From Actinomycetota bacterium (lineage in GTDB: Bacteria > Actinomycetota > Actinomycetes > Propionibacteriales > Propionibacteriaceae): a DNA stretch of 64,000 nt. A program made the translations under genes and the position numbers. Numbering within the stretch: position 1 is the first letter of the stretch; each line of letters begins with the position of its first letter. The stretch covers positions 1 through 64,000 of the forward strand of contig JAIUOS010000017.1 of assembly GCA_020161755.1 (NCBI GenBank), given 5' to 3'. A model generated the notes under the pieces. The model saw nothing but the letters and a program-made list of their open reading frames with translations, had not been told where the DNA came from and made no database searches. Positions 1 through 64,000 of this stretch are shown one piece after another.

Positions 1-105
1 CTGGCTCGTCAGCTGATCAAGAAGCTCAAGGTCTACAGCGGCCCCGAGCATCCCCACAGCGCGCAGAAGCCGCAGCCGTACCAGATCACCCAGATCGCTC
101 AGTGA
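1..105 (+). CDS. rplM: 50S ribosomal protein L13, 3' end only
   Basis: The window opens inside this gene. The 34 codons visible before TGA at 103-105 end in the basic tail [12 protein letters not shown] followed by [17 protein letters not shown], which is the L13 C-terminus. L13 is an early-assembly protein of the large ribosomal subunit. It is followed by rpsI, the usual bacterial pair. The stop overlaps a GTG at 102 that would extend rpsI, but a better rpsI start lies 18 bases downstream. The N-terminal three quarters of the protein is outside the window. Confidence 0.9.
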
Positions 106-119
106 GCCGAGGAAGCACC

Positions 120-635
120 GTGACCGAGACCGTCGAAGAGACTCAGGCCGAAGAGGTCGTCCCGTTCGTTGAGGACGATCGCGAGATCGCCTACCGCGCC
201 GAGGCCGTGGCCAGCGCCCCGCTGCCGGGCGGCCGTCCGGCCGTCATCGCGCCCGCCGGTGCGACCGGCCGCCGCAAGGAGGCCATCGCCCGCGTCCGGA
301 TCGTCCCGGGCACCGGCACCTTCTCCATCAACGGTCGCACGCTCGAGGACTACTTCCCGAACAAGCTGCACCAGCAGACCGTGAACGAGCCCTTCGTCAC
401 CGCTGCCGTGGTCGACGCCTACGACGTCATCGCGACGATCGTCGGCGGCGGCGTCACCGGCCAGGCCGGTGCGCTGCGCCTGGGCATCGCCCGTGCGCTG
501 AACGCGGTGGACGTCGAGGCCAGCCGTCCGGCCCTGAAGAAGGCCGGCCTGCTCACCCGCGACGCCCGCGTGAAGGAGCGCAAGAAGGCTGGTCTGAAGA
601 AGGCCCGCAAGGCTCCTCAGTACAGCAAGCGCTGA
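120..635 (+). CDS. rpsI: 30S ribosomal protein S9
   Basis: S9 is a small-subunit protein whose C-terminal tail reaches the P-site tRNA. The protein ends in the diagnostic basic tail [17 protein letters not shown], and the core [18 protein letters not shown] is the S9 signature region. It is 171 residues long with an acidic N-terminal extension of about 55 residues, common in actinobacteria. I chose GTG 120 because GAGGAAGC (about 109-116) is a good ribosome-binding site for it; the GTG at 102 overlaps the rplM stop and has none. It is cotranscribed with rplM, and glmM starts 13 bases after its stop. Confidence 0.95.
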
Positions 636-648
636 CCCGGGTCGGGCC

Positions 649-2016
649 ATGGCTCGACTCTTCGGAACGGATGGGGTTCGCGGCACCGCGAACCTCGATC
701 TGACCGCGGAAATCGCCCTCGAACTGTCGGTTGCGGCCGCCCACGTGCTGGGCGAGGCCGGAGCGTTCGGCAGTGCCCGGCGTCCGGTCGCTCTGGTGGG
801 ACGCGACACCCGCGCCAGCGGTGAGTTCCTCGAAGCCGCCGTGGTGGCCGGGTTGGCGTCCGCCGGCGTGGACGTCGTTCGTCTCGGCATCATCCCGACG
901 CCCGGCGTCGCGCACCTCGTCGGTGCGCTGGACGCCGACCTCGGCGTGATGCTGTCGGCCAGCCACAACCCGATGCCCGACAACGGCATCAAGTTCTTCG
1001 CCCGTGGCGGCGTCAAGCTCGACGACCTCATCGAGGACGCGATCGAGCAGCGCATGGGCGAGGTGTGGCTGCGTCCCACCGGCTCGCTGGTCGGGCGGGT
1101 CACCGAGGACGGCGGGGCCATCGAGGCCTACGTCGCCCACCTCGTCGGCAGCCTGGGCGCGGACGCCAGCCTCGAAGGCCTCAAGGTCGTCGTCGACTGC
1201 GCGAACGGCGCGGCCTTCGTGACCGCGCTGGCCGCCTTCGACGCGCAGGGTGCGACCGTCGTCCCCCTGCACGCCGAGCCGGACGGCCTCAACATCAACG
1301 ACAACTGCGGCTCGACCCACCTGGAGTCGCTGCAGGCCGCGGTGCTCGCGCACGGCGCGGACCTCGGCATCGGGCTGGACGGGGACGCCGACCGCTGCCT
1401 GGCCGTCGACGCCACCGGCGAGGTGGTGGACGGCGACCAGATCCTCGCGATCCTGGCGCTGGCCATGCGTGAGGACGGCGCCCTGCACAGCGACACGGTG
1501 GTGGCCACCGTGATGAGCAACCTCGGGTTCCTGAACGCGATGCGGGACGCCGGCGTCCACGTCGACCAGACCAAGGTAGGCGACCGCTACGTGCTGGAGG
1601 CGATGAACGCCAACGGCTTCACCCTGGGCGGCGAGCAGTCCGGGCACGTGATCATGAGCGAGTTCGCCACCACCGGGGACGGGGTGCTGACCGCGTTGCA
1701 CCTGGCCGCGCGCATGATGCGCACCGGGACGCCGCTGCGCGAGCTGGCCGCGGTGATGAACCGGTTGCCGCAGGTGCTGGTGAACGTCCCCAACGTGAAC
1801 AAGGCCCGCGCCGGCATCGACCCGGTGGTGAACGCCGCGGTCTCCGCCGAGACGCGCGCGCTGGGACGCAACGGCCGGGTGCTGCTGCGTCCGTCGGGCA
1901 CCGAGCCGCTGGTGCGGGTGATGGTTGAGGCCGAGACCGCCGAGCGCGCCCTCGAGGTGGCCCACCGCCTCGCCGACGTGGTGCGCGACCGGCTGAGCCT
2001 CGACCTCGTCCGCTGA
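649..2016 (+). CDS. glmM: phosphoglucosamine mutase
   Basis: Converts glucosamine-6-phosphate to glucosamine-1-phosphate on the route to UDP-GlcNAc and peptidoglycan in the cytoplasm. The 455-residue protein begins [12 protein letters not shown], as the family does. It carries the phosphoserine loop SASHNP with the active Ser at 105, the metal loop DGDADR at 244-249 and the phosphate-binding RPSGTEP at 414-420. Length is normal and all catalytic motifs are intact. The start is 13 bases after rpsI with no clear Shine-Dalgarno, so translation may be coupled. glmS, which makes its substrate, lies 2.6 kb downstream. A palindromic repeat follows 23 bases after the stop. Confidence 0.96.
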
Positions 2017-2039
2017 CCCCGGGATCCCCGGCCCCGCCC

Positions 2040-2109
2040 ACAAACGCCCCCGAAGTTCACAAACGCCCCCGAAATTTCGGGGGCGTTTGTCAGTTTCGGG
2101 GGCGTTTGT
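2040..2109. repeat. palindromic element, CAAACGCCCCCGAA type, copy 1
   Basis: A 70-bp inverted repeat. Each 35-bp arm holds two copies of AAACGCCCCCGAA whose starts are 19 bp apart (2042 and 2061 on the left arm). The inner hairpin 2059-2074/2075-2090 is perfect with centre AAATTT and no spacer, and the outer arms differ only in the short linker. It lies just after glmM on the same strand and could terminate that transcript, although there is no T tract. Closely similar copies occur at 3448 and 20465. Confidence 0.9.
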
Positions 2110-2171
2110 CGGGGGACGGGGGGCGTGGGCAGGAATTGTCCTGCCGGGCGCCGGCGGAGAGGGGTCTGTGC

Positions 2172-2177
2172 GATAGT
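2172..2177 (+). promoter_or_regulatory. -10 box of a probable leaderless promoter
   Basis: GATAGT lies 6 bases before ATG 2184. No Shine-Dalgarno is present between them, so transcription probably begins at or next to the start codon. No convincing -35 was seen. Confidence 0.45.
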
Positions 2178-2183
2178 CCGGTC

Positions 2184-2942
2184 ATGGAACGGACGGAGCG
2201 CCGGCGACGCAGGAACCTCATCATCGCCATCGTCACGGCGGTGGTCGTGATCGTCCCGGTCCTCGCTGTCGGTGCGTTCTGGGTGTCGTGGCAGGGCGGG
2301 CCCGAGGCGATCTGGCTGAACGCCCAGCCGGCGCCCGACCAGGACAAGCCGTCCGTCGTCGAGGCCAGGCAGAAAGCCCGCGACCACACCCGGGCAGAGC
2401 TGGAGTCGGCGTTCGGTGCCGCCAGCGTGGTGCCCGGCCGCGAGACCTACGCCGCCCAGTGCCGGCGGGGTCAGAACAATTGGAAGGTGCACGAGGGCTA
2501 CGTGCACACCTGCACCGTGACCTCGGGCCGCTTCTACGGCCTGCGGGGCGACTTTCCCGCGGCCGCGAAGAAGCTGCACGCCGAACTGGGCAAGACCGGC
2601 TGGGAGCCGTGGCTGGACGACGGGCTCCCCGGCATCGCGAAGCAGTACAAGGCGGGCTACCCGCCGTACGAGACTCCGACCCCGGGCGCCCCGTCGTCTC
2701 CGGTCGACTTCGAGCAGTTCGGCTGGGACACCTCCTACGGCGACGATGACAAGCGGATCCAGCTGCGCTTCGCCAACAAGTACACCGATGACTTCCACTC
2801 CTTCGACTGGGCCCAGGACAAGGTTCCCTACGAGACGTCGTGGAGCGATCTCAGCGGCACGGTGTCGTCCGCGGACGCGGTTGCCGAACTCCTGGCCACC
2901 TGCGATGTGGTGGTGCTCGCCACGATCGAGGAGGAGTACTAA
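2184..2942 (+). CDS. membrane-anchored protein of unknown function
   Basis: A 252-residue protein I do not recognise. It begins with an arginine-rich stretch (RTERRRRRN, about 3-11) followed by one hydrophobic segment at about 12-35, giving a positive-inside N-terminal anchor or uncleaved signal. The rest is hydrophilic and should face outside. It contains two cysteines near 94 and 110 that could pair and a third near 240. ATG 2184 is preferred over an in-frame start at 2106, because the latter would run through the palindromic element and lacks support. The gene stands alone, after glmM and its palindrome and convergent with the acetyltransferase at 2967. No function is proposed. Confidence 0.7.
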   Translation: MERTERRRRRNLIIAIVTAVVVIVPVLAVGAFWVSWQGGPEAIWLNAQPAPDQDKPSVVEARQKARDHTRAELESAFGAASVVPGRETYAAQCRRGQNNWKVHEGYVHTCTVTSGRFYGLRGDFPAAAKKLHAELGKTGWEPWLDDGLPGIAKQYKAGYPPYETPTPGAPSSPVDFEQFGWDTSYGDDDKRIQLRFANKYTDDFHSFDWAQDKVPYETSWSDLSGTVSSADAVAELLATCDVVVLATIEEEY

Positions 2943-2966
2943 ACGGTCCGCCGCTGAGTCGGCTGC

Positions 2967-3377
2967 TCAGTCCAGTCGGCGCCCGAGCACCAGGACGTCC
3001 TGCCGGACGTAGCCGAGGTGGTCGTAGAAGTCGAGGACGCCCTGGTTCGACGTGCGCACCATGAACTGGATCTTCGGGATGCCCCGCGCGACCAGCCACT
3101 CCTCGCACGCCGCCATCAGCTGCCGGCCGAGCCCCTGTCCGCGAGCGGCGTCCGCCACGGCCAGGTAGTAGACCCAGCCGCGGTGCCCATCGTGGCCGAC
3201 CATCGCGGTCGCCACCAGGGCTCCGTCCGCCCGAATCCCCAGTACGGCGGACGCCGGCCCGGCGACGGCGCGCCCGAAGTCGCCGTCCGCGTCGTTCCAC
3301 GGACGGGTGAGCCCGGCTTCGGCCCACAGCGCGACCGCCGCGGCCGCGTCCGGGCTTCCGAGGCACTCCACCGTCAT
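2967..3377 (-). CDS. ypeA: GNAT family N-acetyltransferase, YpeA type
   Basis: A 136-residue single-domain acetyl-CoA-dependent acyltransferase. Acetyl-CoA binding is shown by ARGQGLGRQLM (the R-x-x-G-x-G/A loop). The stretches TRPWNDADGDF, GHDGHRGWVYYLAV and GYVRQDVLVLGRRL closely follow the YpeA family pattern as I know it, whose substrate is unsettled. ATG 3377 has GGGAGGGAACG just upstream, and the longer frame reaching 3470 runs into a palindromic element and is not used. It is convergent with the unknown gene at 2184 and downstream of coaA on the same strand, separated from it by the palindrome. The family call is firm; the substrate is unknown. Confidence 0.85.
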   Translation of the reverse strand: MTVECLGSPDAAAAVALWAEAGLTRPWNDADGDFGRAVAGPASAVLGIRADGALVATAMVGHDGHRGWVYYLAVADAARGQGLGRQLMAACEEWLVARGIPKIQFMVRTSNQGVLDFYDHLGYVRQDVLVLGRRLD

Positions 3378-3447
3378 CGTTCCCTCCCGATCGAGAGCGC
3401 ACCACACTAGCCGGACGCCCACCGGTCGTAGCCGCGGGGCACCACGC

Positions 3448-3517
3448 ACAAACGCCCCCGATACTGACAAACGCCCCCGAAATTTCGGGGGCGTTTGTCA
3501 GGATCGGGGGCGTCGGC
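3448..3517. repeat. palindromic element, CAAACGCCCCCGAA type, copy 2
   Basis: Same design as the copy at 2040. The inner perfect hairpin is 3467-3482/3483-3498, with AAACGCCCCCG at 3450 and again at 3469 (19 bp apart). The outer right arm is decayed: pairing stops near 3513 because the TTTGT end is replaced by CGG. It lies just past the coaA stop, so it could serve as the coaA terminator. It also lies upstream of the acetyltransferase gene. Confidence 0.88.
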
Positions 3518-3533
3518 GGCGGGGACGGGGCCG

Positions 3534-4517
3534 TCACACCTTACGGATCCGCACCCAGCTGACCTGGTGGTCGGGCCCCTTGCGCAGGATCGCGGTGGCC
3601 CGTCCGCGGGTCGGCCGGATGTTCAGCTCCAGGTTCGGCCCGTTGATGCGGTTCCAGATGTCGATCGCGATCGCCGTCGCCTCGCTCTCGGTCAGCTGGC
3701 CGTACCGCACGAAGTACGACTCCGGGTCGCGGAACGCGGTCTCCCGCAGCGCCAGGAACCGCGACACGTACCAGGTGCGGATGTCCTCGTGGGCGGCGTC
3801 GACGTACACCGAGAAGTCGAAGAAGTCGCTCACCGCGAGCCCGGTGGTGCCGTCGGTGCGCCGCCGCGCGGGCTGCAGCACGTTCAGGCCCTCCACGATC
3901 AGCACGTCGGGCTGTGACACCGTGATCGTCTCGCCGGGCACGATGTCGTAGACCAGGTGCGAGTACACCGGCGCGGTCACCTGCGGCGTGCCCGACTTCA
4001 CGTCCATGACGAACTGCAGCAGCCGACGCCGGTCGTACGACTCGGGGTAGCCCTTGCGGTCGGCCAGCCCCTCCCGCTCCAGCCGCTCGTTGGGGTAGAG
4101 GAAGCCGTCGGTGGTGATCAGGTCGACCCGAGGCCTGGACGGCAGCCGCGACAGCAGCTCCTTCAACAAGCGGGACGTGGTCGACTTGCCCACCGCCACC
4201 GAACCGGCCACGCCGATCACGAACGGCGTCCGCTGGCCCGACAGCCCGAGGAACTCGTGACTGGCCGAGAACAGGGCGCCCGTGCGCTCCAGGTACAGGC
4301 TGAGCAGGTCGGTCAGCGGCAGGTACACCTGGCGCACCTCGGCCGCGTTCGTCGGGTCTCCGATGCCCCGCAGGCGCTCCAGCGTGGCGTCGTCCAGATT
4401 CGCCGGGCGGGACGCCGCGAGCGAGGCCCAGTGCTGTCGGTCCAGGGTCAGGTACGGGCCGTACGGGTTGTCCTCGGGAGCGTCGAGCTCGTCGGGAACG
4501 GTGATCGCTGGGGTCAT
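3534..4517 (-). CDS. coaA: pantothenate kinase, type I
   Basis: Phosphorylates pantothenate, the committed and CoA-feedback-regulated step of CoA synthesis. The 327-residue protein has the P-loop GSVAVGKST at about 105-113, followed by DLITTDGFLYPN and RKGYPESYD, all typical of the type I (CoaA, PRK-fold) enzyme rather than type III CoaX. ATG 4517 is chosen because AGGAGAGG lies directly upstream. It is transcribed divergently from glmS with 77 bases between the two starts. A palindromic element follows the gene. Length and motifs are normal. Confidence 0.96.
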   Translation of the reverse strand: MTPAITVPDELDAPEDNPYGPYLTLDRQHWASLAASRPANLDDATLERLRGIGDPTNAAEVRQVYLPLTDLLSLYLERTGALFSASHEFLGLSGQRTPFVIGVAGSVAVGKSTTSRLLKELLSRLPSRPRVDLITTDGFLYPNERLEREGLADRKGYPESYDRRRLLQFVMDVKSGTPQVTAPVYSHLVYDIVPGETITVSQPDVLIVEGLNVLQPARRRTDGTTGLAVSDFFDFSVYVDAAHEDIRTWYVSRFLALRETAFRDPESYFVRYGQLTESEATAIAIDIWNRINGPNLELNIRPTRGRATAILRKGPDHQVSWVRIRKV

Positions 4518-4581
4518 TACCACCTCTCCTGGTGCCGGGCCCACCGCCGGGATCCGGGCCTCAGTCTGCCCAACCCGCCAC

Positions 4582-4587
4582 TACAGT
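4582..4587 (+). promoter_or_regulatory. -10 box of leaderless glmS promoter
   Basis: TACAGT is followed by 7 bases and then ATG 4595. The interval contains no Shine-Dalgarno, so a leaderless mRNA is inferred. Confidence 0.55.
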
Positions 4588-4594
4588 GGCGACC

Positions 4595-6439
4595 ATGTGC
4601 GGAATTATCGGCTACACGGGTCCTCGTGTCGCGCGGAACGTGGTGGTCGCCGGCCTGCGGCGAATGGAGTACCGGGGCTACGACTCCGCCGGGGTGGCGG
4701 TCGTGGTCGACGGGCACATCGAGTACCGCAAGAAGGCCGGCAAGATCAGCAATCTGGACGCCGAGTTGGCCGACAACCCGATCCCCGATTCGGGCCTGGG
4801 CATCGGCCACACCCGTTGGGCCACCCACGGCGGCCCGACCGACGTCAACGCGCACCCGCACCTGTCCGCCGGTGGTCGCGTGGCCCTGATCCACAACGGC
4901 ATCATCGAGAACTTCGCCGTGCTGCGCTCCGAGCTCGAAGCCAAGGGCATCGCGTTCGCGTCCCAGACCGACACCGAGGCCGCCGCACAGCTGCTCGGCC
5001 GCGAGGTCGAGTCCGGAGTCGACCTCGCCGACGCCATGCGCCACGTGTGCGGACGCCTGGAGGGCGCCTTCACCCTCGTCGCCGTGGACGCCGCCGAGCC
5101 CGACCGCCTGGTCGCCGCCCGCCGCAACTCCCCGCTGGTCGTCGGCGTGGGGGAGGGCGAGAACTTCGTCGCCTCCGACGTCGCCGCGTTCATCGAGTTC
5201 ACCCGCAACGCCATCGAGCTCGGCCAGGACCAGGTCGTCGACGTCACGTCCGACTCGATCTCGGTCACCGACTTCGACGGCAACCCCGCCGAGACCCACC
5301 CGTTCGAGGTCACCTGGGACCTGTCGGCCGCCGAGAAGTCCGGCTACGACTGGTTCATGCGCAAGGAGATCTACGAGCAGCCGCGCGCTGTCGCCGACAC
5401 GCTGCTCGGCCGGTTCAACCCCGACGGCTCGCTGAAGCTCGACGAGTTGCACATCCCGGAGAGCGAGCTGCGCTCGATCGACAAGATCATCATCGTCGCG
5501 TGTGGGACGGCGTACTACGCGGGCCTGGTCGCCAAGTACGCGATCGAGCACTGGACGCGGATCGCCTGCGAGGTCGAGATCGCGTCGGAGTTCCGCTACC
5601 GCGATCCGATCATCACCGGCTCCACGCTGGTGGTGACACTCAGCCAGTCGGGCGAGACCGCCGACACCCTGATGGCCATCCGCCACGCGCGCGAGCAGCA
5701 CGCCAAGGTGATCGCGATCTGCAACACCAACGGCGCCACCATCCCGCGTGAGTCGGACGCGAACATCTACACCCACGCCGGCCCCGAGATCGGCGTCGCC
5801 TCCACCAAGGGCTTCCTCACCCAGGTGGCGGCCTGCTACCTGCTCGGCCTCTACCTCGCCCAGGTGCGCGGCACCATGTACGACGACGAGATCCACGCGG
5901 TGATGAGCGAGCTGGCGGCCACGCCGCCGCTGATCCAGAAGGTGCTCGACGAACTCGACCCGATCAAGGACCTCGCCAAGCGCTTCGTCGACCAGAAATC
6001 GGTGCTGTTCCTCGGCCGCCACGTCGGCTACCCGGTGGCGCTGGAGGGTGCGCTGAAGCTGAAGGAGATCGCCTACCTGCACGCCGAGGGCTTCCCGGCC
6101 GGCGAGCTCAAGCACGGCCCGATCGCGCTGGTGGAGGAGGGCATCCCGATCTTCATCGTGGTGCCGCCGCAGGGCCGTGACCAGCTGCACGACAAGGTCG
6201 TCTCGAACATCCAGGAGGTGCGGGCGCGCGGCGCGCTGACCGTCGTCCTGGCCGAGGATGGCGACACCGAGGTGGAGCCGTACGCCGACGTGCTGTTCCG
6301 GCTGCCGAAGGTGTCGACGCTGCTGCAGCCGCTGGTGGCCACCGTCCCGCTGCAGATGTTCGCCTGCGAGCTCGCGACGCTGAAGGGCTACGACGTCGAC
6401 CAGCCCCGCAACCTCGCCAAGAGCGTCACGGTCGAGTAG
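4595..6439 (+). CDS. glmS: glutamine--fructose-6-phosphate aminotransferase (isomerizing)
   Basis: Makes glucosamine-6-phosphate from fructose-6-phosphate and glutamine, the entry to amino-sugar and cell-wall synthesis. The 614-residue protein starts MCGIIGYTG, so Cys2 becomes the N-terminal nucleophile of the class II glutaminase domain (about 1-220). Two SIS sugar-isomerase domains follow (about 285-610), and the chain ends PRNLAKSVTVE as expected. The mature N-terminus must be Cys, which fixes the start at 4595 although a longer frame exists upstream. It is divergent from coaA, and acpS follows after 5 bases. No glmS ribozyme was seen, and the leaderless start leaves no room for one. Confidence 0.97.
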   Translation: MCGIIGYTGPRVARNVVVAGLRRMEYRGYDSAGVAVVVDGHIEYRKKAGKISNLDAELADNPIPDSGLGIGHTRWATHGGPTDVNAHPHLSAGGRVALIHNGIIENFAVLRSELEAKGIAFASQTDTEAAAQLLGREVESGVDLADAMRHVCGRLEGAFTLVAVDAAEPDRLVAARRNSPLVVGVGEGENFVASDVAAFIEFTRNAIELGQDQVVDVTSDSISVTDFDGNPAETHPFEVTWDLSAAEKSGYDWFMRKEIYEQPRAVADTLLGRFNPDGSLKLDELHIPESELRSIDKIIIVACGTAYYAGLVAKYAIEHWTRIACEVEIASEFRYRDPIITGSTLVVTLSQSGETADTLMAIRHAREQHAKVIAICNTNGATIPRESDANIYTHAGPEIGVASTKGFLTQVAACYLLGLYLAQVRGTMYDDEIHAVMSELAATPPLIQKVLDELDPIKDLAKRFVDQKSVLFLGRHVGYPVALEGALKLKEIAYLHAEGFPAGELKHGPIALVEEGIPIFIVVPPQGRDQLHDKVVSNIQEVRARGALTVVLAEDGDTEVEPYADVLFRLPKVSTLLQPLVATVPLQMFACELATLKGYDVDQPRNLAKSVTVE

Positions 6440-6444
6440 CGGCC

Positions 6445-6795
6445 ATGATCGTCGGCATCGGCATCGACGTCACGCAGGTGTCGCGCTTCAGCGAGGCCGT
6501 GGCGCGGACGCCCGGGCTGCTCGACAAGATCTTCACCGCCGCCGAGCACGACACCTCGATGCAGCGGATGGCCGGACGGTTCGCCGCCAAGGAGGCCTTC
6601 GCGAAGGCCCTCGGCGCGCCCACCGGGCTGGCCTGGACCGACGTCGAGGTGCGCAAGGACGTCGCCGGCAAGCCGTACTTCGCCTGCTCCGGCAGCGTGG
6701 CGGCGCTGGTCGCCGAGCGGGGCATCGCGTCGGTGCACCTGTCGATCACGCACGACGCCGGGATCGCCGCCGCCGTGGTGGTCTGCGAGGCCTGA
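6445..6795 (+). CDS. acpS: holo-[acyl-carrier-protein] synthase
   Basis: Transfers 4'-phosphopantetheine from CoA to apo-ACP. The 116-residue protein begins MIVGIGIDVTQVSRF with the metal-binding Asp8. It has the second signature GRFAAKEAFAKALG, where Glu50 is the other metal ligand. Length is normal for AcpS. It starts 5 bases after glmS with no obvious ribosome-binding site, suggesting reinitiation, and nnr starts one base after its stop. The glmS-acpS-nnr order is familiar in actinobacteria. Confidence 0.95.
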   Translation: MIVGIGIDVTQVSRFSEAVARTPGLLDKIFTAAEHDTSMQRMAGRFAAKEAFAKALGAPTGLAWTDVEVRKDVAGKPYFACSGSVAALVAERGIASVHLSITHDAGIAAAVVVCEA

Positions 6796-6796
6796 G

Positions 6797-8281
6797 ATGA
6801 GGTACGGGTACACCGTCGCCCAGATCCGGGACGCCGAGGCCCGCGCGATGGCCGTGGTGGGTCCGGACGCCCTGATGCAGCGCGCCGCCGCCGGCCTGGC
6901 GTCCGCGATCCTGCGCCGCCTTGGTCGCCCGTCCACCGCCGAACGCCTCCGTTCCGGTCAAACGCTCCAGCGCAGGGTGGAGCGTTTGACCGGAACGGGG
7001 GCGTTCGGGGCCTACGGGGCGAGGGTGCTGCTGGTGGTGGGGTCGGGCAACAACGGCGGGGACGCCCTGTTCGCCGGCGCGATCCTGGCCCGTCGCGGCG
7101 CGCGGGTGAGCGCGTGGCGCACCGCGACGACTGTCCACGAGGCCGGATGGCGGGCCTTTCTCGCCGCCGGTGGACGCGACCTCGACGCCGCGGACGCCCT
7201 GGCTGCGCTGCCGCGCCAGCACGCGGTGGTGGACGGCGTGGCCGGCATCGGCTCGCGCCCGGGGCTCACCCCAGAGGTGGCGGCGTTCGCGTCCGCGTGC
7301 CGCGAGCACGGCGTGCCGGTGGTCGCGGTCGACCTGCCGTCCGGGCTGGCACCCGAACCGCCGTTCACCGACGACCCCCACTTCATCGCCGCGCTCACCG
7401 TCACGTTCGGCGGCCACAAGCCGTGCCAGCTGATGGAACCGGCCCGCAGCGACTGCGGCGAGGTCGAACTCGTCGAGCTCGGCCTCGACCTCGGCGAACC
7501 CGTGCTCGCCCAGTGGGAGGTGCCCGACCTGGCCGCCGCCTGGCCGGTGCCGGACGCCCGCAGCGACAAGTACTCCCGCGGCGTGGTCGGGCTCGACACC
7601 GGCTCGGTCGACTACCCGGGGGCCGCGGTCCTCAGCGCCGCCGGCGCGGTCGGGGCGGGCGCGGGCATGGTGCGCTACCTCGGCGCGCCGCAGGTCGCCG
7701 GCCGCATCCTCGACCGGTTCCCCAACGTCATCGCCGGACAGGGCCGGGTGCAGGCGCTGGTGCTCGGTTCGGGCTGGGGAGACCGCAAGGACCGCGGCGT
7801 CGTCGGTCGCGCGGTGGACGCCGGCGTGCCGTTGGTGGTGGACGCCGACGGGCTGCGCCACCTGCCCGCCCAGGGCCACCGCGGCGTCCTGCTGACCCCG
7901 CACGCCGGTGAACTGGCGCGACTGCTCGACGTGCCCCGCAGCGAGGTCGAGGCCGATCCACTGGCCGCCGTCCGCGCGGCCGTGGACGCGACTGGCTGCA
8001 CGGTCCTGCTGAAAGGCGCCACCCAGTACGTGGCCACACCGGGGGAGAGCCTCGTCCGGCTCGCGATGCAGGGTCCGGGATGGACGGCCCAGGCCGGCTC
8101 GGGCGACGTCCTCGCCGGCGCGTGCGGCGCGCTGCTGGCCGCCGGTCTCGGCCCCCTGGAGGCGGCGCTCGCCGCGGCGAGCATCCAGGCGCTGACCGCG
8201 GAACTGCTGCCGGGGCCGCTGCCGCCGCAGGACGCGGCCGCAGAGTTCCGCAGGGCGATCCGGGAACTTGCGCAGAATTAG
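6797..8281 (+). CDS. nnr: bifunctional NAD(P)HX epimerase/dehydratase with palindrome-encoded insert
   Basis: Repairs hydrated NAD(P)H. The N-terminal YjeF_N epimerase domain (about 1-210) carries VVGSGNNGGDA at about 80-90. The C-terminal ribokinase-like ADP/ATP-dependent dehydratase domain (about 255-490) carries LLTPHAGE and QAGSGDVLAG. The protein is 494 residues. Residues 48-71 are encoded by a 70-bp palindromic element (6939-7008), giving a polar stretch containing AERLRSGQTLQRRVERL between the first helix and the strand before GNNGGD, where relatives have only a short loop. The reading frame is kept through it, so the gene is probably functional. It is coupled to acpS (1-base gap). Confidence 0.93.
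   Translation: MRYGYTVAQIRDAEARAMAVVGPDALMQRAAAGLASAILRRLGRPSTAERLRSGQTLQRRVERLTGTGAFGAYGARVLLVVGSGNNGGDALFAGAILARRGARVSAWRTATTVHEAGWRAFLAAGGRDLDAADALAALPRQHAVVDGVAGIGSRPGLTPEVAAFASACREHGVPVVAVDLPSGLAPEPPFTDDPHFIAALTVTFGGHKPCQLMEPARSDCGEVELVELGLDLGEPVLAQWEVPDLAAAWPVPDARSDKYSRGVVGLDTGSVDYPGAAVLSAAGAVGAGAGMVRYLGAPQVAGRILDRFPNVIAGQGRVQALVLGSGWGDRKDRGVVGRAVDAGVPLVVDADGLRHLPAQGHRGVLLTPHAGELARLLDVPRSEVEADPLAAVRAAVDATGCTVLLKGATQYVATPGESLVRLAMQGPGWTAQAGSGDVLAGACGALLAAGLGPLEAALAAASIQALTAELLPGPLPPQDAAAEFRRAIRELAQN
6939..7008. repeat. palindromic element inside nnr
   Basis: Arms 6939-6969 and 6978-7008 (31 bp, one mismatch) enclose an 8-base loop. GAACGCCTCC at 6941 and AAACGCTCCA at 6960 are 19 bp apart, the same spacing as in the intergenic elements. 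The linker GTTCCGGTC is shared with the copy at 53509. It sits in frame within nnr. Confidence 0.9.
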
Positions 8282-8314
8282 GGCCGTTACTGCCACGCTT
8301 CTCCACGTGAACAC

Positions 8315-8372
8315 AGGTTCGCGTTAGTGTGCGGCTGGCGGGCCGGACCGGCGGTCGCCATGTCGCGAACCT
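8315..8372. promoter_or_regulatory. inverted repeat in the mtlA upstream region
   Basis: AGGTTCGCG at 8315-8323 and CGCGAACCT at 8364-8372 form a perfect 9-bp inverted repeat in the 137-bp gap before mtlA. TAGTGT at 8325-8330 could be the -10 box, so the repeats would flank the transcription start. They could be two operator half-sites or the base of a leader hairpin. No regulator gene lies nearby. This is inference. Confidence 0.35.
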
Positions 8373-8418
8373 CACGGGCGAGGGTCGCGCATACCTACGT
8401 CACAAGTGAGGGAGTCAG

Positions 8419-10536
8419 ATGACTACCGAAGGAACGGCGCAGAAGGGATCGGCCCGCGTGATGGTGCAGAAGTTCGGCACCTTCCTGTCCGGCATGATCA
8501 TGCCCAACATTCCCGCCCTGATCGCGTGGGGCATTTTCACGATGTTCTTCATCGATGCGGGCTTCACGCCCAACGCCGACCTGTCGACCATCGTCGGCCC
8601 GTTCATCCACTACCTGTTGCCGATCCTGATCGCCTACACCGGCGGCCACATGGTCTACGGCGTCCGTGGGGCTGTGGTGGCCGCGATCGCGACCTTCGGC
8701 GCGATCGCCGGCTCCGACGTGTTGATCGCCCACGCCAACGCGACGTCCCTTGAGGCCTGGCTGGCCGCGGGGAACGACGCCGCCAAGTTCAAGGCTCTCG
8801 GCCAGGTGCACATGTTCATCGGCGCGATGATCATGGCACCGCTCGCCGCCTACTCCATGAAGTGGCTGGACGGCCTGTGGGAGACGCGGATCCGGCCGGG
8901 CCTGGAGATGCTGGTGAACATGTTCTCCGCCGGCATCTGGGGCTTCGTGATGGCCCTGGTCGGCTTCTACCCGCTGGCCTGGCTGGTCAACGGCATCATG
9001 ACGGTCCTGAGCAACGGCGTGAACTGGCTGGTCGCCAACAATCTGCTGCCGCTGACGAGCATCATCATCGAGCCCGCCAAGGTGTTCTTCCTGAACAACG
9101 CCATCAACCACGGCGTCCTCACCCCGCTGGGCCTCGCCCAGGCCGCCTCGGCCGAGAGCGGCAACCGCTCGATCCTGTTCCTGCTCGAGGCGAACCCCGG
9201 GCCGGGCGTCGGCCTGCTGCTGGCCTTCACGTTCTTCGGCGTCGGCGCGGCGCGCGCCTCCGCCCCCGGCGCGGCGTTCATCCAGTTCATCGGCGGCATC
9301 CACGAGGTGTACTTCCCGTACGCGCTGATGAAGCCGACGCTGATCCTCGCGCTGATCGCCGGTGGCATGACCGGCGTCACGACGAACATGCTGCTGGGCG
9401 GTGCCCTCCGGGCGCCGGCGGCGCCGGGCAGCATCCTGGCAGTCGCCGCCCAGATCGCCCCAGGGGCCTACTTCGCGGTGTTCCTGTCGGTGGTGCTGTC
9501 GGCCACGGTGACCTTCCTGATCGCTGCGGTCATCCTGCGGGCCTCCCGGGCCCGCGACCTGGCGGCCGAGGCAGCGGGCTCCGACAGGTTCGAGGCGGCG
9601 ATCAGCCAGACCGAGGCGAACAAGGGCAAGGGCTCCGACGCGCTCGCCGGTCTTCGCGGTGCGTCGGCCACGGCCACCCTCGCCGGCCCGATCAAGAACA
9701 TCGTGTTCGCCTGCGACGCCGGCATGGGCTCCTCCGCAATGGGCGCATCCGTCCTGCGGAAGAAGATCCAGGCTGCCGGCTTCCCCGAGGTGAAGGTGGT
9801 GAACAAGGCGATCGCCAGCCTCACCGACACCTTCGACGTGGTCGTCGTGCACCAGGACCTGGCCGACCGGGCCGCGCAGAAGACCCCGTCCGCCGTGCAG
9901 GTGTCGGTCGACAACTTCATGGCGAGCCCGCGCTACGACGACGTGGTCGAAATGGTCAAGCAGGCCAATGCCGGCGCCGCGGAACCGGCTCCCGAGCCGG
10001 TTGTCGCCGCGCCCGCCCGGGCCGTCGTCGACGAGCCCCCGGCGCCCGCGCCGGCGACCGCACCGGTGGCGGCCGAACCGGTCGCCGCGGCGGCGAGTGC
10101 ATCGGACGGGGTGCTGAAGCTCTCCTCGATCGTGCTGTCGGGGACGGCGACCGACCAGGTCTCCGCCATCGACGAGGCCGGCAAGCTGCTCGTCGCGGCC
10201 GGGGCGGTCGACAGCGGCTACGTCGACTCGATGCACGACCGGGAGAAGTCGGTGTCGACCTACATGGGCAACTTCCTGGCCATCCCGCACGGCACCAACG
10301 AGGCCAAGGGCCTGATCAAGGAGTCCGCGATCTCGGTGGTGCGGTACCCCGACGGCATCGACTGGAACGGCAACCCGGTCAAGTTCGTGATCGGTATCGC
10401 CGGTGCGAACGACGAGCACCTGGAGCTGTTGAGCAAGATCGCCGAGGTCTTCCTGGACGCGGACGCTGTCGCGGCCCTGGAAAAGGCCGATACTGCTCAG
10501 CAGGTCGCGGACACTTTCGGAAGGGTGAACAACTAG
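8419..10536 (+). CDS. mtlA: PTS mannitol transporter, fused EIICBA
   Basis: Takes up mannitol and phosphorylates it to mannitol-1-phosphate using phosphoryl groups from HPr. The 705 residues contain a membrane IIC domain (about 10-350, starting QKFGTFLSGMIMPNIPALIAWG). A IIB domain has the phospho-cysteine in VFACDAGMGSSAMG (Cys432). An Ala/Pro-rich linker at about 520-560 leads to a IIA domain with phospho-histidine in AIPHGTNEAK (His624). The order C-B-A matches the E. coli-type enzyme. ATG 8419 follows GAGGGAG. mtlD begins at the very next base after the stop. EI and HPr are not in the window. Confidence 0.96.
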   Translation: MTTEGTAQKGSARVMVQKFGTFLSGMIMPNIPALIAWGIFTMFFIDAGFTPNADLSTIVGPFIHYLLPILIAYTGGHMVYGVRGAVVAAIATFGAIAGSDVLIAHANATSLEAWLAAGNDAAKFKALGQVHMFIGAMIMAPLAAYSMKWLDGLWETRIRPGLEMLVNMFSAGIWGFVMALVGFYPLAWLVNGIMTVLSNGVNWLVANNLLPLTSIIIEPAKVFFLNNAINHGVLTPLGLAQAASAESGNRSILFLLEANPGPGVGLLLAFTFFGVGAARASAPGAAFIQFIGGIHEVYFPYALMKPTLILALIAGGMTGVTTNMLLGGALRAPAAPGSILAVAAQIAPGAYFAVFLSVVLSATVTFLIAAVILRASRARDLAAEAAGSDRFEAAISQTEANKGKGSDALAGLRGASATATLAGPIKNIVFACDAGMGSSAMGASVLRKKIQAAGFPEVKVVNKAIASLTDTFDVVVVHQDLADRAAQKTPSAVQVSVDNFMASPRYDDVVEMVKQANAGAAEPAPEPVVAAPARAVVDEPPAPAPATAPVAAEPVAAAASASDGVLKLSSIVLSGTATDQVSAIDEAGKLLVAAGAVDSGYVDSMHDREKSVSTYMGNFLAIPHGTNEAKGLIKESAISVVRYPDGIDWNGNPVKFVIGIAGANDEHLELLSKIAEVFLDADAVAALEKADTAQQVADTFGRVNN

Positions 10537-11676
10537 ATGAAAGCAGTGCACTTCGGAGCGGGGAACATCGGGCGCGGATTCGTCGGCCTGCTGCTCCACA
10601 ACGCCGGTTACGAGTTGGTGTTCGCCGACGTCGCGGACGCGCTGATCCAGCAGCTGAAGCACGCCGACAGCTACGTCGTGCACGAAGTCGGGGAGGATCC
10701 GCGGACCCAGGAGGTCCGCGGGTTCTCCGCCCTCAACTCGGCCACCGAGGCCGAGGCCCTGACCGAGGCCATCGCCTCGGCCGACATCGTCACCACCGCC
10801 GTCGGCGCACACATCCTCAAGTTCGTGGCGCCTGCGATCGCGGCCGGCATCGCCGCCCGTCCGGTGGACGCCGGGAAGCTCGCGGTGATGGCCTGCGAGA
10901 ACGCCATCAACGGCACCAACATCCTCGCCGAGGAGGTGCGCAGGAACTACGCCGGCTCCGACCTCGACGACAGGGTGATCTTCGCCAACACCGCGGTCGA
11001 CCGGATCGTGCCCAACCAGCACCCGGACGCCGGCCTCGACGTGACCGTGGAGAACTTCTACGAGTGGGCGATCGAGACCCCGCCGTTCGGGGACGCCCAC
11101 CCCGACATCCCCGGCGTCACCTGGGTTCCCGACCTGGAGCCCTACATCGAGCGCAAACTCTTCACGGTGAACACCGGGCACGCCACCAGCGCCTGGTTCG
11201 GCCACGTGGCGGGCATCGACAAGCTCTCCGACGCGCTGGCCGACCCCCAGGTGGAGGCGAAGGTGGCCGCCGTGCTGGCCGAGACCGCGTCCCTGATCGT
11301 GGCCAAGCACGGCGTCCCGGCCGAGACCCAGGCCGCCTACGTGCAGAAGATCCTCAAGCGCTTCTCGAACCCGTACCTGCCCGACACCACCCTGCGGGTC
11401 GGCCGTGCGCCGCTGCGCAAGCTCAGCCGCAACGACCGGTTCATCAGCCCGGCCGCCCAGCTGGCCGAGCGCGGGCTCGCCCACTCCGCCCTGATGGACG
11501 CGGTCGGCGCGGGCCTGCGGTTCGACACCCCGGACGACCCCGAGTCGATCGAGCTCCAGGAACTGCTGCTCGCCCTCGACGCGCCGACGTTCGTCGAGAA
11601 GGTGACCGGGCTCACCCCCGACCACCCGCTCTACGCCGACGTGCTCGCCGTGGTGGAGGCCCGCCAGGCCGGCTGA
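10537..11676 (+). CDS. mtlD: mannitol-1-phosphate 5-dehydrogenase
   Basis: Oxidises mannitol-1-phosphate to fructose-6-phosphate with NAD+, completing the pathway started by MtlA. The 379-residue protein opens MKAVHFGAGNIGRGFVG, the Rossmann NAD-binding loop. It has the conserved ACENAINGTNIL and KLFTVNTGHA segments of long-chain polyol dehydrogenases. The start abuts the mtlA stop with no gap and GGAAGGG lies upstream, so the two are cotranslated. Fructose-6-phosphate is also the GlmS substrate, but a direct link is not implied. A small hairpin follows the gene. Confidence 0.96.
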   Translation: MKAVHFGAGNIGRGFVGLLLHNAGYELVFADVADALIQQLKHADSYVVHEVGEDPRTQEVRGFSALNSATEAEALTEAIASADIVTTAVGAHILKFVAPAIAAGIAARPVDAGKLAVMACENAINGTNILAEEVRRNYAGSDLDDRVIFANTAVDRIVPNQHPDAGLDVTVENFYEWAIETPPFGDAHPDIPGVTWVPDLEPYIERKLFTVNTGHATSAWFGHVAGIDKLSDALADPQVEAKVAAVLAETASLIVAKHGVPAETQAAYVQKILKRFSNPYLPDTTLRVGRAPLRKLSRNDRFISPAAQLAERGLAHSALMDAVGAGLRFDTPDDPESIELQELLLALDAPTFVEKVTGLTPDHPLYADVLAVVEARQAG

Positions 11677-11707
11677 CGCCCCGTCGTCACGACCCAGCCC
11701 ACCCGTC

Positions 11708-11727
11708 ATCCCGGCGAAGGCCGGGAT
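11708..11727 (+). terminator. hairpin downstream of mtlD
   Basis: ATCCCGGC and GCCGGGAT form an 8-bp stem around GAAG, 31 bases after the mtlD stop. The flanking CGTCATCCCGG...CCGGGATCC resembles a short dispersed repeat found in many bacterial genomes. There is no T tract, so terminator function is only likely. Confidence 0.5.
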
Positions 11728-11751
11728 CCCCGGGCCCCGCGCGCGCGAGAG

Positions 11752-11757
11752 GTACCA
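11752..11757 (+). promoter_or_regulatory. -10 box ahead of the t6A operon
   Basis: TACCAT lies 47 bases before ATG 11805 in the only sizeable gap of this operon. A small hairpin (GCCCGT/ACGGGC near 11766-11780) falls in the implied leader. No good -35 was seen. Confidence 0.35.
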
Positions 11758-11804
11758 TTCTCCGGGCCCGTCAGACGGGCTCCCCGTCCGCCTGGAGGTT
11801 GTTG

Positions 11805-12755
11805 ATGAGCGTGCTCGCCGAGACCCTGCTCGGTGACGGTCGGCGCCTGCGCATCGTGGAGCCGACCCCCGCGGACGCCGCCGAGCTGTGCGAGCTGATC
11901 CGCGAGGCGTTCGGCAACCGTCCGGTCGTCGACCCGCCGCCGCCCGCGCTCACCGAGACCCCGGAGAAGGTCGCGGCCGCGCTGGCCGGCGGCTTCGGCG
12001 TCCTGGCCCTCGTCGACGACGCCCCGGCCGGCGTGGTGATCGTGAGCGTGGACGGCCCGATGGCCGGCATCCACCGGGTGTCGGTGCGTCCGGGCTTCCA
12101 GCGGCAGGGCATCGCCTCGGCGATGGTCGAGGTGGCCATCGAGCTCCTCACCGCCCGCGGTGTGTCGGCGGTCGAGCTCGTCGCCCGCGAGGAGTTCCCG
12201 CAGGTGGTCTCGTGGTGGCGCCGGCACGGCTTCGTCGAGGTCGACCGCGAGGGCACCAGCATCACCCTGGCCCGCCAACTGCCGGTGCGGCTCGCCGCGC
12301 CGACCGCCGAGGACACCCAGGACATCGGACGCCGCCTGGCGAGCGTCCTGCGCGCCGGCGACGTGATCATCGCCTCCGGCGACCTCGGCGCCGGCAAGAC
12401 CACGCTCACCCAGGGACTCGGCGCCGGGCTCGGCGTCACCGGCTCGATCATCTCGCCGACCTTCGTGCTGTCCCGGGTGCATCCCTCCGGCGTCGGCGGC
12501 CCCGGCCTGGTGCACGTGGACGCCTACCGCCTCGGCTCGTTCGCCGAACTGGAGGACCTCGACCTGGAGATCTCCCTCGACGACTCGGTGACCCTCGTCG
12601 AGTGGGGTGCGGGCATCGCGGAGGGGCTCGCCGACGATTACCTCGAGATCGACATCCGCCGTACCCTCGACCCCGAGGACGAGACCCGCTGGATCTTCCT
12701 GACCCCGATCGGTGAGCGCTGGACAGCCGCCCGCGCAGAACTGGAGGCGCTGTGA
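11805..12755 (+). CDS. tsaE: GNAT acetyltransferase-TsaE fusion protein
   Basis: A 316-residue two-domain protein. Residues about 1-158 form a GNAT domain with the acetyl-CoA loop VRPGFQRQGIASAMVE and the typical end WWRRHGFVEV. Residues about 162-316 are TsaE, the ATPase that drives the t6A tRNA-modification complex, with Walker A SGDLGAGKTTL at 191-201, SPTFVLS at 217-223 and the HVDAYRL segment at 237-243. TsaE alone is usually about 150 residues. ATG 11805 follows GGAGG. The stop overlaps the tsaB start by four bases. The GNAT substrate is unknown. It is a different domain from the RimI encoded two genes downstream. Confidence 0.92.
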   Translation: MSVLAETLLGDGRRLRIVEPTPADAAELCELIREAFGNRPVVDPPPPALTETPEKVAAALAGGFGVLALVDDAPAGVVIVSVDGPMAGIHRVSVRPGFQRQGIASAMVEVAIELLTARGVSAVELVAREEFPQVVSWWRRHGFVEVDREGTSITLARQLPVRLAAPTAEDTQDIGRRLASVLRAGDVIIASGDLGAGKTTLTQGLGAGLGVTGSIISPTFVLSRVHPSGVGGPGLVHVDAYRLGSFAELEDLDLEISLDDSVTLVEWGAGIAEGLADDYLEIDIRRTLDPEDETRWIFLTPIGERWTAARAELEAL

Positions 12756-13420
12756 CCACCCCCTCCCTGGTGCTCGGCATCGACACCGCCACCGACGTCC
12801 GGGTGGGCCTGGCCCGCGACGGTGTCGTGGTGGCCCGCGGCGCGGTCGAGGACCGCCGGGCCCACGCCGAGCAGCTGCTGCCGCTGGTGCAGCGGGTGCT
12901 GGCCGAGGCCGGCTCGTCGGTCGCCGAGCTGACCGCGATCGCGGTCGGGGTCGGCCCCGGACCGTTCACCGGCCTGCGCGTGGGCGTGGCCGCCGCCCAG
13001 ACCCTCGGGGTGGCGCTGGGGCTGCCGGTGCGCGGCGCGTGCAGCCTCGACGTGGTCGCGCTGGAGTGGGTCGCGCGTCCGGACGCCCCGCAGGGCGAGT
13101 TCGCCGTCGTCGCCGACGCCCGCCGCAAGGAGGTCTACTGGGCCTCCTACGCCGCGGACGGCACCCGTCTCGCCGGACCGTTCGTGACCGCCCCGTCCGA
13201 GGTGCCGGACGTGCCGCTGGCCGGCCCCGGCGCCGCGCTCACCGGACGCGAGGTCACCGGCCCGGACGCCCTCGACGCCGCTCTGCTCGCTGCGGGCATC
13301 GACCGACTGCCGGACGCCGGCCTGGTGCCGCTGTACCTGCGCCGCCCGGACGCGGAGGTGCCCACCACGCGGAAGTCCACCCTGCTCGCGCCGCGACTGG
13401 CCATGATGGGGAACCGATGA
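12752..13420 (+). CDS. tsaB: tRNA threonylcarbamoyladenosine biosynthesis protein TsaB
   Basis: TsaB is the non-catalytic partner that dimerises with TsaD in the t6A37 synthesis complex. The 222-residue ASKHA-fold protein begins [16 protein letters not shown] and has the family signature [14 protein letters not shown]. The second half is degenerate, as in other TsaB proteins. GTG 12752 overlaps the tsaE stop (GTGA) and the stop overlaps the rimI start (ATGA), so the operon is translationally coupled on both sides. Confidence 0.94.
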
Positions 13421-13884
13421 TCATCTCGCACGCACGCACCGAGGACCTGGCCGACATCCTCGCTCTCGAACAGGCCGGCTTCGAACCCGCCGAACAGTGG
13501 TCGGAGACCGCGTGGGCCGAGGAGCTCGCCAACCCCGACCGCCACGTGGTCGCGCAGCTCGACCTGGACGCCCACGTCGTCGGGGTGGCCACGTTCAGCC
13601 GCGTCGAGGAGTCGGCCGACCTGCTCCGCGTCCTCGTCCGCCCCGATGCCCGCGGACGCGGGATCGGCGCCTCGCTGGTGCGCGCGGGCCTCGACTGGGC
13701 GGCCGCGGTCGGCGCCCACCAGATGCTGCTCGAGGTGAGCCCCGAGAACGAGTCGGCGGTCGGGCTGTACCGGCGCCTGGAGTTCGAGCCGATCAGCACC
13801 CGGCGCGACTACTACGGCCCCGGCCGCAGCGCCCTGGTGATGATGCGGACGCTCGCCGCCGACGACGCCTGGGCAGTCGCATGA
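13417..13884 (+). CDS. rimI: ribosomal protein S18 alanine N-acetyltransferase
   Basis: A 155-residue single GNAT domain with acetyl-CoA loop [15 protein letters not shown] and the RimI-like end [23 protein letters not shown], a strong match to protein N-alpha-acetyltransferases. Its position between tsaB and tsaD is the standard actinobacterial order and supports the RimI name. It is coupled by ATGA overlaps to both neighbours. The in-frame extension upstream to 12712 runs antiparallel to real coding constraints in tsaB and is not used. Confidence 0.92.
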
Positions 13885-14924
13885 GCGGCCCCCTGATCCT
13901 GGGCATCGAGTCCTCCTGCGACGAGACCGGCGTCGGCATCGTCCGCGGCCACGAGCTGCTCGCCAACGAAGTGGCCTCGTCGGTGGCCGAGCACGTCCGC
14001 TTCGGCGGCGTGGTGCCGGAGGTGGCCAGCCGAGCCCACCTGCAGGCGCTGGTGCCCGCGCTGCGACGCGCGTGCGAGACCGCCGACATCGACCTGTCCG
14101 AGGTGGACGGGATCGCCGTCACCGCCGGCCCCGGCCTGATGGGGGCGCTGGTCGTCGGCCTGACCGCGGCCAAGTCGCTGGCCGTCGCCCTGGACAAGCC
14201 GCTCTACGGGCTCAACCACCTGGTCGGCCACGTCGCGGTCGACCTGCTCGACCACGGCCCGCTGCCGCAGCCGTGCGCGGCGTTGCTGGTCTCCGGCGGC
14301 CACACCTCGCTGCTCGCCCTCAACGACATCACCGGCGACATCGTCGAGCTGGGCGCCACCATCGACGACGCCGCCGGCGAGGCCTACGACAAGGTCGCCC
14401 GCCTGCTGGGCCTGCCCTACCCGGGCGGACCGGTGATCGACAGAGCCGCGGCCGAGGGCGACCCGACCGCGATCGCGTTCCCGCGCGGGCTGACCGCCAA
14501 CAAGGACCGCGAGAAGCACCGCTTCGACTACTCGTTCTCCGGCCTGAAGACCGCCGTGTCGCGCTGGGTGGAGACCCGGCGCCGCGACGGGCTCGACGTC
14601 CCGGTGAACGACGTCGCCGCCTCCTTCCAGGAGGCCGTCTGCGACGTGCTCACCGCCAAGGCCGTGGACGCCTGCGAGTACCTCGGCACCACCGACATCC
14701 TGCTCGGCGGGGGAGTCGCGGCGAACTCGCGGCTCCGCACCCTGCTGGAGGAGCGGACGGCGGCGGCCGGGATCACCCTGCGGCGGCCGCGTCCGGCCCT
14801 CTGCACCGACAACGGCGCCATGATCGCCGTCCTCGGCTCGGAGGTCGTCACCGCCGGGCTGCGTCCGTCGTCGCTGGAGGTCGGTGCCAACTCCGGCCTG
14901 CCGGTCAGCACCGTCCTGGTCTAA
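13881..14924 (+). CDS. tsaD: tRNA N6-adenosine threonylcarbamoyltransferase TsaD
   Basis: Catalyses transfer of threonylcarbamoyl to A37 of ANN-decoding tRNAs with TsaB and TsaE. The 347-residue protein starts [17 protein letters not shown] and has the metal-binding HLVGH (His113 and His117). [19 protein letters not shown] and the C-terminal CTDNGAMIA, all family signatures, are present. The start overlaps the rimI stop (ATGA) and its TAA shares a base with the next ATG. The pathway's remaining gene, tsaC (sua5), is not in the window. Confidence 0.96.
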
Positions 14925-15448
14925 TGCCCTACACCCCGGTCATCGGCACGCTCGGCTACCTGGTCGCCGACGGCCGGGTGCTGCTGGTGCACCGCACCCG
15001 CGAGGGCGATCAGCACGCGGGCAAGTGGAACGGCCTGGGCGGCAAGCTCGAGGCGGGCGAGGACATCTACTCCAGCCTCTGCCGCGAACTGCACGAGGAG
15101 GCCGGCGTCACCGTCACCTCCGCCCGGCTGCGTGGCACGATCTCCTGGCCCGGCTTCGGCGCACCGCCGTCCCCTCCTCCCGGGCTCGAACCGGACCCCA
15201 CCGACGTCGACGAGGACTGGTTCGGCTTCGTGTTCGTGGTGGACGCCTGGGAGGGCACGCCGCCCGCACGCAACGAGGACGGCCCGCTGGTCTGGCACGA
15301 CCTCGCCACCCTGGGCGACCTGCCGATGTGGGAGGGCGACCGGTACTGGCTGCCGCTGGTGTTCGGCGACGGTCCGATGTTCCACGGTGTGATGCCCTAC
15401 GCGGACGGCCGTCCGACCGGCTGGAGCTACGTGGAACCGCGCAGCTGA
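14924..15448 (+). CDS. NUDIX hydrolase
   Basis: A 174-residue NUDIX protein. The Nudix box is complete: GGKLEAGED at about 37-45 followed by RELHEEAG, giving the metal-binding glutamates. The start [24 protein letters not shown] resembles MutT-type 8-oxo-dGTP diphosphatases, with LVWHDLATLGDLPMW in the C-terminal half. The substrate cannot be fixed from sequence. ATG 14924 overlaps the tsaD stop by one base (TAATG), so it is the last gene of the t6A operon, perhaps only by convenience of cotranscription. Confidence 0.88.
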   Translation: MPYTPVIGTLGYLVADGRVLLVHRTREGDQHAGKWNGLGGKLEAGEDIYSSLCRELHEEAGVTVTSARLRGTISWPGFGAPPSPPPGLEPDPTDVDEDWFGFVFVVDAWEGTPPARNEDGPLVWHDLATLGDLPMWEGDRYWLPLVFGDGPMFHGVMPYADGRPTGWSYVEPRS

Positions 15449-15591
15449 CCCCGCGTCCGCGCCGTCGGAGGGGGTAGACGTACGCCCCCGGGCGCTACTG
15501 CCGTCCCACCGTTTCGAGAGCTAGCGTTGAAATGCACGGGAATTCGGGCCGTCGTCCGGGCCGGCCCGAGCCTGACGGTGGAAGGAGGAGC

Positions 15592-16077
15592 ATGACCGAC
15601 AACCTTCCTGCGGGACGCCCCGACTTCGAACCGCCCGACCCCGGCTGGGTGTGGCAGCCCTCCTTCGCGGCCCCGGGCAGCGCGGCGACCGCTGTGGCCA
15701 CACCACCGTCCCCGTCGCGCCCCGAGCCGGGAGCCCTGCCGCCCGGGCCCTACAAACAGCCGTGGACCCAGCCCGCACCGTATCCGCCGGCCCGCGAGGC
15801 CAGAGGATCCTTCCTGGCGGGCATGGCGATCTCGATGGCGACGCTCGGGGTGGCGTGGTGGCTGACGATCGGGGCGGGCGAGGACAGCATCTGGCCGACC
15901 ATGGTGGCGAACGGCGCGCTGTCGGTCTCCACGGCCGTGCTGATCGTGCTCGGGGTCCTGCTGGCGCTGGTACCGAAGACGGTGCGTATCGGCACCGGCC
16001 TCCTGGTAGGCTACACCGCGGCGATGTTCGTCGCGGGCGTCGTGTGGGTATCGGTGGTCGTGAACCTCGTCACCTGA
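15592..16077 (+). CDS. small membrane protein with proline-rich N-terminus
   Basis: 161 residues, not recognised. About the first 70 are Pro/Gly-rich and probably disordered in the cytoplasm (PDFEPPDPGWVWQPSF, then PSRPEPGALPPGP). Three hydrophobic segments follow at about 75-95, 101-123 and 131-158. ATG 15592 has an excellent AAGGAGGAG; an upstream in-frame ATG at 15532 lacks one. TAGCGT at 15522-15527 is a plausible -10, giving a leader of about 60 bases. It is convergent with another small membrane gene at 16094. No function is proposed. Confidence 0.75.
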   Translation: MTDNLPAGRPDFEPPDPGWVWQPSFAAPGSAATAVATPPSPSRPEPGALPPGPYKQPWTQPAPYPPAREARGSFLAGMAISMATLGVAWWLTIGAGEDSIWPTMVANGALSVSTAVLIVLGVLLALVPKTVRIGTGLLVGYTAAMFVAGVVWVSVVVNLVT

Positions 16078-16093
16078 CCGGCCGACCCCCCGC

Positions 16094-16363
16094 TCAGGCG
16101 CTCGGCTGGTTCGGCGGCACAGGGATCGGTGCGACCTCCTTGCGCGGGCGCCCGATGCCCAGACCGAGGAGGAAGCCGCCGAGCAGCAGGCCCAGCGCGG
16201 CCACCAGCAGCTGGAGCACCGGCTTGTCGGCGGGGGCGCTGCGCAGGGCGTCCAGGGCCAGGAACTGGCGGTAGGCGATCCAGCCACCCCAGATCGCGCC
16301 CACCAGCCCGACGAGGACCAACAGGATGCCGAGCAGCACGCTGACCTTGGACATCACCTTCAT
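16094..16363 (-). CDS. small two-TM membrane protein
   Basis: 89 residues with two transmembrane segments (about 8-31 and 48-70) separated by a short loop, and a basic cytosolic tail GRPRKEVAPIPVPP. Not recognised. ATG 16363 is preferred over the internal ATG 16354 and over a much longer frame, because TATGAT lies exactly 7 bases upstream, fitting the leaderless pattern seen around it. It is divergent from the methyltransferase at 16424. Confidence 0.7.
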   Translation of the reverse strand: MKVMSKVSVLLGILLVLVGLVGAIWGGWIAYRQFLALDALRSAPADKPVLQLLVAALGLLLGGFLLGLGIGRPRKEVAPIPVPPNQPSA

Positions 16364-16370
16364 GCGCCTG

Positions 16371-16376
16371 ATCATA
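16371..16376 (-). promoter_or_regulatory. -10 box of leaderless promoter (reverse strand)
   Basis: Read on the reverse strand this is TATGAT, 7 bases before ATG 16363, with no Shine-Dalgarno between. Confidence 0.55.
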
Positions 16377-16410
16377 GGCAGGCCTGGAGCCTGTGGCGAT
16401 GACGCCCCGC

Positions 16411-16416
16411 TAGGTT
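16411..16416 (+). promoter_or_regulatory. -10 box of leaderless methyltransferase promoter
   Basis: TAGGTT lies 7 bases before ATG 16424, without a Shine-Dalgarno. It is divergent from the TATGAT box at 16371-16376 with 34 bases between the two boxes. Confidence 0.55.
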
Positions 16417-16423
16417 CTTGGTC

Positions 16424-17584
16424 ATGGACGTCGAACTCGCGCGCTGGCTGGTGTCCCCGGACGCCGCGGACGCGCTCGCCGAGGCGGACGCCCAGCACGA
16501 CCCCGGCTCGCTGGCGGCCGCCACCGCTCTGCGTCGCCACTGGCCGCCGGACCGCGCAGCGGCCGTCCTGACCCAGGCCGCGCTGCGCCGGAAGGCCGTG
16601 GCGAAGTTCGGGGAGCGGGCCGCGCAGCTCTTCCTCACCCCGGACGGGCTGGAGCAGGCGACCCGTGGCGACGTCGCCGCCTGGCGCGCCCGGCGGTTCG
16701 CGGACGCGGGGGCGACCGAGGTCGTCGACCTCGGCTGCGGGATCGGCGCGGACGCGCTCGCGCTGCGCGACGCCGGGCTGGCGGTCGTGGCGGTCGACCG
16801 CGACCCGGCGACGGCGGTGCTCGCGCAGGCCAATCTCGGACCGCAGGTGAGCGTGCACGTGGGTCGCGCCGAGGACCTGGCCGACGACCTGTTGGCCGGG
16901 GGTGGGGCGGTCTTCGTCGACCCGGCCCGACGAACCGGCGCGGGCCGCACCTGGCGGGTGGCCGACTTCTCCCCGCCGTGGGAGTTCGCCACCGGGCTGC
17001 TGGCGGGCCGGGTCGGCTGCGTGAAGGCCGCGCCGGGGATCCCGTCCGGCTTCCTGCCCGACTCGGTGGCGACCACGTGGGTGAGCCACCGCGGCGACCT
17101 GGTGGAGACCTCGCTCTGGGCGGGTCCGTGGGCCCCCGGCTCCCGGACGGCGGTGGTGCTGCCCGCCGGCGACGACCTGGACGCCGGCGACCGGCAGGAG
17201 CCGCCGGTCGGCCCCGTCGGCCGCTACCTCTACGAGCCCGATCCGGCGGTCATCCGCTCGGGTGGGGTCGCCGTACTGGCCGGACGCCTCGACGCCCACG
17301 TCCCGCGCGCCGGGATCGCCTACCTGTTCGCCGTCAGCCTGACGCCGACGCCGTTCGCCACCGCCTTCGAGGTGCTCGACGAGCTGCCCTACGACGAGGG
17401 CGTCCTGCGACGGCACGTCCGCGAGCAGGGGATCGGCACCCTCGAGATCAAGGTCCGCGGCCTCGACGTCGACCCCGCCGTCCTGCGCCGGCGGCTGAAG
17501 CCCGCCGGACCGGCGTCCGCGACGCTGGTGCTGACGCCCACCCCCGCCGGGGCCCGCGCGCTCGTCGTCACCCGCCTGCGCTGA
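16424..17584 (+). CDS. class I SAM-dependent methyltransferase with THUMP-like C-terminus
   Basis: A 386-residue protein. The SAM-binding core is clear: VVDLGCGIGADALAL (about 103-117), then VVAVDRDP and a VFVDPARR motif where catalytic motif IV would be. The C-terminal segment GIGTLEIKVRGLDVDPAVLRRRLK with ALVVTRLR at the end matches the actinobacterial THUMP-like domain. By analogy the substrate is nucleic acid, probably RNA, but this is inference. ATG 16424 is supported by its leaderless -10. It lies just upstream of the groES promoter region. Confidence 0.85.
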   Translation: MDVELARWLVSPDAADALAEADAQHDPGSLAAATALRRHWPPDRAAAVLTQAALRRKAVAKFGERAAQLFLTPDGLEQATRGDVAAWRARRFADAGATEVVDLGCGIGADALALRDAGLAVVAVDRDPATAVLAQANLGPQVSVHVGRAEDLADDLLAGGGAVFVDPARRTGAGRTWRVADFSPPWEFATGLLAGRVGCVKAAPGIPSGFLPDSVATTWVSHRGDLVETSLWAGPWAPGSRTAVVLPAGDDLDAGDRQEPPVGPVGRYLYEPDPAVIRSGGVAVLAGRLDAHVPRAGIAYLFAVSLTPTPFATAFEVLDELPYDEGVLRRHVREQGIGTLEIKVRGLDVDPAVLRRRLKPAGPASATLVLTPTPAGARALVVTRLR

Positions 17585-17617
17585 CGCCTACGCCGAACGC
17601 GGAACCGCCACCGCTAC

Positions 17618-17644
17618 TTGGCACTCGGCTTGATCGAGTGCTAA
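17618..17644. promoter_or_regulatory. CIRCE operator 1 (HrcA site)
   Basis: TTGGCACTC, 9 bases, GAGTGCTAA. This matches the CIRCE consensus TTAGCACTC-N9-GAGTGCTAA at 17 of 18 arm positions. It covers the -35 box of the groES promoter. HrcA itself is not encoded in the window. Confidence 0.93.
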
Positions 17645-17658
17645 GCCCGCGATAGATT
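17630..17658 (+). promoter_or_regulatory. groES-groEL promoter
   Basis: TTGATC (17630-17635), a 17-bp spacer and TAGATT (17653-17658) form a good housekeeping-sigma promoter. Its -35 lies in the centre of CIRCE 1, and its start point (near 17665) falls in CIRCE 2. The leader before groES is about 115 bases. Confidence 0.75.
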
Positions 17659-17662
17659 CGCT

Positions 17663-17689
17663 TTAGCACTCTCACCATGAGGGTGCCAA
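17663..17689. promoter_or_regulatory. CIRCE operator 2 (HrcA site)
   Basis: TTAGCACTC, 9 bases, GGGTGCCAA. The left arm is perfect and the right arm has two changes. It covers the expected transcription start. Two CIRCE copies around one promoter imply tight HrcA repression released by heat. Confidence 0.88.
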
Positions 17690-17778
17690 TCAGCCTCCGG
17701 CGGCACCGCGACGACGCCGAGGCCGCCATCCTGACCAATCCAGGGCGGATCCGCCCTGACGAACGAAAGGGTTTTGAC

Positions 17779-19691
<1,913 letters not shown>

Positions 19692-19701
19692 GCTGACGCC
19701 T

Positions 19702-19735
19702 GAACGGCCCCCACCGGAAACGGTGGGGGCCGTTC
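19702..19735 (+). terminator. terminator of groES-groEL
   Basis: A perfect 15-bp GC-rich stem (19702-19716/19721-19735) with a GAAA tetraloop, 10 bases after the groEL stop. No T tract follows, which is usual in high-GC actinobacteria. Confidence 0.8.
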
Positions 19736-19859
19736 GCCGTCCCGGGGTGATCGACCTGGTCGTCCAGGTGATGAGGAAGGTCTCATCGAAGCCTCACGGC
19801 CGCCTCACCGGGCGGTGGTCGAGTGGTGCTCAGCAGGCAACCACTCACAGGAGGAAGAC

Positions 19860-20405
19860 ATGACCAGGTTCATCCGCACCACCATCACCGCCCTCGCCAC
19901 CCTCGGCGCCGGTGTCGGTCTCACCCTGGTGGGCTCGGGCACCGCCCAGGCCGCCACCCTGACCTGTCACGGGTACACCGCCACGATCGTCGGCACCAAC
20001 GGGCACGACGAGATCGAGGGCACCTCCGGACGTGACGTCATCGTCGGCCTCGCCGGCAACGACGACATCGACGGCAACGGCGGCAACGACGTGATCTGCG
20101 CCGGCGACGGCCACGACGAGGTCGACGGCGGCTCCGGTCGCGACTGGATCCACGGCGGCACCGGCAAGGACACCATCGAGGGCGGCTCCGGCAACGACGT
20201 CATCCGCGGCGGCACCAACAACGACCACATCGAGGGCGAGTCGGGCAACGACACCCTCTACGGCCAGACCGGCCACGACCTCGTCGAGGGCGGCAGCGGT
20301 CGCGACAAGGTCAGCGGCGGCTCCGGCAACGACACCGTCCGGCAGCGCTACGCCACTGATCGCGAAGAGGACCGGTGGGAGCACCGGTACGGCTTCGACG
20401 ACTGA
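19860..20405 (+). CDS. secreted RTX-type calcium-binding repeat protein, paralogue 1
   Basis: A 181-residue exported protein. A Sec signal peptide (about 1-31, ending GTAQA) is followed by TLTCHGYTATIVGT and 13 consecutive nonapeptides GGxGxDxIx (45-161), the hemolysin-type calcium-binding beta-roll. Cys36 before the repeats and Cys80 in repeat 4 (DVIC) are matched in the paralogue and could form a disulfide. No enzyme domain and no type I secretion tail are visible. AGGAGGAAGAC precedes ATG 19860. A hairpin ACCTGG-TCGT-CCAGGT (19754-19769) lies in the upstream gap. It may be a calcium-dependent surface or matrix protein (inference). Confidence 0.85.
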   Translation: MTRFIRTTITALATLGAGVGLTLVGSGTAQAATLTCHGYTATIVGTNGHDEIEGTSGRDVIVGLAGNDDIDGNGGNDVICAGDGHDEVDGGSGRDWIHGGTGKDTIEGGSGNDVIRGGTNNDHIEGESGNDTLYGQTGHDLVEGGSGRDKVSGGSGNDTVRQRYATDREEDRWEHRYGFDD

Positions 20406-20464
20406 CGGCGCCGGGCCGGGGCGAACCGATCTGCACCCGCCCGGGTTGCGCCGGCCCCCGCCCG

Positions 20465-20532
20465 CAAACGCCCCCGATGTTGACAAACGCCCCCGAAATT
20501 TCGGGGGCGTTTGTCAACATCGGGGGCGTTTG
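20465..20532. repeat. palindromic element, CAAACGCCCCCGAA type, copy 3 (perfect)
   Basis: A perfect 68-bp palindrome: two 34-bp arms with no loop, centre AAATTT at 20498/20499. Each arm has AAACGCCCCCGA twice, starts 19 bp apart (20466 and 20485), joined by a short linker. It lies 60 bases after the first RTX gene and about 155 before the second, in the 283-bp gap between them. The rest of that gap shows only the GAAGGAGA ribosome-binding site of the second gene. Confidence 0.93.
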
Positions 20533-20688
20533 TGCGGACGCGGACGGGCCACGCGTCCAGGTGCCGAAGCTGGAGGGTTGCTGGGGGCGGGCTGGCAGTT
20601 GGCTCCGGGGTGCCGCTGAACCGTGGCGGAGCTCTCCGCGGGCTGGCGAGGATGGCTGTCACGACCCCTCTCAACGAAGGAGACTGAC

Positions 20689-21267
20689 ATGTTCGCACTC
20701 ATCCGTACCGGCCTCGCCGCCGCCGCCGTCCTCGGCACAGGCCTCGCTCTCGGGCTGTCCGCCGCCCCGGCGTCGGCCGACGAGACCACCCCCACCCCCG
20801 TCGTGCACACCTGTCGCGGCGTGGTGGCCACGATCGTCGGCACCGCTGGCGACGACACCCTCACCGGCACGTCCGGGCGCGACGTGATCGTCGGCCTCGC
20901 CGGCAACGACACCATCACCGGCATGGGCGGCAACGACCTGATCTGCGCCGGCGCCGGCGACGACGTGGTCACCACCGGTGCCGGTGCCGACAAGGTCTTC
21001 GGCGGCAGCGGACGGGACGTCATCCGCGGCGGCGAGGGACGTGACCGGCTCTACGGCGGCAGCGGCAACGACCACCTCGTCGGCGGCGCCGGACGTGACC
21101 GCATCTTCGGCGAGCACGGACGCGACCTGATCGAAGGCGGCGCGAACTGGGACCACCTGCGTGGTGGCCGTGGCCTCGACATCGTCCGCCAGGACCAGGC
21201 TTCCGCCGCGGTCCAGGCCGCCTGGTACGCGGCCTGGGGCCCGACGGCGACGCCGACGGCCGGCTGA
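20689..21267 (+). CDS. secreted RTX-type calcium-binding repeat protein, paralogue 2
   Basis: 192 residues, a paralogue of the protein encoded at 19860. Signal peptide about 1-30 (ending APASA), a short spacer, HTCRGVVATIVGT, then 13 nonapeptide repeats (51-167) and an Ala/Thr/Pro tail. Cys42 and Cys86 occupy the same places as in the first copy. The two share repeat number and flanks but differ in repeat content, so the duplication is not recent. GAAGGAGA precedes ATG 20689, and an in-frame extension to 20623 is not used. Export by Sec and calcium-driven folding outside the cell are inferred. Confidence 0.85.
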   Translation: MFALIRTGLAAAAVLGTGLALGLSAAPASADETTPTPVVHTCRGVVATIVGTAGDDTLTGTSGRDVIVGLAGNDTITGMGGNDLICAGAGDDVVTTGAGADKVFGGSGRDVIRGGEGRDRLYGGSGNDHLVGGAGRDRIFGEHGRDLIEGGANWDHLRGGRGLDIVRQDQASAAVQAAWYAAWGPTATPTAG

Positions 21268-21280
21268 CCAGACCCGCACC

Positions 21281-21332
21281 TCGCAAAGTGGACCGAAACC
21301 GTCGTCATCGGCGGTTTCGGTCCACTTTGCGA
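21281..21332. terminator. long hairpin between convergent genes
   Basis: A perfect 21-bp inverted repeat (21281-21301/21312-21332) with a 10-base loop, flanked by an outer CCAGAC/GTCTGG pair. It lies between the second RTX gene and the convergent DUF3054 gene and can act on both strands. Its sequence (CGCAAAGTGGACCGAAACCG) is unrelated to the AAACGCCCCC family. Confidence 0.75.
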
Positions 21333-21350
21333 ATGTCTGGGGGCCGGTGC

Positions 21351-21695
21351 TCAGTCGCCGGCGGCGATCCGCTTGCGCAGGAGGGCGCGCCAGCCGATCA
21401 GGAACAGCGCGAGCACCGCGGTCGTGATCAGGATGAAGGTGGGGGCGGCGGTGTCGCCGCTGACCAGGCGCAGCACGATGCCGCCGACGACGGTGATCGC
21501 CCACACCGTCAGGCCCTGTACCCACCACGCGCCCTGTCGCCAGCTGGCCACGAGCGAGCCGACGATCGTGGCCATCAGGAAGGGCCACGCGGTCGCGCCG
21601 ATCCGTGACAGATCCTCGCCGTGGCTCACGCGGCCGATGGCGGCGAACAGGAAGACCAGCACGATGTCGTAGGTCAACGCGCGCAGGATCCGCAT
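21351..21695 (-). CDS. DUF3054 family membrane protein
   Basis: 114 residues with four predicted transmembrane segments. It begins MRILRALTYDIVLVFLFAAIGRVSHGED and contains WPFLMATIVGSLVAS and GGIVLRLVSGDT, which match DUF3054 as I know it. Function is unknown. ATG 21695 is chosen over a longer frame because TAAGGT lies 7 bases upstream, without a Shine-Dalgarno. It is divergent from the ABC transporter operon. Confidence 0.82.
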   Translation of the reverse strand: MRILRALTYDIVLVFLFAAIGRVSHGEDLSRIGATAWPFLMATIVGSLVASWRQGAWWVQGLTVWAITVVGGIVLRLVSGDTAAPTFILITTAVLALFLIGWRALLRKRIAAGD

Positions 21696-21702
21696 GGAGC
21701 CG

Positions 21703-21708
21703 ACCTTA
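21703..21708 (-). promoter_or_regulatory. -10 box of leaderless DUF3054 promoter
   Basis: Reads TAAGGT on the reverse strand, 7 bases before ATG 21695. Confidence 0.55.
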
Positions 21709-21775
21709 GCGAGAATCGTCCCGAAGGATGAGGCGATCCGCCGTGGGGGATGACGCCCGCGCGGCGCCCGCCCCC

Positions 21776-21781
21776 TAGCGT
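21776..21781 (+). promoter_or_regulatory. -10 box of leaderless ABC transporter promoter
   Basis: TAGCGT lies 7 bases before ATG 21789, with no Shine-Dalgarno between. Confidence 0.55.
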
Positions 21782-21788
21782 GGACGCC

Positions 21789-22748
21789 ATGAGCGAGTCC
21801 CCACCCCAGGTTGCCCCGTCGCCCGTGGAGCCGGCGCCGACGCCCGGCATCGAAGCGATCGGCCTGCGCCGCGCGTTCGGCGCGGTGCAGGCGGTCGACA
21901 GCATCACGTTCACCGCGCCCGCCGGCGCGGTCACCGCGCTGATCGGCCCGAACGGTTCGGGGAAGACCACGCTCCTGCTGCTGCTCACCGGCCTGCTGAA
22001 GCCGGACGCGGGCCGCGCCAACGTGGCCGGGTTCGACATCACCACGCACAACCTCGAGGCCCGCTCCCGGGTCGGCTGGATGCCCGACGTGTTCGGCACC
22101 TGGGACGCGCTCACCTGCACCGAGATCCTGCGCACCTTCGCCCACGCCTACGGCATCGACCGCGCGCGCAGCGCGGCCGTCGTCGCCGAGACCCTGTCAC
22201 GGGTGCACCTGGGCGAGTTCGCCGACCGCCCCGCGCGGGTGCTCAGCCGCGGCCAGAAGCAGCGCCTCGGTCTGGCCAGGGCGCTCCTGCACGGCCCGCA
22301 GGTCCTGCTGCTGGACGAGCCCGCGTCCGGCCTCGACCCGCGCTCGCGCATCGAGCTGCGCGACCTGCTGCGCGGTCTGGCCGAGGAGGGCCGGACGGTG
22401 TTGGTGTCCTCGCACGTGCTGTCCGAGCTCGAAGAGGTCTACGACCATGCCGTCTTCCTCTCGCGCGGACGGACGGTCGACACCACCGGGCCCTCCAGCG
22501 AGCCGATCAAGCGCGGCTGGCGGCTGGACGCCATCGACCCGGTCGGCCTGCGCACCTTCCTCGACGGGGCCGGCATCCCGTGGGCCGGCCAGAACAGCGG
22601 CGAGGTGATCGTGCAGCTCGGCGGCTACGAGTCGGCGCGCGAGCTGATCCGGGCGGCCGTCGCGGCGGACGTGCCGCTGCACACCATCAGCCCGGTCTCC
22701 GGACGGCTGGAGGAGACCTATCTGTCGCTCAACGAGGAGCGGGTATGA
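21789..22748 (+). CDS. ABC transporter ATP-binding protein
   Basis: A 319-residue ATPase of the ABC-2 export type. Walker A GPNGSGKTT (about 57-65), signature LSRGQKQRLGLARAL, Walker B LLLDEPASGLDP and the switch region VSSHVLSEL are all intact. A C-terminal extension of about 80 residues follows the ATPase core, as in many drug, antibiotic and lipid exporters. ATG 21789 fits the leaderless -10; the frame continues upstream to 21750 without support. The permease start overlaps the stop (ATGA). The substrate is unknown. The neighbouring two-component system may regulate it. Confidence 0.9.
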   Translation: MSESPPQVAPSPVEPAPTPGIEAIGLRRAFGAVQAVDSITFTAPAGAVTALIGPNGSGKTTLLLLLTGLLKPDAGRANVAGFDITTHNLEARSRVGWMPDVFGTWDALTCTEILRTFAHAYGIDRARSAAVVAETLSRVHLGEFADRPARVLSRGQKQRLGLARALLHGPQVLLLDEPASGLDPRSRIELRDLLRGLAEEGRTVLVSSHVLSELEEVYDHAVFLSRGRTVDTTGPSSEPIKRGWRLDAIDPVGLRTFLDGAGIPWAGQNSGEVIVQLGGYESARELIRAAVAADVPLHTISPVSGRLEETYLSLNEERV

Positions 22749-23968
22749 ACACCTGGAAGCTGTCGCCGGCCGGCGTCCGTACGGTCGTCGAGCTGGAGCT
22801 GCGCCAGCGCATCCGTTCGAGGCGCTGGATCTGGGCGCTGGTCGGGTGGTTCGTGGTGATCGGCGCGATCTCCGGCCTGATCATGTTCACGACCGAACGG
22901 ATCCGGAGCGAGCAGGACGCCAACTTCGCCGGCGGCCCGCTGGCGTTCGGCATCATCACCTACTTCGTCCTCGGGATGGCCCTGGTGATCGCGCCGGCCT
23001 TCACCGCGACCTCGATCAACGGCGACCGCAACGCCGGCACCCTGGCCACCATCCAGGCCACGCGCCTCAGCGCCCTGGAGCTCGCCACCGGCAAGCTGAT
23101 CGCGGCCTGGCTGGCGGCGGCCGTGTTCCTGGTGGTGGCGCTGCCGTTCATCGCCTGGTCGATGGTCTGGGGCAACATCTCGATCCTCCAGGTCGCGGCG
23201 ACCTTCGCGGTGATGTTCGCCGAGGTTGCGGTCGTGTGCGCGATCGGCCTGGGCTGGTCGGCGCTGATCTCGCGTCCGGCCGGTTCGACGCTGCTCACCT
23301 ACTTGAGCGTGGTGTTCCTGACCGTGATCACGCTGATCGTCGTCGGCCTGCTCAGCCTGGCCATCGTCCGCACCGAGCAGGTGCGGGTCTGGGGCCTGAA
23401 CGACGCCGACAACAGCGCCTACCAGGAATCGCTCGACAAGTACTGGCAGGACAACCCGGACGGGTCGGACCCGCCCACGCCCCCGGTGAACAAGTGCACC
23501 TGGTACACCCGCGACCAGTCGGTCGTCCACGTGGAGCAGATCTGGTGGATCCTGGTCGGGAACCCGTTCGTGATCGTCGCGGACGCCGCGCCACTGCCGC
23601 CCGGGAGCGCGAAGAACCTCTCCGAGTACGAGGACCTGGGTTCGGACCCGCTCGCCGCCGTCCGCTGGGCGGTACGCCGGATGTCGAACGGCCCGCAGCC
23701 CGAGATCGACGAGTGCACGGCGATGTACGCCGACATGCCCGGCTACCGGGTGGACTACGACAACGAGGGCATCCCACGCGTCTACACGACCAGCGGCACC
23801 CCGGTGAACGTCTCGCCGGTCAAGGTGCAGGCGGTCAACGTGGAGACCCCCGTCTGGCCGTGGGGCCTGGGCGTCAACGTGCTCATCGGCGCGGTGTTCT
23901 TCTGGGTGGCGGTGCGCCGGCTCGCGATCCCGTACGGGGTGCTGCCCTCGGGGACGCGGGTGGCCTGA
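22745..23968 (+). CDS. ABC-2 type transporter permease
   Basis: A 407-residue membrane subunit for the ATPase just upstream. It begins with a cytosolic segment LRQRIRSRRWIW, then TM1 at about 27-47. About five closely spaced TMs run to residue 215. A large external loop of about 155 residues (about 215-370, with two or three cysteines) precedes a last TM near 375-395. The big loop is typical of ABC-2 exporters that extrude antibiotics or lipids, but the substrate cannot be named. It is convergent with the response regulator gene, with 12 bases between the stops. Confidence 0.87.
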   Translation: MNTWKLSPAGVRTVVELELRQRIRSRRWIWALVGWFVVIGAISGLIMFTTERIRSEQDANFAGGPLAFGIITYFVLGMALVIAPAFTATSINGDRNAGTLATIQATRLSALELATGKLIAAWLAAAVFLVVALPFIAWSMVWGNISILQVAATFAVMFAEVAVVCAIGLGWSALISRPAGSTLLTYLSVVFLTVITLIVVGLLSLAIVRTEQVRVWGLNDADNSAYQESLDKYWQDNPDGSDPPTPPVNKCTWYTRDQSVVHVEQIWWILVGNPFVIVADAAPLPPGSAKNLSEYEDLGSDPLAAVRWAVRRMSNGPQPEIDECTAMYADMPGYRVDYDNEGIPRVYTTSGTPVNVSPVKVQAVNVETPVWPWGLGVNVLIGAVFFWVAVRRLAIPYGVLPSGTRVA

Positions 23969-23980
23969 GCTCGCCGGCGC

Positions 23981-24670
23981 TCAGCCGCCCGAGCGGGCCA
24001 CGCCCGACTCGTAGGCCACCACCACGGCCTGTACCCGGTCGCGGACGCCGAGCTTGGCCAGCACGTGCCGGACGTGGGTCTTCACCGTCGTCTCGGACAG
24101 GTACAGCGTGCCGGAGATCTCGGCGTTAGACAGCCCGCGGGCGATCAACTCGAGCACTTCGCGCTCCCGCTCGCTGAGGCTCTCCAGGCGCGGGTCGGCC
24201 ACGTCGGGCTCGATCGTCGCCGGGCTGGCCGCCACGTGCGCGAGCAGCCGCCGGGTCGCCGACGGCGCGATCACGGCGTCCCCGGTGTGGACGGTGCGGA
24301 TCGCGGCCAGCAGGTCGTCGGGCGGGGCGTTCTTCAGCAGGAAGCCGGACGCGCCGGCCTTGATCGCCTCGAGCAGGTACTCGTCCAGGTCGTAGGTGGT
24401 GAGCATCACCACCCGCGGGGGAGTGCTGCCGGCGGCGTCCGCGTCGTCGAGGATGCGCCGGGTCGCCTCCAGCCCGTCCATGCCGGGCATCCGGACGTCC
24501 ATCAGCACGATGTCGCACCCGGTGCGGGCCACCAGCGCGACGGCCTCGGGACCGCTGCCGGCCTGGGCGGCGACCACCATGTCGGGCTGCGCGTCGACAA
24601 CCATCGCCAGGCCGGCCCGCACCAGCTGCTGGTCGTCGACCAGCACGACCCTGATCCGCTCCTCAGGCAT
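23981..24670 (-). CDS. NarL/LuxR-family response regulator
   Basis: 229 residues. Receiver domain about 5-125 with the acidic pair DD at 12-13, phospho-acceptor Asp58 in IVLMDVRMPG and Lys in FLLKNAPPDD. A LuxR-type HTH lies at about 163-220 (LSEREREVLELIARGLSNAEI...ETTVKTHVRHVLAKL). It is the cognate of the kinase immediately upstream, whose stop it overlaps by eight bases. Convergence with the ABC-2 exporter suggests that as a target, but no operator was identified. Confidence 0.93.
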   Translation of the reverse strand: MPEERIRVVLVDDQQLVRAGLAMVVDAQPDMVVAAQAGSGPEAVALVARTGCDIVLMDVRMPGMDGLEATRRILDDADAAGSTPPRVVMLTTYDLDEYLLEAIKAGASGFLLKNAPPDDLLAAIRTVHTGDAVIAPSATRRLLAHVAASPATIEPDVADPRLESLSEREREVLELIARGLSNAEISGTLYLSETTVKTHVRHVLAKLGVRDRVQAVVVAYESGVARSGG

Positions 24671-25484
24671 CGAGGACCACCCCTTCCGTCTGCGTCGCCC
24701 GCGGGATCCGGGCGCGCACCCGGAACCCCTCGTCGGTCGGCCCGGCTTCGAACGTACCGCCCACGAGCTCGGCGCGCTCGCGCATGCCGATCAGGCCCAG
24801 CCCCAGCCCGGCCAACGGCTCCTCCGCGCCCGGCACGGCCGTGGGGACGCCGCTGCCGCCGCGGTCGGTGATGGTCAGCACCACCTCGTCGTCGGCCCAG
24901 CTCAGCGCGATGATCACCTGCGCGCCCTCGCCGGCGTGCTTGAGCACGTTGGTCAGCGCCTCCTGGCAGATCCGGTACACCGCCAACCGGGAGCCGGACG
25001 GCAGCACGCCGGCCTCGCCGACCCGGATCAGCGACACCTGCAGCCCGGTCTGCCGGGCCTGCTGCACGAGGTCCTCCAGCGGCGCCTGGTCGGGGACGGG
25101 GGAGAGCTCGGGGCCGCCGCCGGCGCGGAGCATGCCGAGGATGCGGCGCGTGTCGGCCAGCGCTGCCCGCCCGGTCTCCGCGATCGTCAGGAACGCCCGG
25201 CGGGACGCCTCGCCGTCGGCGACCACGTAGCTGCCGCCGTCGGCCTGGGCGATCATGATCGCCAGCGAGTGCGCGATCACGTCGTGCATCTCCCGCACGA
25301 TCCGGATCCGTTCGGCGGCAACGGCCATCTCGGCCGCCCGCTGCTGGGCGTCCACGGCGTTCGCGCGGGCGTCCACGGCATGCCGGCGCTCACGCTCGGA
25401 CCGGCGGTACGCCAGCCACAGCCAGACGACGCCCGCGGCGAGCGCGGCCGTCAGCACCGCCAGCAGGATCTCCATCGGGCTCAT
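24663..25484 (-). CDS. DesK/NarX-type sensor histidine kinase, short form
   Basis: 273 residues. Only one transmembrane segment (about 5-26) and almost no external part, then a coiled linker rich in Arg and Ala. A HisKA_3 dimerisation helix carries His67 in REMHDVIAHSLA, and the HATPase domain follows (EALTNVLKHA; GLGLIGMRERAELVGG). Kinases this short usually sense membrane state or a partner transporter rather than a soluble ligand (inference). The first ATG (25484) is used; ATG 25475 is an alternative. Eight-base overlap with the regulator gene. Confidence 0.9.
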   Translation of the reverse strand: MSPMEILLAVLTAALAAGVVWLWLAYRRSERERRHAVDARANAVDAQQRAAEMAVAAERIRIVREMHDVIAHSLAIMIAQADGGSYVVADGEASRRAFLTIAETGRAALADTRRILGMLRAGGGPELSPVPDQAPLEDLVQQARQTGLQVSLIRVGEAGVLPSGSRLAVYRICQEALTNVLKHAGEGAQVIIALSWADDEVVLTITDRGGSGVPTAVPGAEEPLAGLGLGLIGMRERAELVGGTFEAGPTDEGFRVRARIPRATQTEGVVLDA

Positions 25485-25493
25485 CGCTCCGCC

Positions 25494-26600
25494 TCAGGAG
25501 TGGACGACGACCTCGACCCGCTGGAACTCCTTCACGTCCGTATAGCCCGTGGTGGCCAGCGCGCGGCGCAGGGCGCCGACGAGGTTCATGGTGCCGTCGG
25601 CCACGTGGGACGGCCCGAGCATGATCTCCTCGAGGCTCCCGACGCGGGAGAACTTGACCCGCTCGCCGCGCGGCAGCGTGGCGTGCCACGCCTCCGGGCC
25701 CCAGTGGTAGCCGCGGCCCGGCGCCTCGGTGGCCCGCGCCAGCGGCGAGCCGACCATCACCGCGTCCGCGCCGCAGGCGATCGCCTTCGCGATGTCGCCG
25801 GAGCGGCCCAGGGCGCCGTCGGCGATCACATGGACGTAGCGGCCGCCGGACTCGTCGAGGTAGTCGCGCCGGGCCTCGGCCACGTCCGCCAGCGCCGACG
25901 CCATCGGCACCTCCACGCCGAGCACGTTGCGGGTGCGCTTGGTGGCGCCGCCGCCGAAGCCCACCAGCACGCCGGCCGCACCGGTGCGCATCAGGTGCAG
26001 GGAGGCCTGGTAGGTCGCGCAGCCGCCGACGATCACCGGCACGTCGAGCTCGTAGATGAACTTCTTCAGGTTGAGCGGCTCGTCGACCGTGGAGACGTGC
26101 TCGGCCGAGACGGTGGTGCCGCGGATCACGAAGAAGTCGACGCCCGCCTTCTCCACCACGCCCGCGTACTCCGCGCAGGTCTGGGGCGACAGCGACCCGG
26201 CCACCGGCACCCCGGCGTCCCGGATCTCACGCATCCGCTCGGTGATCAGTTCGCCCTTGATGGGCTCGGCGTAGAGGTCCTGCATGCGCCGGGTGGCGGC
26301 CACCGGGTCGTCGATCCCGGCGAGTTCGGTCAGCAGCGGCTCGGGGTCGGTGTAGCGCGTCCAAAGCCCCTCGAGGTTGAGGACGCCGAGGCCGCCCATG
26401 CGTCCCATCGCGATGGCGGTGGCCGGTGACATCACCGAGTCCATTGGCGCGGCGACGATCGGGAAGTCGAAGGTGAGCGCGTCGATCTTCCACGACAGGT
26501 TCACCTCCTCGATGCCCCGGGTGCGCCGGGTGGGCACGATGGCGATGTCGTCGAAGCCGAAGACGGGCAGCGCGCGCTTGGAACGGCCGATCTCGATCAT
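25494..26600 (-). CDS. guaB3: GuaB3 family IMP dehydrogenase-related protein
   Basis: 368 residues, a TIM-barrel relative of IMP dehydrogenase without the CBS pair. It begins MIEIGRSKRALPVFGFDDIAIVPTRRTR and has APMDSVMSPATAIAMGRMGGLGVLNLEG and the flavin/phosphate-type ADGALGRSGDIAKAIACGADAVMVG. Where IMPDH has GSICTTR, this protein has RGTTVSAEHV, so the catalytic cysteine of IMPDH is absent, as is usual for GuaB3. It probably acts in purine-nucleotide metabolism. A GMP-reductase-like role has been discussed for related proteins, but this copy is untested. AAGGGAG precedes ATG 26600. It follows guaB by 19 bases, the conserved actinobacterial pair. Confidence 0.9.
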   Translation of the reverse strand: MIEIGRSKRALPVFGFDDIAIVPTRRTRGIEEVNLSWKIDALTFDFPIVAAPMDSVMSPATAIAMGRMGGLGVLNLEGLWTRYTDPEPLLTELAGIDDPVAATRRMQDLYAEPIKGELITERMREIRDAGVPVAGSLSPQTCAEYAGVVEKAGVDFFVIRGTTVSAEHVSTVDEPLNLKKFIYELDVPVIVGGCATYQASLHLMRTGAAGVLVGFGGGATKRTRNVLGVEVPMASALADVAEARRDYLDESGGRYVHVIADGALGRSGDIAKAIACGADAVMVGSPLARATEAPGRGYHWGPEAWHATLPRGERVKFSRVGSLEEIMLGPSHVADGTMNLVGALRRALATTGYTDVKEFQRVEVVVHS

Positions 26601-26619
26601 GGGTGGTGAGCTCCCTTGC

Positions 26620-28143
<1,524 letters not shown>

Positions 28144-28243
28144 TCACCTAACTGGTCCAGGGGATTGGAGTGGTCAGTCTAACGCCGGGCCGCCGGCTCC
28201 CTGTTCCCGGCCAGGAACGTCGGGCCCCGGCTGAGGCACGGAT

Positions 28244-29122
28244 TCAGCCGAGGGCGGAGAGCGCCTGCGACAGCCGGGGGTGCTCGAACTCGAAACCGGC
28301 GTCCAGAAGCCGGGCGGGACGGGCCCGCTGGCCGGACAGCAGGGCCTCGTCGACGAACTGGCGACCGAACACGGCGCCGACCAGGCTCAGCGGCAGCGGC
28401 AACGGGGTGGGCCGGCGCAGGTAGCTGCCGAACGCGCGGGTGAACTCCAGGTTGCTGACCGGGTCGGGCGAGGTCACGTTCACCGGCCCGGTGAGGTCGG
28501 ACGTGAGCAGGAACTCGGTGGCGCGGACGTGGTCGGCCAGGCTGATCCAGGACAGGAACTGGCGTCCGGTGCCGACCCGTCCGCCCAGGCCGAGTGCGAA
28601 GACCGGCCACTGCATGCCGAGGTAGCCGCCCTCGCGGGCGATCACCTGTCCGGTGCGCAGCAGGGCGGTGGACATCGGCGAGTGGGCGGCCGCCGCCTCC
28701 CACGCGGCGACGACGTCGGCCAGGAAGCCGCGTCCGGCCGGCATGGTCTCGTCCACGATCTCGGTGCCGGTGTTGCCGTAGTAGCCGACGGCCGAGCCGT
28801 TGAGCAGGCGCTGGCAACGTCCGTCCGGGGTGAGGCTGGTGACGATGGTCAGCGTGGACGTGACGCGCGAGCGGAGGATCTCCGCCTTCCGCTCCTTCGT
28901 CCAGCGGGCCCCGGCGATCGGCGCCCCGGCGAGGTTGACGACCGCGTCCACGTCCTCGAGGCCGGGGCCGTCGATGCGGCCGGCGTCGGGGTCCCAGTGG
29001 CGCTGGTCGGACGCGGTGACCCGTCCCCGGACCAGCCGCACGACCTCGTGGCCGCCGCGGATGAGGCGCCGGGCCAGGGCAGTGCCGATCAGACCTGTGC
29101 TCCCACCGATCGCTACCCGCAT
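28244..29122 (-). CDS. TIGR01777 family oxidoreductase (SDR/epimerase)
   Basis: 292 residues of the extended SDR type. NAD(P)-binding loop GGSTGLIGTALARRL at about 6-20, then VVNLAGAPI and KAEILRSRV, GSAVGYYGNTG and the C-terminal domain with NLEFTRAFGSYLRRPTPLP, the DUF1731 end found in TIGR01777 proteins. The cellular role is not established; related proteins are often called cell-division inhibitor SulA-like epimerases, without proof here. ATG 29122 is chosen over an extension to 29158, and AGGAT lies about 10 bases upstream. The 103-bp gap to guaB shows nothing notable. Confidence 0.87.
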   Translation of the reverse strand: MRVAIGGSTGLIGTALARRLIRGGHEVVRLVRGRVTASDQRHWDPDAGRIDGPGLEDVDAVVNLAGAPIAGARWTKERKAEILRSRVTSTLTIVTSLTPDGRCQRLLNGSAVGYYGNTGTEIVDETMPAGRGFLADVVAAWEAAAAHSPMSTALLRTGQVIAREGGYLGMQWPVFALGLGGRVGTGRQFLSWISLADHVRATEFLLTSDLTGPVNVTSPDPVSNLEFTRAFGSYLRRPTPLPLPLSLVGAVFGRQFVDEALLSGQRARPARLLDAGFEFEHPRLSQALSALG

Positions 29123-29174
29123 GGGGTGATCCTGCCACTGGCGTCCAAGGTGGCGCACCCACGCGTTCCGGGGA

Positions 29175-30536
29175 TCAGTTCTGGCCGTGCCAGATGACGG
29201 TCTGGAAGGCGTTCCAGATGCAGAAGGCGATGGCGAAGCCGAACACCCAGTAGCGCTGGCGCCGGGTCAGTGGCACCAGGCCGAGGAGCGCCAGGCTCCA
29301 GGGCAGGTACCACGGGTGCAGCGCCTGCCCGAGGACGGCGATCGCCAGCGAGCCCCACGCCACCAGGCTGAGCGGACGGTCGGCGAACCGCACCCCGATC
29401 CACACCAGGACGAGCAGCAGGATCAGGGTGCTCACCCGGCCGGCCATGATCAGGAAGCCGGTGTAGGAGCCGCCGGCCTCGGCGAAGAGGATCGCGCCGC
29501 CCTTGGCCAGCAGGGCGAGCGGGGCCGGGGTGTTCGCCAGGCCCATCAGGTCCAGCCACTCCAGCCAGCCGAAGCCCAGGCCGCTGGCGAGGCTCACCGC
29601 GACGAACCCGGCCAGCGCCACGGCGGTGGCGAGCGCCGTCCGCCAGCCCAGCAGCCACAGGCGGCGGGCGAGCGGCAGGCTCACCAGGGTGGCGGCCACC
29701 GGCAGTCCGGCCACGGCGACGATCGTCAGGCCGCCCTGCTGCTTGAACGCCATCGCCACCCCGACCAGCAGCGGGCCGACGAGGAACGCCGTCCACCACG
29801 TGCGCCGGCGCAGCACCACCCAGATCGCGGCGAGTGTGGTGGCCACCATCGGGGCGTCGTTGTGGGCGGCGCCGATGAAGTGCAGCACCAGCAGCGGGTT
29901 GAGCACGGCCAGCCAGACCGCGCCGCGGCGCGGCCGTCCGAGCAGTGCGGCGATGCGCGGCACCAGCACCAGCATCGCGGCCACCGACAGCAGCGCGGGC
30001 ACCCGCATCGCGACGACCGACCAGTACGGGTCCGCCCCGGTGGCGGCGACCACGAGCTGGTTGAGGCGAAGGGTGAGCGGCGGGTACGCGACCCCGCTAC
30101 CCGCCCACAGCGGGTCGACCAGGGCGGCGAACGGTCCGCCGGTGGTGGCCAGGCCGACGTGGTAGGGGTTGGCGCCGACGGACAGCGTCCAGCCCAGATC
30201 GGCGTACAACACGGCGTCCGGGCTGAGCACCGGCGGAACGACGAGCAGCGGCAACGCCCACATCGCGAGCACGGTGCCGGCGTGGACGAGCGGCCGGTTC
30301 CTGGTCGGACGGACGTGCCACCAGCCCCAGGTCAGCAGGATCGTCCCGACCACGATCAGGATGCGGTCCAGCGGCATGGCGGCCGCACGCCCGATGGCGT
30401 TCACCCAGTCGGCGGGCCAGCCGTCCGGGGAGAACGAGAACTCGGGGTGGCAGGTGCCCCAGGCCACCAGGAGCGAGCCGGCGGACCCGGCCCACGCGCC
30501 GGGTGAGCGCAGCGCTGTCACCGGACGGACGGTCAT
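29175..30536 (-). CDS. MptB-like polyprenol-phosphomannose-dependent mannosyltransferase
   Basis: A 453-residue polytopic protein with about 12-13 TM segments, GT-C type. External loop signatures include [23 protein letters not shown] near 105-125, where the acidic residues would be catalytic, and [29 protein letters not shown] and HPWYLPWSL. This pattern matches the MptA/MptB alpha-1,6-mannosyltransferases of actinobacterial lipoglycan synthesis. The acceptor here is unknown. It follows the chorismate mutase gene by 12 bases, an accidental-looking operon. Confidence 0.82.
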
Positions 30537-30548
30537 GCGCGGCGCCGG

Positions 30549-30833
30549 TTACTCGGCGGCGATCGCCGCGTGGTGGCGGACGACCTCGGCGACCACGAAC
30601 TCCAGCCACTTGGACGCGAACTCGGGATCGAGCTCGGCGCGGACGGCCAGGTCGCGCAGGCGGGCGATCTGCTGCTCCTCGCGCTCGGGGTCGGCCGGGG
30701 CCAGGCCGCGGTCCTTCTTCAGCACCCCCACCTGCTTGGTGATCTTGAACCGCTCGGCGAGCAGGCAGATGATCGCGGCGTCCAGGTTGTCGATGGAACC
30801 GCGGAGCCGTTCGAGTTCGGGGTCGCTCTGCAC
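30549..30833 (-). CDS. chorismate mutase, AroQ type
   Basis: 94 residues, all-helical AroQ domain converting chorismate to prephenate for Phe/Tyr. RLRGSIDNLDAAIICLLAERFKITKQVGVLKK supplies the first-helix Arg, the ER and the Lys of the active site. DPEREEQQIARL carries the second-helix residues, and the C-terminal FASKWLEFVVAEVVRHHAAI is the third helix. There is no signal peptide, so it is the cytosolic form. GTG 30833 is a leaderless start. No other aromatic-pathway gene is nearby. Confidence 0.88.
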   Translation of the reverse strand: MQSDPELERLRGSIDNLDAAIICLLAERFKITKQVGVLKKDRGLAPADPEREEQQIARLRDLAVRAELDPEFASKWLEFVVAEVVRHHAAIAAE

Positions 30834-30839
30834 GCGCTC

Positions 30840-30845
30840 AGCTTA
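30840..30845 (-). promoter_or_regulatory. -10 box of leaderless chorismate mutase promoter
   Basis: Reads TAAGCT on the reverse strand, 6 bases before GTG 30833. Confidence 0.5.
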
Positions 30846-30877
30846 ACGGGCGCCGCCGGACGGCCCCCGCCCCGGAC

Positions 30878-31432
30878 TCAGGCGATGACGTCGCCGGGGG
30901 TGGTGTTCGCCGGGATGCCGGTCACCACCGAGTTGGGCGGCACGTCCTTCACCACGAGGGCGTTCGCGCCGATCTTGGTGCCGTCCCCGATGGTGATCGG
31001 GCCGATGATCTTGGCGCCCGCGCCGAGCAGGACGCCGTTGCCGATCGTGGGGTGCCGCTTGAACCTGCCCCGGCTGCGGCCCCCGAGGGTGACCTGGTGG
31101 TACATCAGCACGTCGTCACCGATCTCGGCGGTCTCGCCGATCACCACGCCCATGCCGTGGTCGATGAAGAACCGGCGTCCGATCACCGCGCCCGGATGGA
31201 TCTCGATGCCGGTGAACCCGCGGGACCACTGCGAGAAGATCCGCGCGAGCGGGCGCAGGGCCGGGTTCTGCGTCCACATCTTGTGGCACAGCCGATGGAC
31301 CCAGACCGCGTGGATCCCCGGGTACGTGAGCGCGACCAGGACCTTCGAGGTGGCCGCGGGATCCTCCCGCATGGCCGTGTCGAGGTCTTCCTGGATGCGC
31401 GCCCACGCGCGCCGGGGCAGGGTCGAGTGCAC
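30878..31432 (-). CDS. cysE: serine O-acetyltransferase
   Basis: Makes O-acetylserine from serine and acetyl-CoA, feeding CysK. The 184-residue protein is the short EpsC-like form: an N-terminal helical part (about 1-65), then the left-handed beta-helix with hexapeptide repeats [27 protein letters not shown] and the catalytic HQVTLGG segment are intact, and the end is [15 protein letters not shown] 31432 shares its first base with the cysK stop (TAGTG), so translation is coupled. It is the third gene of metY-cysK-cysE. Confidence 0.95.
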
Positions 31433-32364
31433 TAGTCCAGTAGATCCGCGTACAGCACCGTCGACAAGTACCGCTCGCCGAACGAGGGGATGATCACGAC
31501 GATCGTCTTGCCCGCGTTCTCCTCACGGGCGGCCAGCTCGCCGGCCGCGGCCAGCGCCGCACCGGAGGAGATGCCGACCAGCAGGCCCTCCTCGCGGGCC
31601 GCGCGACGCGCCCACTCGACCGCGGTGTCGCTGTTCTGCGGCAGCACCTCGTCGATCACGTCCCGGTCGAGGATCTCGGGGATGAAGTTCGCCCCGATGC
31701 CCTGGATCTTGTGCGGCCCGGGCGCCCCGCCCGACAGCAGCGGCGACTCGGCCGGCTCGACGGCCACGATCTTCACCTCGGGCTTGCGCTCCTTGAGCAC
31801 CTGGCCGACACCGGTGATGGTGCCGCCGGTGCCGACGCCGGCCACCACGTAGTCGACCGCGCCGTCGGTGTCGGCCCAGATCTCCTCGGCGGTGGTCCTG
31901 CGGTGGATGTCGGGGTTGGCCGGGTTGGCGAACTGGCGGGCCAGGATCGCGCCCGGGGTCTCCGCGGCGATCTGCTCCGAACGCGCGACCGCGCCCTTCA
32001 TGCCCTCGGGGCCGGGGGTGAGGACGAGCTCGGCGCCGAACGCGCGCAGCAGGGCCCGACGCTCCTTGCTCATGGTCTCCGGCATGGTCAGGATCACGGT
32101 GTAGCCGCGCGCGGCGCCGACGAACGCCAGCGCGATGCCGGTGTTGCCGGACGTCGCCTCGACGATCGTGCCGCCGGGCTTGAGCTGCCCGGACGCCTCA
32201 GCGGCGTCGATGATCGCCACGCCGATGCGGTCCTTAACCGAATTGGCCGGGTTGTAGAACTCCAGCTTGGCCAAGACGATGGCCTTGCTGTCGCCGTAGA
32301 GGCGGTTGATCCGCACCAGTGGCGTGCGCCCGATCAGTTTGGTCGCGTCCTCGAAATACGCCAT
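31432..32364 (-). CDS. cysK: cysteine synthase (O-acetylserine sulfhydrylase)
   Basis: A 310-residue PLP enzyme joining O-acetylserine and sulfide to give cysteine. PLP-lysine Lys44 lies in NPANSVKDR, with [12 protein letters not shown], the phosphate loop [15 protein letters not shown] and [11 protein letters not shown] all present. It begins [22 protein letters not shown], typical for CysK. It lies 70 bases after metY, overlaps cysE by one base and is weakly served by AAGG upstream. It is the second gene of the operon controlled by the cysteine leader. Confidence 0.96.
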
Positions 32365-32434
32365 GTTCGTTGCCTTTTCCCTCGTGTTGATTCTTCTCGG
32401 TGTTCTTCTTCGGTGGTCGTGCGTCGGTCGTGCG

Positions 32435-33718
32435 TCAGGTGCGGGCCAGCGCCTGGTCCAGGTCGGCGATCAGGTCGTCCACGTACTCGATCCCGATGCT
32501 CAGCCGCACCATCTCCGGCGCCACGCCGGCCGTCACCAACTCTTCCTCGGTGAGCTGGGAGTGGGTGGTGGTGGCGTTGTGGATCGCCAGTGACTTGGCG
32601 TCCCCGATGTTCGCCAGGTGCGAGAACAGCTCGAGCGACTCGATGAAGGTCGCGCCGGCCTCGCGTCCGGCCTTCAGCCCGAACGCGAGGATGCCGCCGT
32701 AGCCGCGTCCGGTGAACACCCGGTCGGCGACCGCCTTGTACGGCGAGGAGTCCAGCCCGGGGTAGTTCACCCAGGCGACCTTGTCGTGTCCCTCGAGGTA
32801 CGTCGCGACCGCGAGCGCGTTGGCGGAGTGCCGCTCCAGGCGCAGGTGCAGCGTCTCCAGGCCCTGCAGGAACAGCCACGCGTTGAACGGGGAGACCGCG
32901 GCACCGGTGTTGCGCAGCAGGACGGTGCGCGCCCGGATGATGTAGGCGGCCGGGCCGGCGGCATCGGTCCAGACGACGCCGTGGTAGGCGGCGTCCGGCT
33001 TGGTCAGGCCCGGGAACCGGTCGGAGTGCGCGGCCCAGTCGAACTTCCCGGAGTCGACGATGATGCCGCCGATGGACGTGCCGTGGCCGCCGATGTACTT
33101 GGTGGCGGCGTGGACGGCGATGTCGGCGCCGTGCTCGAACACCTTCGCCAGGATCGGCGTGGTGACGGTGGCGTCCACGATGAACGGCAGGCCGAGGGCG
33201 TGCGCGGCGTCACTCCAGGCGTCCAGGTCGATGACGTTGATGGCCGGGTTGCCGATGGTCTCGCCGAAGACGAGCTTGGTCTTGTCGTCGACGAGCGCGG
33301 CGAGGTCTTCCGGCTTCTCCGGGTCGACGAACCGCACCTCGATGCCGTACTGGGGCAGCGTGTGCGCGAACAGCGCGTAGGTGCCGCCGTACAGGGTGGA
33401 CAACGCGACGATGTTGTCGCCGGCGTAGGTGAGGTTCAGCACGGCGTACGTGATCGCCGACGCCCCGGACGCGGTGGCGAGCGCGCCCACACCGCCCTCC
33501 AGTGCGGTCAGGCGGGACTCGAACACCGACTGGGTCGGGTTCATGATCCGGGTGTAGATGTTGCCGGGCACCTTCAACGCGAACAGGTCGGCGGCGTGCT
33601 GGGTGTCATCGAAGACGTAGGACGTGGTCTGGTAGATCGGCACCGCGCGGGCGTTGGTGGCCGAGTCGGCCTCCTCCTGGCCGGCGTGGACGCTGAGGGT
33701 GTCGGGATGGTGGGACAT
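32435..33718 (-). CDS. metY: O-acetylhomoserine aminocarboxypropyltransferase/sulfhydrylase
   Basis: A 427-residue PLP enzyme of the Cys/Met-metabolism family that makes homocysteine from O-acetylhomoserine and sulfide. It begins [30 protein letters not shown]-type (first part shown), with PLP Lys207 in [23 protein letters not shown] and the C-terminal [18 protein letters not shown] are present; the extra loops relative to MetB point to MetY. AGGAG (about 33722-33728) precedes ATG 33718. It is first in an operon with cysK and cysE and lies behind the Cys-rich leader, so sulfide use for both amino acids appears to be set by cysteine supply. Confidence 0.94.
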
Positions 33719-33739
33719 TGTCGCTCCTGGTGTGTGTTT

Positions 33740-33776
33740 GCCGGGTGTGCCACGGACGGCTCCAGTGGTGCCCGGC
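33740..33776 (-). promoter_or_regulatory. hairpin between cysteine leader and metY
   Basis: On the reverse strand GCCGGG pairs with CCCGGC, and CCAC inside pairs with GTGG, giving an interrupted stem ending about 12 bases before the metY ribosome-binding site. A smaller GATCC/GGATC hairpin lies just upstream of it. These are candidates for the attenuator structures acting after the leader peptide. There is no T tract, so Rho or translation control is as likely as an intrinsic terminator. Confidence 0.45.
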
Positions 33777-33841
33777 TGGCATGGGTGAACGATCCGCGAA
33801 GGGATCTGAGGAAACTGCTGTCGGGGATTTCGGGCGCGAGA

Positions 33842-33913
33842 TCAGCGCATTCGACAACAGGCCATCGACGGCACACAGCAGCAACACATGGTCGCAGGGC
33901 GCGTCGAGGTCAT
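33842..33913 (-). CDS. cysteine-rich leader peptide (putative attenuator)
   Basis: A 23-codon reading frame read on the reverse strand: MTSTRPAT followed by [15 protein letters not shown] and TGA. Six cysteines and three methionines occur in 23 residues, with a run of four Cys codons and one of two. Its ATG at 33911-33913 is only 6 bases from a TAGTCT -10 box, so the mRNA should be leaderless and the peptide its first product. It ends 123 bases before metY. Cys-rich leaderless leader peptides upstream of sulfur genes are known in other actinobacteria and act as cysteine-responsive attenuators; this one is inferred to do the same. Confidence 0.82.
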
Positions 33914-33919
33914 GGCCGG

Positions 33920-33949
33920 AGACTAGCGGGGTGTCCATTGGATGGTCAA
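33920..33949 (-). promoter_or_regulatory. promoter of the leader-metY-cysK-cysE operon
   Basis: On the reverse strand: TTGACC (33944-33949), an 18-bp spacer and TAGTCT (33920-33925), then 6 bases to the leader ATG. It is the best housekeeping-type promoter in the window. It is divergent from guaA. Confidence 0.8.
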
Positions 33950-34004
33950 CCGAGTCTTGGCATCCGAGAAGAGCGCCGATTCCGTCCGGACATTCGCCGG
34001 GCTT

Positions 34005-34010
34005 TAGACT
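34005..34010 (+). promoter_or_regulatory. -10 box of leaderless guaA promoter
   Basis: TAGACT lies 7 bases before ATG 34018, with no Shine-Dalgarno. The 299 bases between metY and guaA therefore hold two divergent leaderless promoters plus the cysteine leader. Confidence 0.55.
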
Positions 34011-34017
34011 TCGCGCC

Positions 34018-35587
<1,570 letters not shown>

Positions 35588-35589
35588 AA

Positions 35590-35636
35590 AGAACCGTCCC
35601 CTTTCCACCCGGGTTGGGCGGAAAGGGGACGGTTCT
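35590..35636. terminator. bidirectional terminator between guaA and pspC
   Basis: A 21-bp stem (35590-35610/35616-35636) with one mismatch and a 5-base loop, followed on the + strand by CTCTTTTC and on the other strand by TTTCC. Convergent genes end on both sides (stop 35583 and stop 35645). Sequence unrelated to the other palindromes. Confidence 0.85.
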
Positions 35637-35644
35637 CTTTTCGG

Positions 35645-35902
35645 TCAGCGGTAGTCGGACGGCGGGTTGTTGTTGCCGCTGAACATCTTCTTGAGCTCGT
35701 CGAAGCCGGTGGGGCCGCCGTCCTCGAGCGGCAGCACGAGCCACAGCGCGATGTAGAGCACGGCCACGACCCCGAAGAAGAACGACGCGACGACAGTGAT
35801 GATCCGGACCAGACCGGAGTCGACGCCCAGCGAACGGGCGACGCCGCCGCAGACGCCGGCGAGGAACTTGTCCGACGAGGAACGGGTGAGCGGTTGTTTC
35901 AT
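35645..35902 (-). CDS. PspC domain protein
   Basis: 85 residues: PspC domain LTRSSSDKFLAGVCGGVARSLGVDSGLVRIITVVASFF with one main TM segment and the LYIALWLVLPLED end (about 5-63), then a short hydrophilic tail FDELKKMFSGNNNPPSDYR. PspC proteins are membrane-stress components; in actinobacteria they often pair with kinases. AAAGGAAA precedes ATG 35902. It is the last of three genes on this strand. Confidence 0.88.
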   Translation of the reverse strand: MKQPLTRSSSDKFLAGVCGGVARSLGVDSGLVRIITVVASFFFGVVAVLYIALWLVLPLEDGGPTGFDELKKMFSGNNNPPSDYR

Positions 35903-35925
35903 GGTGGGTTTCCTTTCGTGAAACT

Positions 35926-36099
35926 TCAGTTGTGCCTGCGGGAGAGCAACAGGATTCCGATACCCGCCACGACCAGGACGATCGGGGCGGCGATGCCGAC
36001 CAGGCGCCATTCGACGTGGCCGTAGGCGGTCCACAGGGCCAGGGCGGCGAGGGCGACGGCGAGGACGCCGAACCCGAAGGCTGCGCGGTCGTGGGTCAT
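35926..36099 (-). CDS. small two-TM protein between PspC genes
   Basis: 57 residues with two hydrophobic segments (about 8-23 and 33-52) around a short YGHVEWR loop, and a basic RRHN end. The start overlaps the stop of the upstream PspC gene as ATGA, which strongly suggests it is translated by coupling. It lies 23 bases before the downstream PspC gene. I do not recognise a family. Its setting suggests a partner in the PspC membrane complex (inference). Confidence 0.7.
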   Translation of the reverse strand: MTHDRAAFGFGVLAVALAALALWTAYGHVEWRLVGIAAPIVLVVAGIGILLLSRRHN

Positions 36100-37340
36100 G
36101 GCGTCACGTCCAGTTCGCCGAAGTCGACGCTGGCCGTCACGTGCAGGGTCGGCGCGTTCGCCGAGGACGCCGGGTACCTGGCGGAGCCGGACAGGTCGAC
36201 GCCGTCCTGGGACTGGTCGGAGTTCGCGACGTCGGTGGGGTTGAACTCGCCGAACTTGACCTTCCAGTCGACCTGGGTGTTCACCCCGTCCGGAACCTTC
36301 AGGTTGAGCTGCCCGGCACCGACGTGGACGACCAGGTTCTGGTCGGCGTCCAGTTGCAGCCCGGTCAGGTCGACGGTGAGCTCACCGGCGGACAGGGTGA
36401 CCTCCGGCGGCAGCTGCGTCCCGGTGGTGTAGGTGCGGTGCACCTCGCCCATCGACGGCATCGCGAGGTGGTTGGCCGAGCCCATCATGCCGGCGGTGAC
36501 CGCGGCCATCACCAGGGTCGCCGGCAGCAGCAGCGGCGGGCGTCCGCGCCGGGCGGCGACCAGCAGGGTGAGGCCGAGGCCTGCCAGCACGGCCGCGGTG
36601 TAGGCCAGCGGGGGCGTCGGCACGCCGACGACCGCGAGGACCGTCACGACCGCGAGCGACACGCCGGCCAGGGTGAGCGCCAGCCACCACAGCCGCCAGC
36701 TGCGTCGCGGCCGACGTGCGGACGCCGGGGCAACCGCGGCCGGCAGGTCGTCGTCGCGGACGGCGAGGTCGGCCGCGGGATCGGTGTAGGGCTGCGTCCA
36801 GCGCTGTTCGGACGCCGAGGCGAGGGCGGACGCCTCGTAACCGGGCGTCTGCTGCTCGACCAGCCGCTGTCGCCAGTTCTCGGCCGCCCGCTCGAACGGG
36901 GTCGGCTCCGGCGGGGGAGCGGTGCGCTGGTTGCGTCCGCGGAAGCCGAAGAACCAGATCAGGAAGATGACCACCACCGGGCCGAGCCCGATGCCGTTGG
37001 AGCCGACCACCGCGATCGTGACCACGGCCGCCGCGATCGTGACGGCCACCACGGTTCCCGTCGACCACGCGCGGGTGAACGGCAGGAACCGCCGCACCGG
37101 CATCTCGGCCTGGCCCTCGCGCGGCATCAGCAGCAGGGCCGACCCGTACGCCACCAGCCCGAGGCCGCCGAAGATGCTCAGCACGACGACGGCGATCCGA
37201 AGAAGGTTGGGGTCGAGGTGCCAGCGCCGCGCGAGCCCCGCGCAGACCCCGCCGACCATCGCGCCGTCACGCGGGCGGCTGATCACGGGGAGGTTCTCGG
37301 GCACGTCCCCATTCAACGCTGCGGACCGCGGCCGTTCCAT
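36096..37340 (-). CDS. PspC domain protein with C-terminal LiaF/toastrack-like region
   Basis: 414 residues. PspC domain at about 15-75 (RPRDGAMVGGVCAGLARRWHLDPNLLRIAVVVLSIFGG), two further TMs (about 95-112 and 116-133), and a disordered cytosolic linker. Then come TMs at about 215-235, 242-258 and 269-287. The final part, about 310-414, is beta-rich with repeated patterns such as GELTVDLTGLQLDADQNLVVHVGAGQLNLKVP and resembles the LiaF/toastrack sensors of envelope-stress systems. ATG 37340 is the first start, with no clear ribosome-binding site; GTG 13 codons later is an alternative. It is divergent from the LacI gene. Confidence 0.83.
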   Translation of the reverse strand: MERPRSAALNGDVPENLPVISRPRDGAMVGGVCAGLARRWHLDPNLLRIAVVVLSIFGGLGLVAYGSALLLMPREGQAEMPVRRFLPFTRAWSTGTVVAVTIAAAVVTIAVVGSNGIGLGPVVVIFLIWFFGFRGRNQRTAPPPEPTPFERAAENWRQRLVEQQTPGYEASALASASEQRWTQPYTDPAADLAVRDDDLPAAVAPASARRPRRSWRLWWLALTLAGVSLAVVTVLAVVGVPTPPLAYTAAVLAGLGLTLLVAARRGRPPLLLPATLVMAAVTAGMMGSANHLAMPSMGEVHRTYTTGTQLPPEVTLSAGELTVDLTGLQLDADQNLVVHVGAGQLNLKVPDGVNTQVDWKVKFGEFNPTDVANSDQSQDGVDLSGSARYPASSANAPTLHVTASVDFGELDVTP

Positions 37341-37394
37341 AAGGGTTGACCCTGAAGGCTCCCCTCTTCGCGGCCCGGGGGCGTACCATACCGG

Positions 37395-37408
37395 TGAGAG
37401 CGCTTCCA
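37395..37408. promoter_or_regulatory. LacI-family operator upstream of the LacI gene
   Basis: TGAGAGCGCTTCCA agrees with the generic LacI/CcpA-type palindrome TGGAAGCGCTTCCA at 12 of 14 positions, with the central CG. It lies just downstream of a possible -10 (TACCAT, 37384-37389) in the region between the divergent PspC and LacI genes. Autoregulation, possibly with control of the PspC gene, is inferred. Confidence 0.6.
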
Positions 37409-37532
37409 GTACGGAGCAGTCGCGTCACTGATAGCGTTCGCCGCAACAAGGCGGAATCGGGACGTCCGAGCGCCGTGACGACGTGGTCGACGCGCGCCGG
37501 GAGGTACCGGGCCAGGGACAAGGAGGAACCCC

Positions 37533-38546
37533 GTGGCCAGGATCGAGGGGGCGCACTCGGCGCCGACGCTGGAGGACGTGGCGCGGATCGCCGGCGTGTC
37601 CCGCGCCACCGTCTCGCGCGTGGTGAACGGCGGAACGCTGGTCGCGGCCAAGACCACCGAGGCCGTCCGCGAGGCCATCAACGAACTCGGCTATCACCCC
37701 AACAAGGCCGCCCGTTCGCTGGTCACCCGGCGTACCGGCGTGATCGCGGTGATCGTCCCCGAGACCGACGACCGGGTGTTCTCCGACCCCTACTTCCCGC
37801 AGGCCTACCACGGCGCCCTGCAGGCGTTCATCGGCTCCGACGTGCAAGTGGTGCTGGCGATGGCCGAGCCGGGCGACAGCCCGTCCCGGATGGTGCGCTA
37901 CCTGGAGTCCGGCCACGTGGACGGGGCCATCATCGTCTCCCATCACGGTCCCGCGCTCGCGCAGGCGCTCGCCCACTCCTGGCAGCCGGTGGTGTTCGTC
38001 GGCGACCCGGAGGCGCCCGGGGTCTGCTACGTCGATCTCGACAACGTGGAGGCGGCGCGGGTCGCCACCCGCCACCTGATCGAGCGCGGTGCCCGGCGCA
38101 TCGCGACGATCACCGGGCCGCTGGACATGGCGTCCGCCCGGGCGCGGCTCCTCGGCTTCCAGGAGGCGATGACCGAGGCCGGCCTCGACCCGTCGACCTA
38201 CGTCGAGGGCGGCTACACCTCCGAGAGCGGCGGGGTGGCTGCCCAGCTGTTGGCCGACCATCCCGATCTTGACGGGCTGTTCGTGGCGAACGACCTGATG
38301 GCGGTGACCGCGATGAACATCGTGCAGGCGCTCGGACGCCGGGTGCCCGAGGACGTGAGGATCGTCGGCTTCGACGACGCGGCGATCGGCCAGCACTGCA
38401 CGCCGCCGCTCACCACGATGACCAACCCTGCCGCCGAGCACACCCGTGAGGCCGCGGAGATGCTGATGGAGTTGCTGGCCGGCGGGACGCCGGCGAATCC
38501 GCGGATGTTGGCGCACAGCCGGCTGGTGGTGCGCGGCTCGGCATGA
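37533..38546 (+). CDS. LacI-family transcriptional regulator
   Basis: 337 residues. N-terminal HTH with hinge (PTLEDVARIAGVSRATVSRVVNGGTLVAAKTTEAVREAI, partly quoted as about 9-45). The periplasmic-binding-protein-like core follows (RTGVIAVIVPETDDRVFSDPYF; DGAIIVSHHG; GLFVANDLMAVTAMNIVQ; VRIVGFDD). GTG 37533 has AAGGAGGA. The effector is probably a sugar or related small molecule, not identified. Unusually the stop overlaps the start of a PspC-histidine kinase gene (ATGA), tying a metabolite-responsive repressor to envelope-stress genes. Confidence 0.92.
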   Translation: MARIEGAHSAPTLEDVARIAGVSRATVSRVVNGGTLVAAKTTEAVREAINELGYHPNKAARSLVTRRTGVIAVIVPETDDRVFSDPYFPQAYHGALQAFIGSDVQVVLAMAEPGDSPSRMVRYLESGHVDGAIIVSHHGPALAQALAHSWQPVVFVGDPEAPGVCYVDLDNVEAARVATRHLIERGARRIATITGPLDMASARARLLGFQEAMTEAGLDPSTYVEGGYTSESGGVAAQLLADHPDLDGLFVANDLMAVTAMNIVQALGRRVPEDVRIVGFDDAAIGQHCTPPLTTMTNPAAEHTREAAEMLMELLAGGTPANPRMLAHSRLVVRGSA

Positions 38547-39886
38547 CGGCTGCGGAGGACCGACCCGGCCCCGGCGACGCCGCGGCCGGTACACCAGTGC
38601 CGGCTGTGCCGACGGCGCCGGGCGTTCCGACCGCGCCGCACCGCGACGACGGGACGGTCCAGCCGCGCTCGACCCGTCCGCTGAACGAGGCCTGGCTCGG
38701 CGGCGTCTGCGCCGGCCTGGCCGAGCACCTGGGCTGGTCGCCGCTGGTGTTGCGGGTGGTGTTCGTGGTGCTCGGGGCGGTCGGCCTGGTCGGGGTCGCC
38801 CTGTACCTCGCGCTGTGGCTGGTGATGCCGCTGCAGTCCGGCCCGCGGTCGGCGCCCGGTCTGGAGGCCGGCACGCGGAAGGGCCTGCGTCCGGGTGGCT
38901 CGGTGGCCCTGACCCCGGTCGACTACGGCGTGGCCAGCGCGCTCGCGCTGCTAGGGATCGGCCTGGTGTGGCTCGTCCAGTCCTCGGCGTGGGCGCTGCC
39001 GGCACCCGTCCTGCTGGCGGGGGCGCTCGCGGCCGGCGGCCTCGCGATGATCTGGTGGCAGGCCGACCACGCGTCCACCAGGGAGCTGCGCACCGGCTCG
39101 GCCTGGCGACGGCTGCTCGCCCCGCTGATGGCGCACTGGACGACGGTGGTCGCCGTGGGTGTCGGTCTCGCCGCTCTGGGGGCGGCGGTGACGGTGCTGG
39201 TCACCTCGCTGGAGGGCGTCGGCGAGCTGGCCCGGATGTTCGTGCTGCTCGCCCTGGTGGTGGCCGCGCTCGCGCTCGCGTCCCTGCCGTGGATCCTGCG
39301 GGTGCGCCGCGCGCTCGCGCAGGCCCGTGACGATGCGCTGGTGGCCGACGCCCGCGCCGACATGGCCGCGCACCTGCACGACTCGGTGCTCCAGACGCTC
39401 GCGCTGATCCAGCGGCAGGCCGGCGACGCCCGGGCGGTCACCGCGCTGGCGCGCCGACAGGAGCGGGAGTTGCGGCAGTGGCTGTACGGCGAGAGCCTCG
39501 GTTCGACCACCTTGGTGGAGGCGCTCAGCGGCGAGATCACCGACGTCGAGGACCGGCACGGCGTGGACGTGGAGCTGGTCAGCGTGGGCGACGTCGAACT
39601 CACCCCCGAGGTGACCTCGGTGGTGCGGGCCGCGCGGGAGGCGATGGTCAACGCCGCCAAGCACTCCGGCGCCGACCGGATCGATGTCTACGTCGAGGTC
39701 GACCCCGACCTGGTGTCGGTCTACGTGCGTGATCGCGGCACCGGGTTCGACCTCGCCGCGATGGGGGACGACCGGATGGGCGTCCGCGGTTCGATCGTGG
39801 AGCGGGTGAAGCGCGCCGGCGGACGGGCGATAATTCGGACGGCGCCCGGTGAGGGCACCGAAGTGAGACTGGAGTTGCCACGATGA
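38543..39886 (+). CDS. PspC-domain sensor histidine kinase
   Basis: 447 residues. After a Pro-rich N-terminus (1-45) comes a PspC domain (about 46-98: STRPLNEAWLGGVCAGLAEHL and LYLALWLVMPLQ). Four more TMs follow to about 250. A DesK-type kinase has phospho-His279 in AAHLHDSVLQTLALIQ, and a HATPase domain ends the chain (AREAMVNAAKHSGADRI; DRMGVRGSIVERVKRAGG). PspC-kinase fusions are common membrane-stress sensors in actinobacteria. It is coupled to the LacI gene upstream and the regulator downstream by ATGA overlaps. Confidence 0.92.
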   Translation: MTAAEDRPGPGDAAAGTPVPAVPTAPGVPTAPHRDDGTVQPRSTRPLNEAWLGGVCAGLAEHLGWSPLVLRVVFVVLGAVGLVGVALYLALWLVMPLQSGPRSAPGLEAGTRKGLRPGGSVALTPVDYGVASALALLGIGLVWLVQSSAWALPAPVLLAGALAAGGLAMIWWQADHASTRELRTGSAWRRLLAPLMAHWTTVVAVGVGLAALGAAVTVLVTSLEGVGELARMFVLLALVVAALALASLPWILRVRRALAQARDDALVADARADMAAHLHDSVLQTLALIQRQAGDARAVTALARRQERELRQWLYGESLGSTTLVEALSGEITDVEDRHGVDVELVSVGDVELTPEVTSVVRAAREAMVNAAKHSGADRIDVYVEVDPDLVSVYVRDRGTGFDLAAMGDDRMGVRGSIVERVKRAGGRAIIRTAPGEGTEVRLELPR

Positions 39887-40554
39887 CGCAGGAATCGACC
39901 GAACAGCCCACCCCGGCCGCGTGGCGGGTGGTGATCGTGGACGACCATGCGATGTTCCGCAGCGGCGTCCGGCACGACCTGGGCGGACGCGTCCAACTGG
40001 TCGGCGATGGCGAGGACGTGCCCACCGCAGTCGCCGCGATCCTGGCCGCCATGCCCGACGTGGTGCTGCTGGACGTCCACCTGCCCGGCGGTGGCGGCAT
40101 GGAGGTGATCAAGCAGGTCGCGGCGAAGGAGCCCGGCGTGAAGTTCCTCGCGCTGTCGGTCTCCGACGCGGCCGAGGACGTGATCGGCGTGATCCGGGCC
40201 GGCGCCCGCGGGTACGTGACGAAGTCGATCTCCGCCGATGAACTGGTGGAGGCCATCGGACGGGTCGCCACCGGCGACGCCGTGTTCAGCCCGCGGCTGG
40301 CGGGCTTCGTGCTGGACGCGTTCTCCGGCGCGATCGACGTGGCCAGCATCGACGAGGACCTCGACCGGCTCAGCGTCCGCGAGCGGGAGGTGCTGCGGCT
40401 GATCGCCCGCGGCTACGCCTACAAGGAGATCGCCCGGGAGCTGTTCATCTCGATCAAGACCGTGGAGACCCACGTCAGCAGCGTGCTGCGCAAGCTCCAG
40501 CTCTCCAACCGCCACCAGCTCACCCGCTGGGCGACCGACCGCAAGCTGGTGTGA
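39883..40554 (+). CDS. NarL/LuxR-family response regulator, partner of the PspC kinase
   Basis: 223 residues. Receiver with acidic residues DD at 20-21, phospho-Asp64 in VVLLDVHLPG and the Lys of YVTKSISADE. LuxR HTH about 158-215 (LSVREREVLRLIARGYAYKEIARELF; KTVETHVSSVLRKLQLSNRHQL). Cotranscribed with and coupled to the kinase. The natural targets would be the PspC genes 2.5 kb upstream on the other strand (inference). A very long perfect palindrome begins 7 bases after the stop. Confidence 0.93.
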   Translation: MTQESTEQPTPAAWRVVIVDDHAMFRSGVRHDLGGRVQLVGDGEDVPTAVAAILAAMPDVVLLDVHLPGGGGMEVIKQVAAKEPGVKFLALSVSDAAEDVIGVIRAGARGYVTKSISADELVEAIGRVATGDAVFSPRLAGFVLDAFSGAIDVASIDEDLDRLSVREREVLRLIARGYAYKEIARELFISIKTVETHVSSVLRKLQLSNRHQLTRWATDRKLV

Positions 40555-40561
40555 CGCCCCT

Positions 40562-40659
40562 CCACCCTCCGCCCTTCACCTCTCCGACTTGTCAGATTCT
40601 CAGGTCGCCAGGGCGACCTGAGAATCTGACAAGTCGGAGAGGTGAAGGGCGGAGGGTGG
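40562..40659. repeat. 98-bp near-loopless perfect palindrome between convergent genes
   Basis: Perfect 48-bp arms (40562-40609/40612-40659) with only AG between them. It starts 8 bases past the response regulator stop and ends 9 bases before the GlsB-like gene stop. The sequence is unrelated to the AAACGCCCCC family. It would form an extremely stable hairpin in RNA from either strand and could be a bidirectional terminator, but it is far longer than a terminator needs to be. Confidence 0.92.
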
Positions 40660-40668
40660 GGGTGAGGG

Positions 40669-40923
40669 TCAGGAGCGGCGGCCCTGGATCAGGCCGTAGA
40701 CCCACAGGACGAGGACCGAGCCGCCGATGGCCAGCAGCCAGGACCAGAGCGAGAAGAAGCCGGTGACGCCATGGTCGAACAGCGCCGAACCGATCCAGCC
40801 GCCGACGAGGCCGCCGAGCAGGCCGATGACGAGCGAGGACAGCCAGCCGCCGCGCTCCTTGAGGATGGCCTTCGCGATCGCACCGGCGATGAGGCCCATC
40901 AGAATCCATGCAACAAATCCCAT
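40669..40923 (-). CDS. GlsB/YeaQ/YmgE family membrane protein
   Basis: 84 residues, three glycine-rich TM segments (VAWILMGLIAGAIAKAIL; SLVIGLLGGLVGGWIGSALF; WSWLLAIGGSVLVLWVYGLI), the pattern of transglycosylase-associated/GlsB proteins linked to general stress. The molecular role is unknown. ATG 40923 is supported by TAGCGT 7 bases upstream; the longer frame to 40974 is not used. Its proximity to the PspC island fits an envelope-stress theme. Confidence 0.87.
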   Translation of the reverse strand: MGFVAWILMGLIAGAIAKAILKERGGWLSSLVIGLLGGLVGGWIGSALFDHGVTGFFSLWSWLLAIGGSVLVLWVYGLIQGRRS

Positions 40924-40930
40924 GAGCTTC

Positions 40931-40936
40931 ACGCTA
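40931..40936 (-). promoter_or_regulatory. -10 box of leaderless GlsB-like gene
   Basis: Reads TAGCGT on the reverse strand, 7 bases before ATG 40923, without a Shine-Dalgarno. Confidence 0.55.
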
Positions 40937-41030
40937 CGAGAGCGGTCCAACACCCGGCCATCAGGTGACCCCACGACTCGCCCCTGAGCGCCGTGGGTGG
41001 GCCGGTCCGGGTCGTGGGGGATGCACGGCG

Positions 41031-41036
41031 TAGGCT
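41031..41036 (+). promoter_or_regulatory. -10 box of pcrA promoter
   Basis: TAGGCT lies 9 bases before ATG 41046. No Shine-Dalgarno is present, so a leaderless or nearly leaderless mRNA is likely. Confidence 0.45.
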
Positions 41037-41045
41037 TGCCCAGCC

Positions 41046-43466
41046 ATGTCAGACACCCTCTTCCCGGACCTTTTCGCCGAAGCCTTCCAGCCTCCTGCCG
41101 AGGCGGCGCCGGCCGCGCCGTCCGCCGACGCCGAGGCGCCGAAGCGGCACCGCGTCACCGAGGAGGAACTGCTCGCCAACCTGAACCCGCCGCAGCGCGA
41201 GGCGGTCGTGCACGCCGGGAGCCCCGTCCTCGTCGTCGCCGGAGCCGGCTCGGGCAAGACGCGGGTGCTGACCCGCCGCATCGCCCACCTGGTGGGCGTC
41301 CGCAAGGTGCACCCCGGCTCGATCCTGGCGATCACGTTCACGAACAAGGCCGCCGCCGAGATGCGGCACCGGGTCGTCGAGCTGGTGGGCAACCGGGCGA
41401 AGCTGATGTGGGTGTCCACGTTCCACTCCGCGTGCGTCCGGATCCTGCGCAGCGACGTGTCCCGGTTCGGCCTGAGCCGCACCTTCTCGATCTACGACGA
41501 CACCGACTCCAAGCGCCTGATGACCCTGGTGCTGCGCGACCTCGACCTCGACCCGAAGCGCTACCCGGTGCGCGCGGTGATGAACTGGGTGTCGAACAAC
41601 AAGAACGAACTGGTCGACCACGAGGCGGCCCGCAGCCGCGCGCAGGAGGGCTCGACGGAGGAGACCTACGCCGACGCCTACGCCGAGTACCAGCGGCGGC
41701 TCAAGGCGGCGAATGCCCTCGACTTCGACGACCTGATCATGACCACCGTCCACCTGCTCCAGGCGTTCCCCGACCTGCGCGAGCAGTACCGGCGCCGGTT
41801 CCGCCACGTGCTGGTGGACGAGTACCAGGACACCAACCACGCCCAGTACGCGCTGGTGCGCGAGTTGTGCGGCGTGCACCCGGCCGCTCCCGGGTCGGGC
41901 GACAACCCCGAGGTGGAGCCGCCGGAGCTGATGGTGGTGGGCGACTCCGACCAGTCGATCTACGCGTTCCGCGGGGCCACGATCCGCAACATCCTCGACT
42001 TCGAGTCCGACTTCCCGGGCGCCCGCACGATCGTGCTGGAACAGAACTACCGCTCCACCCAGAACATCCTGAACGCGGCGAACGCCGTCATCACCCGCAA
42101 CCCCGGACGCCCGGAGAAGCGGCTGTGGTCGGACGCCGGCGACGGCGACCTGCTGGTCGGCTACGTGGCCGACACCGAGCACGACGAGGCCCAGTTCGTC
42201 GCCGACGAGATCGACCGGCTCTCCGACGCCGGCACCAGCAAGCCGGGCGAGGTGGCGGTGTTCTACCGCACCAATGCCCAGTCCCGTGCCTTCGAGGAGG
42301 TGTTCATCCGGGTCGGCCTGCCCTACCGGGTGGTCGGCGGCGTCCGCTTCTACGAGCGGCGTGAGGTGCGGGACGCGATCTCCTACCTGCGGGCCATCGC
42401 CAACCCCGACGACGACGTGTCGGTCCGCCGGGTGCTGAACGTGCCCAAGCGCGGCATCGGCGACCGGGCCGAGGCGATGATCGAGGCGTTCGCCGCGTCC
42501 GAGCAGATCTCGTTCGGCGCGGCGCTCGACCGGGCGAAGGAGGCCAACGGCCTGGCCACGCGTTCGCTCACCCAGATCGAGGGGTTCGCCGGGCTGATGG
42601 CCGGTTACCGGCAGAAGGTGGCTGACGGCGTCCCCGCCGACGAGATCCTGGCCGGCATCCTGAAGGACTCCGGCTACCTCGACGAGCTGAGCCGCAGCAC
42701 CGACCCGCAGGACGAGAGCCGGCTGGAGAACCTGATCGAGCTGGTCAGTGTCGCCGGTGAGTTCGTGGCCGCCGCCCACGCGGTGGACCTGCCCGCCGAC
42801 GAGGGCGAACTCGCGGCCGGCGCCCCCGAGCCGGACGACTCGCTGCCCGCGTTCCTCGAGCGCATCGCGCTGGTGGCCGACTCCGACCAGATCCCCGACA
42901 ACGACCCGGACGCGGCCGGCGTGGTCACGCTGATGACGCTGCACACCGCGAAGGGCCTGGAGTTCAACACGGTCTTCCTGACCGGGTTCGAGGACGGGAT
43001 CTTCCCGCACCAGCGGGCGCTGGTCGACCGCAACGAACTGGAGGAGGAGCGGCGGCTCGCCTACGTGGGCATCACCAGGGCCCGGCAGCGGCTCTACCTG
43101 ACCAGGGCCAGCGTCCGGTCGCAGTGGGGGGCGCCGCAGTACAGCCCGGCCAGCCGGTTCACCGAGGAGATCCCCGCGCACCTGGTCGACTGGCGCCGTC
43201 TCGGCGTCGCCCGCACCGGCTACTCGTCCTCGGCGGCGGCGCGCACCGAGCAGTCGTGGCGCTCGACGGTGGGCTTCGGCGCCCGTCCGGCGATCAAGAC
43301 CGTGAAGGCGGTGGACGTGGGTGATCGCGTGCTGCACACCACGTTCGGCATGGGTACGGTGATCGCCACGTCGGGGGCCGGGGACGGGGCGAAGGCGGAC
43401 GTGGACTTCGGGTCCACGGGGGTGAAGCGGCTCTCGCTCAAGCACGCGCCGATGGAGAAGCTCTAG
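41046..43466 (+). CDS. pcrA: ATP-dependent DNA helicase PcrA/UvrD
   Basis: An 806-residue SF1A 3'-5' helicase for repair and for clearing replication conflicts. Motif I VVAGAGSGKTRVL is at about 61-73. Others are Ia ITFTNKAAAEM, II VDEYQDTN, III VGDSDQSIYAFRGA, IV LEQNYRSTQNIL, V VTLMTLHTAKGLEFNTVFLTG and VI YVGITRARQRLYL. The C-terminal tail with GDRVLHTTFGMGTVI is the PcrA tudor-like region that contacts RNA polymerase. Full length, all motifs intact. It is convergent with the M23 gene; the 57-bp gap shows no convincing hairpin. Confidence 0.96.
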   Translation: MSDTLFPDLFAEAFQPPAEAAPAAPSADAEAPKRHRVTEEELLANLNPPQREAVVHAGSPVLVVAGAGSGKTRVLTRRIAHLVGVRKVHPGSILAITFTNKAAAEMRHRVVELVGNRAKLMWVSTFHSACVRILRSDVSRFGLSRTFSIYDDTDSKRLMTLVLRDLDLDPKRYPVRAVMNWVSNNKNELVDHEAARSRAQEGSTEETYADAYAEYQRRLKAANALDFDDLIMTTVHLLQAFPDLREQYRRRFRHVLVDEYQDTNHAQYALVRELCGVHPAAPGSGDNPEVEPPELMVVGDSDQSIYAFRGATIRNILDFESDFPGARTIVLEQNYRSTQNILNAANAVITRNPGRPEKRLWSDAGDGDLLVGYVADTEHDEAQFVADEIDRLSDAGTSKPGEVAVFYRTNAQSRAFEEVFIRVGLPYRVVGGVRFYERREVRDAISYLRAIANPDDDVSVRRVLNVPKRGIGDRAEAMIEAFAASEQISFGAALDRAKEANGLATRSLTQIEGFAGLMAGYRQKVADGVPADEILAGILKDSGYLDELSRSTDPQDESRLENLIELVSVAGEFVAAAHAVDLPADEGELAAGAPEPDDSLPAFLERIALVADSDQIPDNDPDAAGVVTLMTLHTAKGLEFNTVFLTGFEDGIFPHQRALVDRNELEEERRLAYVGITRARQRLYLTRASVRSQWGAPQYSPASRFTEEIPAHLVDWRRLGVARTGYSSSAAARTEQSWRSTVGFGARPAIKTVKAVDVGDRVLHTTFGMGTVIATSGAGDGAKADVDFGSTGVKRLSLKHAPMEKL

Positions 43467-43523
43467 CCGCCTCCGCGGGGGCTGGGGTGGGGTTCCGGGC
43501 TGCGCCGGGGACGATCAGGGGGC

Positions 43524-44387
43524 TCAGCCCTCGCTGTCGTCGGTGCCCTTCTTGGCGGCGTCACGGTTCCAGCCGATGTACTGCATCGGGTCGCTCTCGG
43601 CGCCGTTCTTCTTGATCGAGAAGTGCACGTGGCAGGCGGTGGAGAGGCCGGTGCTGCCGACGTAGCCGATCACGTCGCCCTTGTTGACCTTCTGGCCGAC
43701 GGTCACGGCGATCTTCGACATGTGCAGGTAGCCGGACTGGACGTCGACGCCGTCGATGTCGCCGTGCTCGATCCACACGTTGTTGCCGGAGCCGCCGTTG
43801 TAGCCGCTCGCGGCCTTGATGATCGTGCCGGACTGGGCGGCCCAGATCGGCTCACCGCAGGTGCCGCCGATGTCGTCGCCGTCGTGCATGCGGTAGTAGT
43901 GCAGGATCGGGTGCAGCCGCATCCCGAAGGGGGAGCCGAGCCCGCCCTTCGCCGGCCACATGAACTTCGACAGGTTCTTCAACCGCACGATCTCGGCGGC
44001 GATGGTGTCGGCCTGGCCGGAGAGTTCGGCGCTGCGGACGTCGGCGGCGGCGCTCTGCTGGGAGTTGGTGACCTGGTCACCGTCGGTGGCCAGCTGCTCG
44101 TTGCGAGCGGCGGCGAGGTCCTCGAAGGAGGTCGTCTCCGGCGCGGTCGCAACCTTGAGGGCGGCGATGCTGGAGATGGCGAGGGCACCGGAGTCGGCGA
44201 AGGCGGTGCCGGTGGCGTTCGTGGAGGAAGCGGTGAAGGCGGAGAAGCCGGCGATGGCGACACCGGAGACGACGGCCACGGTCGCACCGCGCTTGAGCAG
44301 CCTGCGAATCGGGTGGGCCGGACGGGCTTCGGGACGCGGGGGGAGGGCGCGACGCGGCTTGTCAGCTCGCAGTCGAAGTACGTTCAC
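43524..44387 (-). CDS. M23 family metallopeptidase
   Basis: 287 residues. Cytosolic basic start, one TM/signal anchor at about 32-52 (GATVAVVSGVAIAGFSAF), a helical linker, then the LytM domain. Zinc ligands are visible in RMHDGDDIGG (HxxxD) and TACHVHFS (HxH), so the endopeptidase is probably active on peptidoglycan cross-links. I chose GTG 44387 over GTG 44417 because a G-rich Shine-Dalgarno-like stretch lies just upstream. A -10 (reverse TAAGCT, 44449-44454) implies a leader of about 55 bases. No ydaO-type riboswitch was found there. Confidence 0.87.
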   Translation of the reverse strand: MNVLRLRADKPRRALPPRPEARPAHPIRRLLKRGATVAVVSGVAIAGFSAFTASSTNATGTAFADSGALAISSIAALKVATAPETTSFEDLAAARNEQLATDGDQVTNSQQSAAADVRSAELSGQADTIAAEIVRLKNLSKFMWPAKGGLGSPFGMRLHPILHYYRMHDGDDIGGTCGEPIWAAQSGTIIKAASGYNGGSGNNVWIEHGDIDGVDVQSGYLHMSKIAVTVGQKVNKGDVIGYVGSTGLSTACHVHFSIKKNGAESDPMQYIGWNRDAAKKGTDDSEG

Positions 44388-44556
44388 GTGCCCCCCGTAA
44401 GAGATTCCCCAGTACACCGCTTCGGCCCGGTTCGACCGAGCCAGAGCGAGCTTAGCATTTCTTAGGCTGTTTCTCAGAATCGTTCAGGAATCGGGCAACA
44501 GGAGTGGGAGAGTCCGGCGCGCGCCCCGCGCTGGTGCGGTTCCTGGATCTGCCCAC

Positions 44557-44562
44557 TAGGCT
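44557..44562 (+). promoter_or_regulatory. -10 box of sucCD promoter
   Basis: TAGGCT lies 45 bases before the sucC start, which in contrast to its neighbours has a ribosome-binding site. No good -35 seen. Confidence 0.4.
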
Positions 44563-44607
44563 CGGCAGGGCATCTTCAGCACGTGAGAAACAGTGGACGG
44601 AGTCGGC

Positions 44608-45783
44608 GTGGATCTGTTCGAGTACCAGGCTCGGGACCTCTTCGAGGCGCACGGGGTACCCGTGCTGCGCGGTATCACCGCGCGAACCCCGGAGGAGGCG
44701 AGAGCCGCGGCGGAGCAGCTGGGTACGCCCGTCGTGGTGATCAAGGCCCAGGTGAAGACCGGCGGACGCGGCAAGGCGGGCGGCGTGAAGCTGGCCCGCT
44801 CGCCCGAGGAGGCCGCCGATCGCGCCCGGGACATCCTCGGACTGGACATCAACGGTCACCGGGTCGAGACCGTGATGGTCACCGAGGGTGCCGACATCGC
44901 CGAGGAGTACTACTTCGGCCTGCTCCTCGACCGCTCGACCCGCAGCTACCTGGCCATGTGCTCCAAGGAGGGCGGCATGGACATCGAGACGCTCGCCGTC
45001 GAGCGCCCGGACGCGCTGGCGCGCATCGAGGTCGACCCACTGGTGGGGCTGGACGAGGCCAAGGCCGCCGAGATCGTGGCGGCGGCCGGGTTCCCCGAGG
45101 CCGATCGGGCCGAGCTGATCCGCGTCCTGGTACTGCTCGGAGAGGTCTACCGCGAGAACGACGCCACCCTGGTGGAGGTCAACCCGCTGGTGAAGACCGG
45201 TGACGGCCGCATCATCGCCCTCGACGGCAAGGTGACCCTCGACAACAACTCGGTGTTCCGGCACCCCGACTGGACGTCGTACGCCGACGAGTCGCTCGAC
45301 GACCCGCTGGAGATCCGGGCTCGGGAGAAGCACCTCAACTACGTGAAGCTGGACGGGTCGGTGGGCATCATCGGCAACGGCGCGGGCCTGGTGATGAGCA
45401 CCCTCGACGTGGTGGCGGCCGCCGGGGCCGACCTGCCGGGCGAACCGCGTCCCGCCAACTTCCTCGACATCGGCGGCGGCGCGTCCGCGCAGGTGATGGC
45501 CAACGGCCTGGACATCATCCTCTCCGACCCGCAGGTGAAGGTCGTCTTCGTGAACGTGTTCGGCGGCATCACCGCGTGCTCCGAGGTGGCCAAGGGCATC
45601 ATCGACGCCCTCGGCATGCTGGGGGACCGGGCCACCAAGCCGATCGTGGTGCGGCTGGACGGCAACGCCGTCGAGATCGGACGGCACATGCTGGCCGAGG
45701 CCGCCCACCCGTTGGTGCAGGTCTCCGAGACCATGGACGATGCGGCCCGCCGGGCCGCCGAGCTGGCCGCAGCGGCCGAGTAA
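44608..45783 (+). CDS. sucC: succinyl-CoA synthetase beta subunit (ADP-forming)
   Basis: The nucleotide-binding subunit of the TCA-cycle enzyme interconverting succinyl-CoA and succinate. 391 residues: ATP-grasp domain (about 5-230) with [19 protein letters not shown] and [10 protein letters not shown]. The CoA-ligase part follows with [27 protein letters not shown] and [19 protein letters not shown] 44608 gives the standard start [12 protein letters not shown] and has GGACGGAG 6 bases upstream; the GTG five codons earlier is less likely. sucD follows after 11 bases. Confidence 0.95.
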
Positions 45784-45794
45784 GGAACCCAGCA

Positions 45795-46679
45795 ATGTCG
45801 ATCTGGTTGGACCAGCGCTCCACCGTCATCGTCCAGGGCATGACCGGCTCTGAGGGACGCAAGCACACCCGGCGGATGATCGCCGCCGGCACCCGCATCG
45901 TCGCCGGCGTGACGCCGGGCAAGGGCGGACAGTCGGTGGACTTCGACGAGACCCCGGTGCCGGTGTACGACTCCGTCGCCGAGGCGAAGGCCGCGACCGG
46001 CGCGAACACGTCCGTGGTGTTCGTGCCCGCGGCCTACACCCGGGCGGCGGTGATCGACGCGGTCGACTCCGCGCTCGACCTCACCGTGGTGATCACTGAG
46101 GGCGTCCCGGTGAAGGACACCGCCGAGTTCGTCGACTACGCGCGCGAGTCGGGGCACACCCGGCTGATCGGCCCGAACTGCCCCGGCCTGATCTCGCCCG
46201 GGAAGTCGAACGTCGGCATCATCCCGCCGACGATCAGCGGACCTGGGCGCATCGGCCTGGTGTCGAAGTCGGGCACGCTGACCTACCAGATGATGTTCGA
46301 GCTGCGTGACATCGGCTTCTCGACCGCTGTCGGCATCGGCGGAGACCCGGTCAACGGCAGCACCCACATCGATGCACTGGCGGCGTTCGAGGCCGACCCC
46401 GACACCGACGCGATCGTGATGATCGGCGAGATCGGCGGAGACGCGGAGGAGCGCGCGGCCGCCTACATCGCCGACCACATCACCAAGCCGGTCGTCGGCT
46501 ACGTCGCGGGCTTCACCGCCCCGGTCGGCAAGACCATGGGCCACGCCGGCGCCATCGTCACCGGCTCGGTCGGTACCGCGAAGGCGAAGAAGGCTGCGCT
46601 CGAGGCCGCCGGCGTCCACGTGGGCCGGACGCCGAGCGAGACCGCGTCCCTGATGCGCGAGGTCTTCGCCAGCCTCTGA
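45795..46679 (+). CDS. sucD: succinyl-CoA synthetase alpha subunit
   Basis: 294 residues. It binds CoA in the N-terminal Rossmann part ([18 protein letters not shown]) and carries the phospho-histidine His250 in [28 protein letters not shown] and [11 protein letters not shown] are further signatures. AAGGAAC precedes ATG 45795, and sucC lies directly upstream. It is convergent with the large membrane protein gene; only 4 bases separate the stops and no terminator lies between. Confidence 0.97.
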
Positions 46680-46683
46680 AGGG

Positions 46684-48798
46684 TCAGGCCTGGGCGGCGC
46701 GCTGGCCGGCCCGGACGGCGATCGCCTTCCACTGCGCGTCGGTGAAGTCGAACTTCGCGGTGGGGTTGCCCAGCAGGTAGACGACCCGGGAGCCGACCGT
46801 GACCACGGCCACCCGGTAGACCACCGAGGTGACCGCCGTCTTCTGGGTGACCAGGTAGGTCGAGCCGGTGATCTTCGCGCCCGCGTCGGCGGTGCCCTTG
46901 GCGTCCGGGCCGGCGGCGACGGTCGCGGTCGGGTACTTCGCCGCGCAGTCGCCGATGTTCTTGTCCAGCTTGGTGGCCAGGGTCTTGGCCCCGTCCGCGT
47001 CCGCGAAGGTGTAGGTCACCATGTCGACGCCGAAGCCCTTCGGGGCGTCCGGGTCGTCGGCGAGCAGGAGGGTGCGCTGGCCCGCGGAGGTGGTTCCGGT
47101 CACCGTCTCGAGGTTCATCCCCTCGCACTGGCTGCCGGGCATCTGCAGGGCGGTGAACGGTTCGGTTCCTCCCCAGCGTCCGACACCGGCGGTGATGCGT
47201 GGCAGGTCGGCCTCGACCAGCCACCCCTTCGGTTCGGCCACGAGCGGCGGCACGGTCGTGGTGGCGGGGCTGGCCGGGCAGGTGCCGAGGTCGCCCCCGC
47301 ACTGGCGGCTGAGCGCCACCGAGGTCGCCTGCGCGACGTTCTGCGCGGGGACGGATTCGGTGGTGGCCACGTCGACCATGCTCACCGAGCGTCCGGTGCG
47401 GGTCACGAGCAGCGTGTGGTAGACGTCGGCGGCGTCCTGGACGAGCAACCGGACGGCGGTCGCCGAGTCGGCGAGCCCGGTGACGGCGTTCGCGCCGACG
47501 ATGTAGGCGGTGTCGTCCTTGCAGGTGCCCGCCTGGGCCAGCCGCAGGTCGTACGCCGCGGTCGCCGCGGCCACGTCCGCGTAGGTGTCGACCACCTGGA
47601 CGACGGACGCCTCGGGCACGTCGGCCGAACCGATCTTGCGGGATGCCGTCCGCTGTGCCTCCGGCAGCCCCGTGGCGGACGCCGGGATGCAGATCGGACG
47701 CACCGCGTCCGCCGTGCCGGTCGACGCCTGCCAGGTCACCTGGCCCAGGCTGCCGAGGTCCTCGGCGGTGAGCAGCGGGTCCAGCGCGGACGTGGTGGTG
47801 GTGGGCGTGCCGCTGGGTGCTCCGGAGCGCAGGGTGAGCAACCAGACCCCGCCCGCGACCAGGAGGGCCACCACGGCGACGGAGGCAATGATGATCAGGG
47901 CCGGCCGGGCGCTGCGCTCCTTGCGTGGCGCGGCGGGCGGGGTTGTGGTCGCGGCAGCCGCGGCCTTCTTGCCCCGGTTCTTCGGTGCGCGCTGCTTGGT
48001 CGGTGTGTGCGCGCGTTCGGCCTTCGCGGGCGTGGGCGTGGCGTCAGCCTTCGCGGCCGGTGCAGCGTCAGGGTCGGCCTTGGGCGTGCGGCCGAACCAG
48101 CCCTTCTTGGCGGGTGCGGCGACGTCGGGGGCAGGTTCGGCGGCAGGCGCGGGCACGGCGTCCGCCGCCTGCGGGGGCGGCGCGAACGGGGTGAACGTGC
48201 TCGTCGCCGGCGGGGTCGGCGACGGAGTGGTGGTGGACGGCCAGGCGGCCGTGGTGTTCAGCGACGCCACGGCCGGTGCGGTCGACGCAGGAGCCGGGGC
48301 GGGCGGGGTGAACGCGATCGGGGCGCTGGGAGCGGTGGCGACCGAGCGCGGCTCCTCGGCCGGCGGTGCGGCGGAGACGGGCACGGTCCGGGCCGGGGGC
48401 GCGGTCGGACGGGCGACCGGCGGCAGCGTGTCGAACGGCGAACTCGGCGAGGAGGCGCTGGCGGCCGAACGCCGGGGGGCGGCGGGCGCGAACTCGCTGG
48501 GCTCCGCGCTGGCGGAGAAGCGTCGGCCAGAGGCGGGACGCAGGGCCGCCTCCGGGTCGGGCAGGACCGGCGCGGGCGGCGGCACCGGGGTGGTCCCGGG
48601 AACGTCCAGCGGATCTTCGGGGCTCGCCGGCGAGGACGGGCTCAGCGCGAGACGGCGGAAGCTCCCGGTCGACCTCAGCGCGGACGGCTCGTCGGGCGAC
48701 AGGCCGCGCGCGAAACGGCCTCCGACGGCGGCATCGTCGCCGTCGTCAGGACGCGGTCCGAGCGCCCTGCGGGGCGTGGACGAACCCTCATCTGCCAC
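46684..48798 (-). CDS. large single-TM protein with two PknH-like sensor modules
   Basis: 704 residues. About 1-297 is cytosolic, Pro/Ala/Ser/Thr-rich and disordered, with a basic patch (KKGWFGRTPKAD; KQRAPKNRGKKAAAAA). One TM follows (about 298-321, ALIIIASVAVVALLVAGGVWLL). The outside part seems to hold two related modules, about 335-505 and 520-700. Each starts with a conserved acidic strand (TAEDLGSLG; VEADLPRI), has a paired-Cys layout (CIPAS...TCKDD; QCEGM...DCAAK) and ends in a long amphipathic helix, like PknH-type extracellular sensors. There is no kinase domain. GTG 48798 is the likely start, with a -10 TACACT (reverse, 48836-48841). Confidence 0.72.
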   Translation of the reverse strand: MADEGSSTPRRALGPRPDDGDDAAVGGRFARGLSPDEPSALRSTGSFRRLALSPSSPASPEDPLDVPGTTPVPPPAPVLPDPEAALRPASGRRFSASAEPSEFAPAAPRRSAASASSPSSPFDTLPPVARPTAPPARTVPVSAAPPAEEPRSVATAPSAPIAFTPPAPAPASTAPAVASLNTTAAWPSTTTPSPTPPATSTFTPFAPPPQAADAVPAPAAEPAPDVAAPAKKGWFGRTPKADPDAAPAAKADATPTPAKAERAHTPTKQRAPKNRGKKAAAAATTTPPAAPRKERSARPALIIIASVAVVALLVAGGVWLLTLRSGAPSGTPTTTTSALDPLLTAEDLGSLGQVTWQASTGTADAVRPICIPASATGLPEAQRTASRKIGSADVPEASVVQVVDTYADVAAATAAYDLRLAQAGTCKDDTAYIVGANAVTGLADSATAVRLLVQDAADVYHTLLVTRTGRSVSMVDVATTESVPAQNVAQATSVALSRQCGGDLGTCPASPATTTVPPLVAEPKGWLVEADLPRITAGVGRWGGTEPFTALQMPGSQCEGMNLETVTGTTSAGQRTLLLADDPDAPKGFGVDMVTYTFADADGAKTLATKLDKNIGDCAAKYPTATVAAGPDAKGTADAGAKITGSTYLVTQKTAVTSVVYRVAVVTVGSRVVYLLGNPTAKFDFTDAQWKAIAVRAGQRAAQA

Positions 48799-48900
48799 TG
48801 TTCTTGCCTTGCCGTCGGTGCCGTGTGCCGCGGCCAGTGTAGCGACGGCGGGCGTGTCCCCACGACCGGACCTGACCGTTTGGTTCAGCATGGACGCACC

Positions 48901-50142
48901 ATGCCGATGCCCAGATTCCGGGACCCCGAACGCCTGAAGTTCACCGTTTCCACCGCCCGCACCGTCCGGCTGTCCACCACGCCGGCCGGTCCGCCGCTGG
49001 TTCCGTGGCCCGTCGCGGCCCTCGGCGGCGGCGTCTTCGCGGCCCTCGCCGGGGCCGTCGTGGTGGCCGGCGTCGTACTGGTCGCCTGGCTCAGCGCGAT
49101 CGCGATCCCGCTGCCGAAGGTGCTCGACTTCGCCGCCCAGGTCTGGCTGCTCGGGCACGGTGGCGTCCTCACGATCGGCGACGTCGACGTCACGCTCGTG
49201 CCGCTCGGCCTCACCCTCCTCTTCGGTGCGATCTGCTCCTCGGCCGGCCGGTTCGCCTACCGCCAGGGCCGGCTGGGCCGGACCGAGACACCGTCCGGCA
49301 CCGTGCGCACACGCCTCCTGCTGGGCTCGATCGGCCAAGTCGCGGCCGGGTACACCGTCTTCGCGGTCGTGCTGGCGTGGGTCGTGGCCGGTCCGTCCCA
49401 GCTGTGGCGCCCGGCCCTCGGCGCCCTGGCGCTCAGCGTGGCGGGCAGCGCGGTCGGCGCCGGGCTCGCCGCCGGGTACCGTCCGTGGGATCTCGGGCCG
49501 GACTGGCTGCGGCGAGCCTGGCGGGGAGCGGCCGCCGGCCTGCTGGGGCTGGTCGTGGTCTCGGCGGTCACGCTCGCGACCGCGCTGGTGCTGGGCGAGA
49601 CCCGCGTGGCCGCGCTGGAGGACGCGCTGGGCTTCGATGCCGGCGGGGTCTTCGTGTGGTCGGTCGCGGTGCTCGCGTACCTGCCCAACCTCCTGGGCTG
49701 GACGCTGGCCTGGCTGTTCGGCGGCGGGTTCACCGTCGGCTCCGGCTCGCTGGTCTCGCTGTCGACGACCGAACTGGGCATGATGCCGGCCGTCCCGGTC
49801 TTCGGGGCGCTGCCACCGGTCGGCGCCGCGGATCCGTGGCTGCTGGCCTGGCTCGCCGCCGGTGTCGCGGTGGGCGCCCTGACCGGCGTGGTGGCGGTGC
49901 GCCGCGACGACGACGGCAACGGGGGCGGGCTGGTGGCCGGCGCCGCCGGTGGGCTGGCGGTCGGCCTGGTCTTCCTGGCGTGGGCGGCGGCGAGCCGCGG
50001 CGCCCTCGGCGTCCTGCGGCTGTCCGAGGTGGGCCCGCGCCTGCTCGAGTCGCTCGCGATCGGCGTCCCGCTGGTCTTCATCAGCGCGTGCCTGGGCGCC
50101 GTCGTCGGCCTGCTGGCGGGACGCCGGAGCCGGGCGTCCTGA
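48901..50142 (+). CDS. DUF6350 family polytopic membrane protein
   Basis: 413 residues with about 9-10 TM helices. The cell-division-like neighbourhood upstream of purN-purH is typical of this actinobacterial family (DUF6350). Recognisable stretches are PWPVAALGGGVFAALAGAVVVAGVVLVAWL, VWSVAVLAYLPNLLGWTLAWLFGGGFTVG and the ending RLLESLAIGVPLVFISACLGAVVGLLAGRR (quoted in part). Function unknown. ATG 48901 is taken; ATG 48907 is possible. Upstream is the divergent large membrane protein. A 7-bp hairpin (50154-50160/50178-50184) after the stop overlaps the purN promoter. Confidence 0.75.
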   Translation: MPMPRFRDPERLKFTVSTARTVRLSTTPAGPPLVPWPVAALGGGVFAALAGAVVVAGVVLVAWLSAIAIPLPKVLDFAAQVWLLGHGGVLTIGDVDVTLVPLGLTLLFGAICSSAGRFAYRQGRLGRTETPSGTVRTRLLLGSIGQVAAGYTVFAVVLAWVVAGPSQLWRPALGALALSVAGSAVGAGLAAGYRPWDLGPDWLRRAWRGAAAGLLGLVVVSAVTLATALVLGETRVAALEDALGFDAGGVFVWSVAVLAYLPNLLGWTLAWLFGGGFTVGSGSLVSLSTTELGMMPAVPVFGALPPVGAADPWLLAWLAAGVAVGALTGVVAVRRDDDGNGGGLVAGAAGGLAVGLVFLAWAAASRGALGVLRLSEVGPRLLESLAIGVPLVFISACLGAVVGLLAGRRSRAS

Positions 50143-50189
50143 GGCGTCCGCCGCGGGCACCGGCGCACGGGGACGGCGTGCCCGTTCGG

Positions 50190-50195
50190 TAAGGT
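50190..50195 (+). promoter_or_regulatory. -10 box of leaderless purN promoter
   Basis: TAAGGT lies 7 bases before ATG 50203, without a Shine-Dalgarno. Confidence 0.55.
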
Positions 50196-50202
50196 TCGGC
50201 CC

Positions 50203-50774
50203 ATGCCGATGCGCCTGGTGGTCCTGGTTTCGGGCTCCGGCACCCTGTTGCAGTCGCTGCTGGACGCGAGCGCGTCCGGTGAGCTGGACGCGTCCGTGGT
50301 GGCGGTCGGTGCCGACCGGGAGGACGCGTACGGGCTGGTCCGGGCCGAGAACGCGGGCGTCCCCACGTTCGTCCACCCCTTCGCCAAGGGCGGGGACCGG
50401 GCGGCCTGGGACGCCGGGCTGACCGAGCTGGTCGCGGCCCACGAACCCGACCTGGTCGTGAGCGCCGGCTTCATGAAGCTGGTCGGTGCCACGTTCCTGG
50501 CCCGCTTCGGCGGTCGCATGATCAACACCCACCCCGCACTGCTGCCGTCCTTCCCGGGCATGCATGCGGTGCGCGACGCGCTCGCCGCCAAGGTGATGGT
50601 GACCGGCTGCACGGTCTTCCAGGTGGACGCCGGCGTCGACTCCGGCGAGATCCTCGCCCAGGAGCCGGTGCGCGTCCTGCCCGGCGACGACGAGGACGTC
50701 CTGCACGAACGCATCAAGATCGTCGAGCGGCAACTGCTGGTCGACACCGTGAACCGACTCAGCCGAGGGGACAG

Positions 50775-50778
<4 letters not shown>
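50203..50778 (+). CDS. purN: phosphoribosylglycinamide formyltransferase
   Basis: Third step of purine synthesis, using 10-formyl-THF. The 191-residue protein has [17 protein letters not shown] at the start, the folate/active-site region [30 protein letters not shown] (Asn and His of INTHPALLP) and the catalytic Asp in [14 protein letters not shown]. All catalytic residues are present. Leaderless start. The stop overlaps the purH start (ATGA). Confidence 0.96.
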
Positions 50779-52331
<1,553 letters not shown>

Positions 52332-52341
52332 TGAGTTGGTC

Positions 52342-53193
52342 ATGACTGCGCAGATCCTCGACGGCCGGGCCGTCTCCGCCGCGATCAAGGGGGAGCTGGC
52401 CGTTCGCGTCCGCGCCCTCGCCGAGCGGGGCGTCCGTCCCGGGCTCGGCACGGTGCTGGTGGGGGACGATCCCGGCAGCCGCAGCTACGTGGCCATGAAG
52501 CACCGCGACTGCGCGGAGGTGGGGATCGAGTCGCTACGGGTGGACCTGCCGGCGGACGCGTCCGCGGAAGCGGTGAGCGCGGCCATCTCCGGGCTGAACG
52601 AGGACCCGGCCTGCACCGGCTACATCGTGCAGCTGCCGCTCCCGCGCCACCTCGACGAGAACGCGATGCTCGCCCTGATCGACCCGGACAAGGACGCGGA
52701 CGGGCTGCACCCGCTCAACCTGGGCAAGCTCGTGCTGAACGAGCCGGGGCCGCTGCCGTGCACCCCGCGGGGGATCGTCGAACTCCTGCGCCGTCACGAC
52801 GTGCCGCTCGCCGGCGCCGAGGTGTGCATCATCGGACGAGGGGTGACCGTCGGGCGTCCGCTCGGCCTGATCCTGACCCGGCGCAGCGAGAACTGCACGG
52901 TGACGCTGTGCCACACCGGCACCCGCGACCTGGTCGCGCACACCCGCGCCGCCGACATCGTGGTCGCGGCGGCGGGGGTGCCGCACATGCTGACCGCCGA
53001 CATGATCGCCGAGGGCGCGGTGGTGCTCGACGTCGGCGTCAGCCGGGTGGACGGGAAGCTGGCCGGGGACGTCGCTCCCGACGTGGCCTCGAAGGCCGCG
53101 TGGGTGGCGCCCAACCCCGGCGGGGTGGGCCCGATGACCCGGGCGATGCTGCTCTCCAACGTGGTCGACCGCGCCGAGGAACTGGCGTCATGA
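52342..53193 (+). CDS. folD: methylenetetrahydrofolate dehydrogenase/cyclohydrolase
   Basis: Interconverts 5,10-methylene-, methenyl- and 10-formyl-THF. The 283-residue protein has the catalytic Tyr-x3-Lys in YVAMKHRDC, the QLPLP substrate loop ([13 protein letters not shown]), [14 protein letters not shown] and the NADP site [12 protein letters not shown]. The end is [21 protein letters not shown] 52342 is used rather than a TTG two codons upstream. Its position after purN-purH shows a one-carbon/purine operon. The stop overlaps the DUF3017 start. Confidence 0.96.
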
Positions 53194-53492
53194 CCACGCC
53201 GACCGGCGAGCGTCCGCCGAAGACGCTGGTGCAGCAGGTGCTGGGGCAGTGGCCGCTGGCGTCCGTGCTCAGCGGGGTGGCGCTCGGCCTGCTGATCGTG
53301 GCGATGTCGCACTGGCGGGCCGGCAGCACCCTGGTGGGGCTGTCGATCACGATGGGCGGCCTGCTGCGACTGATGCCGCAGCAGCGGGTAGGGCTGCTCG
53401 CCGTCCGCAACCGCGCGGTCGACTCGATCCTGCTGCTCGGGGTCGGCATCGGCATCACGGTGCTGGCCTGGTGGATCCCGCCGAGCCGCTGA
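53190..53492 (+). CDS. DUF3017 family membrane protein
   Basis: 100 residues with three TM segments (about 24-41, 46-62 and 73-93). [26 protein letters not shown] and [17 protein letters not shown] match DUF3017, which sits after folD in many actinobacteria. ATGA overlap with folD. Function unknown. A palindromic element follows 17 bases after the stop. Confidence 0.85.
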
Positions 53493-53508
53493 CCGCCGGG
53501 TCCCTTCA

Positions 53509-53582
53509 CGCCGAACGCCCCTGTTCCGGTCAAACGCCCCCACCTGGGTGGGGGCGTTTGACCGGAACGGTGGCGTTCGGCG
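53509..53582. repeat. palindromic element, GTTCCGGTC-linker type
   Basis: A 74-bp inverted repeat centred at 53545/53546, with about 37-bp arms and few mismatches. GAACGCCCCT at 53513 and AAACGCCCCC at 53532 are 19 bp apart. The linker GTTCCGGTC matches the copy inside nnr. It lies between the convergent DUF3017 and acyl-CoA synthetase genes and may terminate both. Confidence 0.92.
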
Positions 53583-53591
53583 GGAGCGAGG

Positions 53592-55316
53592 TCAGCGGAA
53601 GTCGCGCTCGAGGAACTGGCCCTCGTCGGCGTGCTCGGCGACCCGGGCGGCTTCGCGCTCGCGGAGCTCGACGCGGCGGATCTTGCCGGAGATGGTCTTG
53701 GGCAGCTCGGTGACGAACTCCACGATGCGCACCCGCTGGTAGCCGGAGAGGCGCTCGCGGGCGTGGGCGAAGATCTCCTTCGCCGCCTCCTGCTGGCGCG
53801 TGGTCGCGTCCAGGGCGAGCGTGATGAAGGCCTTCGGCACCGCGGCGCGCACCGGGTCTGGGCTGGGCACGATCGCCACCTCGGTGACGTAGGGGTGCTC
53901 GAGCAGGATCGACTCCAGTTCGAACGGGGAGATCTTGTAGTCCGACGCCTTGAAGACGTCGTCGGCGCGTCCGACGTAGGTCAGGTAGCCGTCGGCGTCG
54001 GCCGAGACGATGTCGCCGGTGTGGTAGTGGCCGTCGCGGCACGCCTCGGCCGTCATCTCGGCGTCGTTGTGGTAGCCGGCCATCAGGCCCAGGATCGGCT
54101 TCGACAGGTCGAGGCAGATCTCGCCCTCGTCCGGGCTCGGTGCGCCGGTGACCGGGTCGAGCAGCACCACCGGGTAGCCCGGCATCGGGCGTCCCATCGA
54201 GCCGTCCAGGACGCGCTGGCCGGGGGAGTTGCCGATGCAGCAGGTCATCTCGGTCTGGCCGAACCCGTCCCGGATCGTCGAGCCCCACGCGTGGCGCACC
54301 TGCGTGATCACCTCGGGGTTCAGCGGCTCACCGGCACCGACCAGTTCGCGCGGCGGCCGGGTCAGCTGGGTCAGGTCGGCCTGGATGAGCATCCGCCACA
54401 CCGTGGGCGGCGCGCAGAACGTGGTCACCCGGTGGGTCTCCATCACCTTCATCAGCACGGCGGCGTCGAAGCGTTCGTAGTTGAAGACGAACACCGTCGC
54501 CTGCGCCAGGAACGGGGCGAAGAAGTTGCTCCAGGCGTGCTTGCCCCACCCGGGGGAGGAGATGTTCAGGTGCACGTCGCCGGGACGCACGCCCAGCCAC
54601 CACATCGTCGACAGGTGCCCCACCGGGTACGAGACGTGGGTGTGCGCGACGAGTTTCGGGCGGGCGGTGGTGCCCGAGGTGAAGTACAGCAGGCTCAGGT
54701 CGGACGCCTTCGTCGGCGCGCTCGGCAGGTAGGACGCCGGGGCCTTGAGCGAATCGGCCATCGACACCCACCCCGGCGGCGTCCACTCGCCCACACCGAT
54801 CCGGACGACCGCCTTCGGCAGTCCCTCCAGCCGAGCCTTCAGGCTGGTCGGCGCGACCACCGCCCGCGCCTCGCCGTGCTCCACCCGGTAGGCCAGGTCG
54901 GCCGCCGACAGCAGCGTGGACGTCGGGATCGCCACCGCCCGGATCTTCAGCAGCGCCAGCAGCAGTTCCCACAACTCGATCGTGTTGGGCAGCATCACGA
55001 TCACCCGGTCGCCCGCGCCGAGGCCCTGGCTGCGCAGCCAGCGCGCGACCTGGTCGGAGCGGTGCGACAGTTCCCCGTACGTCCACGACCGGGCTTCCAG
55101 GTCGGCGGAGACGATCGTGACCGCCGCGCGGTCGGGATGCTCGCCGGCCACCACGTCGAACCACTCGGTGGCGAAGTTGAACTCCTCGAGTTCGGGCCAG
55201 CGGAAGCCCTCGACGGCCGCGTCGTATTCGTCGCCGTGCGCGAGCAGGAAGTCCCGTGCTTCCCGGACGACCCGGGTGGCAGGGGTGGCCGGCCGGCCGA
55301 ACGGAGCCATGTTCAT
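53592..55316 (-). CDS. AMP-dependent acyl-CoA synthetase (medium-chain/ACSM-like)
   Basis: 574 residues of the ANL superfamily. The AMP-binding loop LLYFTSGTTARPK, ISSPGWGKHAWSNFF, the adenine motif IRDGFGQTEMT and the hinge-proximal YHTGDIVSADADGYLTYVGRADDVFKASDYKISPFE (quoted in part) are present. The C-terminal catalytic Lys lies in LPKTISGKIRRVEL. It activates a carboxylic acid to its CoA thioester; TP-rich active-site surroundings suggest a medium-chain or aryl acid, but specificity is not set. ATG 55316 is taken; ATG 55310 and GTG 55319 are alternatives. A palindromic operator-like site lies upstream. Confidence 0.9.
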   Translation of the reverse strand: MNMAPFGRPATPATRVVREARDFLLAHGDEYDAAVEGFRWPELEEFNFATEWFDVVAGEHPDRAAVTIVSADLEARSWTYGELSHRSDQVARWLRSQGLGAGDRVIVMLPNTIELWELLLALLKIRAVAIPTSTLLSAADLAYRVEHGEARAVVAPTSLKARLEGLPKAVVRIGVGEWTPPGWVSMADSLKAPASYLPSAPTKASDLSLLYFTSGTTARPKLVAHTHVSYPVGHLSTMWWLGVRPGDVHLNISSPGWGKHAWSNFFAPFLAQATVFVFNYERFDAAVLMKVMETHRVTTFCAPPTVWRMLIQADLTQLTRPPRELVGAGEPLNPEVITQVRHAWGSTIRDGFGQTEMTCCIGNSPGQRVLDGSMGRPMPGYPVVLLDPVTGAPSPDEGEICLDLSKPILGLMAGYHNDAEMTAEACRDGHYHTGDIVSADADGYLTYVGRADDVFKASDYKISPFELESILLEHPYVTEVAIVPSPDPVRAAVPKAFITLALDATTRQQEAAKEIFAHARERLSGYQRVRIVEFVTELPKTISGKIRRVELREREAARVAEHADEGQFLERDFR

Positions 55317-55359
55317 CACTCTCGCCGTGGGATCAGGGGTGGCCCCAGCCTAATCAGCC

Positions 55360-55377
55360 ACCTACGTCACCGTAGGT
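55360..55377. promoter_or_regulatory. operator-like palindrome upstream of acyl-CoA synthetase
   Basis: ACCTACG-TCAC-CGTAGGT, perfect 7-bp arms, 8 bp upstream of a -10 box TAGGCT on the reverse strand (55347-55352). The placement over the promoter suggests repression, for example by a TetR-family acyl-CoA-responsive regulator. None is encoded in the window. Confidence 0.55.
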
Positions 55378-55394
55378 AGGGGTCGGAGGACGGA

Positions 55395-55411
55395 CGGACG
55401 GCTGCCGTCCG
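55395..55411 (-). terminator. hairpin downstream of first S8 protease gene
   Basis: GGACGGC/GCCGTCC with a one-base spacer plus one flanking pair, 15 bases past the stop at 55426. Weak terminator candidate. Confidence 0.4.
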
Positions 55412-55425
55412 CCCTCCGGGTGCCC

Positions 55426-58100
55426 CTAGCCGACGTTGAACTTCGGCGAGGAATAGGTCTCCCAGTGCTTGCTCGTGCCGGGGTTGCCGAGCGGCTTCAG
55501 GACGTTGAGCTGAAGCTGGTAGTTGCCGTTCGGCAGCGTCGCGGCGTTGCCGCCCGCGTCCAGGTAGCTCCTGCCCAGCACCACCCAGTTGGCGAAGTCG
55601 TCCCGGGCCGTCGGCCCCCGGTGCGTCCGGGCCTCGGCGGTGGCGCCGGTGGTGGTGATCAACGCCCAGTACGACTGTTTGGTGGCGGTGTTGGTCACCT
55701 TGAGTCGCACGTCGGAGGCCGCGTAATCCAGGTGGAAGATCACCACCGGGTAGAAGCTGCTCAGGTTGAACGTGTAGGCGTTCGACGACTGGGAGAGCCC
55801 GTAGTAGATGCCCGACCCGTTGGAGTACCCCAGCATCGGCAGGGAGTACTTCGCGCTGCTCGTGACGAACGTGAACTTGTTCAGCTGCTTGACCGCCTGG
55901 TAGTCCCCGCGCAGCCCGGCGAACGGGACGGTGACCGTGTTGCCGGCACCGGTGGTGGTGAACCGCACCCAGCCGCCGTAGAGCAGCCCCGCCTTGCCCT
56001 TCAGCACCTTGGCCGGGGCCTTCAGGGTGAGCGTCACCGCAGCGGACGCGCCCGGTGCCAGCGTGACGATCTTCGGGGACGCCTTGAACCCGACGTCGCC
56101 GAAGCCGTACTTCGGGGTGCTCGTGCCGACGCGGGTCGCCTTGCCCGTGCTCGCGGCCGCGCTGGCACCCGAAACGCGGGTCGGCTTGTAGGTGAGGATT
56201 GAGGTCGTGTTGTTCGTGAGCGTCACCACCGCCGTGTGGGTCGTGCCCTCCCCGAGTTCCAGCACGGACGGGGACGCGGTCACGCCGGCGTCGATGGCGG
56301 TGGCCGCCTGCACCAGCCCGGAGCCCTGCCGGAAGACGGCCTCGGGCCGCTTGGTCACGCCGGACTCGGTCGACTTCATGACCGGGTTGGCCGTGTTGTA
56401 CAGCAGCTGGGCGACCTGTTCAGGGCGGCCCTTGAGGGCGGGGTGGGCCTGGAGCATGAGCGCCACGGTCCCGGCGACGTACGGCGACGCCATCGACGTC
56501 CCGGACAGGTTGCCGTGCCCACCCTGCTCGATCGGCAGCGTGGAGTAGACCTTGCCGCCGGGTGCGCTGATGGTGGGCGTCAGGCGGAGGTCCGCGGTCA
56601 GGCCGGCCGAGCTGAACGTGGAGATGCGCCCGCCGTCGGGGTTCGAGAGCTCGGACAGGGACTGCCACGTCATGGTCTGCGGGCCCGACTTCTTGATCTT
56701 GGCCGCCAGGGTCGCGCCCTGGCTCCCCGCGATCCCGATGGCCGGCTTGCCGAAGCTCACGCCACCGGTCCCGTAGGCGGAGAGGGAGGGCTCGTCGTTG
56801 TAGATCACGACCGCGGCCGCGCCCGCGTTGAAGCTGTTGGTCAGCTGGGACGAGACCCGGCACGCCCCGTACTTCACGAGCAGGGCGGTGCCGGACGGGA
56901 CCACGCTCGGCGCGGTGCACGCGTTGCCGTTGGACGCCGCACGCAACGAGAGCGTGCTGGTGTCGTCCGCCGGCGGCGTGGCGGCGCCGTGCACGGCGAT
57001 GTAGGGCAGCTTGCTGGTGCCGACGCCGATGGACCTCACTCGGATGGTGGTGGATTCGTAGGATGCCACCGTCACGATCCCGGGGGCGCTGGCCGGAGCG
57101 CCGGCCACGAACAGCCCGAGGTCGCCACTGTTACCCGCCGAGACCACGACGTTGACGCCCGCCGCGGCCAGGTTGGTCGCCGCGACCGAACTGGGGTAGC
57201 CCGGCCAGGACTCGAACTCCATGCCCAGCGACAGGTTCACCACGTCCATGCCGTCGCTGCGGGCGCGGGTCAGCGCCGAAACGATGAGGTCGGTCGAGGT
57301 GCTGCCCTCGCAGCCGAAGATCCGGTACGCGCCGAAGGTCACCTGCGGCGCCACCCCGACCACGCCGGCGGCACCGGTGCCGTTCGCCCCGATGATGCCG
57401 GCCACGTGCGTCCCGTGACCCCCACAGTCGTCGGGCCGCGCGTCCGGGGACGGCGAGGGCGAGCCCGATGCGCCGTCCGCGTCGTAGTTGTCGCCGACGA
57501 AGTCGTAGCCGTAGGCGACCCGCGCGCTCGGGAAGCTGGTTCCGCCGTTGGTGCCGCCGCCGCCGAGGTCGGGGTTGTCGAGGTCGATGCCGGAGTCGAT
57601 CACGCCGATCTTGATGCCCTGCCCGGTCCAGGTGAGGCCGGCCGCCCCGATCTCGCCGAGCATGCTGGACGCCCGGGTCGGGCTCGGCGTCGTGCGGGGC
57701 CGCGCCACCCGCAGCACCGGGTAGATCGCGGTGACCGCCGGGGAGGTGGCGAGCTCACGCACCTGCTCGTCGGTGGCCTCGACGCTGATCCCCGTCCACA
57801 GGGCCGAGAAGCTGTCGTCGACCGACGCCCCGGCCGAGCGTGCGGCCGAGCGCGCGGCGGCCAGCGCCCGGTCGTTGGAACTGCTGCTGCCCCCGCGGAC
57901 GAGCGGACGGCCGACGGTCTCGACCAGGTAGCGGCCGGGCATCACGTCGGGTTGGGCGGTCGCGTCCGCAAGCTTGAATTTCGACGACGGATCGATCGGT
58001 GCGGCGTGTGCCGGAACCGCCAGCGTCGCACCCAGGAGTGCGGTGGCGGACGCTCCGCAGGCGATGCCAGCCGGAGTCGGCGCAGCGATGACGTATTCAT
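55426..58100 (-). CDS. S8 family serine protease, copy 1, with frameshift in signal peptide
   Basis: A subtilisin-like secreted protease of about 891 residues if read across one frameshift. The Asp (GVIDSGID), His (CGGHGTHVAG), oxyanion Asn (VVSAGNSG) and Ser (GTSMASPYVAG) are all intact. A PA-type insert lies between His and Ser and a beta-rich C-terminal half follows. The start ATG 58098-58100, after GGGGGG, opens MNTSSLRRLR, but the matching signal sequence AGIACGASATALLGATLAVPAHA continues in another frame. Without the shift, translation would begin near GTG 57945, inside the propeptide and without export signal. Either a real mutation, making it a likely pseudogene, or a sequence error. 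A -10 (reverse TATGTT) lies at 58150-58155. Confidence 0.8.
58070..58071 (-). other. one-base frameshift site in S8 copy 1 signal peptide
   Basis: Inserting one G between these bases (CGGCT to CGGGCT on the reverse strand) joins MNTSSLRRLR to AGIACGASATALLGATLA and gives a signal peptide aligned residue for residue in length with that of copy 2. Confidence 0.75.
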
Positions 58101-58262
58101 GTTGTTCCCCCCCAGGTCGGCCCGCTCCCCCCAGAGCGGTACCAAGCGCAACATAGACCCCGGAAGGGTCGCGTGCGGAGGGGCCGAACGATGAATTCGG
58201 ATGGGTGCTTTCACCCCTTGCGTCCGCCGGTCGGCAGGCGGTAGAAGTCGCCCGGAAACACA

Positions 58263-58296
58263 GGTTCGGCCGGCCCCCACAGGAGCCGGCCGAACC
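58263..58296 (-). terminator. terminator of S8 copy 2
   Basis: Perfect 12-bp stem (58263-58274/58285-58296) with a 10-base loop, 14 bases past the stop. Its stem and C-rich loop resemble the terminator of copy 3 at 61148, suggesting that the terminator was duplicated with the gene. Confidence 0.8.
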
Positions 58297-58309
58297 GTTC
58301 AGGACGAGG

Positions 58310-61015
58310 TCACTCGCTGATGTACCGGAACTTCGGCGAGGTGTAGCTCTCCCAGTCCGAGCTCTTGTCCGGGTCGCCGAGCGGCTTCAGCACACGGAGC
58401 TGGAGCTGGTAGTCGTGACCGTCCGTGGCGAACGAGGTCGTGTCTCCACTCGTCCACGACTCGCCCCGGAACGTGACCCACTGCGCGGCGGCGTCGCGCG
58501 GCATGTTGCCCCAGTGGGTGCGCTCCTCGGCCGTCCCGCTGGTGTTGTCGAGGATCGCCCAGGAGGACGTCTTCGCGGTCACGTCGATGACCTTCACCCG
58601 AAGGTCGGACGCCGGGTAGTCGAGGTGGTAGACGACCGAGGGGTACCAGGTGTTCAGGTCGATGGCCCACTTGCCGCTCGCCTGGGACTCCTGGTAGTCG
58701 AGCTCCCCGTCGGAGTTCTCGAAGCCCAACCGCGGCCACGACCACTTCTTGCCCTTGGTGTCGACGTAGCGGAACTTGTTGAGCAGCTTGACCGACTGGT
58801 AATCCCCGCGGACCCCGACGAACGGGACGGAGACCGTGTTGCCGTCACCGGTGGTGGTGAACTGCACCCACCCGCCGTACAGCATGCCCGCCTTGCCCTT
58901 GAGCGCCTTCGCCGGTGCGGTGAGCGTGACGGTCACGTCCGCGCTCGCGCCCGGGGCGAGCGTCACCGTCTTCTGGTCGGCGGTGAAGCCCACCTGGCCG
59001 TAGGCGTAGCTCGGCGTGGTCGTCCCGACGTGGGTCGCCGAACCGGTGCTCGCCGCCGCGCTGACGCCGGAGACCCGCGTCGGCGTGTAGGTGAGGGTCT
59101 GCGTGCCGCTGTTGGTCAGCGTGATGGTGACGGTGTCGGTCGTCCCCTCGCCGAGTTCCAGCACGGACGGTGACGCGGTCACGGACGCGGTGAGGGCGGA
59201 CGACGCCTTGACGAGGCCGGAGCCCTGCCGGAAGACCGCCTCCGGGTACTTGGTGACCCCCGACTCGGTGGCCTTCGCCACCGGCACCGCGGTGTTGTAC
59301 AGCAGCTGCGCGACGTCGGCCGGATGGCTCCTGAGCGCCGGCTTCGCCTCCAGGAGCAGGGCCACCGTGCCGGCGACGAACGGGGTCGCCATGGAGGTGC
59401 CGGACATGACGCCGTGCCCGCCCTTGGCGAGTGGCAGGGTCGAGTAGATCTTGCCGCCCGGGGCGCTGATCGTCGGGACCAGGCGCAGGTCGGCCGAGAT
59501 CCCGGCGGAGCTGAAGGTGGAGATCTTCGCGCCGTCGGGGTTGGTCACGCCGGTCGAGAGACCGAGCATGCCCAGGGTCAGGACCTTCGCCTTCTTCAGG
59601 GACGCGGCCAGCGCCGAGCCCTTCGCGCCGCTGATCCCGGCCCCGGGAAGGGTGGAGGTGTGGGTCGAGCCCATTGTGAACGTGGCCAGGCCCGAGCTGT
59701 TGTTGTACAGGACGACGGCAGCGGCTCCGGCGGCCTCGGCGTTCGCCATCTGCTGCCAGACGTAGCAGGGCCCGTACTTCACCAGCAGCGCGGTCCCGGC
59801 CGCCACCTTGGCCGGCTTCTTGCACGCGGTCGTGTTGGACGCTGCCCGCAGGCTGAGGGTGCTGGCGTCCTCGGGCACCGTGGCGGCCCCGATGATCTGG
59901 GTGTACAGGAACTTGTCGGTGCCGACGCCGAGCGCGTTGGCGCGGACCGTCGGCGACTCGTAGGAGGCGACCGAGATCACGCCCTCGCCGACGGCGGGCG
60001 TCCCGGCGGCGAACAGGCCCGCCGACCCCGAATTGCCCGCGGCGACGACCAGGACGACCCCGGCCTCGGTCATGTTCTTCGCGGCGACGGCCTCCGGGTA
60101 GCTCGGCCAGGAGTCGAACGTGCTGCCCAGCGACATGTTCACCACGTCCATGCCGTCGGCCTGCGCACGGGACATCGCGTCGATGATCACGTCGGTGGAG
60201 GAGGTCGCGTCCTCGCCGCAACCGAAGATGCGGTACGCGCCGAAGGTCACCGCGGGCGCGACGCCCTCGACCGTCGCGCCGTCACCGGTGCCCTGCGCGC
60301 CGATGATGCCCGCCACGTGGGTGCCGTGACCCGCGCAGTCGTCGGGGAAGGCGTCCGGGGCGAGGACGGGGGAGGCGTCGTCGGCGTTGTAGTGGTCACC
60401 GACGAGGTCGTAGCCGTACATCACCCGGCCGCCGGCCTTCTTGAAGTCGGCGGTCGGGTCGTCCACCCCGGCGCCGCCGAGGTCGGCGTTGTTGTAGTCG
60501 ATGCCGGTGTCGATCACGCCGACCTTGATGCCCTGCCCGGTGTACCCGGTGTCGCTCGCCGCGACGTCGTTGATCGCGTTCGTGGCGGCGGACCGGCTCA
60601 CGTCGGTCTTCGGCTGCGCGACGGTCAGCACGGGGTAGACCGCGGTGACGGACGACGACGCGGCGATCGTGCGGATCTGGTCGTCGTCGGCGGTCACCGA
60701 GAAGCCCGTCCACAGGTCGGAGAAGCTGCTCTGCACGGTTGCGCCGGCCGCGTCGGCAGTGGCGGTCGCCTTCGCCAGGCTGGCCTTGTTGGTCGAGCGG
60801 TGCCCGCCGCGGACCAGCGGGGTGCCACCGGTCTGGACCAGGTAGCGGTCCTTGACGACGCGGCCGGCGAAGGATGCGTCCGCGGCCTTGAACTTCGACG
60901 ACACGTCGACGGGTGCCGCCGTGGCCGGGACGGCCAGCGTTGCGCCGAACAGGGCGGTGACGGTCAGCCCGGCGGCGACGCCCGCCAGGGCACGGATGGA
61001 TCTGCGAGCAGGCAT
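58310..61015 (-). CDS. S8 family serine protease, copy 2 (secreted)
   Basis: 901 residues. Signal peptide about 1-34 (MPARRSIRAL...LAVPATAA), an I9-like propeptide (about 56-135: DRYLVQTGGTPLVRGG ... VTAVYPVL), then the catalytic domain. Asp169 is in GVIDTGID, His230 in CAGHGTHVAG, Asn328 in AAGNSG and Ser541 in GTSMATPFVAG. A PA-like segment (about 375-480) lies between Asn and Ser, and the C-terminal third (about 585-901) is beta-rich with Fn3-like patterns. No cell-wall anchor is visible. AGGAGAGAGC precedes ATG 61015. Extracellular protein degradation is inferred. Confidence 0.92.
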   Translation of the reverse strand: MPARRSIRALAGVAAGLTVTALFGATLAVPATAAPVDVSSKFKAADASFAGRVVKDRYLVQTGGTPLVRGGHRSTNKASLAKATATADAAGATVQSSFSDLWTGFSVTADDDQIRTIAASSSVTAVYPVLTVAQPKTDVSRSAATNAINDVAASDTGYTGQGIKVGVIDTGIDYNNADLGGAGVDDPTADFKKAGGRVMYGYDLVGDHYNADDASPVLAPDAFPDDCAGHGTHVAGIIGAQGTGDGATVEGVAPAVTFGAYRIFGCGEDATSSTDVIIDAMSRAQADGMDVVNMSLGSTFDSWPSYPEAVAAKNMTEAGVVLVVAAGNSGSAGLFAAGTPAVGEGVISVASYESPTVRANALGVGTDKFLYTQIIGAATVPEDASTLSLRAASNTTACKKPAKVAAGTALLVKYGPCYVWQQMANAEAAGAAAVVLYNNSSGLATFTMGSTHTSTLPGAGISGAKGSALAASLKKAKVLTLGMLGLSTGVTNPDGAKISTFSSAGISADLRLVPTISAPGGKIYSTLPLAKGGHGVMSGTSMATPFVAGTVALLLEAKPALRSHPADVAQLLYNTAVPVAKATESGVTKYPEAVFRQGSGLVKASSALTASVTASPSVLELGEGTTDTVTITLTNSGTQTLTYTPTRVSGVSAAASTGSATHVGTTTPSYAYGQVGFTADQKTVTLAPGASADVTVTLTAPAKALKGKAGMLYGGWVQFTTTGDGNTVSVPFVGVRGDYQSVKLLNKFRYVDTKGKKWSWPRLGFENSDGELDYQESQASGKWAIDLNTWYPSVVYHLDYPASDLRVKVIDVTAKTSSWAILDNTSGTAEERTHWGNMPRDAAAQWVTFRGESWTSGDTTSFATDGHDYQLQLRVLKPLGDPDKSSDWESYTSPKFRYISE

Positions 61016-61147
61016 GCTCTCTCCTGGTTGGATGCGGAAACGGACGTCCGCTCCCCCCGCAGAGCATGTGGACGTCCGAACACTATCGACGCGCGGCCGT
61101 TGCCCGCGACTCGATCCGGGCACGGACGTGTACGAACCCCGGACGCA

Positions 61148-61179
61148 CGTCGGCCGGCCCCCGAGGGAGCCGGCCGACG
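61148..61179 (-). terminator. terminator of S8 copy 3
   Basis: Perfect 11-bp stem (61148-61158/61169-61179) with loop CCCCGAGGGA, 15 bases past the stop of copy 3. Similar to the hairpin at 58263. Confidence 0.8.
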
Positions 61180-61193
61180 CCGTGAGGAAGGGA

Positions 61194-63929
<2,736 letters not shown>

Positions 63930-64000
63930 GCTCTTCTCCTGATCAGGTCTGGATGTGTCCAGCACCCGCACTGGCGCGGACATTCCGCACCATAGCGGCG

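Follow-up and report, generated by a model that had tools for sequence, protein, structure and literature searches.

Among the actinobacterial cysteine leaders that lack a terminator, the mechanism has to our knowledge been settled by experiment in mycobacteria only, where a leaderless polycysteine short open reading frame (sORF) reportedly works in M. smegmatis, stalled ribosomes being said to unmask the downstream ribosome-binding site (RBS). Both PMC9031893 and PMC13236596 summarise the cysteine-dependent translation attenuation reported for mycobacteria by Canestrari et al. (2020, doi 10.1111/mmi.14498); Cys-rich leaderless uORFs have been found there (PMC4633059), and six Cys-rich sORFs of M. 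tuberculosis are predicted to act by such attenuation (PMC9094748). Cysteine leader peptides were predicted in 2005 for the cys operons of mycobacteria and Propionibacterium acnes and for cbs of Bifidobacterium longum (Seliverstov et al., PMC1262725); the available text of that paper gives no terminators at these leaders, leaves the mechanism open and suggests Rho. It also describes the LEU element 5' of actinobacterial leuA, a structure formed between leucine codons and the Shine-Dalgarno box, with a proposed pseudoknot. Elsewhere, the uORFC-8-2 motif of cysS in Rhodobacterales is a Cys-codon terminator attenuator (PMC8632094), and leaderless leader peptides have been listed for Streptomyces (PMC8079986).

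The locus described here, a Cys-rich leader ORF 5' of metY, resembles each of these systems in part. With the mycobacterial sORFs it shares a Cys-run ORF before Cys-metabolic genes and, by prediction, the leaderless start and cysteine-dependent translation attenuation; it differs in genus, in having metY or cysK behind the leader, in Cys codons predicted to pair near the site they are proposed to control, and in the intrinsic terminator carried by some relatives. The leaders of P. acnes, mycobacteria and B. longum likewise consist of a short Cys-run ORF before a cys operon (cbs in B. longum) with no terminator, whereas Rho was suggested there (PMC1262725) and RBS pairing, together with a terminator and predicted antiterminator in relatives, is proposed here. 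As in the LEU element, a larger fold is predicted to have at its base a helix between the regulatory codon run and the Shine-Dalgarno region, though the amino acid there is leucine, not cysteine, and the text available doubts a role of leader translation (PMC1262725). The cysK-first relatives recall uORFC-8-2 in their tandem Cys codons within a uORF, a hairpin holding Cys codons and an intrinsic terminator; that motif belongs to Alphaproteobacteria and to cysS, and no RBS-masking form is described in the part of PMC8632094 available. Cys-leader attenuation itself is thus already known, and the earlier note on this DNA, which had offered control of a metY-first operon as an extension of the mycobacterial idea, was anticipated by the 2005 prediction for P. 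acnes (PMC1262725) as regards the leader itself. What was not met in the literature searched, a limited collection with nothing on Propionicimonas and leader peptides, is the placement before metY and a single leader lineage with two outputs.

The window is the whole stretch of 64,000 nt that was analysed, and its host belongs to the same family as P. acnes. On the minus strand, to which all coordinates refer, a -35 element TTGACC (33944-33949) is followed after an 18-nt spacer by a -10 element TAGTCT (33920-33925) and, after 6 nt, by an ATG at 33913 that opens a leader ORF of 23 codons plus TGA (33913-33842). The ORF contains six Cys codons, in a run of four at codons 10-13 (TGT TGC TGC TGT, 33875-33886) and a run of two at codons 19-20 (TGT TGT, 33854-33859), and three internal Met codons besides the start. 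After 123 nt there follows metY (32435-33718), encoding O-acetylhomoserine/O-acetylserine sulfhydrylase and preceded by a Shine-Dalgarno sequence AGGAG at 33724-33728; then cysK for cysteine synthase A (31432-32364) and cysE for serine O-acetyltransferase (30878-31432), which overlaps the cysK stop. A short ORF rich in codons of the regulated amino acid lies, in other words, directly before its biosynthetic operon, as is typical of ribosome-mediated attenuators. The promoter, ORF and Cys and Met codons are exactly those listed in the earlier note, and the three genes it had named score above the cut-offs of TIGR01326 (OAH/OAS sulfhydrylase), TIGR01139 and TIGR01172 respectively. The gene that diverges upstream of the leader, named from its translated ORF, we take to be guaA. 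The scan tool calls no sigma-70 site in 33690-34040, so the promoter is called from conservation: all 16 aligned loci have TAnnnT 6 or 7 nt 5' of the ATG, a spacing on which the predicted leaderless start is also based, and 13 of them have TTGACC. When both strands of the 64-kb window were scanned for Cys-rich ORFs behind TAnnnT, the leader ORF was the sole match. Rfam gave no match up to E 1 in the interval 30000-37000, and the 23-aa peptide has no match in NCBIfam.

Relatives of the leader are widespread in the genus, for which 30 genomes, deposited partly as Propionicimonas, were compared. A 23-codon relative stands before metY (17 genomes) or cysK (two, G013 and G016) in 19 of the 30, and diverged versions, recognised by eye, occur in five more (G011 before cysK; G012, G019, G023 and G029 before metY). 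In three genomes the stretch read is without a leader (G004 and G020 at cysK, G021 at metY), and three could not be read, G001 and G005 being cut off by the end of a contig and G006 giving no cysK match. A profile search likewise matched 19 of the 30 genomes, with a leader profile of 16 rows that all come from genus genomes, so that most of the matches are to sequences already contained in it; G007, G013, G016 and a second contig of G002 stand outside it. A search with metY found a match in all 60 genomes (59 relatives and the window's own), many of these matches being distant paralogs. It returned 30 metY loci, one of which (L014) ends inside metY, and a leader was read 5' of the gene in 20 of the other 29: 14 are close copies, two (L022, L023) are somewhat diverged, and in the four that have diverged strongly (L018, L019, L021, L030) the Cys codons number 1, 2, 2 and 4. 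No leader was seen 5' of metY in L006, L020, L024-L029 and L031; of these loci, L006, L028 and L029 are from the genus and the others from outside it. At L006 (G021) metY-cysK is kept behind a different start region, in which a TTC TTC TTC stretch, seen by eye, is open in frame with metY. The leaders L018, L019 and L021, all recognised by eye, have one or two Cys codons behind a similar promoter (one in G029, two each in G023 and G012); they may either be decaying or sense with fewer codons. One assembly, G002, contains two slightly different leader-metY starts (L078 on C188, L081 on C177), perhaps a strain mixture.

Among the 26 leader records, 22 (from 21 genomes) have metY as the gene behind the leader and four have cysK. 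Beyond the first gene the order varies: metY-cysK-cysE in the window, metY with what we take to be a trans-sulfuration-type gene in L131, and metY followed by a presumed chorismate-mutase-like gene in place of cysK in L129 and L135, so that in these three loci cysK is not directly behind metY; in three genomes cysK has what is presumably cysE near by. The idea that the leader tracks cysK was dropped, metY having been found with the leader while cysK lies elsewhere; among 11 stand-alone cysK loci four have a leader and seven do not, five of the seven being in genomes whose metY carries one. A uniform scan found an intrinsic terminator in three of the four cysK-first leader records, against none of the 22 metY-first ones. 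In those three loci (L103 in G013, L111 in G016, L115 in G011), all confirmed by the scan tool, metY is absent, and the leader is separated from cysK by a GC hairpin with a U tract. The window has no such element between leader and first gene, none being found in a scan of 33690-34040. The fourth cysK-first record, L122 (G017:C51), is a second, diverged Cys leader (MITMRFATMCCCRASMACPAC) 214 nt 5' of a second cysK, without a terminator; because G017 has an estimated contamination of 9%, it may belong to another organism. The proposal of a leaderless Cys-codon attenuator gains from these relatives twice over, in the conserved promoter spacing, ORF and Cys run and in the three terminators that follow the leader before cysK.

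The minimum-energy fold of the window's 204-nt leader exceeds shuffled sequences in stability, with a z-score of -2.28 and 5 of 200 shuffles as stable. Its long-range helix, P1, pairs leader nucleotides 26-35 and 38-45 (codons 9-15, which include the first Cys run) with 33733-33752, just 5' of the metY AGGAG, four of whose five bases are themselves paired with leader codons 5-6. A second helix, P2, joins a 5' arm around the second Cys run (33852-33860) to a 3' arm (CGACAGCAG, 33815-33823), and a small hairpin, P3 (GATCC...GGATC, 33791-33806), has no U tract. A competing helix, P0, is absent from the minimum-energy fold: its 5' arm (codons 3-5, 33899-33907) would pair with 33865-33872 (codons 14-17), enclosing the Cys run between arms built from fixed codons, in competition with P1; its pairs, helix 1 of the structure string, hold in 94.7% of cells, and the counterpart of the 3' arm forms the predicted antiterminator in cysK-first relatives. 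Covariation in P0 was not above that of shuffles, the arms varying too little to be informative, and the structure string used carried one stray pair (columns 64-72) of zero score that lowers the whole-structure numbers; in L030, other letters give by eye a similar arm pair, CATCAAG/CTTGATG. RNAalifold on the whole leader gave helices inside the ORF only and did not recover P1, the spacer being poorly aligned; at P2 the consensus is a weak local helix and not P2. The two hairpins that the earlier note had named, GATCC/GGATC (33806-33802 with 33795-33791) and GCCGGG/CCCGGC (33776-33771 with 33745-33740), are present as complementary pairs, yet neither is likely to be the switch: in the fold the partner of the Cys codons is the region 5' of the metY RBS, and there is no terminator. 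The larger of the two was rejected on its own account, being absent from both the minimum-energy and the centroid fold; in the minimum-energy fold CCCGGC and its neighbours pair with the leader ORF.

Support for P1 across loci is uneven. The best pairing of codons 7-16 with the 48 nt that lead up to the start codon equalled or bettered 95% of 500 shuffles in seven of 20 loci (L007, L008, L009, L010, L016, L017 and, at exactly 0.05, L011); the window's own duplex is not significant (p 0.108). The modelled cost of opening positions -35 to +3 of metY in the window is 25.7 kcal/mol in the free RNA. It is 17.1 when a ribosome over the Cys codons occupies leader nucleotides 1-42, and 24.3 when the ribosome sits at the stop. 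Covering nucleotides 1-42 saves 8.7 kcal/mol, where 60 shuffled spacers save 0.4 +/- 2.0, and the p of 0.016 is the lowest that 60 shuffles allow. Over 16 loci the mean z is 3.17, and the Fisher combination of 5e-6 is not a true probability, the loci being related; seven loci, the window and six others, beat every shuffle, and nine miss p 0.05 (L003, L004, L005, L011, L012, L013, L015, L022, L023). This wider stretch was picked after the narrower site, -16 to +3, had shown no effect over the 16 loci (mean z 0.25), though in the window its cost falls from 12.2 to 4.1 kcal/mol. For six loci beyond the 16 the stretch was fixed; L063 (p 0.016), L078 (0.033) and L019 (0.016) pass, L063 being close to L008 and L078 to L005, and L030, L021 and L018 fail. 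When the ribosome was moved along the ORF in 16 loci (14 of those just described, with L063 and L078), a position at codons 8-15 lowered the mean cost by 5.2-5.9 kcal/mol, one at codons 19-20 by about 1 and one at codon 24 by 0.1. In the window the same scan is flat, 17-21 kcal/mol for A-site codons 6-23, with codons 3-5 at 22 and codon 24 at 24, so that in this locus both Cys runs are candidates: with a ribosome on the second the cost is 19-20, against the 25.7 of the free RNA. Of stalls at the Cys codons, the signal named in the earlier note, only one on the first run frees the RBS stretch when the 16 loci are averaged; in the window the second run helps too.

An alternative reading has the same leader govern Rho-dependent termination in the C-rich 123-nt spacer, instead of occluding the RBS. 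It would suit the lack of an intrinsic terminator in all 22 metY-first leader records and the base composition of the spacer, it was the mechanism proposed for Cys leaders without terminators in the available text of PMC1262725, and the cysK-first relatives do terminate transcription before the structural gene. Rho control does not, however, predict the RBS-pairing signal that beats all shuffles in seven of 16 loci, and we regard this explanation as unlikely, while placing it ahead of the others considered below. On the modelling, action at the level of translation is favoured over Rho for the window.

In the three cysK-first relatives with a terminator, the transcript was folded up to the terminator loop with a ribosome footprint stepped along the ORF. 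With the A-site at codons 7-9, the minimum-energy fold in L103, L111 and L115 pairs the terminator 5' arm with codons 13-16, enclosing a second hairpin; the alternative partner of codons 13-16 is codons 3-5 in L103 and L111 and another hairpin in L115. For L115, whose Cys codons are at 7, 9, 11 and 18, the antiterminator probability is 0.84, 0.81 and 0.63 with the ribosome at codons 7, 8 and 9, and 0.42 when no ribosome is present. Placing the footprint at the codon-24 position, three codons past this leader's own stop at codon 21, brings it to 0.00; at codon 21 it is 0.76 by way of other pairs. For L111 the values at codons 7, 8 and 9 are 0.86, 0.77 and 0.75 and the value at the stop is 0.36, but codon 10, its first Cys codon, gives 0.17, and the 0.68-0.71 at codons 11-12 is due to other pairs. 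L103 is uninformative in this respect, with 0.50-0.52 at codons 7-10 and 0.68 at codon 24. The antiterminator is thus plausible in its anatomy and unsettled in number, the modelled values hanging on a few nucleotides of the assumed footprint. Taken together, mutually exclusive structures that depend on ribosome position give a modelled signal in the window and six more of the 16 loci, and a weak, mixed or absent one elsewhere, the three terminator loci included.

The leader is real and conserved, and it is most likely a cysteine attenuator. The fuller proposal, that it switches its operon on when charged tRNA-Cys is short, through translation in the window and through transcription in the cysK-first relatives, is in our judgement probably correct, with appreciable room for error; conservation, terminators and base-pairing potential are observed, and the start site, the stall and the direction of control are inferred. 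Transcription would begin at or next to the leader ATG, where translation would also start, with no Shine-Dalgarno site. With ample charged tRNA-Cys, the ribosome would pass codons 10-13, stop at codon 24 and leave; the Cys codons, within nucleotides 26-45, would then be free to form P1 with the stretch 5' of the metY RBS, and metY and the genes behind it would be poorly translated. When charged tRNA-Cys is short, a ribosome stalled on codons 10-13 would cover this strand, P1 would not form and the site would open, the Cys codons serving as both sensor and masking strand. In the cysK-first relatives, codons 13-16 would pair either within the leader or, as antiterminator, with the terminator 5' arm, giving the same sign of control. 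That a single leader ORF has persisted within the genus while its expression platform changed, from terminator and antiterminator before cysK to RBS masking by the Cys codons, without a terminator, before metY, possibly with a pseudoknot through the P0 loop, is a more tentative suggestion, which we think somewhat more apt to be wrong than right; a pseudoknot between the P0 loop and P1 in this particular leader is only a possibility.

Codon usage within the ORF bears on what is being sensed. Codons were counted in the 20 leader records, out of 26, that are 23 codons long and align without gaps; six diverged records of 10 to 22 codons (L018, L019, L021, L030, L115, L122) were left out. Cys stands at codon 11 in all 20 leaders, at codon 10 in 18 and at codons 12 and 13 in 16 each, and the comparison with related genomes that the earlier note had advised thus upholds the Cys run. 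Codons 10-13 alternate between TGT and TGC among the 20 leaders, and the spacer 3' of the ORF is gap-rich and poorly aligned where the ORF is gap-free; judged from the alignment, coding constraint acts on the leader ORF. Positions that keep a single codon, Ser-3 (18/18), Thr-4 (17/17), Pro-15 (18/18) and Ser-16 (20/20), and Arg-21, which is CGA in 16 of 20, suggest that the RNA is constrained too. Might the leader sense methionine, or cysteine and methionine jointly? There are three internal Met codons, and among the 20 leaders of 23 codons 18 have ATG as codon 17 and 17 have it as codon 22; the first gene can make homocysteine; and metY stands without cysK directly behind it in L129, L131 and L135. 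But the Met codons are isolated, and at positions 9, 14, 17 and 22 they vary (codon 9 is L or V in 5/20) or, as at 17 and 22, sit in or beside helix arms, the Cys codons being the constant element; moreover, the cysK-first leader of L115 has four Cys codons and no internal Met. The coupling of Met and Cys synthesis invoked in the earlier note is unneeded, Met codons being lost in some relatives while Cys stay, and MetY scoring as an OAH/OAS sulfhydrylase; methionine sensing appears quite improbable. Marginally less credible again is that the peptide itself acts, for example as a metal- or redox-binding small protein, with the RNA context secondary. It is Cys-rich and conserved at the protein level, but its Cys positions shift (to codons 7, 9, 11 and 18 in L115, with Arg at 12, 13 or 19 in some leaders), four positions (3, 4, 15 and 16) keep a single codon each, and metY or cysK stands behind the leader in every record.

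Among 198 genomes of the family, the 30 of the genus included, 42 matched the profile at E 0.1. The genus contributes 19; the remaining 23 (of 168 genomes) are all weak, the best at 0.006, and in the 11 of these loci that were read (L082-L092) neither metY nor cysK was recognised alongside. Of 80 named metY loci 79 could be read, and the 13 with a leader all come from genomes already counted; in the others, Nocardioides, Micropruina and Tessaracoccus included but L162 excepted, there was no Cys-rich ORF (three Cys or a Cys pair, among up to four ORFs listed per locus) behind TAnnnT. In 28 of 29 cysK loci fetched from three sister genera, one of them represented by a single locus, no Cys-rich ORF stands behind TAnnnT at leaderless spacing; L221, L222, L228, L229 and L231 do have Cys-rich ORFs, but without TAnnnT at that spacing. 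Within the window's own genome, no other Cys-rich leaderless ORF accompanies the PAPS-reductase-family genes (L206, L207). About 190 nt 5' of metY in L162, a locus of a metagenome-assembled genome called Propionibacteriaceae bacterium, there is a leaderless-looking ORF ending VCCRML, possibly a distant relative of the leader. The weakness of the extra-genus matches, and the fact that the bare DNA of the four-Cys run is unremarkable (55 copies of TGYTGYTGYTGY in the genome, 49 of its reversed control), are what could be said for a chance ORF beside a genuine metY promoter, an explanation that is scarcely credible when frame, Cys run and -10 spacing are kept in 16 of 16 aligned loci and close relatives show the opposite of broken frames or scattered stops. 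On this comparative evidence the leader is not there by chance.

For this genus, then, a single leader lineage appears to show both outputs side by side, a terminator before cysK and a masked RBS before metY, and provides a concrete helix between Cys codons and the RBS region that can be tested. Its natural series of leaders, with four to six Cys codons, with one or two, and with the leader lost, would be a tool for asking what length of codon run is needed for sensing.
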